A DNA stretch of 33,046 nt, from the NCBI GenBank assembly GCA_009693905.1, contig SHWG01000009.1, positions 1 through 33,046 of the forward strand. The letters are read 5' to 3'. The notes beneath the pieces are model-generated. The model saw nothing but the letters and a program-made list of their open reading frames with translations, ran no database searches and was not told the DNA's origin. This DNA comes from Rhodospirillales bacterium. GTDB taxonomy: Bacteria > Pseudomonadota > Alphaproteobacteria > Rhodospirillales > 2-12-FULL-67-15. This document shows positions 1 through 33,046 of this stretch, piece after piece. How positions within the stretch are numbered: the stretch's first letter is position 1; each line of letters opens with the position of its first letter. Both the position numbers and the translations under genes were made by a program.

Positions 1-825
1 CCGACGGCGGTGAACCTGCGCTGGGCGCTCGACGAAATGGCCGCCGTGCTCGAACCCCTCGCGCCCGGGGCCCGAGCCGAGGCCGCGTTGGCGCGGGCGG
101 CCGAGATTTGCGACCAGGACGTGGCCATCAATTCGGCGATCGGCGACGTCGGCCTGAAAATGTTCCGCGAGGCGTGGCAACGGAAGGGAAACTCGGACCG
201 GCTCAATGTGTTGACCCATTGCAACGCCGGCTGGCTCGCAACCGTGGACTGGGGCACGGCGATCGCGCCGATCTACAAGGCGTTCGACTCGGGGCTTCCG
301 ATCCATGTTTGGGTCGACGAAACCCGCCCGCGCAATCAGGGCGCGGCGCTCACCGCGTGGGAGCTTTCCCGCCATGGCGTTCCGCACACGGTGATCGTGG
401 ACAACGCCGGCGGCCATCTGATGCAACGCGGCCAGGTCGATCTTTGCATCGTCGGTGCCGACCGGGTCACCGCGACCGGCGACGTCTGCAATAAGATAGG
501 CACTTATCTCAAGGCGCTCGCGGCCCAGGACACCGGGGTCCCGTTCTACGTCGCGGTGCCGAGCCCGACCATCGATTGGACCGTGCGCGACGGCCTCGCG
601 GAAATTCCGATCGAGGAACGAAACCCGGCCGAAGTCACCCACCTTGCGGGGCGGACGGGCGAAGGCCGGATCGAAACCATTTTGCTCGCGCCCGAATCGA
701 GCCCCGCCGCCAATCCGGCCTTCGACGTGACCCCGGCGCGCCTGGTGAGCGCCATGATCACCGAGCGGGGCGCGTGCGCCGCCTCGGCGAAGGGGTTGAA
801 GGCGTTGTTTCCGGAAAAAAGATGA
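1..825 (+). CDS. mtnA: S-methyl-5-thioribose-1-phosphate isomerase MtnA (5'-truncated by the window edge)
   Basis: Methionine salvage enzyme that isomerises 5-methylthioribose-1-phosphate to 5-methylthioribulose-1-phosphate in the cytosol. The frame is open from base 1 and begins inside the conserved RPTAVNL stretch (visible as [10 protein letters not shown]), so roughly 90 N-terminal residues lie outside the window; the GTG at 10 is an internal valine, not a start. Family signatures seen: LTHCNAG with the catalytic cysteine codon at 220-222, the [12 protein letters not shown] segment, [10 protein letters not shown] carrying the catalytic aspartate, and the NKIGTY motif. The end, with its SAMITERG-type tail, is normal. 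The stop TGA overlaps an ATG of the next frame, but msrB has a better start 33 bases on. Eukaryotic eIF2B-like subunits share the fold, but the motifs fit MtnA. Confidence 0.95.
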
Positions 826-857
826 AACGCTATACTGCGCCGTGGAGGAACAAAACG

Positions 858-1289
858 ATGTGGAGCAAAAAGAAGTCCGCCAACGGCGCCCAGGTCAGCG
901 CCTTTTCGGTGAATAAATCCGCCGACGAATGGCGCCGCGAACTGACGCCTGAGCAATTCAGCGTGCTGCGCCGGCACGGCACCGAGCGGCCTCGGTCCAG
1001 TCCCCTCGATAAGGAATATGGCGCCGGCGCGTACATGTGCGCGGGCTGCGGCCAGGCGTTGTTCGACGCCGACGCCAAGTTTGACAGCGGCTCCGGCTGG
1101 CCGAGCTTTTTCCGCCCGCTGCCCAATGCGGTCGGAACCACCGAGGATCGTTCGTTGTTCATGGCGCGGACCGAGGTGCATTGCGCCCGCTGCGGCGGCC
1201 ATCTCGGGCACGTGTTCCCGGATGGCCCGAACCCCACCGGCGAACGCTATTGCATGAACGGCGTTGCCTTGAAGTTCGTGCCGGAATAG
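858..1289 (+). CDS. msrB: Peptide-methionine (R)-S-oxide reductase MsrB
   Basis: Repairs methionine-R-sulfoxide in proteins, using thioredoxin. The 143-residue product is a single SelR domain. Both zinc-binding CxxC pairs are present (C61/C64 in CAGC and C109/C112 in CARC), with the GSGWPSF substrate loop at 78-84, the HLGHVF stretch and the catalytic cysteine C132 in RYCMNG. The family usually has Ser or Ala where G135 stands, a small difference near the active site. The ATG at 858 is chosen because GGAGGA lies 8 bases upstream; an in-frame ATG at 822, overlapping the mtnA stop, would add 12 residues. No signal peptide, so cytosolic. It probably shares a transcript with mtnA; both genes deal with sulfur amino acids. 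Confidence 0.95.
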   Translation: MWSKKKSANGAQVSAFSVNKSADEWRRELTPEQFSVLRRHGTERPRSSPLDKEYGAGAYMCAGCGQALFDADAKFDSGSGWPSFFRPLPNAVGTTEDRSLFMARTEVHCARCGGHLGHVFPDGPNPTGERYCMNGVALKFVPE

Positions 1290-1338
1290 GCGGCGCCGCC
1301 GCACGCTTCTTTGTCAGGCTCGGGATAGGCTCTAAAGA

Positions 1339-1737
1339 TCAACTCAAGAGTTCGAAGTCGTCGGGCGCCGCGGCCTTGCGGTCGAAGGTCAGGGTGGCGG
1401 CGCAGCCGGCTGCGCGGTTGCCCCGACCGATGAGGGCATCGGCGAAATCGACGCCGCCGTCCCGATAGGCGGCGAGCGCCGCCCAGGCGACGTCCACGTC
1501 CTCGATGGCGAACTCCTGGGTACGGAGAATCCGCTCGATCACGCCGGCAACGGTTGGGCGCGCATACCCGTAGGCCGATTCCAGCACCCAGACCAGTTCG
1601 CAAAGGACGATGCGATTGAGCACGCAAGGGGCGTCGGGTGTGCACGCCTCGCGCACACAGGCCGCGGCCAACGGCCCTTGGACCTTGTCGTCCTGGACCA
1701 GAAAGCGGACCAGGACGTTGGTGTCGAGCCCTTTCAT
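1339..1737 (-). CDS. PIN-domain ribonuclease toxin (VapC-like)
   Basis: A 132-residue PIN domain, the usual toxin size. Acidic residues at the expected active-site positions are visible: D5 in LDTNVLVR, E47 in CELVW, D100 in VDFADAL and D119 in TFDRKA. PIN toxins of this type are Mg-dependent endoribonucleases that often cut tRNA or rRNA; the target here cannot be read from sequence. The start ATG overlaps the stop of the antitoxin gene by 4 bases (ATGA), the classic coupled toxin-antitoxin arrangement. The pair sits alone between msrB and the aldolase gene, facing the opposite way to both neighbours, which fits a mobile accessory module. I avoid a firm vapC symbol because the partner is AbrB-like and several subfamilies use that pairing. 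Confidence 0.88.
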   Translation of the reverse strand: MKGLDTNVLVRFLVQDDKVQGPLAAACVREACTPDAPCVLNRIVLCELVWVLESAYGYARPTVAGVIERILRTQEFAIEDVDVAWAALAAYRDGGVDFADALIGRGNRAAGCAATLTFDRKAAAPDDFELLS

Positions 1738-1973
1738 CGCCGGCCGGCGCGGCGGCGGATGGCGCGCTCCATGTCGTCCAATCCGATCGGCCGCTTGGGC
1801 GGAGGTAGGCAGCCTTTGAGATCGGCGACCGGCAAGGTCGCCGGCACCAACAGCGCGGTGCCGTCGTCGCGGCCGATGAACTCGATGCGGTCGCCGGGCT
1901 TGAGCCCCAGGCGATCGCGGATGCGCTTGGGGATCGTGGTCTGCCCCTTGGCCGTGAGGGTCGAGAGCGCCAT
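1734..1973 (-). CDS. AbrB/MazE-fold antitoxin (VapB-like)
   Basis: A 79-residue protein with an N-terminal SpoVT-AbrB swapped-hairpin DNA-binding domain (about residues 3-45). It is recognisable from LTAKGQTTIPKRIRD followed by LGLKPGDRIEF. The C-terminal 30 residues (basic, ending RRRAGRR) would be the part that binds and blocks the PIN toxin encoded immediately downstream with a 4-base overlap. Proteins of this type usually repress their own promoter together with the toxin. A perfect -10 hexamer and a palindrome lie 18-35 bases upstream of the start (separate entry), consistent with autoregulation. Confidence 0.88.
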   Translation of the reverse strand: MALSTLTAKGQTTIPKRIRDRLGLKPGDRIEFIGRDDGTALLVPATLPVADLKGCLPPPKRPIGLDDMERAIRRRAGRR

Positions 1974-1990
1974 GAGATTTCCTTACTAAA

Positions 1991-2008
1991 AAAGTATATC
2001 CTTACTTT
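1991..2008 (-). promoter_or_regulatory. Candidate promoter/operator of the toxin-antitoxin pair
   Basis: The palindrome AAAGTA-N6-TACTTT lies 18-35 bases upstream of the antitoxin ATG, in an AT-rich island within GC-rich sequence. On the minus strand it contains a perfect TATACT -10 hexamer (1998 down to 1993); no good -35 box is visible. The octamer TCCTTACT occurs twice (1980-1987 and 1999-2006). A palindrome over the -10 box is where an AbrB-type antitoxin would bind to repress its own operon. The binding is inference; the sites are seen. Confidence 0.55.
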
Positions 2009-2092
2009 ATGGCATGAATTATCCGGTTCGGCAAGCGGTGGCGATTCCGTGAAAACCGTTGGGTTTCCGAAGCGGCGCACTTATAAGGAGGC

Positions 2093-4252
2093 ATGAAAAA
2101 CTTGTGGTCCGACCGGGATGCCGAGGCGTGCGTCCGCCGCTACGCCAAGGACGGCGTTTCGCGCGATCTCGCGCTCCGGGTTTACACCACCCGGCTCTTG
2201 GGCGGCGAGCCCCGCCTGGTGCTGCACGGCGGCGGCAACACCTCGGTCAAGACGCGCATGCGCGACCTCGCAGGCCAAGACGTGGACGTGCTCTGCGTCA
2301 AGGGTTCGGGCTGGGACATGGCGGCGATCGAGCCTGCGGGCCTGCCTGCGGTGCGCTTGCAGCCGCTGCTCGGCCTCTTGAAACTCAAAGTCCTTGCGGA
2401 CGAGGACATGGTCAACGTCCAGCGCGGCAATCTCCTCGATTCCGCTTCGCCCAATCCCTCGGTCGAGACCCTGTTGCACGCCTTCATCCCGCACGCTTTC
2501 ATCGACCACACCCATTCCAACGCGGTTCTGGCGCTGACCGACCAGCCGGACCCGGAGCGGCTTTGCCGCGAGGTGTACGGCGCGAAGCTGGCTTATGTGC
2601 CCTACATCATGCCCGGCTTCGCGTTGGCCAAGAAAGCCGCCGAGATTTACCGCTGCAACCCCGGGGTCGAGGGGCTGATTCTCTTGAAGCACGGCATATT
2701 CACTTTCGGGCGGACGGCCAAGGAAGCCTACGGGCGCATGATCCGCCATGTCTCGGCGGCCGAGGCGCGCATCGGCCGGGCCTCACGCCAGGTCTTCGCC
2801 GCCGGGCGCGCACGCGCCAAAAACATCAATTCGGGCGGCGATCCGAGCGCCCGATCTTTTGTTTCGGCGGTCTTCGCCGCACGGGCGCTGCCCAAAAAGA
2901 TCGCCGAGGCTTCGGACGTGGCGCCGATCTTGCGCGGCCTGCTCGCCATTCCGCTCGATCCCGAAGCGCGCGGTCCCGCCGACAGGCGGGCCAATAACGA
3001 ATGGAAACGCCTGGTGTTCGATTTCCGCGCCGGCCCGGCCGTCCGCGCGTTCGTCGCCGGCCGCGATCTCGGCCGCTACAGCCAGGCCGGCACCGCCACC
3101 CCCGATCACGTCATCCGCACCAAGCAGAAACCCTTGATCGTGCCGGCGCCGCGGGCCAGAAAGCTCGATGATTTCCGCGCCGGCGCGAGCAAGGCGCTGG
3201 AAAAATACGTCGCCGGCTACCGCGCCTATTTCGCCCGCAACAACAAACGCTTCAAGGGCGCGAAAAAAGAACTCGATCCGATTCCGCGCGTCGTCCTGGT
3301 GCCCGGACTCGGGCTGTTCGGCCTGGGCGAATCGCGCAACGCGGCCCGGATCGCCGCCGACCTCGCCGAAACCAACATCGAGGTGATCGGCAATGCCGAG
3401 GCGCTCGGGCGCTATCAGGTGATCTCCGAGCCCGACACCTTCGATATCGAATATTGGTCCTTGGAGCAGGCAAAACTAGGCCATGGCGCCGAGAAACCGC
3501 TCGCCCGGCACGTGGTCGCCGTGACCGGCGCGGGATCGGGCATCGGCGCGGCGACGGCGCGCGCGTTTGCCGCCGCCGGGGCCGAGGTGTGCGTGCTCGA
3601 TCGGGACGCGAACGCGGCCGCGAGCGTGGCCCAGGCGGTCAAGGGCCTGGCGGTCGCCTGCGACGTGACCGATCCCAAATCCGTGCGCGCGGCGTTCGCG
3701 CGCATCGCCGCGACCTACGGCGGCGTGGACATCGTGGTGTCCAACGCCGGGGCGGCCTGGCAGGGCCGGATCGGCGACGTGGACGACGCGACGTTGCGCC
3801 AAAGTTTCGAGTTGAACTTTTTCGCCCACCAGGCGGTGGCGCAAAACGCGGTGCGGATCATGCGCGCCCAAGGTCTCGGCGGCTGTCTCCTGTTCAACAC
3901 CTCGAAGCAGGCGATCAACCCGGGGCGCGACTTCGGCCCCTATGGGCTGCCCAAGGCGGCGACGTTGTTTTTGATGAAACAATATGCGCTGGATCACGGT
4001 GCCGACGGCATCCGCTCGAATGCGGTCAACGCCGACCGGATTCGTTCGGGATTATTGACCGACTCCATGATTGCGGCACGCTCCAAGGCGCGCGGCGTGA
4101 GCGAGCGGGACTACATGGCCGGCAATCTGCTCGGCCAAGAAGTGACCGCCGACGACGTGGCGCGCGAGTTCGTGGCGCTCGCGCTCGCCAAGAAAACCAC
4201 GGCGGCGATCGTCACCGTGGACGGCGGCAACATCGAGGCGAGCTTGCGCTAA
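2093..4252 (+). CDS. Bifunctional class II aldolase / short-chain dehydrogenase (RhaD-like two-domain protein)
   Basis: A 719-residue fusion. Residues about 25-240 are a class II (zinc) aldolase/adducin domain: HGGGNTS at 45-51, zinc ligands H139 and H141 in DHTHSNAV, and H200 in LLKHGIF. Residues about 470-719 are a Rossmann short-chain dehydrogenase: TGAGSGIG at 478-485, SNAG at 550-553, S604 in NTSKQ, and the catalytic Y617-x3-K621. Family members cleave a ketose-1-phosphate such as rhamnulose-1-phosphate to DHAP plus an aldehyde and oxidise the aldehyde; the sugar is not identifiable here and no other sugar genes are adjacent. An AAGGAGG at 2085-2091 is unusually close to this ATG, so the TTG at 2102 is an alternative start. 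Residues about 234-265, in the linker between domains, are encoded by the 78-bp-period repeat described separately. Confidence 0.9.
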   Translation: MKNLWSDRDAEACVRRYAKDGVSRDLALRVYTTRLLGGEPRLVLHGGGNTSVKTRMRDLAGQDVDVLCVKGSGWDMAAIEPAGLPAVRLQPLLGLLKLKVLADEDMVNVQRGNLLDSASPNPSVETLLHAFIPHAFIDHTHSNAVLALTDQPDPERLCREVYGAKLAYVPYIMPGFALAKKAAEIYRCNPGVEGLILLKHGIFTFGRTAKEAYGRMIRHVSAAEARIGRASRQVFAAGRARAKNINSGGDPSARSFVSAVFAARALPKKIAEASDVAPILRGLLAIPLDPEARGPADRRANNEWKRLVFDFRAGPAVRAFVAGRDLGRYSQAGTATPDHVIRTKQKPLIVPAPRARKLDDFRAGASKALEKYVAGYRAYFARNNKRFKGAKKELDPIPRVVLVPGLGLFGLGESRNAARIAADLAETNIEVIGNAEALGRYQVISEPDTFDIEYWSLEQAKLGHGAEKPLARHVVAVTGAGSGIGAATARAFAAAGAEVCVLDRDANAAASVAQAVKGLAVACDVTDPKSVRAAFARIAATYGGVDIVVSNAGAAWQGRIGDVDDATLRQSFELNFFAHQAVAQNAVRIMRAQGLGGCLLFNTSKQAINPGRDFGPYGLPKAATLFLMKQYALDHGADGIRSNAVNADRIRSGLLTDSMIAARSKARGVSERDYMAGNLLGQEVTADDVAREFVALALAKKTTAAIVTVDGGNIEASLR
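2793..2887 (+). repeat. Intragenic 78-bp-period element, copy A (in aldolase/SDR gene)
   Basis: The decamer TCTTCGCCGC at 2793 recurs at 2871, exactly 78 bases later. The sequence between aligns over its whole length with the copies at 9021, 10756 (minus), 12918 (minus) and 20817, including the GCGCGCACGCGCC block. It is read in frame as FAAGRARAK..., the same frame as the tandem array at 20817. An inner hairpin pairs TCGGGCG (2831-2837) perfectly with CGCCCGA (2848-2854). It falls in the poorly conserved linker between the two enzyme domains. Confidence 0.75.
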
Positions 4253-4257
4253 AAACC

Positions 4258-4280
4258 CCCTCCCCCCTTGCGGGGGAGGG
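4258..4280. repeat. Small GC-rich palindrome between genes
   Basis: CCCTCCCCC (4258-4266), loop CTTGC, GGGGGAGGG (4272-4280): a perfect 9-bp stem starting six bases after the aldolase/SDR stop. The plus-strand side is followed by more G-rich sequence rather than T's, so it is not a typical terminator in that direction. On the minus strand a run of T's does follow. Very similar short palindromes are common between genes in many GC-rich proteobacteria, so I call it a dispersed intergenic repeat. Confidence 0.55.
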
Positions 4281-4312
4281 CTGGGGTGGGGAGGCTGTTC
4301 CGCGATAAGCCC

Positions 4313-5221
4313 ATGCGTGATTCCAATCAATCGGGCTACGCGCGAAATGTCGCATCCCCACCGGCGCGCGGCCTCGACCATCTGGTGCTGGCGGTCAGCG
4401 ATCTGGAATCCGCGCGGGATTTCTACACCCGTCTCGGCTTCACCTTGACGCCGCGCGCCCGCCATCCCTTCGGCACCGACAATTCTCTGGCCCAGCTTCA
4501 AGGGAGTTTTCTCGAACTGCTGAGCGTGGCTCGGCCGGCGGAGATTCCGCCCCATGGCCCCGACCATTTCAGCTTCGCCGCCTATAACCGCGATTTTCTC
4601 GCCAGGCGCCAAGGCTTTTCCATGTTGGTCTTCGAAAGCCGGGATGCGCGCGCCGACCATGACGAGCTTCGATCCAAGGGAATACGCACCTACGCGCCGT
4701 TCAATTTCTCGCGGCCCGCCAAGTTGCCCGACGGCGCCGAGGTCACGGTGGGGTTCAGCCTTACCTTCGTCAGCGATCCCCGCTGGCCCGATTGCGCCAT
4801 GTTCGTCTGCCAGCAGCACGCGCCCGAGCATTTCTGGAAGCCCGACTTCCAGCGCCACGCCAACGGCGCGGTCGGCATCGAGGCGGTCTATATGGTCGCC
4901 GCCGACCCCATGGCGCTCGCCGGTCACTTCGCGGCGCTCCAGGGGCCGGACGCGGTCGCGCCAACCCGCGACGGACTCGACGTGGCGACCGCGCGCGGCC
5001 GGGTCCGGGTGCTAGAGCCCGCCGCCTTCGCCGCGCGCTTTCCCGGGGCCCGCATCCCCAACGCGCCGACGACGCCCTATTACGCCGGATTCCGGCTGGC
5101 GCTGGCCGAACCCGGCCGGGTCCCGGCCGCCTTGGGCGGCGTCGAATTGCGCAAAGGGGCCGGATCGCGCTGGATCGACCCGACGCAAGCGTTTGGGTGC
5201 CTGATCGAATTCGCCGCTTAG
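4313..5221 (+). CDS. VOC-superfamily protein (Glyoxalase_3-like domain)
   Basis: A 302-residue protein that opens with the vicinal-oxygen-chelate signature GLDHLVLAVSDLESARDFY, followed by LGFTLTPR and FGTDN. A second, more diverged half (from about residue 175, IEAVYMVAADP) looks like the paired VOC module. Glyoxalase_3 proteins (PF13468) have no settled reaction; the fold hosts metal-dependent isomerases, dioxygenases and lyases. The first metal ligand may be the His of DHLVL; I cannot assign the rest. An upstream TTG within the GC palindrome at 4268 is in frame but would translate a repeat, so the ATG at 4313 is preferred although its ribosome site is weak. Cytosolic. It lies 60 bases downstream of the aldolase/SDR gene on the same strand, possibly co-transcribed. 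Confidence 0.78.
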   Translation: MRDSNQSGYARNVASPPARGLDHLVLAVSDLESARDFYTRLGFTLTPRARHPFGTDNSLAQLQGSFLELLSVARPAEIPPHGPDHFSFAAYNRDFLARRQGFSMLVFESRDARADHDELRSKGIRTYAPFNFSRPAKLPDGAEVTVGFSLTFVSDPRWPDCAMFVCQQHAPEHFWKPDFQRHANGAVGIEAVYMVAADPMALAGHFAALQGPDAVAPTRDGLDVATARGRVRVLEPAAFAARFPGARIPNAPTTPYYAGFRLALAEPGRVPAALGGVELRKGAGSRWIDPTQAFGCLIEFAA

Positions 5222-5506
5222 CCGTTCCCGGGGCTCCGCCCCCTGAACCGACATCTTGACAATATTCCTATCATAGGGTATATCTTCTGTCCAAGCGATT
5301 CTTGAGTTCTTGGACAAGTGAAAAGATTTTTCCGCCCCCGCGAAACCTGTCCCCGCGCAGGCGGGGAGCGGGGGAGGCAAAAGGCGAGGAATGACGAGCG
5401 AAGATGAGCGAATCGCGTCGATTCGAGGTGGTTTCGTGGCGGATCAATGGGTTACACGCTTTTTGCCTGTGTAAACCTCCCTCCAACCCCCCGCGAAGCT
5501 TGCTCC
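5222..5506. other. Gene-free stretch with three inverted repeats
   Basis: No convincing gene in 285 bases between convergent genes. Structures seen: GGGGC-TCC-GCCCC (5230-5242) just after the VOC stop; TGTCCAAG (5288-5295) pairing with CTTGGACA (5309-5316); a nested GC hairpin with inner CCCCGC/GCGGGG (5351-5366) inside outer CCCCCGC/GCGGGGG (5335-5374); and CGAATCG-CGT-CGATTCG (5409-5425). A promoter-like site (separate entry) points into this block. The nested hairpin resembles dispersed intergenic repeats of GC-rich alphaproteobacteria. Short frames here (5271-5486 minus, 5404-5685 plus) look like accidental translations of it. Confidence 0.6.
5256..5284 (+). promoter_or_regulatory. Orphan sigma-70-like promoter with a palindromic spacer
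   Basis: TTGACA (5256-5261), exactly 17 bases, then TATATC (5279-5284). The spacer holds the palindrome CCTAT-C-ATAGG (5267-5277), placed where a repressor could sit. Predicted transcription would start near 5291, at the foot of the TGTCCAAG/CTTGGACA hairpin, and run into the gene-free block towards the 3' end of the convergent cyclophilin gene. No plus-strand protein gene follows, so the product, if any, would be a small or antisense RNA. Confidence 0.4.
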
Positions 5507-6100
5507 TCAGCGCGCCAAAATCGTCGCCTTGGTCAGCACGATCGGGGTCCGGGGCGCGTCACGATCGAACGGGCCCACCGCGCCGGTGGGGGCGGCGACC
5601 ATGCGGTCGGCGACCTCCAGGCCTTCGACCACCCGGGCGAAAACCGTGTAGCCGTGGCCGCCGGGGTGGCGCGGCCCGGCGTTGAGGAAGTGGTTGTCGG
5701 CGACGTTGACGAAAAACTGGGCGGTGGCGGAGTGCGGATCCCCGGTCCGGGCCATCGCCACCGTGCCGCGCAGATTGGGCGGTCCGCCGACGGACTCGTT
5801 TTGCACCTGGGCACCGGTCGGCTTTTGCTTGTAGTCGGGGGTGAAGCCGCCGCCCTGGGCCATGAAGCCGGGGATCACGCGGTGAAAGATGGTGCCGTTG
5901 TAAAATCCGCCGCGGACCAGGTTGAGAAAATTCTCCACCGACTTCGGCGCTTTCGTGGGATCGAGTTCGATCACGATCGCGCCGAGGCTGGTCTCGATCT
6001 GCACCCGCGGGCCCGGCTGGGCACTTTGTGCCCCAACCTCGGCCGCGCCGAAAAGCAGGGCGAGCGTGGCGACGAGGGCGATCAGGCGCTTGAGCGACAT
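5507..6100 (-). CDS. Exported cyclophilin-type peptidyl-prolyl cis-trans isomerase
   Basis: A 197-residue protein with a signal peptide (MSLKRLIALVATLALLFGAA..., cleavage likely after VGA near residue 24) and one cyclophilin domain (about 32-195). Family motifs are visible: the FHRVIPGFMAQGG catalytic loop with its arginine, the GTVAMART segment, and TAQFFVNVADN. It would catalyse proline isomerisation in the periplasm. It begins 6 bases after the cytochrome c1 stop on the same strand, so it is probably the last gene of the cytochrome bc1 operon and may help fold exported subunits; that role is inference from position. The 3' end abuts the hairpin-rich stretch at 5222-5506. Confidence 0.93.
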   Translation of the reverse strand: MSLKRLIALVATLALLFGAAEVGAQSAQPGPRVQIETSLGAIVIELDPTKAPKSVENFLNLVRGGFYNGTIFHRVIPGFMAQGGGFTPDYKQKPTGAQVQNESVGGPPNLRGTVAMARTGDPHSATAQFFVNVADNHFLNAGPRHPGGHGYTVFARVVEGLEVADRMVAAPTGAVGPFDRDAPRTPIVLTKATILAR

Positions 6101-6106
6101 GGGGCG

Positions 6107-6868
6107 TTAGTGGAGGTCCGACCAGATCATGCGTTTCAGCGCGTAGAGCATTCCGGTCAGCACCAGGAGGAACAGCAGAACCTTGAGGCCGAGGCGCTTG
6201 CGCGCCTCCATCTCCGGCTCCGCCGTCCAGGCGAGGAAGGTGGTGACGTCGCGGGCCATTTGCTCGACGCTCGCCTTGGTGCCGTCGGGGTAATCCACCG
6301 AACCCTCGTTCAAGGGCGCGCCCATGGCGATCTGCTGGCCGGGGAAGTGGGTGTTGTAGGACATCCCGTCCGTGAGCTGGAACCCGGCGGGCGGGTCCTT
6401 GTAGCCGGCGAGGAGCGCGTGGACGTAATTGGCGCCGCCTTTGCGCGCCTTGATCATCAGCGAGAGATCGGGCGGATGAGCCCCGTTGTTGGCGGCGCGC
6501 GCCGCGTTCTCGTTGGCGAACGGCGCCTTGAATTTGTCGGCGGGGCGGCCCGGGCGCTGGAACATCTCGCCCTGGTCGTTGGGGCCGTCGGTCACCTCGA
6601 CGGTCGCGGCGATGGCCTTGATCTCGTCGGCGCTGAAATTGACCCCGGCGAGGTGGCGGTAGGCGACCAGGCTCAAGGAATGGCAGCTTGAGCAAACCTG
6701 ACGGTAAACGATCAGGCCCCGGCGCAAGCTCGCGCGGTCGAAGGTTCCGAACACGCCGTCGAAGGACCAGGCCTGCTCCGGCGGCTTGGCCGCACCAGCA
6801 GCAGTCGCCGGGGCGGCCGGAGCGGCGAGGAGAAACGCGAGCGCGGCGGCGAGAAGGGATTTGTGCAT
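6107..6868 (-). CDS. petC: Cytochrome c1 of the bc1 complex
   Basis: Membrane-anchored c-type heme subunit that passes electrons from the Rieske centre to soluble cytochrome c. The 253-residue form has a signal peptide ending near ATAAG (residue 24), the heme site C59-SS-C62-H63, a downstream heme-iron methionine in QQIAMGAPL, and a C-terminal membrane anchor (RLGLKVLLFLLVLTGMLYAL) followed by a basic tail. Start choice: an ATG at 6883 overlaps the cytochrome b stop (ATGA), but the ATG at 6868 has GAGGAG 7 bases upstream and gives a more usual signal peptide; the longer form adds five residues. Third gene of the Rieske-b-c1 operon. Confidence 0.95.
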   Translation of the reverse strand: MHKSLLAAALAFLLAAPAAPATAAGAAKPPEQAWSFDGVFGTFDRASLRRGLIVYRQVCSSCHSLSLVAYRHLAGVNFSADEIKAIAATVEVTDGPNDQGEMFQRPGRPADKFKAPFANENAARAANNGAHPPDLSLMIKARKGGANYVHALLAGYKDPPAGFQLTDGMSYNTHFPGQQIAMGAPLNEGSVDYPDGTKASVEQMARDVTTFLAWTAEPEMEARKRLGLKVLLFLLVLTGMLYALKRMIWSDLH

Positions 6869-6879
6869 CGACGGTCTCC

Positions 6880-8115
6880 TCATGAACCCTTGAGCACCGC
6901 GGCGCTGATGCTCTCGGGCACCGCGCGCGGCCGCTCGAACAGGCTGATGAGCGGGATTACGACCAAAAAGTGCAGGAAATAATACGCCGTCGCCGCCTGG
7001 CCGAGCGGAATGAAATGCCCTTCGGGCGGGTTGGCGCCGACGTAGCCGAGGATAAAGCAGTCGATCACCAGGATCCAAAAGAACTGGCGGTGGATCGGCC
7101 GGTAACGCGCGCTGCGGACCTTGGAGCGGTCGAGCCAGGGCAGGAGCAGAAGGATAAAGAGCGAGGCGAACATGGCGACCACGCCGATCAGCTTGGCCGG
7201 GATGAACCAGATGTTGAACGTGATCGCGCGCAGGATCGCGTAGAACGGCAGGAGATACCATTCCGGCACGATGTGCGGCGGCGTCACCATCGGGTTGGCG
7301 GGGATGTAGTTGTCGGGCTCGCCGAAGAAGTTGGGCGCGAAGAAGACGAAGCCCATGAACACGATCATGAACACGCCCACCCCGAACAAGTCCTTGATCG
7401 TGTAGTAGGGGTGGAACGGAACCGTGTCGCCAGGGTGCTTGATGTCCACGCCGAGCGGGTTGTTGGACTTGACCGTGTGCAGCGCCCACAGGTGCACAAA
7501 GACGAGCGCGAAGATGACGAACGGCAACAGATAATGGAGCGAGAAGAAACGGTTGAGCGTCGGATTGTCGACCGAGAATCCGCCCCACAGCCAGGCGACG
7601 ATGCTGTCGCCGACCAGGGGGATCGCCGAGAACAGGTTGGTGATTACGGTCGCGCCCCAAAAGCTCATCTGCCCCCACGGCAGCACGTAGCCCATGAACG
7701 CGGTCGCCATCATGGTGATAAGAATGATCACGCCGATCATCCACAGAAGCTCGCGCGGCGCCTTGTAGGAGCCGTAGTAGAGTCCGCGGAACAGATGGAT
7801 ATAGACGACGATGAAAAAGGCGGACCCGCCGTTCATGTGGACGTAGCGGATCAGCCAGCCGTAATTGACGTCGCGCATGATCCGCTCGACGCTGTCGAAG
7901 GCCATGGTGGTGTGCGGCGTGTAATACATGGCGAGCACGATGCCGGTCGCGATCATGATGATCAGCACGACGCCGGCGAGCGAGCCGTAGCTCCACCAAT
8001 AATTCAAATTGCGCGGCGTCGGGTAATCGATCGCGCTGTGCTGCATCATCGTGAAGATCGGCAACCGGGTGTCGATCCAGCGCACGACCGGGTTGGTCCA
8101 GACCGGTGTCGTCAT
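6880..8115 (-). CDS. petB: Cytochrome b of the bc1 complex
   Basis: The 411-residue core membrane subunit carrying hemes bL and bH and the Qo and Qi quinone sites. Heme-ligand pairs are visible: H93 and H107 in one helix (YVHMNGG...VYIHLFRG), H194 and H208 in another (SLHYLLP...VHLWALH). The Qo-site PEWY motif is at 284-287. About eight hydrophobic helices, and the length fits a full-length bacterial cytochrome b with no split into b6 and subunit IV. The gene starts 13 bases after the Rieske stop, with AAGGGAA upstream, and its stop overlaps a possible c1 start. Genes of this operon are also named fbc in alphaproteobacteria. Confidence 0.97.
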
Positions 8116-8128
8116 GGGCAGGTTCCCT

Positions 8129-8689
8129 TCAACCGATCTTCACGGTGGTGTCGTTGACGAAGGCGTAGGGCGGAATTTCGAGGTTCTTGGGCGCCGGGCC
8201 CTTGCGGATGCGCCCGGAAGTGTCGTAGTGCGAGCCGTGGCACGGGCAGAACCAGCCGCCGAATTCGCCCTTCGGCTCGCCGGTCTTCTGGCCGAGCGGG
8301 ATGCAGCCGAGATGGGTGCAGACGCCGACCATGATCAGCCATTCGGGCTTCTTGGCGCGAACTTCGTCCTTCTCGGGGTCGATGAGCGAGGTGGGGTCGG
8401 TGGCGCGGGCGGCCTTGATCTCCTCGGGGCCGCGGTGGCGGATGAACACCGGCTTGCCGCGCCAGGTGACGGTGATCGCCTGGCCGAGCTGGATCGGCGC
8501 GATGTTGACTTCGGTCGAAGACAGCGCAAGCACGTCGGCGGCGGGGTTCATGCTGTCGACCAGGGGCCAGACCGCGAGTCCGGCGCCGACCGCGCCGACC
8601 GCGCCGGTGGCGACGATCAGAAAGTCGCGGCGGCTTTTCTGGTCGTCCGTGTCGAGCGCGCCGGGCGCGGTCGAGGCCGTGCTTGCCAT
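8129..8689 (-). CDS. petA: Rieske iron-sulfur subunit of the bc1 complex
   Basis: 186 residues. The N-terminus carries a twin-arginine-type motif (SRRDFL, residues 19-24) before a single hydrophobic helix (about 25-45), typical of Rieske proteins exported folded by Tat and left anchored. The 2Fe-2S ligands are in CTHLGC (C124, H126, C129) and CPCHGS (C148, C150, H151), where C129 and C150 form the family disulfide. It takes one electron from quinol at the Qo site and hands it to cytochrome c1. First gene of the operon; its promoter must lie in 8690-8913, shared with divergent trmL. Two direct copies of CGTTGTCGC (8709-8717, 8719-8727) and a 28-bp palindrome (8757-8784) lie just upstream. Confidence 0.96.
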
Positions 8690-8756
8690 GGAATTTCTCT
8701 TCGGCTTTCGTTGTCGCCCGTTGTCGCTGGCGGCGGCGAACGGTCCCGGGAACATC

Positions 8757-8784
8757 AAAACGGCGGCCGGCCGGCCGCCGTTTT
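8757..8784. terminator. Perfect 28-bp palindrome with A4/T4 ends, between divergent genes
   Basis: AAAA, a 10-base GC arm (8761-8770), its exact complement (8771-8780), then TTTT. With no fixed loop it would fold to a GC stem of about 8 bp. It has the form of a bidirectional intrinsic terminator, yet it lies upstream of both the petA (68 bases) and trmL start codons. It could insulate the two units, attenuate a petA transcript begun further upstream, or be a protein-binding site. The palindrome is certain; the role is not. Confidence 0.5.
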
Positions 8785-8913
8785 CGCACCCCTGGGGCCC
8801 GCCCAATCTAAGGGGAGGCCCGCCGCGAGGCAAGGGTTCGAGGCCCAAGGTCCAAGGCCGCGCGCCCCGAGCCCGTGCACCCCATGACCGAATGCGGATA
8901 TAAAGGTTTTTCC

Positions 8914-9558
8914 ATGCGCACCGACAAGCCCGGCCCCGCCCGCCCGCGCCCCGATAGTGGCGGACCATTTAATGCGCGCGGGGATTCGCCCGCGCGCCTC
9001 CCTTCGGCCGATTCGTTCAGCCCGAGCGCGCACGCGCCAAAAATCCATGACCCGGCGGCGGATCGGGCGCCCGGTCATGTTTCTGGGCGGCCTGCGCCGC
9101 CGGGCGTGCGGCTCGCGCTCTATCAGCCGGACATCCCCGGCAACGCGGGCAACATGCTGCGCACCGCCGCCGGCCTGGGCGTGCCGGTGGACCTGATCGG
9201 CCCGCTCGGTTTCGCCTTCGACGACAAGCGCCTGAAGCGCGCCGGCATGGACTACCTGAAGTGCGCCGACATCGTCCGGCACGTGTCCTGGGAGGCGTTC
9301 CGCCAGGGCCTCGGCGCGCGCCGGCTTCTCCTCCTCACCACCCGGGGCGAGACCGCCTACACCGAGTTCCGGTTCCGCCCGGGCGACGTGATCCTGATGG
9401 GACGCGAAAGCGAAGGCGCGTCCGAACATGTCCGCGCCGCCGCCCAGGCACGACTCCGGATTCCGCTCCGCCCCGGGCTTCGGTCCTTGAACGTGGCCGC
9501 GGCGGCGGCCATGGTCTTGGGCGAGGCGCTCCGGCAACTGGATGGTTTTCCCCCATGA
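8914..9558 (+). CDS. trmL: tRNA (cytidine(34)-2'-O)-methyltransferase TrmL (SPOUT family), with repeat-derived N-terminal extension
   Basis: Methylates the wobble ribose of certain leucine tRNAs using SAM. The SPOUT domain starts at [15 protein letters not shown] and includes [10 protein letters not shown], the knot motif [10 protein letters not shown] and the C-terminal [17 protein letters not shown]. TrmL is normally about 150-155 residues; from the ATG at 8914 (AAAGG 7 bases upstream) this one has 214. The extra 64 residues are Pro/Ala/Ser-rich, and about half come from the 78-bp-period element (9021-9106). A GTG at 9106, the first codon after the element, would give a standard 150-residue enzyme but has no visible ribosome site. 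Either the element now encodes an N-terminal tail or it has displaced the original start region. An ATG at 8884 and a GTG at 8875 are further in-frame options. The stop overlaps hemF by 4 bases. Confidence 0.85.
9021..9106 (+). repeat. Intragenic 78-bp-period element, copy B (front of trmL)
   Basis: CCCGAGCG at 9021 and GCCGGGCG at 9099 mark the 78-base period. The interior aligns with copies A, C, D and E. Read in the trmL frame it gives [14 protein letters not shown]...SGRPAPPG, colinear with the peptides of copies C and D. An inner hairpin pairs CATGACC (9046-9052) perfectly with GGTCATG (9073-9079), using different bases from copy A at the matching place. Confidence 0.75.
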
Positions 9559-10424
9559 CCGCCGACGGTTACGGCACGCCCGAACACAAAGCCCGCGCCA
9601 AGGCGTGGTTCGAATCCTTGCGCGATCGGCTGTGCGCGGCGCTGGAAAAAATCGAGGACGAGGTCCAGGGCCCGGCGAAAGAATTCGGTCCCGCCGGACG
9701 CTTCGCGCGGAAGCCCTGGCTCCGGCAGGGAGTCGAGGGAGACGGCGGAGTCATGGCCGCCCTCCGCGGCCGGGTCTTCGAGAAGGCCGGCGTCAACGTC
9801 TCAAGCGTGGCCGGCGAGTTCACCGAGGAATTCCGCGCCCGCGTTCCCGGCGCGGGCCAGGACCCCCGGTTCTGGGCCTCGGGCATCTCGGTCGTGATCC
9901 ACCCCCGCTCGCCCAGGATTCCGATCGCGCACATGAACACGCGCCTGATCGTCACCACCAAGGGCTGGTTCGGCGGCGGCGCCGATCTCACGCCGGTATT
10001 CCCGGACGCGGCCGACACCGCCGATTTCCACGTCGCGCTCGGCGCCGCCTGCGACCGATTCGATCCCGAGTGGTATCCGCGCTTCAAGAAGTGGTGCGAC
10101 GAGTACTTTTATCTTCCCCACCGGGGCGAAGCGCGCGGGGTCGGCGGCATCTTCTACGACGAACTCGCGAGCGGCGACTTCGCCCGCGACTTCGCCTTCA
10201 CCCAGGCGGTCGGCGAGGCGTTCCTCGAAGTCTATCCCCGCATCGTCCGGCGCCACCTGGACCAGCCCTGGACCGATGCCGAGCGTCAAGCCCAGCTCGT
10301 CAAGCGCGGACGCTACGTCGAGTTCAATCTGCTCTACGACCGGGGCACGCTCTTCGGCCTCAAGACCGGCGGCAACACCGAGGCGATCCTGATGTCGCTG
10401 CCGCCGCTCACCGCGTGGCCGTGA
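9555..10424 (+). CDS. hemF: Oxygen-dependent coproporphyrinogen III oxidase HemF
   Basis: Converts coproporphyrinogen III to protoporphyrinogen IX by two oxidative decarboxylations, using O2; cytosolic. The 289 residues match the family length. Signatures: the [20 protein letters not shown] stretch starting near residue 123, the [20 protein letters not shown] segment (185-204), and the C-terminal [17 protein letters not shown] (252-268). It starts within the trmL stop (ATGA), so translation is coupled, and overlaps the convergent nucleotidyltransferase gene by 17 bases at the 3' end. It lies divergent from the bc1 operon, so heme synthesis and a heme-requiring complex are side by side. The presence of HemF indicates aerobic or microaerobic life. 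Confidence 0.97.
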
Positions 10425-11781
10425 ACATTTCTTTCAGTTCGGCCAGGCACTCTTCCCGCCCGGCCCTGAAGTCGCCTTCGATCCACCAGCGTTCGAGTTC
10501 GTGCAACAGTACGCCCATGCGTTCGCCGGCCGGAATCCCGAGCGCCAGCGCGTCGCGCCCTTTCACGGGGAACTGGACCGGGGTCCAGGCCATCGCGTCC
10601 CGCACCAGCGCGGTCCAGGCGTCGTTGCGCCCCGGCGGCAGGTGGGAATCTTTTGCGATCTCCTCGGACCAGGCCAGCAGCGCGAGATCGCGCGCGACGT
10701 CCGAACCGAGCTCGTGGAACGCGCGGCGGCGGGCACGGACGTCCATCTCCGGGCCGAGCGCGCCCGGCGGCGCAGGCCGCCCAGACGAAAGCCCGGGCGC
10801 CGAGGACGCCGCCGGGTCTTTGGGTTGGGGCGCTCGCGCGCCCGGCGGCGCGGCGAGCAGCGCGAAACGGTCGCGCTCGGCATTGGAGAATTTGAGCCGC
10901 GCGGCGATGCGAAGCGCGCCCGCGTGGTCCGCGCGCGCGAGCGCGGCGAGGCGGCGGAGCGCATCGGGTTCGAGCCCATCCAGTTTGAGCGCGGTCGTCG
11001 TCAGCCACGCCTCGACCCGCAGCCGGCCGATATCCCCGGCCTCGGGCAGAACGCGCTCCAGGACCCGCTCGCTCTGCATGAGCGAGACCGTCGCAGCCGG
11101 GTCGGGCGCGAGCAGGATGCGAAACAATTCCGCCCGCACCCGCTCGCCCGAGAGCGTATCGACCAGGGGCGCGAGACCGCGGCAGGCGGAAAGAGCATCC
11201 GGATCGAGCGGCGGGCGGCCGAAGGTCGCGTAGAAGCGGAAAAAACGGAGCAGGCGCAGGGCGTCTTCCTGGATTCGCTCGACGGCGCGGCCGACGAAGC
11301 GGATTCGCCCCTGGGCGAGATCGAGCATGCCGTCGAAAGGGTCGTAGATGTCGCCCGCGGGCGAGCACGACATCGCGTTGATGGTAAAATCGCGCCGGGC
11401 CGCGTCCGCCGCCCAGTCGTCGGTGAAGGCGACCTTGGCCCGCCGTCCGTCGGTTTCGACGTCGATCCGGAGCGTCGTGATCTCGAAGTGGCGCTCGCCG
11501 ATCACCGCGGTCACGGTGCCGTGCGCGATGCCGGTCGGGATCGCGCGGATGCCCGCGGCATCGAGGAGCGCGATCGCCTTCTCCGGCGGATCGTGGGTGG
11601 CGAGGTCGATGTCATTGACGGGACGCTGCGCGAGCGCGTCGCGCACGCAGCCGCCGACGAAGCGCACCTCGGCGCCGTCGCGCCCGAGCGCGGCGACGAC
11701 GGCGCGCGTTTCCGCAAACTCCATCCACGGCTGGGGCGGGAGCTTGCCGGTCGGCGCCAAGGGCTGTTTGCGATCCTGCAT
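10408..11781 (-). CDS. CCA-adding enzyme / poly(A) polymerase family nucleotidyltransferase, with repeat insertion
   Basis: A class II nucleotidyltransferase of 457 residues. The catalytic head shows GGCVRD (43-48), the metal-binding DID (D57, D59), the [10 protein letters not shown] motif (128-137) and the RNA-binding neck (RFVGRA...[12 protein letters not shown], 161-183). The C-terminal half is helical. Alphaproteobacterial relatives are about 400-420 residues and probably complete the CCA end of tRNA; pcnB-type activity cannot be excluded. Residues about 311-342 are encoded by the 78-bp-period element and separate DRFALLA from the helix [16 protein letters not shown], so an otherwise continuous helical domain carries a 30-residue Pro/Ala/Gly/Ser loop. 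The start is 7 bases after the DUF6111 stop, in the same operon; the 3' end overlaps hemF. Confidence 0.92.
10756..10851 (-). repeat. Intragenic 78-bp-period element, copy C (in nucleotidyltransferase gene)
   Basis: GCGCCCGGCGG occurs at 10760 and again at 10838, 78 bases apart. Read on the gene strand it gives APPGARAP...[10 protein letters not shown]...SGRPAPPGA, nearly the same peptide as copy D and in the same frame as B and D. It is an exact codon multiple and keeps the host frame open. It aligns base for base with D over most of its length. Confidence 0.8.
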
Positions 11782-11788
11782 CGGGCGG

Positions 11789-12091
11789 TCAATAACCGAG
11801 GGTCGGCGGCGCGCGCTCGATGTGGCCGGGGATCACGCGTCCGTCCTTGCCCACCACCGGGGGACGATAGACGCCGCCCGGCGGCTCGCCGCCGACGAGC
11901 GCGGTCACGACCAAAGCTCCGGCGAAAAGCACAAGACCCGTCGCCGCGAGCCAGTACCACGGCCCCTGGCGCCAGTCGGGCGCGGATGTGCCCTGTTCCG
12001 CCGCGCGGCGGGCGGCGAACCAGACCCAGCCGAAATAGACGATGAACGGCGCGAACAGCGGCAGGAGGTACTCGATCAGGATTCGAATCAT
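11789..12091 (-). CDS. Small membrane protein, DUF6111-like
   Basis: 100 residues with two hydrophobic segments: residues about 3-24 (ILIEYLLPLFAPFIVYFGWVW without its charged flanks) and about 47-66 (WLAATGLVLFAGALVVTALV). The C-terminal tail has the motif GKDGRVIPGHIE, which I associate with alphaproteobacterial DUF6111 proteins; no function is known for them. Its ATG overlaps the stop of the upstream Nudix gene (ATGA), and the nucleotidyltransferase follows 7 bases after its stop, so all three are probably one transcript. Confidence 0.65.
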   Translation of the reverse strand: MIRILIEYLLPLFAPFIVYFGWVWFAARRAAEQGTSAPDWRQGPWYWLAATGLVLFAGALVVTALVGGEPPGGVYRPPVVGKDGRVIPGHIERAPPTLGY

Positions 12092-12813
12092 GTCGCGTCC
12101 GGAGCGCGCGGGCTTAACCCCGCGCGCGCTATATGATCCGCCCCTGCCGGGGCGCGGCGGAGGAACTCGTGGAGATTCATCAACATCCCCGCCGTCGCCC
12201 CCCAGATGTAATGATCGTGCCAGCGCATGGCGTAGTAGTGGCGCGTCACGCCCTCAAGCGTGCGGCTGTGGCGCTGGTGATTGGCGGGGTCGAGCAGGAA
12301 TCCGAGCGGAACCTCGAACACATCCGCGACCTCGGTTGGGTCGGGGGCGATCGCGAAGGGGGGCGTGACGAGTCCGATCACCGGGGTCACGTCGAAGCCG
12401 GTGCGGGTGACGTAGCGGTCGAGCCGTCCGATCACGCGAATGTGACGGCGATGAAGTCCGACTTCCTCTTCCGTCTCGCGCAGCGCGGCTTCCTCGGGCC
12501 GGGTGTCGTCGGCTTCCATATGTCCGCCGGGAAAGCTGATTTGGCCGGCGTGGTGGGCGAGGTTGGCGGTCCTGAGCGTGAACAGGACGGTCGGACTTGG
12601 GGTCCTGGCGACGATGGGCACCAGCACCGCCGCTGGGCATAAAACGCTTTTGACGGCCATGTCCGGATTGAGATCGTGGTCGCCGCGCAGCGCCATCCCC
12701 GGCGAGCGCGCGTCCGGCGCGCGGCCGTCGAGGGCGGCGAAACGCCGGACCAGCGCGTCCAGGGTGACCGATCCGTCGTGGGCGCTTGCCTTCATGGGTC
12801 GAGGTATGTTCAA
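12088..12813 (-). CDS. Nudix hydrolase, CoA pyrophosphatase type
   Basis: A 241-residue Nudix protein with the CoA-specific variant of the box: QISFPGGHMEADD followed by EEAALRETEEEVGL, with the catalytic glutamates in the REtEEE core. The preceding TANLAHHAGQ corresponds to the UPF0035 motif of CoA diphosphatases, which split CoA into 3',5'-ADP and 4'-phosphopantetheine. Start: the TTG at 12813 has GAAGGCGG 6 bases upstream, while the ATG at 12795 (MKASAH) has no obvious ribosome site; either is possible. The last ~20 residues (after FLRRAPAG) are encoded by a second repeat type shared with 21862-21926, so the natural C-terminus appears to have been extended right up to the stop that overlaps the next gene. 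Confidence 0.88.
   Translation of the reverse strand: MNIPRPMKASAHDGSVTLDALVRRFAALDGRAPDARSPGMALRGDHDLNPDMAVKSVLCPAAVLVPIVARTPSPTVLFTLRTANLAHHAGQISFPGGHMEADDTRPEEAALRETEEEVGLHRRHIRVIGRLDRYVTRTGFDVTPVIGLVTPPFAIAPDPTEVADVFEVPLGFLLDPANHQRHSRTLEGVTRHYYAMRWHDHYIWGATAGMLMNLHEFLRRAPAGADHIARAGLSPRAPDAT
12100..12160 (+). repeat. Second dispersed element (about 60 bp), copy 1, at the 3' end of the Nudix gene
   Basis: Aligns with 21862-21926: both read CGGAGC then CGCGGGCTTAACCCCGCG, then a TAT...GAT segment and a CGGGGCGCG end. It forms a 9-bp hairpin GCGCGCGGG/CCCGCGCGC with loop CTTAAC, plus GCCCC-TGCC-GGGGC. Here it is antisense to its host gene, unlike the copy at 21862; the translated Nudix tail is ARAGLSPRAPDAT. 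It ends nine bases before the coupled stop/start with the DUF6111 gene. Confidence 0.7.
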
Positions 12814-12829
12814 GAATGTCCGCCTTCAG

Positions 12830-13450
12830 TTATATTCTGGACCGGGGCGACTCGGATTCGGGCTGTTCCAGGGAAAAGAACGCCCCCGCGCTCCAGACCC
12901 CCATGGTCCGGCCGCCCGCGCCCGGCGGCGCAGGCCGCCCAGACGAAAGACCGGGCGCCGAGGATGCCGCCGGGTCATTAAGTTGGGGCGCCTGCGCGCC
13001 CGGCCCTTCCACGGCCAGGCCCGCCAATTCATAATACACCGGACGCGCGATCAGGGCGTCCAATCCGGGCCGGACGGCGACATAGGGCTTGGGCCCGCCG
13101 CTTCCGGGGTCGCAAGCGATGCGCATGGGGTGGTCGGGGCCGATGAGGACCCAATCGTCCACATTGGTTCTGAGCCGAAGCGTCTGGCTCGTGCCCCCGC
13201 CCTCGTGCGCCAATTCGACGCCAAGAAAAGGGGCGTCTTCGACCCGAATACGCGCTTTTTCCACAGGGGTCACCAGCCAGAACGATCCATCTTCGCCGCG
13301 CGCGAGAACCCGCGCGAACAGCCGCACCAGTTCTTTGCGGCCGATGGGGCTGCCGTGGTAATACCATGTTCCATCCGCCGCGATCCTGAGGTCGATATCG
13401 CCGCAGATCATGGGATTAGGCGACGTTCTCGGGTCTCTGTCCTTCGGCAT
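12830..13450 (-). CDS. DUF1285 domain protein
   Basis: 206 residues from the ATG at 13450. The N-terminal part is typical of DUF1285: ICGDIDLRIAADGTWYY, GSPIGRKELVRLFARVL, FWLVTPVEKARI and DAPFLGVEL. A second half has DDWVLIGPDHPMRI and LIARPVYYELAGLA. The family is widespread in alphaproteobacteria, has known structures and no established function. The copy-D repeat (about 29 residues) is inserted between AVEGPG and the normal ending TMGVWSAGAFFSLEQ. It is first in the minus-strand group leading to the Nudix gene, 17 bases upstream of it. Its start codon lies only 28 bases from the divergent moxR start, so each promoter must lie in or very near the other gene. An ATG at 13411 is an alternative start. 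Confidence 0.85.
   Translation of the reverse strand: MPKDRDPRTSPNPMICGDIDLRIAADGTWYYHGSPIGRKELVRLFARVLARGEDGSFWLVTPVEKARIRVEDAPFLGVELAHEGGGTSQTLRLRTNVDDWVLIGPDHPMRIACDPGSGGPKPYVAVRPGLDALIARPVYYELAGLAVEGPGAQAPQLNDPAASSAPGLSSGRPAPPGAGGRTMGVWSAGAFFSLEQPESESPRSRI
12918..13004 (-). repeat. Intragenic 78-bp-period element, copy D (in DUF1285 gene)
   Basis: GCGCCCGGC occurs at 12918 and 12996, 78 bases apart. The encoded peptide [17 protein letters not shown]...[10 protein letters not shown] matches copy C residue for residue except at about four positions, and uses the same frame as B and C. It lies 20 codons before the natural C-terminal strand of the DUF1285 protein and leaves the downstream frame intact. 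Confidence 0.8.
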
Positions 13451-13478
13451 CGTTGCAACCCTTGGGGAGAAGGCGTCC

Positions 13479-14516
<1,038 letters not shown>

Positions 14517-14541
14517 CACGGCGACCGGGCCGGAGAAATCC

Positions 14542-15423
14542 ATGAAGGCAACCGGCGCCGATCTCCACCACCGGGCCGAACTGCTGACGGCGCCGCTGCC
14601 GCCGCTCATGGTCGCGGCCAAGCGCGTCGCCAGCACGGTCGCGCAAGGGGTGCACGGCCGCCGCCGCGTCGGCCAGGGCGAAACCTTCTGGCAGTTCCGC
14701 CGCTACCAGCCCGGCGATTCGACGTCGAGCATCGACTGGCGGCGCTCGGCGAAATCGAGTCATCTCTACGTCCGCGAAACCGAATGGGAGGCGGCGCAAA
14801 GCGTCTGGTTGTGGCGCGATGCCTCGGCCTCCATGTCCTATGCGTCCGCGCCCGAATTCGCGCCCAAGCGCCGGCGCGCCGAGTTGCTGCTGCTGGCGCT
14901 GAGTGTATTGTTAATTCGCGGCGGCGAGCGCGTCGCCGTGCTCGGCGCCGGGCTCCGTCCGGCTTCGGGCCGGACGGTGCTGACGCGGATCGCGCACATG
15001 CTCGAAGACGGCGAGCCCGCGACGACGAGCTTGCCCGCACCCGAGGCGTTGCCGCGTTATGCCCGTATCGTTCTTATCGGCGATTTCCTGTCGCCGCTTG
15101 CGGAGGTCAAGGCCGCGATCGCCGCCTTCGACGCCTTCGGCGTGCGCGGACATATTCTTCAAGTGCTCGATCCGGCCGAGGAAACGCTCCCCTTTGCCGG
15201 GCGGGTGCGTTTTCTCGGGCCCGAGGCGGAAGGCGCGGCGCTGATCGGTCGGGCCGAAACCGCCGGAGCCGACTACGCCCGGGCGATGGCGGCGCATCAG
15301 GCGGGGCTTGGCCTTCTCGCCCGCTCGGCGGGCTGGGGTTTTTTCCGCCACCGCACCGATCGTTCGCCGGAGGCGGCGTTGCTCGCGCTCTATCTCGGGC
15401 TCGCCGAGCCCGTGTCGGGATAA
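14542..15423 (+). CDS. DUF58 domain protein (MoxR partner)
   Basis: 293 residues. The DUF58 core is clear: RRVGQGETFWQFRRYQPGDS (41-60) then SSIDWRRSAKSSHLYVRE (62-79), followed by a degenerate VWA-like fold with WLWRDASASMSY near 105-116. No membrane helix, so cytosolic or peripheral. DUF58 proteins pair with MoxR ATPases and BatA-type membrane proteins; the cluster may act in envelope or stress maintenance, but no client is known. The ATG at 14542 has GGAGAAA upstream, and the gap to moxR is 25 bases. The next gene's GTG begins one base after this stop. Confidence 0.9.
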   Translation: MKATGADLHHRAELLTAPLPPLMVAAKRVASTVAQGVHGRRRVGQGETFWQFRRYQPGDSTSSIDWRRSAKSSHLYVRETEWEAAQSVWLWRDASASMSYASAPEFAPKRRRAELLLLALSVLLIRGGERVAVLGAGLRPASGRTVLTRIAHMLEDGEPATTSLPAPEALPRYARIVLIGDFLSPLAEVKAAIAAFDAFGVRGHILQVLDPAEETLPFAGRVRFLGPEAEGAALIGRAETAGADYARAMAAHQAGLGLLARSAGWGFFRHRTDRSPEAALLALYLGLAEPVSG

Positions 15424-15424
15424 C

Positions 15425-18166
15425 GTGATCACCCTCGGGCCGTTCGCCTTCGCCGCGCCATGGGCGCTGCTCGGACTGTTGGCGTTGCCGGCGCTCTGGT
15501 TCCTGCTTCGCCTGATGCCGCCCGCGCCGCGCGAGGTGGTGTTCCCGCCGGTGCGGATTCTGATGGCGCTGGCGCGGCGCGATGAAACCTCCGCGACCAC
15601 GCCGCCTTGGCTGATCGCGCTTCGCTTCACGCTTGCCGCCGCCGCGATCCTCGGGCTCGCGCATCCGATCCTGAACGCCGAGCCGGGGCTGAAGGGCTCG
15701 GGTCCGCTGGTGCTGGTTCTCGACGACGGCTGGGCGGCGGCGAAAGGCTGGTCCGAACGGACGGCCGCCGCCCTGCGCCTCGCCGATCGCGCGGGGAGAG
15801 AAGGGCGCGCGGTGATGGTTTTCGGCACGGCGGCGCGCACCGAGACCCCGGCGCCGGCGCCGCTCTCCGCCGCCGCCGCGCGCCGAACGATCGAATCGAT
15901 GCGCCCGAAGCCCTGGCCCGCGGATCGCGGAGCGATCGGCCGGGCGCTCTTAGCCTGGGCCGAAGAAACCCGCTCGCCGCCGGCGCCGGTGGCGTGGCTG
16001 AGCGACGGCTTGGAAGCCGCCGAGGGGGAAGCGCGCGAATTCGTCGATAAAATCGGCCGGGTCGGCGCGGTCATGCTCGCCGAGCCCCCGCGCGAGAATT
16101 TGCCGCTCCTTCTGCGCCCGCCCCGGACCGAGGGCGATGCGCTGGCGCTTACCGCCGATCGGGCCCAAGCGGGCGCCCGGCGCGAGGTTTCCGTCATTGC
16201 CTATGGCGACGACGGCCGCCCGCTCGCGCGCGAGCAACTCGTCTTTCCCTCGGGGCGCGCGCACGGCGAAGCGCGCATGGCGCTGCCGTTGGAACTGCGC
16301 AACCGGCTCGCCCGCCTCGAAATCGAAAACGAGACGGGCGCGAACGCCGTCGCGCTTGCCGACGAACGTTGGCGCCGCCGCCCGGTCGGGCTCGCGGCCG
16401 TGGGAACGATCCAGGAGAACCAGCCCCTGCTCGGCGATCTTTACTATCTCGAGCGCGCGCTCGAGCCGTGGGCGGAAGCCCGCCGCGCGCCGATCGCCGA
16501 ACTGCTCGCGCGCGCGCTTGCGGTGCTGGTGCTCGCCGATCCCGGCCCGTTTCCGGCAACCGATGCGGCGGTGCTCGCGCGCTGGATCGAGACGGGCGGC
16601 GTCGCCGTGCGTTTTGCCGGCCCCCGACTTGCGACCGCGACCCAAAACGTCTCGGGCGAGAATCCCGATCCATTCCTGCCGGTGCGGTTGCGCGCCGGCG
16701 ACCGCGTCGTCGGCGGAGCCCTGACCTGGGAACGCCCGGTCCCGCTCGCGGCTTTCGACGACAAGAGCCCGTTCTTCGGGTTGCCGGTGTCCGCGGACGT
16801 GCGCGTGCGCCGACAGGTCCTGGCCGAACCCGCCCTCGATCTCGCCGAGCGCACCTGGGCCCGGCTCGCGGACGGCACGCCGTTGGTGACGGCGGAGCGG
16901 CGCGGGCGCGGCTGGCTGGTGCTGATCCACGTCACCGCCAACGCGCAATGGTCGGATTTGCCGCTGTCGGGTTTGTTCGTCGGGATGCTCCAGCGTCTGG
17001 TCGCGCTGAGCCAAGGCGTGGCCGGGCATCTTGCGGGTCCGCCGCTCGCGCCCGAGGCGACTCTCGACGGATTTGGCCGGCTAGGGCACCCGCCCGCGGA
17101 CGCCCAGGCCATTACCGCCGAAGCGTTCGCCGGCACGCGCGTCGGCCCGCGCCATCCGCCCGGTTTCTACGGCGAGCGCGGCGGCGTGCGCGCCCTCAAT
17201 CTCGCCGATTCGGTTCCGTTGCTGAAGGCGTTTCCGCGGCCCGTGAACGTCGAAACGATCGCTTACGGCTCGGGGATAGAGACGGACCTGCGCCCGTGGC
17301 TGCTCGGGCTCGCGTTCGTGCTTTTGCTCGCCGATCTGGTGGCGAGCCTCGCGCTCCGCGGGCTTTTGTTCCCGCGCCCGAGCGCCGCGTTCGCGCTGGC
17401 GCTGGCGCTGGCGTTCGTCCCGCCGGCGTTGGCGCAAGAGCGGCGTTCAGGCACGGTCGCGCGCAACCCGGAGGCCGTCGCGCTCGCGGCGAGCGCTGAT
17501 CCCACGCTCGCCTACATTCTCACCGGAAACCGCGAGACCGATGCAACCAGCCGCGCCGGGCTCGAAGGTCTCGGGGCCATCCTCAGGCGCCGCACCGCCG
17601 CCGAGATGGGCCCGCCGATCGGGGTCGATCCGGAGCAAGACGAGCTCAGCTTCTTCCCGCTCATCTATTGGCCGATCGAGGGCGGACAACTGCCGCTCGG
17701 CGCGGGCGCCCAGGCGCGGCTCAATACCTTCATGCGCCAGGGCGGCACGATCCTGTTCGATTCGCGTGGCGGCGAAGGCGAAAGCATCGCGGCCTTGCGC
17801 GCGCTCGCCCGCCAGCTCGATCTCCCGGCGCTGGAACCGGTCGGGCCCGATCACGTGCTGACGCGCACGTTCTATCTGTTGCAGGAATTTCCCGGCCGCT
17901 ATCCCGGCGGGCGGTTGTGGGCCGAGCGGGCGGGCGAGCGCGTCAACGACGGCGTGTCTTCGGTCATCGTAGGCGGCGGCGACTGGGCGGCGGCCTGGGC
18001 GGTGGACGACGCGCACCGGCCGCTCTTTCCGGTCGTTCCCGGGGGCGAGCGCCAGCGCGAGTACGCCTACCGCTTCGGCGTCAACGTGGTGATGTACGTG
18101 CTGACCGGCAATTACAAATCGGACCAAGTCCACGTTCCGGCGATCATGCAGAGGTTGCGCCGATGA
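15425..18166 (+). CDS. BatA-type / DUF4159 membrane protein
   Basis: 913 residues. The N-terminus matches the BatA (Aerotolerance regulator N-terminal) pattern: helix PWALLGLLALPALWFLLRL, then PPREVVFPPVRIL-like sequence and a second helix near residues 60-75. A VWA-like/amidotransferase-like middle follows (LVLVLDDGWAAAKGW). Around residues 620-675 are two more hydrophobic segments, the second ending PPALAQ like an internal signal sequence. Residues about 690-913 are DUF4159 (LAYILTGNRETD, ELSFFPLIYWPI, GGTILFDSRGG, GVNVVMYVLTGNYKSDQVH). Such fusions of about 920 residues accompany moxR/DUF58 in alphaproteobacteria; their role is not known. The start is a GTG one base after the DUF58 stop, so translation is probably coupled. 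Confidence 0.87.
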   Translation: MITLGPFAFAAPWALLGLLALPALWFLLRLMPPAPREVVFPPVRILMALARRDETSATTPPWLIALRFTLAAAAILGLAHPILNAEPGLKGSGPLVLVLDDGWAAAKGWSERTAAALRLADRAGREGRAVMVFGTAARTETPAPAPLSAAAARRTIESMRPKPWPADRGAIGRALLAWAEETRSPPAPVAWLSDGLEAAEGEAREFVDKIGRVGAVMLAEPPRENLPLLLRPPRTEGDALALTADRAQAGARREVSVIAYGDDGRPLAREQLVFPSGRAHGEARMALPLELRNRLARLEIENETGANAVALADERWRRRPVGLAAVGTIQENQPLLGDLYYLERALEPWAEARRAPIAELLARALAVLVLADPGPFPATDAAVLARWIETGGVAVRFAGPRLATATQNVSGENPDPFLPVRLRAGDRVVGGALTWERPVPLAAFDDKSPFFGLPVSADVRVRRQVLAEPALDLAERTWARLADGTPLVTAERRGRGWLVLIHVTANAQWSDLPLSGLFVGMLQRLVALSQGVAGHLAGPPLAPEATLDGFGRLGHPPADAQAITAEAFAGTRVGPRHPPGFYGERGGVRALNLADSVPLLKAFPRPVNVETIAYGSGIETDLRPWLLGLAFVLLLADLVASLALRGLLFPRPSAAFALALALAFVPPALAQERRSGTVARNPEAVALAASADPTLAYILTGNRETDATSRAGLEGLGAILRRRTAAEMGPPIGVDPEQDELSFFPLIYWPIEGGQLPLGAGAQARLNTFMRQGGTILFDSRGGEGESIAALRALARQLDLPALEPVGPDHVLTRTFYLLQEFPGRYPGGRLWAERAGERVNDGVSSVIVGGGDWAAAWAVDDAHRPLFPVVPGGERQREYAYRFGVNVVMYVLTGNYKSDQVHVPAIMQRLRR

Positions 18167-20313
18167 CGAGTATTGTCTTCGCTCCGCTCGTTCCGGCGTG
18201 GCTGGCGCTGCCGCTTGCGGCCGTTGCAATCCTGCTGCTCGGGTTCGCGCTCTGGCGCCGTGCCCCGGGCGCGCTTTTGCGCGCCGCCGCGCTCGGCCTG
18301 CTCGCGCTCGCGATCCTCGACCCGCGCCTGGCCGAGGAGACCCGCGAGACCCGCCCCGATGTCGCCGTGATCGCGCTCGATCGCAGCGCGAGCCAAAGCG
18401 TGGACGGCCGCGGGGAGCGCACCGACGCGGCGCTCGCCGACTTGCGCGCGGCGCTCGGCCGGCTCGGCAACGTCGAAGTGCGCGAGATCGAGGTCAAGGA
18501 CGACGAGGGCGGTCGCGGCGCCGAGGCCGAGGGCACACGACTCTACACCGCATTGGAACGCGCGCTCGCGCAAGCGCCGCGCGGCCGGATCGGCGCCGCG
18601 TTCGCGTTGACCGACGGCCAAGTCCACGACGCGCCCGACGCGGCGGCGGCGAAGAACGCCGCGGCCGTCGTCGCCGGGCCGGTTCATGTTTTGCTCACCG
18701 GCCGGACGGCCGAGCGCGACCGGCGGGTGGTGATCGAGCGGGCGCCGGGTTTCGCCATCGTCGGCAAGGAAACGTCGCTCGGGTACCGCATCGACGATCC
18801 CGAAACCGGCGTCAGTTCCGTGACCGGGCGCAGGCTGGCGCGGGTCAAGATCGTCCGCGACGGAACGCCCGTCGAGGACTCGCTCGTGCCGGTGGATGCG
18901 CCCCAGACCCACGCGTTTATCGTCGAGCACGCTGGTCCGACGCTGATCGAGATCGAGGCCGAAGCGGTTCCCGGCGAATTGACGCTCGCCAACAACCGGG
19001 CGCTGGTCACCGTCAACGGCGTGCGTGAGCGGCTGAAAGTGCTGCTCGTCTCGGGCCAGCCCCACCCCGGCGAGCGCACCTGGCGCAACCTGCTGAAATC
19101 CGACCCGGCGGTGGAGCTGATCCATTTCACCATCTTGCGCCCGCCGGAAAAGGACGACTTCACGCCCATTGTCGAACTCGCGCTCATTCCGTTTCCGGTC
19201 CAGGAGCTGTTCGAGGTCAAACTCAAGGAATTCGACCTGATCGTGTTCGACCGCTATCTCGAGCGCGACATCATCCCGCCTTCGCATTTCCGCAACATGG
19301 AGCGCTACGTCCGCGACGGCGGCGCGCTGCTCCTCTCCGCCGGGCCGGAGTTCGCGGGCGCGCGCAGCTTGGGCCGCACCGCGATCGGGTCGGTGCTGCC
19401 CGCGCAGCCGACCGGCCGGGTGACGGAAGGGGCGTTCCGGCCGCTGTTGACGGACACGGGCCGGCGCCATCCGGTGACCGCGGACCTGACCCCGGTCGTT
19501 CCGCCGGTCGGCGCGGGCGCGAGCGCGACGCCCGGCGGACTTGCCCGCGCGGAGGGCACACCAACATGGGGACGCTGGTTCCGCCTGATCGAAACCACGC
19601 CCCGTTCCGGGCACGCGATCGTGGAAGCGGGGCCGGGCCGTTCGCTTCTGATGGTGGACCGAGTCGATAAAGGCCGAGTCGCCCTGTTCGCGTCCGATCA
19701 CATCTGGCTGTGGGCGCGCGGCTTCGACCAAGGCGGGCCCCACGCCGAGATTCTGCGGCGCCTGGTTCATTGGCTGATGAAAGAGCCCGATCTCGAGGAA
19801 GAACGTCTGACCGCGGAAGCGAAAGGCGCGGAAATCGTCGTCACCCGCCGCAGCCTCGCCGATGCTCCGGTCAGCGTCACCGTGACCGCGCCTTCGGGAC
19901 GGGTAACGACGGTGGAGATGAAACCCGATCCCGCCACGCCAGGCCGCGCGAGCGCGCGTGTTCCGACCGACGAGCGCGGCTTGCACCGCCTCGGCGACGG
20001 CCGGCTCGCCGCCTTCGCCGTCGTCGGCGCGTTGCATTCGCTCGAATTCGCGGACCTGCGCGCCAACGCCGACAGGCTCGCGCCGCTCGCGCGCGCCACC
20101 GGCGGCGGCGTCTTCTGGTTGGCGAATGGAATTCCCGAGGTGCGCGGGGTGCGCGCGGGCCGCGACGCCGCCGGGCGCGGCTGGATGGGCCTGCGCCGCA
20201 ACGAAGCGTTCGCCGTCACCGGCATCCGCCAAATCCCGCTCCTCCCGCCGCTCTTGATGCTGGCCGCCGTGTTCGCGGCGCTCGCGCTTGCGTGGTGGCG
20301 GGAGGGACGCTGA
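18163..20313 (+). CDS. VWA-like / glutamine-amidotransferase-fold membrane protein of the MoxR cluster
   Basis: 716 residues. Two N-terminal membrane helices (about 8-30 and 37-50), then a VWA-like start with a MIDAS-type motif DRSASQS (about 74-80). A Rossmann/amidotransferase-like segment follows (LKVLLVSGQPHPGERTWRN, FDLIVFDRYLE, MERYVRDGGALLLSAGPEF), and the protein ends with a C-terminal helix (LPPLLMLAAVFAALALAWW). No catalytic Cys of a real glutaminase is evident, so a binding or structural role is likely, with most of the protein in the periplasm. The ATG overlaps the DUF4159 stop (ATGA). Last gene of the moxR operon; it converges on the small cytochrome c gene 6 bases away. Confidence 0.85.
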   Translation: MTSIVFAPLVPAWLALPLAAVAILLLGFALWRRAPGALLRAAALGLLALAILDPRLAEETRETRPDVAVIALDRSASQSVDGRGERTDAALADLRAALGRLGNVEVREIEVKDDEGGRGAEAEGTRLYTALERALAQAPRGRIGAAFALTDGQVHDAPDAAAAKNAAAVVAGPVHVLLTGRTAERDRRVVIERAPGFAIVGKETSLGYRIDDPETGVSSVTGRRLARVKIVRDGTPVEDSLVPVDAPQTHAFIVEHAGPTLIEIEAEAVPGELTLANNRALVTVNGVRERLKVLLVSGQPHPGERTWRNLLKSDPAVELIHFTILRPPEKDDFTPIVELALIPFPVQELFEVKLKEFDLIVFDRYLERDIIPPSHFRNMERYVRDGGALLLSAGPEFAGARSLGRTAIGSVLPAQPTGRVTEGAFRPLLTDTGRRHPVTADLTPVVPPVGAGASATPGGLARAEGTPTWGRWFRLIETTPRSGHAIVEAGPGRSLLMVDRVDKGRVALFASDHIWLWARGFDQGGPHAEILRRLVHWLMKEPDLEEERLTAEAKGAEIVVTRRSLADAPVSVTVTAPSGRVTTVEMKPDPATPGRASARVPTDERGLHRLGDGRLAAFAVVGALHSLEFADLRANADRLAPLARATGGGVFWLANGIPEVRGVRAGRDAAGRGWMGLRRNEAFAVTGIRQIPLLPPLLMLAAVFAALALAWWREGR

Positions 20314-20319
20314 AGCGTT

Positions 20320-20638
20320 TCAACGCGGCTTGAGGCCGCGGATGTAGGCGATCAAATCCTCGATCTCGGCGCGGCTGAGATTGAGGTTCGGCATCGGCGG
20401 GTTGGGGTCGGCGAGCCAGCCGCGCAGGCGTTGCTCGGTCAAGGCCGGGTCGGCGGCGATCTGGGCGAAGGGCGGGCCGACGTCCGTTCCCGACCCTAAC
20501 TTCATTCCCGGGCCGGGGACATGACAGGATACGCACCAGCGCGCGGCCATGCGCGCGCCCTGGTCCGATCGGCGGCGGCGGCCGGGGCGCGAGGGGCGCG
20601 AGCAGCGCCAGGGTCCAGATCAATCGTTTCAGGGTCAT
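20320..20638 (-). pseudogene. Small c-type cytochrome, signal peptide and heme domain in different frames
   Basis: From 20550 down to 20320 a 76-residue frame encodes a mono-heme cytochrome c: CVSCH at its front, a heme-ligand methionine in NPPMPNL, and the final helix EIEDLIAYIRGLK. It has no signal peptide, which a c-type cytochrome needs. A signal peptide (MTLKRLIWTLALLAPLAP) starts at 20638, but in another frame. The expected mature start DQGARMAARWCVSCH reads in the heme frame, so one base is gained or two lost at about 20560-20605, next to CCCC and repeated CCG. The gene is broken, or the assembly has an indel; corrected, it would be a normal periplasmic cytochrome of about 105 residues. 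Confidence 0.75.
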
Positions 20639-20749
20639 CGTCGCCGCGCTCGTCGTTCGCTTCGGTTGTGTGCTAGACATCCACCTCGGACGTAGTCGTA
20701 AACCGGTCGGTCCGCAATGAGCCGTCGAGTGTGGCGGACGGGATGGGAC

Positions 20750-21775
20750 ATGAACAGGGCACGGCAAATAGCGTGGGCGTTGCTGTGGGCGCGGGCGTGC
20801 GGGGCGCTGTCGGTGTCCCTGCCTTTTGTCTTGGCGGCCTTCGCCGCCGGGCGCGCACGCGCCAAAATCCAAAGACTCGGCGGCGTTCTTCGCGCCCTGC
20901 CTTTTGTCTTGGCGGCCTTCGCCGCCGGGCGCGCACGCGCCAAAATCCAAAGACTCGGCGGCGTTCTTCGCGCCCTGCCTTTTGTCTTGGCGGCCTTCGC
21001 CGCCGGGGCCGCCGAGCCGGAGAGCGTCGATCTCGAGCTCGTTCTCGCCATCGACGTTTCGGGCAGCATCGATCCCGAGGAGGCGGCGTTGCAACGCCGC
21101 GGTTACGTCGGCGCCCTCCAGGACGAGCGCGTGATCAACGCGATCAAAGCCGGCTTTCACGGCCGCATCGGTGTCACCTATTTCGAATGGGCGGGCATCC
21201 ACCACCGGCGCACGGTCGCCGACTGGGCCACGATCGGCGACGCGGCGTCGGCCCGTGCGTTCGCCGACTGGATCGAGGCGCAAGCCATCGGCGCCGGGGC
21301 GTGGACCTCGATCTCGGGCGCGATCGAATTCGCGCTCCAGCGCTTCGCCGACAGCCCCTACAAGAGCCGGCGCCGCGTGCTCGACATTTCCGGCGACGGA
21401 CCCAATAACAACGGCCCCTTCGTGGTCGAATGGCGCGACCGGGCGCTGGCGCAAGGAATCATCATCAACGGGTTGCCGATCGTCAACGATCGGCCGAGCC
21501 GCTGGGGCCTGCCGCCGTTTCTCGACCTCGACCTCTATTTCGAGGACTGTGTCATCGGCGGGCGCGGCGCGTTCATCGTGGTGGCGAAAAATTTTGCCGA
21601 CTTCGCCTCGGCGATTCGCCGCAAGCTGATCCTGGAGATCGCGGATTTGCACCCGTCGCAAGCGGGGCGTCTCGTTCCCGCGGCCGAACACATCCGCCCG
21701 CGCGGGCGCTCAGGTCCCCGTCCGCCGTGCGACTCCGGCGAACAGGAACGCATGCAACGCCGGATCGACCGCTGA
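20750..21775 (+). CDS. Secreted DUF1194 (VWA-like) protein with a tandem repeat in its signal-peptide region
   Basis: 341 residues from the ATG at 20750; an ATG at 20717 would add 11. From residue 92 on it is a DUF1194 domain: VDLELVLAIDVSGSID with the MIDAS motif DVSGS (102-106), RRGYVGAL, YFEWAG, DWATIGD, SISGAIEFAL, VLDISGDGPNN, GLPIVNDR and FEDCVIGGRGAF. The family is found in alphaproteobacteria and has no known function; the MIDAS suggests metal-dependent protein binding outside the cytoplasm. The hydrophobic leader (about 6-34) is followed by a perfect 26-residue repeat (24-49, 50-75, partial 76-86) carrying basic stretches RARAK and LPFVLAAFAAG. So there are three hydrophobic, signal-like cores before the mature protein. 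A second DUF1194 gene follows 10 bases downstream. Confidence 0.88.
   Translation: MNRARQIAWALLWARACGALSVSLPFVLAAFAAGRARAKIQRLGGVLRALPFVLAAFAAGRARAKIQRLGGVLRALPFVLAAFAAGAAEPESVDLELVLAIDVSGSIDPEEAALQRRGYVGALQDERVINAIKAGFHGRIGVTYFEWAGIHHRRTVADWATIGDAASARAFADWIEAQAIGAGAWTSISGAIEFALQRFADSPYKSRRRVLDISGDGPNNNGPFVVEWRDRALAQGIIINGLPIVNDRPSRWGLPPFLDLDLYFEDCVIGGRGAFIVVAKNFADFASAIRRKLILEIADLHPSQAGRLVPAAEHIRPRGRSGPRPPCDSGEQERMQRRIDR
20817..21007 (+). repeat. Intragenic 78-bp element, locus E: perfect tandem array of 2.4 copies
   Basis: Units begin (CCCTGCC) at 20817, 20895 and 20973; the first two are identical over all 78 bases and the third stops after about 35. Each unit has GGCGGC-CTTC-GCCGCC followed by GGCGCG-CA-CGCGCC, two adjacent hairpins. 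No stop codon occurs in any of the six frames. It is read as LPFVLAAFAAG...RARAKIQRLGGVLRA in the host protein, the same frame as copy A. Confidence 0.92.
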
Positions 21776-21785
21776 AGGAAAATCC

Positions 21786-22573
21786 ATGGGCATCCGGGGA
21801 ATTCGGGTTGCGGCGTGGGTGTTCGCAGGCTTGGCGGTGCTTAGCGCGGCCGCGCCCCGGGCGGAGCTCGCGGGCTTAACCCCGCGCGCAGTATTAGATA
21901 CTGCGCTCCTATCGGGGCGCGCCGAAATTCCGGTCGATCTCGAGCTGGTGCTCGCCGCCGACGGTTCCGGCTCGATCGACGACGAGGAATTGAAGTTCCA
22001 GCGCCACGGCTACGCCGAGGCGCTGGCGCATCCGCGCGTGCTGGCGGCGATCCAGTCGGGTTTCCACAAGACGATCGCGGTCGCCTACATCGAGTGGGCG
22101 CGCCCCAGTCCCAGCACATCATCGCCGACTGGACGGTGATCCGCGACGAAGCCTCGGCCCGGGCCTTCGGCGCGACGCTGATCGGCACCCCGCGCGCCGC
22201 CTGGGGCTACAACTCGATCTCCAACGCCATCGCTTTTTCCGCCCACCTGATCGAAACCAACGCCTACAAGGGCACCCGGCGGGTCATCGATGTCTCGGGC
22301 GACGGGCCGCAGATCGGCGGTCGGCCCCTGGAAGAGGTCCGGCGCGAGACGGTTGCCCAAGGCATCACCATCAACGCCCTGGTGATCGAGACCTCGGCCG
22401 GGAGCCTGCGCGGCCCCGGGGGCATTTCGCTCGTCGAGCATTACGAGCGCGATGTCATCGGCGGCGCCGGCGCCTTCATCGCGGTCGCGCGCGAGCGCGG
22501 CCGATTCTCCGAGACGGTCCTCAAGAAGCTTGTGCTGGAGATCGCGGGCGTGGGAGAAACGGCGAACCCATGA
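21786..22573 (+). pseudogene. Second DUF1194 protein, frameshifted
   Basis: Paralogue of the preceding gene. Frame 1 (21786-22139) encodes a signal peptide (RVAAWVFAGLAVLSAAAPRAE), a repeat-derived segment (residues about 28-47), the MIDAS region VDLELVLAADGSGSID and AYIEWA. The rest (DWTVIRDEASARAF, SISNAIAFSAHL, VIDVSGDGPQ, YERDVIGGAGAF) reads in the +2 frame up to 22573. The total length is one base short of a codon multiple. One extra base near 22097-22101, just before or within GCGCGCCCC, would join the halves as EWGAPQSQHIIADW, giving about 262 residues. Real loss or an assembly deletion; the remaining sequence shows no other damage. The stop overlaps the GST start. Confidence 0.85.
21862..21926 (+). 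repeat. Second dispersed element (about 60 bp), copy 2, behind a signal peptide
   Basis: Shares the core CGCGGGCTTAACCCCGCG and flanking blocks with 12100-12160. It is read in frame as LAGLTPRAVLDTALLSGRAE (20 codons), placed between the signal peptide ending PRAE and the first DUF1194 strand IPVDLELV. The peptide before and after the inserted segment is RAE in both places. The sense orientation is opposite to that of the Nudix copy. Confidence 0.7.
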
Positions 22574-23193
22574 TCCTCATCGGCCGGTATCGCTCGCCCT
22601 TCGTCCGCCGCGTCGCGGCGACCCTGAAGCTCTACGGCATTCCCTACGAGCGCCGGGTGCTTTCGACCATCACCGACGGCGATGCGATCCGCGCGGTCAA
22701 TCCCTTGGGCCGGGTGCCGGCGTTGATTCTCGATTCGGGCGAAACCCTGATCGAGAGCGTGGCGATCCTCGATTATCTGGACGAAACGGCGGGACCGGCG
22801 CGGGCGCTGGTTCCGCCCCGGGGCGCTGGTCGCCGCGAAGTGCTGCAACGGGTCGCGATGACGATCGGCGCGGTCGAAAAGGCGGTGGCGCTCGCCTATG
22901 AAATCCAGCGCCGACCCAAGCAACTGATCTACCCCGAGTGGGCGGAAAAACTGCAAGGCCAGGCCCGGGCCGGGCTCGCCGAGATCGACCGGGCGCTCGG
23001 CCCGGACAAGCAATGGCTGGCGCTCGGGCGGCTCACCCAGGCGGATGTTTCTGCGGTCGCGACCTGGGACTTTCTCGGCAACATGCTGGCCGGCACGTTC
23101 GCGCCCGCCGAATTTCCCCGCTTGGCCGCGCTCTCCGAGCGGGCCAATCGCCTGCCCGCTTTCGCCGAGACCCATCCGAGCCTCGACACCTGA
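22570..23193 (+). CDS. Glutathione S-transferase family protein
   Basis: 207 residues. Thioredoxin-fold N-terminal domain (1-80) with the likely catalytic S9 in RYRSPFVRRVAATL, the cis-proline region LGRVPALIL and the glutathione-binding ETLIESVAI. An all-helical C-terminal domain follows (WLALGRLTQADVSAVATWDFL). GSTs of this kind conjugate or reduce using glutathione; the substrate is unknown. Its ATG overlaps the stop of the DUF1194 gene (ATGA), so the two are probably co-transcribed. It converges on gcvP. Confidence 0.92.
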   Translation: MILIGRYRSPFVRRVAATLKLYGIPYERRVLSTITDGDAIRAVNPLGRVPALILDSGETLIESVAILDYLDETAGPARALVPPRGAGRREVLQRVAMTIGAVEKAVALAYEIQRRPKQLIYPEWAEKLQGQARAGLAEIDRALGPDKQWLALGRLTQADVSAVATWDFLGNMLAGTFAPAEFPRLAALSERANRLPAFAETHPSLDT

Positions 23194-23263
23194 ATAATTA
23201 TCAGTGCAGCGAACCGGATGGTGTCTTCAGCGCATCCGCCACCGCGCGCCGCCGCCGCCGCCG

Positions 23264-26151
<2,888 letters not shown>

Positions 26152-26152
<1 letters not shown>

Positions 26153-26526
26153 CAGTGCAATCCCCCGACGTAGGCGTCGTAGGCGGCCTTGTCCATGGCG
26201 TCGTTCAGGTCCGCCGGATTGGCGAGCTTGATCTTGTAGAACCATCCCTCGCCTTCGGGCGCGCTGTTGACGGTGGCGGGATTGTCGGCAAGCGCGCCGT
26301 TGATCGCGACGATTTCGCCCGCGGCGGGGGCATAGACTTCGCTCGCCGCCTTGACCGATTCGACCACCGCGGCTTGGGCGCCCTTGGCGAACTTGGTTCC
26401 AACCGCGGGCAGCTCGACAAACACGATATCGCCGAGTTGCTTCTGGGCGTAATCGGTGATGCCGACGAGCGCGACAGCGCCCTCGATGCGGATCCATTCG
26501 TGCTCTTTGGTGTAGCGGACGGTCAT
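26152..26526 (-). CDS. gcvH: Glycine cleavage system H protein
   Basis: 124 residues, the lipoyl carrier that shuttles the aminomethyl group between P-, T- and L-proteins. The lipoylated lysine is K59 in [14 protein letters not shown]. The N-terminal [27 protein letters not shown] and the C-terminal [10 protein letters not shown] are diagnostic. No L-protein (dihydrolipoamide dehydrogenase) gene is in the window; that subunit is usually shared with other complexes. The start is 17 bases after the gcvT stop. Confidence 0.98.
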
Positions 26527-26543
26527 GGGCGATCTCCTGGGCG

Positions 26544-27662
26544 CTAGCGGGTTGAATGGTAGCGGTGGGGAACGAACGGGAGCGGCACTACGCGGGCCGG
26601 CAGCGGTCTGTCGCGAACGATGGCGTCAAGCAGCGTCCCCGGGCTGGCGGAGTTGCGGGCGACGTAGCCCATCGCCACCGGACCATTCACCGTCGGGCCG
26701 AAGCCGCCGCTGGTGATCGCGCCGACGGGGGTTCCGTCGGGAAGGGCCAAGCCGGCCCCGGCGCGGGCAGGGGCCTTGCCTTCGGGGCGGATGCCGACCC
26801 GGATGCGCCGAGGCTCCTCGCTGAGTTGGCCGAGGATCACGGCCGCGCCGGGGAAGTTTTTTTCCGCGCGGCGGCGCCTCCCGACGGTCCAGGCGAGATT
26901 GGCCTCGATCGGCGTCGTCGTTTCGTCGAGGTCCTGGCCGTAGAGGCAAAGCCCGGCTTCGAGGCGCAAAGAGTCGCGCGCGCCGAGTCCGGCCGGCTTC
27001 ACGCCGGGCATGGCGAACAGGCGCTCGGCGAGTTTTTCCGCGAATTCCGCCGGGCACGAGATTTCAAATCCGTCCTCGCCGGTGTAGCCCGAGCGGGTGA
27101 CGAAACAGGCGATGTCGGCGACGAGCATGTCCGCTCCGGCCATGAACGGAAGTTGGTCGGCCAGGGGCGCCAGGCGCGCCAGCGCCGCCGCCGATGCCGG
27201 GCCCTGCAGGGCGAGCAACGCGCGATCGGGATACAGCTCGATCCGGGCCGAGCCCTTGAGGCCGCGGGCGAGATGGGGAAAGACGATATCCTTGCGCGAG
27301 GCGTTGACGATCAGTCCGATGCGATCGTCGCGGCGCGTCGCCATCAGGTCGTCGACGATCCCGCCCCGGTCGTTGGTCAGGAACGTGTAGCGCATGCGCC
27401 CGGCCTTGAGTCCGGCGATGTCGCCGGGGACGAGCGTCTCTAATTGGGACGCGGCGTCGGCGCCGACGATCGCCGCTTGGCCCATGTGCGAAACGTCGAA
27501 CACGGCGGCCCCGGCGCGCACGTGATTATGTTCGGCGAGAATGCCGCCTTGGTAGTGGAGCGGCATGAGGTAGCCCGCGAACGGCACCATCTTGGCGCCG
27601 AGCGCGCGGTGCAGCCGCTCGAGCGGCGTGGCCTTGAGAGTTTCGGGCGGGGCGTCGGTCAC
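26544..27662 (-). CDS. gcvT: Aminomethyltransferase, glycine cleavage T protein
   Basis: 372 residues. Transfers the methylene group from the H-protein to tetrahydrofolate, releasing ammonia. Signatures: [13 protein letters not shown] near residue 25, [24 protein letters not shown], the folate-site region [32 protein letters not shown] and the C-terminal ITSGGFGPT. First gene of the operon. The 5' leader (27663 to about 27986) contains a tandem glycine riboswitch and a terminator, so glycine controls expression of the whole gcvTHP unit. Confidence 0.97.
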
Positions 27663-27683
27663 GGGACTCTTCCTCGGGCGCGC

Positions 27684-27735
27684 AAAAAATCAAGGGCGTG
27701 CGGTCCGGACAAGCGCATGTCCGAACCGGACGCCC
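27684..27735 (-). terminator. Riboswitch expression platform: intrinsic terminator upstream of gcvT
   Basis: On the minus strand, GGGCG and CGCCC (27735-27731 with 27698-27694) close a long hairpin with inner pairs CGGT/ACCG and CGGACA/TGTCCG (27723-27718 with 27711-27706) around the loop TGCGCT. It is followed by TTGATTTTTT ending at 27684. It begins directly after the GACAGAGG end of aptamer 2, so the closing stem of that aptamer and the base of the terminator can compete. Confidence 0.75.
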
Positions 27736-27965
27736 CCTCTGTCTTGCGACCTGAAAGATCCCCGGCCTTGCGCCGGACGCCGCTCGCGCGGGTATCCGAG
27801 CCGGTTACATCTTCGGTGAGAATCCCGCGCCGCCTGCGACGGGGATTCTACTTTCCAGAGTCTCGTTTGCCGCCGCGGTCCTTGAGGCCTGAGAGATTCC
27901 GGGGGAATTGCTCCTTCGGCGCCGTCGGGCCTCGATGTTCGGCCCGGCGGACTCTCCCGCGACAG
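27736..27965 (-). ncRNA. Tandem glycine riboswitch controlling gcvTHP
   Basis: Two glycine aptamers in series, read on the minus strand. Aptamer 1: GGAGAGT (27957-27951), CCGAAGGAGCAA (around 27922-27909) and the 3' side ATCTCTCAGG (around 27897-27887). Aptamer 2: ACTCTGGAAAGT, then CACCGAAGATGTAA and ATCTTTCAGG followed by GACAGAGG near 27742-27735. The linker is short and the order is that of the known glycine class. Because a terminator follows directly and the genes consume glycine, glycine binding most likely prevents termination. Aptamer 2 departs from the usual GGAGNAA (AGATGTAA here) but keeps the flanking conserved bases. Confidence 0.9.
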
Positions 27966-27992
27966 CGTCTTTGAGACGCGTGTCCGAATGGA

Positions 27993-28020
27993 AGTCTAGA
28001 CCCGGGCGCGGGAAATGCAA
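27993..28020 (-). promoter_or_regulatory. Candidate gcv promoter
   Basis: On the minus strand, TTGCAT (28020-28015), a 16-base spacer, then TAGACT (27998-27993). Transcription would begin near 27986, about 20-30 bases before aptamer 1 and just after the lipoprotein gene. The boxes match consensus only moderately; position is the main support. Confidence 0.4.
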
Positions 28021-28039
28021 CTGCTTAAACGGGTGGGTC

Positions 28040-28609
28040 CTAGCGGGCGCGTTGCTGATCGAGGCGGGTGCGGCGATTGAATTCGAGCTGTTCGTCGGAA
28101 AGCTGGAATCCGACGAAAATCGTGAAGTTCTTTCCGCTTTGGCCGGCGCCGATCGGAACCTTCATTTCCACCGTGTCGTCGGTCAGCACCATGCGGGTGA
28201 CGTTGCCGGGAAACTGGGCGGCGAGATCGAACACGTTCTTGCTCACCGGCTCGCGTTGGGCATCGGTCAGCGTGACGAAGTACCGGTAAGACGCGATGCG
28301 GTCGCGGTTGACGGGTCCCCGTTCGGCCTCGATCGCGAGGTAAACCCGGACCGACATGACGCCGGTGCGATCTTTGTTCATCTCGTATTCGCAGTCGGCG
28401 AATATCCGGATGAGCCGGCCGCTGTAGGAAATGTCGAGGATGTCCCGTCCCGGTCCGTCGCGGAATTGGACCATATGCTCGGCGTCGCCGAGGATCACGG
28501 CGCGCGAACAAGGGCCCGGCGGCGGTTCTTTCTTGGTGAACAGACCGCACGCCGCCAGCAGCAACCCGAGGCCGACGAGGGTGAAAACGGATAGGACTCG
28601 CCGCTTCAC
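28040..28609 (-). CDS. Putative lipoprotein of unknown function
   Basis: 189 residues. A signal peptide of lipoprotein type: MKRRVLSVFTLVGLGLLLAAC, with lipobox LAAC and the acylated C21. The mature part has no motif I recognise; it looks beta-rich (VMSVRVYLAIEAERG, RYFVTLTD, FTIFVGFQLSDEQLEF), with a further cysteine in FADCEYEM. Residue 22 is Gly rather than Asp, so no inner-membrane retention signal is obvious and an outer-membrane location is possible. It starts 13 bases after the CDGSH gene on the same strand. I do not recognise the gene and assign no function. Confidence 0.75.
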   Translation of the reverse strand: MKRRVLSVFTLVGLGLLLAACGLFTKKEPPPGPCSRAVILGDAEHMVQFRDGPGRDILDISYSGRLIRIFADCEYEMNKDRTGVMSVRVYLAIEAERGPVNRDRIASYRYFVTLTDAQREPVSKNVFDLAAQFPGNVTRMVLTDDTVEMKVPIGAGQSGKNFTIFVGFQLSDEQLEFNRRTRLDQQRAR

Positions 28610-28622
28610 AACCGGGGCCGTT

Positions 28623-28871
28623 TCAAATCTTGTTATGGGTTCCGTCGCAGCGGGGACGGTTCTTGGTCGCCTTGCAGCCGCAAAAATTGACGGACTCGTC
28701 CTTTTCGGCGGCGAACTGGATCGGGCGGAAGACGGTGCCGGTGTGGGAACCGTCGCAGAACGGCTGCTTCTTGCTTCGGCCGCAGGCGCACCAGAAATAT
28801 TTTTTTCCCGCTTCGACCGGGACGGCGTAGGGTTTTTTTTGCGGTACGAGGGCCTGGTCGGATTCGCTCAT
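28623..28871 (-). CDS. Double CDGSH iron-sulfur protein
   Basis: 82 residues from the ATG at 28871. Two CDGSH-type motifs: C28-x-C30 ... C39-DGS-H43 and C64-x-C66 ... C75-DGT-H79. Each supplies the 3Cys:1His set for a labile 2Fe-2S cluster, as in bacterial tandem mitoNEET-like proteins. No membrane anchor, so probably a soluble redox or cluster-transfer protein; the physiological partner is unknown. A longer reading to 28928 adds 19 residues without family resemblance. Possibly in one transcript with the downstream lipoprotein gene. Confidence 0.9.
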   Translation of the reverse strand: MSESDQALVPQKKPYAVPVEAGKKYFWCACGRSKKQPFCDGSHTGTVFRPIQFAAEKDESVNFCGCKATKNRPRCDGTHNKI

Positions 28872-28960
28872 GGTCCCTTGAAGGTCTCCCGAAGTTCGGC
28901 TTAGAGGCGCGCGACCGACTGTAACCAAGCCCTATCCCGGGAACAAGCGATGATTAGGGA

Positions 28961-30715
28961 TTAGGGCTCGATCTGCATCAGGACGGCGGTCAGCCGGGCA
29001 AAGGCCCGCGCCCGGCCCCGGGCGTTCTCGATGCTGCCGGCGATGTCGAGTCCGCGACGGAAGATGGCGCGCGCCGCTTCCGTCTCGCCCAATCGGGCAC
29101 GCGCGATCGCGATTTCGCCGAGCATCCAGGTTTGATCGAGACGGCTTTTGATCTCGCGCGTCGCGCGATCGGCCTGGGCCTCGATCGCGCGAGCCTGATC
29201 GGCGTTGGCGCCGCCGCCCACGGCCGAGGCGAGGGTCCATAAAGTCTGCGCGCGCAACGCATCGTCGCCGATTTGTTCGGCCACCGCCGCCGCGGCCGCG
29301 AAGGCGGCTTGGCGCGCGCCCTGGTTTTTTTCCGCGGCGGCGATTCCGGTCATGGCGAGCGCGATCCGGCTGAGCGCATAGGCCTTGGCGAAGGGATAGG
29401 CGATCCGATCGGCGGCGGCGAACGCGTCGGCCAAGGTGGCTTCGGCCGCGCGGCGGTTTCCGGCCCGCGCTTGCGCCGCCGCGACCGGCCCGAGCGCCCC
29501 GGCGCGGTGGTGGGTCTCGCCGATCGTGCTCGCGAGCGCGAGCGCGGTGGCGACGTTGCCGGCGAGCGCTTCCTGGGTCACGGCGGTGATGAGGACCGGG
29601 ATGTGATCGGGCTTGTCGGGAATGTCCTTGAGCAGGCGCAGGGATTCGTTGGTGCGGCGCAATTCGGCGAACGCGGCCGCGACCGGGCTTAGCGCCGCGC
29701 CGGCGGCGGACGCGGGCTGGGCGCGGGCCAGGGCTTCGGCTTCCCCGAGAATCCGGTCGGCGGCGGCGGCATCGCCGGCGCGGGCGAGCGTTACCGCCTC
29801 GCGGGCAAGGAAGGTCACGCGGTGCCGCGGGTCCGCCAAGGCTTGGGTGGCGGCGGCGAGACGGAGCGCGGCGGCGCGGGCCTCCTCGGGCCGTCCCGAC
29901 CGGATATGGATGTCGGCGATCGCGGCGAGCGCCTCGGTCCGTTTCACGGGGTCGGGGATGGCTTCGGCGGCGGCGATCGCGTCGGCGGCGAAGCCGCCCA
30001 GGGCCAGGGCCTCGGCGATGTCGCGCAGCGCCACCATGATCAGGCGCGGGTCGCGGATGCGCCGGGCCGTGTCCCGGGCGCCGCGGGCAAGTCCGGCGCG
30101 CGCCTGGACCACCAGGATTTCGCCCAGCGACCAATCGCGCATCTCCTTGTCGGCGACTCCCTTCGAGCTTTCCACCGCTTCGGCGAGCAGGCATTGGGCC
30201 GTCGGCTGCTTGAGGCAAGGCGCGATGTCGCGCGTCGGATCGGTCTGCTCCGCGATCTCGTCGGCGATCAGATCGCGCGTCGCCGGGTTGGCGAGCAGGG
30301 TGGAGCGGGCGGCGCGAATATTTTCCTCGCGCGCTTTTTCCAGGTTGCCGAGCAGTTCGTTGACCTTGTCGCCGGTGTCGAGGCGCTCGGCGAGCGCCTC
30401 GCTCGGCTGGCCGGTTTCGGGCACCCCGATCATGCGCTGGTATTTGCGGATCGCGACTTCGGTGTCGGGATTGAGGCGCCCGTCGGCACGGCCCTCGTAA
30501 AGCCCGATGGCGGCGAGCGCGCGCTGGATGCGCAGCACCAAATCCAGGGGTTTGAGGACGCGCCCGTTCTCGAGCGCCGGTCCGAGCGTGGTCTGGGCGG
30601 GCTTCGGCTTCGCGGCGCGGGCGGGCTTGACCCCGTCCGAGAGCCAGACGGCGGCGAGCAAAATCGCGACCAATCGGAGGGCGTGCGACATGAAAAGACG
30701 ATGGGTCGAGGACAT
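28961..30715 (-). CDS. Exported peptidoglycan-binding and helical-repeat protein
   Basis: 584 residues from the ATG at 30715 (AGGGAAG upstream); an ATG at 30691 is also possible. A signal peptide includes LRLVAILLAAVWLSDGVKPARA (shortened N-terminally), with cleavage near ARAA. Residues about 55-105 are a PG_binding_1 domain (IQRALAAIGLYEGRADGRLN, then DTEVAIRKYQRMIGVPETG). After a linker with AARSTLLANPATRDLIADEI, residues about 190-580 are alanine-rich paired helices in a TPR/Sel1-like arrangement (for example ALAAIADIHIRSGRPEEARA, AEAIPDPVKRTEAL). It is probably a periplasmic scaffold touching the cell wall; binding partners are unknown. It is divergent from thrB and separated from the CDGSH gene by 89 bases. 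Confidence 0.82.
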   Translation of the reverse strand: MSSTHRLFMSHALRLVAILLAAVWLSDGVKPARAAKPKPAQTTLGPALENGRVLKPLDLVLRIQRALAAIGLYEGRADGRLNPDTEVAIRKYQRMIGVPETGQPSEALAERLDTGDKVNELLGNLEKAREENIRAARSTLLANPATRDLIADEIAEQTDPTRDIAPCLKQPTAQCLLAEAVESSKGVADKEMRDWSLGEILVVQARAGLARGARDTARRIRDPRLIMVALRDIAEALALGGFAADAIAAAEAIPDPVKRTEALAAIADIHIRSGRPEEARAAALRLAAATQALADPRHRVTFLAREAVTLARAGDAAAADRILGEAEALARAQPASAAGAALSPVAAAFAELRRTNESLRLLKDIPDKPDHIPVLITAVTQEALAGNVATALALASTIGETHHRAGALGPVAAAQARAGNRRAAEATLADAFAAADRIAYPFAKAYALSRIALAMTGIAAAEKNQGARQAAFAAAAAVAEQIGDDALRAQTLWTLASAVGGGANADQARAIEAQADRATREIKSRLDQTWMLGEIAIARARLGETEAARAIFRRGLDIAGSIENARGRARAFARLTAVLMQIEP

Positions 30716-30742
30716 GAACGCTTCCCTACGGGGGCCGGGGCA

Positions 30743-30748
30743 ATTATA
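30743..30748 (-). promoter_or_regulatory. -10 box for the peptidoglycan-binding protein gene
   Basis: ATTATA on the plus strand is a perfect TATAAT on the minus strand, 28-33 bases upstream of the ATG at 30715. No convincing -35 is seen. Two near-identical direct repeats, TATACGCTCT (30747-30756) and TATGCGCTCT (30765-30774), 18 bases apart, cover the likely -35 area and face the thrB start as well; they could be an activator or repressor site for either gene. Confidence 0.45.
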
Positions 30749-30803
30749 TACGCTCTCGGCGGTATATGCGCTCTTAACGCCGCCCAGCCGCCGGAGCGGG
30801 ATC

Positions 30804-31766
30804 ATGGCCGTTTATACCGAGGTTTCCGACGAGGATCTGGTCGCCTTTGTCGCCGAATACGATATCGGCGAGGCGCTTTCGTGCAAGGGCATCGCCGAGG
30901 GAATCGAGAACACCAACTACCTGCTCGGCGCCGGCGCCGGGACCTTCATCCTCACCCTCTACGAGAAGCGGACGGCGCCCGAGGATTTGCCGTTCTTCCT
31001 CGGCCTGATGGAGCATCTCGCCGCCCGGGGCGTTCCCTGCCCGGTGCCGGTCAAGGGTCGCGACGGGAAGTCGCTGCGCCGGCTCGCCGGGCGTCCCGCC
31101 GCGATCGTCACGTTCCGGGACGGCATGTGGCCGCGCCGGGTGACTGCCGACCATTGCGCCCAGCTCGGTGGGGCGCTGGCTCGAATGCACGTCGCCGGCC
31201 AGGACTTTCAACTCCGCCGCGCCAACGGCCTCGCCCTTGGCGCGTGGCGGGGATTGCTGGCGAAAAGCCTCGCCCACGCCGACGAAGTCCGCCCCGGCCT
31301 CGGCGCCCAGCTCACCGCCGAGCTCGATCATCTTGAGGCGCACTGGCCCCGCGATCTTCCCGCCGGGGTCATTCACGCCGATCTTTTCCCCGACAACGTT
31401 TTCTTCCATCACGGCGAGCTATCGGGGGTGATCGATTTCTACTTCGCCTGCCGGGACGCCTTCGCCTACGACGTCGCCATCTGCCTCAATGCCTGGTGCT
31501 TCGAGCCCGGCAACAGCTTCAACGTCACCAAGGCGCGCAAAATGCTGTCCAACTACCGCAAAGAGCGGGCGTTTTCCGACGCCGAAATCGAGGCCCTGCC
31601 GCTGCTCGCCCGCGGCAGCGCGCTCAGGTTCCTTCTCACCCGGCTCTACGACTGGGTGCACACGCCGCCCGACGCATTGGTCACGCGCAAGAACCCGATC
31701 GAATACTGGGACAAGCTCCGCTTTCACCAAGGCGTGAAAAGCGCCGGCGAATACGGGCTCAAATGA
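30804..31766 (+). CDS. thrB: Homoserine kinase ThrB (APH-fold type)
   Basis: 320 residues of the aminoglycoside-phosphotransferase fold, used as homoserine kinase in many proteobacteria; it phosphorylates homoserine for threonine synthesis. Motifs: [20 protein letters not shown] start, GIENTNYLL, the catalytic HADLFPDN (191-198), the metal-binding D211 in GVIDFYFAC, and [10 protein letters not shown] near the end. The GHMP-type ThrB is unrelated in fold. Start supported by GGAGCGGG upstream. Translationally coupled (ATGA) to rnhA, a gene order often seen in alphaproteobacteria. Confidence 0.95.
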
Positions 31767-32233
31767 GCGTGCAGTCCAAGGACACGGTGGAGATTTTCAC
31801 CGACGGCGCCTGCAGCGGCAATCCCGGGCCGGGCGGATGGGGCGCGGTGCTGCGCTGGCGCGGCCACGACAAGGAACTGTACGGCGGCGATCCCCAGACC
31901 ACCAACAACCGCATGGAATTGATGGCGGCGATCGCGGCACTCGAATCCTTGAAGCGCGGCGCGCGGGTCGGGCTCCACACCGACAGCCTCTATCTCAAGG
32001 ACGGGATCACCCGCTGGATCAACCGCTGGCAGGCCAACGGCTGGCGCACCGCCAACCGAAAGCCGGTCAAGAACGAAGACCTCTGGCGGCGGCTTTTGGC
32101 CGCGATCGAACGCCACGACGTGGCCTGGCATTGGATCCGCGGCCACACCGGACATGCGGAGAACGAGCGCGCCGACGCGCTTGCCCGCCGGGGCGTCGCC
32201 CGGGCGATGGCGGAGACGGACGATCGGCCATGA
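31763..32233 (+). CDS. rnhA: Ribonuclease HI
   Basis: 156 residues; degrades the RNA of RNA:DNA hybrids. The complete DEDD active site is present: D14 in [18 protein letters not shown]52 in [11 protein letters not shown]74 in LHTDSLYL and D138 in NERADALA, with H131 in GHTGH. The basic protrusion ([15 protein letters not shown]) that grips the hybrid is intact. Start overlaps the thrB stop and its own stop overlaps the ATG of the next gene. Confidence 0.97.
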
Positions 32234-32969
32234 CCGCCGCGCCGCGCGATCCGTATTGCCGCCACGATCGGGGCCGCTGGCCCGAGATCTGTTTCCACAC
32301 GATTTACGCCCCCCCCTCGGCCCGCGGGCGACGGTTCTCGATCTCGGCGCGTCGTCGGCCGGCTTTTCCCGTCATCTCGCCCGTCTCTACGGCTGCACCT
32401 GCCACGCGGTCGAGGCCCTGCCGCAAAATCTGGCCCTGATCGCCGAAACACCCCTCATCCGCCGGCACCTGTTCGCGATCGGCGCGACCGACGGGCCGGT
32501 CTACATTCACTCGGTCGTCGGCGAGTTCGCGAGCGGCGCACTGAGTTTGGCGCCGGGGCAGACCGCGGTGGAAACGGTGCGGGTTCCGGGCTCGACCCTG
32601 GCCGAAATGATGGGGCGGCTCGGGCTGGCGCGCGTGGATGTGCTGAAGGTCGACATCGAGGGCGCCGAATACGCCATGTTCGACGCAACCGACGATGCGA
32701 CGCTCAAGCGCTGCGCCCAGATCACCGTGGAGTTTCACGACTTCATGGATCCGCGCCAGGAACCCGCCGTCCGGCGCATCGTCGCGCGCCTTCGCCGGCT
32801 TGGTTTTTGGCCGATAAAATTCACCGGCCGCCACCACGGCGACGTGCTGTTTCTCGACCCCGCGCGCACCGGGATATCGCGCGCCGAATACGAATACGCG
32901 CGCCTGTTCCTGCGTTACGCCCGCGGCGTCCGCCGGATCGCCGCCCGAACGCTGGGCTTCCAGAGCTAA
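32230..32969 (+). CDS. FkbM-family methyltransferase, frameshifted at a C8 tract
   Basis: SAM-dependent methyltransferase. From about 32317 on the frame gives [16 protein letters not shown] (SAM-binding glycine loop), a post-loop acidic residue in [10 protein letters not shown], and the FkbM signature [14 protein letters not shown], then EFHDFMDP and HHGDVLFL. The natural start is the ATG at 32230, overlapping the rnhA stop (ATGA), giving [19 protein letters not shown]...HTIYAPP in another frame. The two halves meet at eight consecutive C's (32309-32316). Nine C's would read [14 protein letters not shown] and give about 246 residues. As written the gene is out of frame at its N-terminus. FkbM enzymes O-methylate sugars, lipids or small molecules; the substrate here is unknown. 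Confidence 0.82.
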
Positions 32970-33046
32970 AGCCGCTTCAGCATTTCCTCGGCGCTGGTCT
33001 TCTCGAAGGTGCCGGGCGGGTCGATGGCGAGGCTCTTGACCACGCC
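32966..33046 (-). CDS. C-terminal end of a peroxiredoxin (Prx5-like), cut by the window edge
   Basis: 26 codons plus a TAG stop: GVVKSLAIDPPGTFEKTSAE then EMLKRL. This resembles the end of Prx5/hybrid-type alphaproteobacterial peroxiredoxins (GVVKxLxVExPGxFxVSxAExML), which reduce peroxides with glutathione or thioredoxin. The catalytic cysteine region lies outside the window. Convergent with, and overlapping by 4 bases, the methyltransferase gene. Confidence 0.65.
   Translation of the reverse strand, partial: GVVKSLAIDPPGTFEKTSAEEMLKRL

Follow-up and report, generated by a model that had tools for sequence, protein, structure and literature searches.

We propose that positions 5256-5490 of the window (the whole stretch of DNA analyzed, 33,046 nucleotides from a Rhodospirillales bacterium) are a solo and non-coding copy within a dispersed family linked to terS, a gene for a phage-type terminase small subunit, and that the distal module of this element is probably a binding site for an orphan TerS protein. 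We hold this reading with somewhat better than even confidence. At the level of sequence, promoter, operator, leader, filler and module recur as a set, modules adjoin terS genes, CCTA/TAGG sites occur at both solo and terS promoters, and sites are kept among species. The one coding member found in each genome of the genus appears to be an orphan phage-type TerS gene. This suggests that the host keeps a domesticated packaging protein and a set of matching DNA sites.

The element lies between the 3' ends of two convergent genes. One ends at 5221 on the plus strand and is probably glyoxalase/VOC-like; the other ends at 5507 on the minus strand and is presumably a cyclophilin, as the preliminary description also named it. 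The parts of the window copy, in the order in which they recur in the family, are as follows.

5256-5284, plus strand: promoter-like site TTGACA-N17-TATATC (TTGACA 5256-5261, 17-nt spacer 5262-5278, TATATC 5279-5284); top match of the window at 10/12, kept in 10 further aligned copies
5267-5277, plus strand: operator-like palindrome CCTAT-C-ATAGG in the spacer; from the genome pattern count, TTCCTA and the sites at terS promoters
5306-5323, plus strand: leader motif GTTCTTGGACAAGTGAAA; from its near-invariance and fixed distance from TTGACA
5324-5392, plus strand: variable filler with a GC-rich palindrome; filler is at background identity in orthologous pairs
5393-5412, plus strand: two 10-bp direct repeats, GACGAGCGAA GATGAGCGAA, type B; from alignment of type B copies and classification
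5431-5467, plus strand: module core GTTTCGTGGCGGATCAATGGGTTACACGCTTTTTGCC; from identity to the consensus core and a match to model R1
5473-5494, plus strand: C-rich repetitive tail AAACCTCCCTCCAACCCCCC; from alignment of type B copies

The preliminary description had reported an orphan promoter with a repressor-like palindrome, among the best matches in the window. Both motifs were found exactly where it placed them, and in a scan of both strands the promoter ranked first, with runners-up at 9/12. No plausible protein gene follows on its strand, and the cyclophilin gene is convergent. A stock promoter scanner omitted the site because it requires T at the sixth -10 position, where the window copy has C; other copies have -10 elements such as TATAGT and TATATT. 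The promoter is conserved, probably regulated, and retained in relatives. The span first assigned to the feature, 5256-5425, is right for the promoter part but too short at its 3' limit, beyond which the conserved distal module (about 5393-5490) extends. We also considered a conserved small peptide, encoded in a module frame reading V-S-x-x-I-N-G-L or in an ORF from GTGAATA. This was rejected because the frames vary among copies, as compared by eye, and because the module, taken as DNA, aligns with almost constant spacing.

An alignment of eleven copies reads TTGACA..ATTCCTATnATAGGGTATA..TTT, about 20 nt, and then the leader GTTCTTGGACAAGTGAATA. In this alignment (A1) TTCCTA is invariant and TTCTTGGA.A.GTG of the leader nearly so. 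In 11 of the 13 copies checked, the distance from TTGACA to the start of the leader is 47-50 nt; in one exception (L007) the leader lies 122 nt away, beyond an inserted GC palindrome, and in the other (L005) no leader was found. The L007 insert (G000:C109), between operator and leader, is GC-rich and palindromic, about 65-70 bp long (TTCGCCCGCCGAAGCGG..GGCGGGCTTCGCGAAGG), and similar palindromes recur in the same genome.

The distal module consists of two 10-bp direct repeats, a short spacer, a 37-bp core (GTTTCGAGCGATATCAACGGGTTAAGCCCGTTTTACC) and, last, a tail made up of short repeats. Two types were distinguished: type A, in which the repeats are AATGCCTACA or AATGTTGACA and the tail is often of the CGGTGCAAG type; and type B, to which the window copy belongs, with GATGAGCGAW repeats and a AACCCCCTCC tail. 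The window core is identical to the consensus core at 26 of 37 positions, and 845 kb of shuffled sequence held no match of 23 or more. R1, a sequence-only model of the module core built from 18 copies, matches the window at 5397-5481 (59.1 bits, E 4.2e-16), this copy being part of its training set. The module type at one site, 3' of a GTPase gene, is B in G000 (C109) and A in G002 (C62).

The genus is represented by three genomes, two of them incomplete: the source genome (G000; 1.91 Mb, 82% complete), G001 and G002. Searching G000 at the DNA level returned 13 places, several of which are the GC palindrome alone. The promoter pattern TTGACANNNTNCCTATNATAGG with at most three mismatches gave five matches in the same genome, and its backward control none. 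The stretch was found in 6 of 100 relatives, the source genome counted, its promoter part in the genus only. A pattern scan of contigs found three copies in Rhodospirillales bacterium RIFCSPLOWO2_12_FULL_67_15, which coincide with those of G001; a fourth match, in a Clostridiales MAG contig (L050), was taken as chance, and viral contigs gave no match. R1 located 40 places in the genus at E ≤0.05, training copies included (14 in G000, 11 in G001 and 15 in G002), and 34 of these fell below 1e-12. Stretches found with a promoter model, R2, numbered 5, 7 and 10, respectively, some being pieces of a single site. A clear promoter (at least 23 of 30 positions) stands within 420 nt upstream of 15 of the 40 modules, a count in which two sites had too little upstream sequence. 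Six further modules have a weaker promoter, at 19-22 of 30, apparently of a second class, TTGANA..ATAGGATATAT, which comes without the leader (G000_C51, G000_C21, G001_C19, G001_C160, G002_C22 and G002_C30). R1 matched 11 of 297 genomes of the order at 1e-4, or 8 of 294 outside the genus; among 385 genomes drawn from the class, the source genome alone had a match.

The link to terS appears in a genome of another family, G009. There, one module comes directly after an intact ORF (121 aa, counted from the chosen start) whose product matches Terminase_2 (1.9e-18) and the terminase small subunit family phrog_51 (5.5e-16), and the 10-bp repeats overlap the 3' end of the ORF. With this TerS as query and a cut-off of E 1e-6, 42 of the order's 297 genomes gave a homologue, and each genome of the genus exactly one (3/3). 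All three stand directly upstream of an R1 module on the same strand, and all three products contain Terminase_2 according to Pfam.

G000, contig C91: terS 4225-4512, module 4665-4748, same strand; from the G009 TerS search and R1
G002, contig C37: terS 16900-17196, module 16598-16681, same strand; from the G009 TerS search and R1
G001, contig C39: terS 21756-22049, module 21483-21562, same strand; weak match, E 9.7e-5

In G000, the module begins at the terS stop codon. A Terminase_2 protein beside repeats, the mark of a phage terS/pac locus, is found in the genus, and the window copy itself has none. A counterpoint is that the window copy is type B, while the terS genes of G000 and G002 carry type A modules; a type B module, a weak one, follows terS in G001 only. 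Across the order, the two features tend to co-occur: terS was found in 8 of 11 module-bearing genomes versus 42 of 297 overall and, with the genus set aside, in 5 of 8 versus 39 of 294 (hypergeometric, 0.0013); the search gave no match in module-bearing G016, G064 and G176. Among 30 terS loci sampled in the order, the 3' end was located at 25 and not at five. A 10- or 11-bp periodicity (at least 15/22) was present at 11 of the 25 versus 2.4% of 593 control windows, and such strong periodicity was missing at the other 14.

The terS genes of the genus appear to be orphans. Pfam matches among the flanking ORFs include uvrB (G000 and G002), an HTH_3 protein (G000) and a glycosyltransferase (G001), with an O-methyltransferase, a PIN/Phd pair and ATP synthase in G002; the G009 gene is flanked by ribosomal proteins S6, S18 and L9, DnaB, alanine racemase and others. 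We note that terS is convergent with uvrB in G000 and G002 (L168 and L169), and that in G001 it lies elsewhere, near the glycosyltransferase. Neither the large terminase nor the structural genes of a phage terS/pac cassette were found: no phage family was recognized among the 20 ORFs flanking terS, four of which had no match at 1e-5, and the large terminase family PF03237 (Terminase_6N, the sole family searched) was found in none of the three genus genomes, two of them incomplete, compared with 6 of 14 control rings. No TerS homologue in phages exceeds 43% identity, and phage and plasmid collections hold distant ones only. A phage origin of the repeats was rejected, since TerS relatives on viral contigs (23 loci, identical 3' ends displayed once) showed no AATGNNGACA repeats by eye. 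Large plasmids of Skermanella mucosa and S. rosea (L189 and L190) carry lone annotated terminase small subunit genes without repeats.

Solo copies and terS genes also seem to share control sequences. The promoter regions of terS (TTGATACGATCCTATAACTATGTTTATAATCCTTTGATAGGTC in G000, TTGACAATTTGTCCTAATTATGTAAATATACCTATTATTAGGTCC in G002 and TTGATATATTCCTATAAATATGTTTAATATCCTAAATAAGGTCC in G001) have CCTA-type half sites in the spacer, as the solo copies do, and a CCTA..TAGG-like site after the -10 element that is degenerate in G001, both as compared by eye. The fifth of the genome-wide promoter-pattern matches is this second terS site, read on the other strand and located just ahead of the terS start codon. 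We considered LexA as the regulator of the window copy by way of GTTC-N7-GTTC, the alphaproteobacterial LexA box. This was rejected because no box, the relaxed RTTC-N7-RTTC included, occurs at any of 20 genus loci, though both genus lexA loci read have GAAC-N7-GAAC. In other families, the strict box lies upstream of 4 of 12 modules; in G009, the relaxed form lies upstream of 7 of 9, six of them at the promoter by eye.

From the flanking proteins, eight orthologous sets of element sites could be identified across the species, and the terS site is one of them; another example lies 3' of the GTPase gene (L007 and L042), presumably der. Orthologous modules are 58-84% identical (most 65-84%, three pairs 58-60%), compared with averages of 67.3% for non-orthologous modules (620 pairs) and 55.9% for shuffled ones. 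Orthologous promoters are 64-79% identical in the three pairs having both, and fillers 57-63% against an all-pairs background of 57.3%. Promoter and module thus mostly stay close to a consensus as the filler drifts, a pattern that points to function and not to strict site-by-site conservation. At the window's own site, G001 has the promoter and leader 3' of cyclophilin, followed by a run of N that hides the module. In G002, both the VOC-like gene and the element are missing, and a few bases separate the cyclophilin stop from the convergent stop that comes next.

The preliminary description had suggested that the region could be a small regulated RNA or an antisense RNA, with hairpins. The arms TGTCCAAG/CTTGGACA (5288-5295 and 5309-5316) and CGAATCG-CGT-CGATTCG (5409-5425) are present as sequence, but RNA 5291-5490 folds no better than shuffled sequence (z = -0.64; 50 of 200 shuffles equal or better). 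In the 10 other aligned copies, the promoter recurs and the TGTCCAAG arm is missing; the hairpins are peculiar to the window copy. RNAalifold gave no well-supported consensus fold: no pairs on alignment A4, eight on A1 without compensatory changes, and eight on A3 with two. Conserved RNA secondary structure, which would mark a structured small RNA or antisense RNA gene, is thus not found, and an Rfam search returned no match to the stretch. The promoter motif is a genuine and conserved feature; the hairpins appear by accident of this copy, and a small RNA defined by them is not supported. An antisense RNA specific to the cyclophilin and bc1 transcript is unlikely because other copies adjoin unrelated genes and the G002 site is empty. 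Elsewhere in the window, a glycine riboswitch (RF00504, 27866-27969, minus strand) scored 56.8 bits, exceeding its gathering score, and a tRNA search of the window found none.

One alternative is a multicopy family of regulated small RNAs, with the leader GUUCUUGGACAAGUGAAUA as functional seed and the module as 3' part of the transcript. In its favor, the leader is second only to the promoter in conservation and lies beyond the predicted start, other families show by eye a related leader that ends in GTGAATA, and the promoter is retained at orthologous places. We nevertheless judge this unlikely: the filler varies in length and sequence, modules exist without this promoter and behind terS, and the lack of a consensus fold, of stability beyond shuffles and of an Rfam family weighs here too. 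Alternatively, the copies may be passive, MITE-like debris of a terS-bearing mobile element that spread long ago and is now functionless. This would fit dispersed copies with conserved ends and variable interiors, the inserted palindromes in some of them, the absence of the element from the window's site in G002, and the presence in G009 of one terS copy that is intact and another with an internal deletion. However, promoter and module of most orthologous pairs are above background with the filler at background, a contrast that debris would not show; the element has no transposase-like gene, and we noticed no terminal inverted repeats. We regard debris as quite unlikely. There is almost no chance that the feature is a fortuitous promoter-like match near ordinary GC-rich hairpins. 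The hairpins alone would agree with that, being no better than shuffles, but promoter, leader and module recur jointly in three species, and for promoter and module the repeat family already refutes it.

Returning to the terS-linked reading, we infer that solo copies descend from a terS gene whose reading frame was lost. The TerS-like protein, with a helix-turn-helix and probably a ring, would bind the helically phased 10-bp repeats, as has been proposed for phage TerS proteins at pac. A single repressor may co-regulate terS and the solo promoters, a role that LexA seems to fill in some related families. Binding could form a nucleoprotein site, regulate locally, or mark DNA for packaging by a helper; we favor a regulatory or structural site because the large terminase was not found. 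We tentatively extend this to a possible, though not probable, system in which a domesticated TerS keeps chromosome-wide pac-like sites, many with a promoter under the terS operator (LexA in some relatives). Stress would jointly switch on the protein and transcription toward its sites, and the complexes would mark host DNA for packaging by helper phages or serve as a nucleoprotein system induced by stress.

Initiators of packaging are familiar as components of phages, and SaPI/PICI phage satellites carry a terS of their own. The satellites resemble the present system in that terS is separate from other packaging genes, and relatives here have LexA-type boxes; unlike them, it shows no recognized integrase or satellite genes among the tested neighbors and has gene-free solo copies. 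The REPIN/RAYT systems of Pseudomonas and others are dispersed non-coding repeats tied to a single-copy gene and long kept in a lineage. Here, in contrast, the putative partner is a TerS-like DNA-binding protein and not a transposase, and the repeats are direct arrays with a promoter where REPINs are palindromes. Work on REPIN/RAYT repeats includes PMC3116915 and PMC8049555. In the phage cassettes of SPP1 and SF6, as here, a Terminase_2 protein goes with direct repeats adjoining its gene. PMC4737164 places three sets of direct repeats of SPP1 pac across the terS promoters and gene start, whereas the repeats here are at the terS 3' end, with no large terminase (PF03237) or other phage gene recognized nearby and a dozen or so solo site copies per genome. 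The same article, the nearest TerS structure paper, reports no sequence preference for isolated SF6 TerS domains, and PMC9611059 calls TerS-DNA recognition unclear and controversial. The small terminase of the Rhodobacter capsulatus gene transfer agent RcGTA (PMC6854486) is likewise a TerS encoded in an alphaproteobacterial chromosome; in the three genus genomes, by contrast, no PF03237 large terminase was found, and repeated sites stand beside the gene.

A literature search found no paper on an orphan terS with dispersed repeats, which is weak evidence, as most subscription journals and preprints lay outside it. If our reading is true, an orphan single-copy terS with a dozen or so resembling sites per genome, under a similar operator, would be a new route of a virus gene into the host chromosome, and the repeats a new class of dispersed bacterial repeat with a partner other than a transposase. 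The 40 natural places in three species, with their matching proteins, offer a test system for TerS-DNA recognition. Long 11-bp tandem arrays were also seen at two further loci, one ACGACATTAGG-like and downstream of a module (L105, G185:C115), the other GACGACTTGGG-like and downstream of a terS gene (L146, G220:C88).

Follow-up and report, generated by a model that had tools for sequence, protein, structure and literature searches.

The 78-bp unit repeated in tandem in a DUF1194 gene of this Rhodospirillales bacterium is very probably a non-autonomous mobile palindromic element of the MITE/REP class, which was inserted in the gene and then tandemly duplicated. The element is dispersed through the genome, and copies of it lie in frame within real genes, several of them at sites that are empty in related genomes. 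The window examined here is the whole stretch of 33,046 nucleotides (contig SHWG01000009.1, positions 1 to 33,046), which was drawn from a draft metagenome bin (82% complete, 132 contigs) and compared with the orthologous contigs of two genomes of the same genus, G001 and the near-complete G002.

The Array in the DUF1194 Gene

The array sits between the signal peptide and the mature domain of a DUF1194 protein. The gene and the parts of the array are as follows:

20750..21775, plus strand: host gene for a DUF1194 (PF06707) protein (Pfam, 245 bits), its start placed by homology to the G001 orthologue MNRMRRTAWALLWAGACGALLASLPAGAAEPES
20817..21007, plus strand: tandem array of the 78-bp element, with its halves in the order B-A-B-A-B
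20817..20850, plus strand: leading partial unit, the element's right half only
20851..20928, plus strand: full 78-bp unit 1, with CCGG at its end
20929..21006, plus strand: full 78-bp unit 2, identical to unit 1, with CCGG at its end
20824..21000, plus strand: 177 bp (59 codons) missing in the G001 orthologue, 177 being 2 × 78 + 21

Tandem Repeats Finder reported 20817-21007 as 2.4 copies of a period of 78 with 100% matches. In this phase, 20817-20894 and 20895-20972 form two identical units, followed by a partial copy of 35 bp, as an earlier note on this DNA had described them. Relative to the element, the array begins internally at CCCTGCC, the first 7 bases of the leading partial unit. This 7-mer is native to the DUF1194 gene, since the same bases occur in the G001 gene, and all other copies of the element lack it. 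Neither G001 nor G002 holds a unit at this site, and the protein encoded in the window is 59 residues longer than MNRMRRTAWALLWAGACGALLASLPAGAAEPES. The same note had taken the amplification to be very recent, or else maintained by slippage or gene conversion; since the two orthologues hold zero units, while the units are identical to each other and about 24% different from other copies, the amplification was found to be both recent and local.

A second DUF1194 gene lies at 21786-22573 and is split over two frames where it differs from G002 by one base, near 22100. This split would reflect a frameshift, a pseudogene, or an assembly error.

The Dispersed Palindromic Element

When the own genome was searched with the 78-bp unit, 56 matches were obtained, many of them partial and spread over dozens of contigs; the earlier note had overlooked this dispersal. 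The closest dispersed copies match the array unit over its whole length at 84–88% identity. Alignment of the copies gave an 85-column element, CCGGGCGCG-NNN-GCGCC...GGCGGCCTGCGCCGCCGGGCG, whose two arms fold back on each other and whose ends are CCGGGCGCG...CGCCGCCGG. A covariance model built for it yielded 110 matches in the own genome; because the element is a palindrome, many of these were one site matched on both strands, leaving approximately 57 distinct sites. The insert is 78 bp long and contains no gene.

The full foldback was paired in 83% of cells, against 34–41% when the partner was slid by 1–3 columns. Double-sided changes were observed at 8 foldback pairs, as in AAAGACC/GGTCTTT and CATGACC/GGTCATG, the excess of covariation being modest (24 to 63 of 500 shuffles reached the observed values). 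The copy in the DUF1194 gene, when folded alone, gave a z of −1.2, which is not clearly better than shuffles. Columns 1–17 and 65–82 were paired in 86.7% of cells and constitute imperfect terminal inverted repeats. At the gathering score, Rfam gave no match for the element. Its sole match in the window was located elsewhere, a glycine riboswitch aptamer at 27866-27969 on the minus strand (56.8 bits). No description of this element family was found in the literature.

Other repeats were also observed in the window. A second dispersed palindromic family of approximately 58 bp (CGCGCCCCGGTAGGGGCGCATCATTTAACGCGCGCGGGGATTCGCCCGCGCG) is located at 8943-8997 (plus), 12104-12158 (minus), and 21867-21922 (minus), and is repeated in G001 and G002 as well; its copy at 21867-21922, which G002 lacks at this position, falls where the neighbouring DUF1194 paralogue encodes its signal peptide. 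The repeated segments 4241-4309 and 5245-5328 match elsewhere in the same-genus genomes, the former having an inverted repeat of a C-run and a G-run downstream of the aldolase/dehydrogenase gene.

Empty Sites and the Insertion Target

Further copies of the element in the window are listed below together with the comparison at each site:

2802..2886, plus strand: in-frame copy within a rhamnulose-phosphate aldolase/dehydrogenase-like gene (rhaD), where both relatives have 78 bp less
9022..9106, plus strand: at the N-terminal end of a TrmL/SpoU methyltransferase-like gene, where the sequence of the relatives differs
10761..10845, minus strand: in-frame copy within a CCA-adding/poly(A) polymerase-like gene (PcnB), where both relatives have 78 bp less
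12919..13003, minus strand: in-frame copy within the C-terminal tail encoded by a DUF1285 gene, where G001 has 78 bp less

The differences at rhaD, PcnB and DUF1285 are exact. A GlnD-like gene on contig C1 likewise has exactly 78 bp less in both relatives, G002 is exactly 78 bp shorter at one site on contig C125, and exactly 156 bp are missing in a relative at two doublets. Such steps of 78 and 156 bp fit the copy-number changes by 26 residues that had been anticipated from the array. The inserts in DUF1194 (177 bp), at one C125 site (198 bp), on C83 (151 bp) and on C121 (73 bp) are not multiples of 78, and secondary events are therefore needed for these.

A CCGG was located at the empty junction of the relative at 6 of 11 sites (P about 1e-4 against the local background), the remaining 5 having none, and the inserted element bears CCGG at both ends. 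Judged from these junction sequences, CCGG is favoured as the insertion target; either a duplication of a 4-bp target or a joining 3′ of CCGG would fit such ends, and the two are indistinguishable here.

A doublet at 16032-16230 of C125 in the own genome (locus L094), compared with L074 and L101, has units that carry an extra 18-bp segment, giving a period of 96. Its site is empty in G001, which has an insertion of its own about 600 bp away, at a position empty in the own genome.

Coding Position and Host Genes

Reading frames were assigned with a codon model trained on hand-checked genes, which recovered the frame of 240-bp segments in 98% of cases on its own training set. By this model, the flanks of 15 sites of the own genome are coding in a single frame that runs through the insert, and nearly all inserts were stop-free (that at locus L010 has one stop). 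Homology added in-frame cases in the DUF1285 gene, the DUF1194 gene, and a SAM hydroxide adenosyltransferase-like gene. At least 15 in-frame copies lie in real genes, among them those for the aldolase/dehydrogenase, CCA-adding enzyme, GlnD, PBP1A, phytoene synthase, and MoeA. Many of the remaining sites are intergenic, at gene ends, or without a frame call.

The in-frame copies are located mostly at linkers, tails, or signal peptides. The copy at 2802..2886 directly follows the Aldolase_II match ahead of the SDR domain, and that at 10761..10845 is C-terminal to the RNA-binding domain, in the tail of PcnB. In Pfam searches, the insert fell between domains in the GlnD-like, SAM_HAT, and histidine-kinase genes. 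In those for phytoene synthase, MoeA, an M23 peptidase, and a FAD-binding flavoprotein of G001, it lay within a domain or at its edge. The inserts are read mostly in three of the six frames. They encode Pro/Ala/Gly-rich linkers of the type PGAxAPKxxDPAAxxAPG, or PGGAGRxxxxPGAxxAAG in the antisense direction, and another peptide of the type AGRxxA...LAAFAAG.

Hairpins of the CGTC type, CGTCATGC...GCATGACG, were also observed beside or inside copies of the element, near 975-1000 of locus L018 and near 14740-14835 of locus L030, and a similar one at the TrmL site of G001. Their position suggests nested repeat families.

Six-Frame Openness

All six frames are free of stop codons in the single unit, in two units joined, and in the complete 191-bp array, and the earlier note had stated this for the unit. 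The significance that it attached to this property, namely that an insert could survive in any frame or orientation, was not upheld. The simulation that the note had proposed gave the outcome named there as refuting this point. In the contig, which has 68% G+C, 14.3% of the 78-bp windows had six open frames, as did 11.6% of GC-matched windows, while shuffles of the unit were six-frame open in 44% of cases when dinucleotides were preserved and in 2.7% when mononucleotides were. Nor is it a property of the family, since only 14 of 93 long copies have all six frames open, the rate for random 84-bp windows being 12.4%; per frame, the elements' own rate (415 of 558 frames open) is close to the mean of 71.6% for random windows. 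Six-frame openness is ordinary in such G+C-rich DNA, and these windows, shuffles, and other copies rule it out as a selected property. The frame is kept because the unit is 78 bp, or 26 codons, long and has one open frame, so that openness in all six is unnecessary.

Distribution among Genomes

The element was detected in all three genomes of the genus, namely the own genome, G001 (at least 33 sites examined), and G002 (8 matches). Some sites are common to the own genome and G001, others are private to one of the two, and private G001 insertions adjoin positions that are empty in the own genome. The element was absent from the remaining 57 relatives in the first sample, from every genome outside the genus in an order-wide search of 317 genomes, and, by the element model, from those outside the genus in a class sample of 385 genomes. 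A strict pattern search of 84,980 species, which may not include records of the window's own genome, matched 18 contigs, all of them from the same-genus MAG Rhodospirillales bacterium RIFCSPLOWO2_12_FULL_67_15, for which no literature was found.

Tandem Growth and Origin of the Array

Seven arrays are known in the own genome, one of them being covered by two loci and thus listed twice in the identity comparison. Units of one array share 95–100% identity, and copies from different sites 76% on average, and this near identity implies that the copies were multiplied in place or laid down together. For the DUF1194 gene, one copy would have been inserted in the signal-peptide region after the split from the two sampled relatives and then duplicated tandemly in place. 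An array of three units may subsequently have undergone an in-frame 57-bp deletion between CCCTGCC repeats, resulting in the observed B-A-B-A-B order of 2.4 units; a template switch would be an equivalent alternative to this deletion. With 26 codons per unit and one frame open, the gene stays open. The hydrophobic stretch of RARAKIQRLGGVLRALPFVLAAFAAG still stands ahead of the mature domain. The DUF1194 protein is probably still exported, and we infer that the array is neutral or nearly so.

An alternative course, which we consider unlikely, is that the arrays were not duplicated after insertion but arrived as multimers from a small circular intermediate, through rolling-circle or IS200/IS605-type single-strand transposition. 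It would account for period-78 arrays that are joined at CCGG and are near-identical inside but different between sites, for relatives that are empty rather than single-unit at the compared doublets, and for the start of the DUF1194 array in mid-element, like a copy of a permuted circle. The same picture, however, is obtained from simple unequal recombination, and single units make up 50 of the 58 groups. Furthermore, a search with positive controls for a Y1/RAYT transposase (PF01797) gave none in the three same-genus genomes, two of which are incomplete; this profile search, covering PF01797 only, identified no autonomous partner of the element.

The exact count of identical units rests on a metagenome assembly and needs read-level confirmation, and there is a small chance that the second unit is an artefact of this assembly, the true count being one or another number. 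The draft bin is divided over 132 contigs, the 191-bp array of identical 78-bp units is about as long as a short read or longer, and copies of the element also lie near contig ends (C78 and C16). Against an artefact stand several other doublets of the genome, whose units differ (95–99% identical) in a manner unlike a false expansion, and the difference of exactly 156 bp from the relatives at two doublets.

The array could also be regarded as selected, such that tandem copies tune DUF1194 export through signal-peptide-like hydrophobic repeats with the copy number as a switch, but this is very improbable. In the frame of the gene, each unit indeed encodes RARAKIQRLGGVLRALPFVLAAFAAG, a basic stretch followed by the hydrophobic LPFVLAAFAAG, and the hydropathy profile exhibits repeated peaks ahead of the mature domain. 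Yet the element also occurs in many unrelated genes, in other frames and with other peptides, and the frame is kept at every copy-number step, which provides no on/off switch. Least of all can the array be a purely local minisatellite formed by slippage of the gene's own signal-peptide sequence and unrelated to any other sequence, since, despite the perfect identity of its units and the native CCCTGCC that starts each of them and occurs in no other copy, dozens of dispersed copies match the unit and the orthologous sites of the relatives are empty of it.

Beyond insertion and tandem duplication of a mobile element, we only tentatively suggest that the element is currently or recently mobile, and that it generates protein linkers without loss of frame in this uncultured alphaproteobacterial genus, owing to its length of exactly 26 codons and its preference for two or three reading frames. 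It may also multiply head to tail within genes by a CCGG-joined mechanism of its own, with a hypothetical mobilising enzyme.

Comparison with Known Systems

Palindromes that insert in coding genes are best known from Rickettsia, which are obligate intracellular bacteria. The family described here is young, has cleanly empty sites and inserts of exactly 78 bp, and occupies different positions in two closely related species; the named member of its genus is a bin from an environmental metagenome. The choice of target, the tolerance of 26 additional residues, and tandem growth are therefore directly measurable by comparison.

The palindromic elements of Rickettsia (RPEs) and those of Wolbachia are short and dispersed; they lie both between and inside genes, and conserved metabolic genes are among those that carry them in frame (PMC2229807, PMC10969869). 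The present element is likewise a palindrome dispersed in many copies and in frame within conserved genes, and its in-frame inserts in rhaD, PcnB, DUF1285, and DUF1194 are missing from orthologues. By description, the two are set apart, as RPEs are 105–146 bp long and reside in obligate intracellular hosts, whereas a G+C-rich insert of 78 bp in an uncultured genus is found here.

REPs of the CGTC superfamily (RPE-4, RPE-6, and dRS3) are palindromic, occur mostly in alphaproteobacteria, often as dimers, and are intragenic in several species, with no known transposase (PMC3733652). The element resembles them in being palindromic, alphaproteobacterial, and intragenic. It differs in its longer two-arm foldback and in its head-to-tail doublets, which are negligible in CGTC REPs. 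Membership in this superfamily was rejected, as the CGTC/TGTC/CCTC tag occurs in 9 of 22 copies and is not conserved, and the tail columns read GGG or variants in place of a CCA tail.

MITEs such as Correia/NEMIS, ERIC, RUP, and QMITE are non-autonomous, measure 70–300 bp, and possess imperfect terminal inverted repeats, and in-frame fusions have been reported in several of their families (PMC10969869, PMC5896051). The element shares this size class, the lack of mobility genes of its own, and the imperfect terminal inverted repeats, but its ends are CCGG and not of the TA type seen in MITEs such as Correia/NEMIS. A hairpin at each end, a preferred tetranucleotide target, and clustered repeats would further liken it to the IS200/IS605-type REP/RAYT system; unlike that system, no PF01797 transposase was matched in the three same-genus genomes (two of them incomplete), and mobilisation by a RAYT was set aside. 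Functionally, the element works in the same manner as the protein-coding palindromes of Rickettsia and the intragenic REPs (PMC2229807, PMC10969869, PMC3733652), and we regard it as a new family of a known kind.
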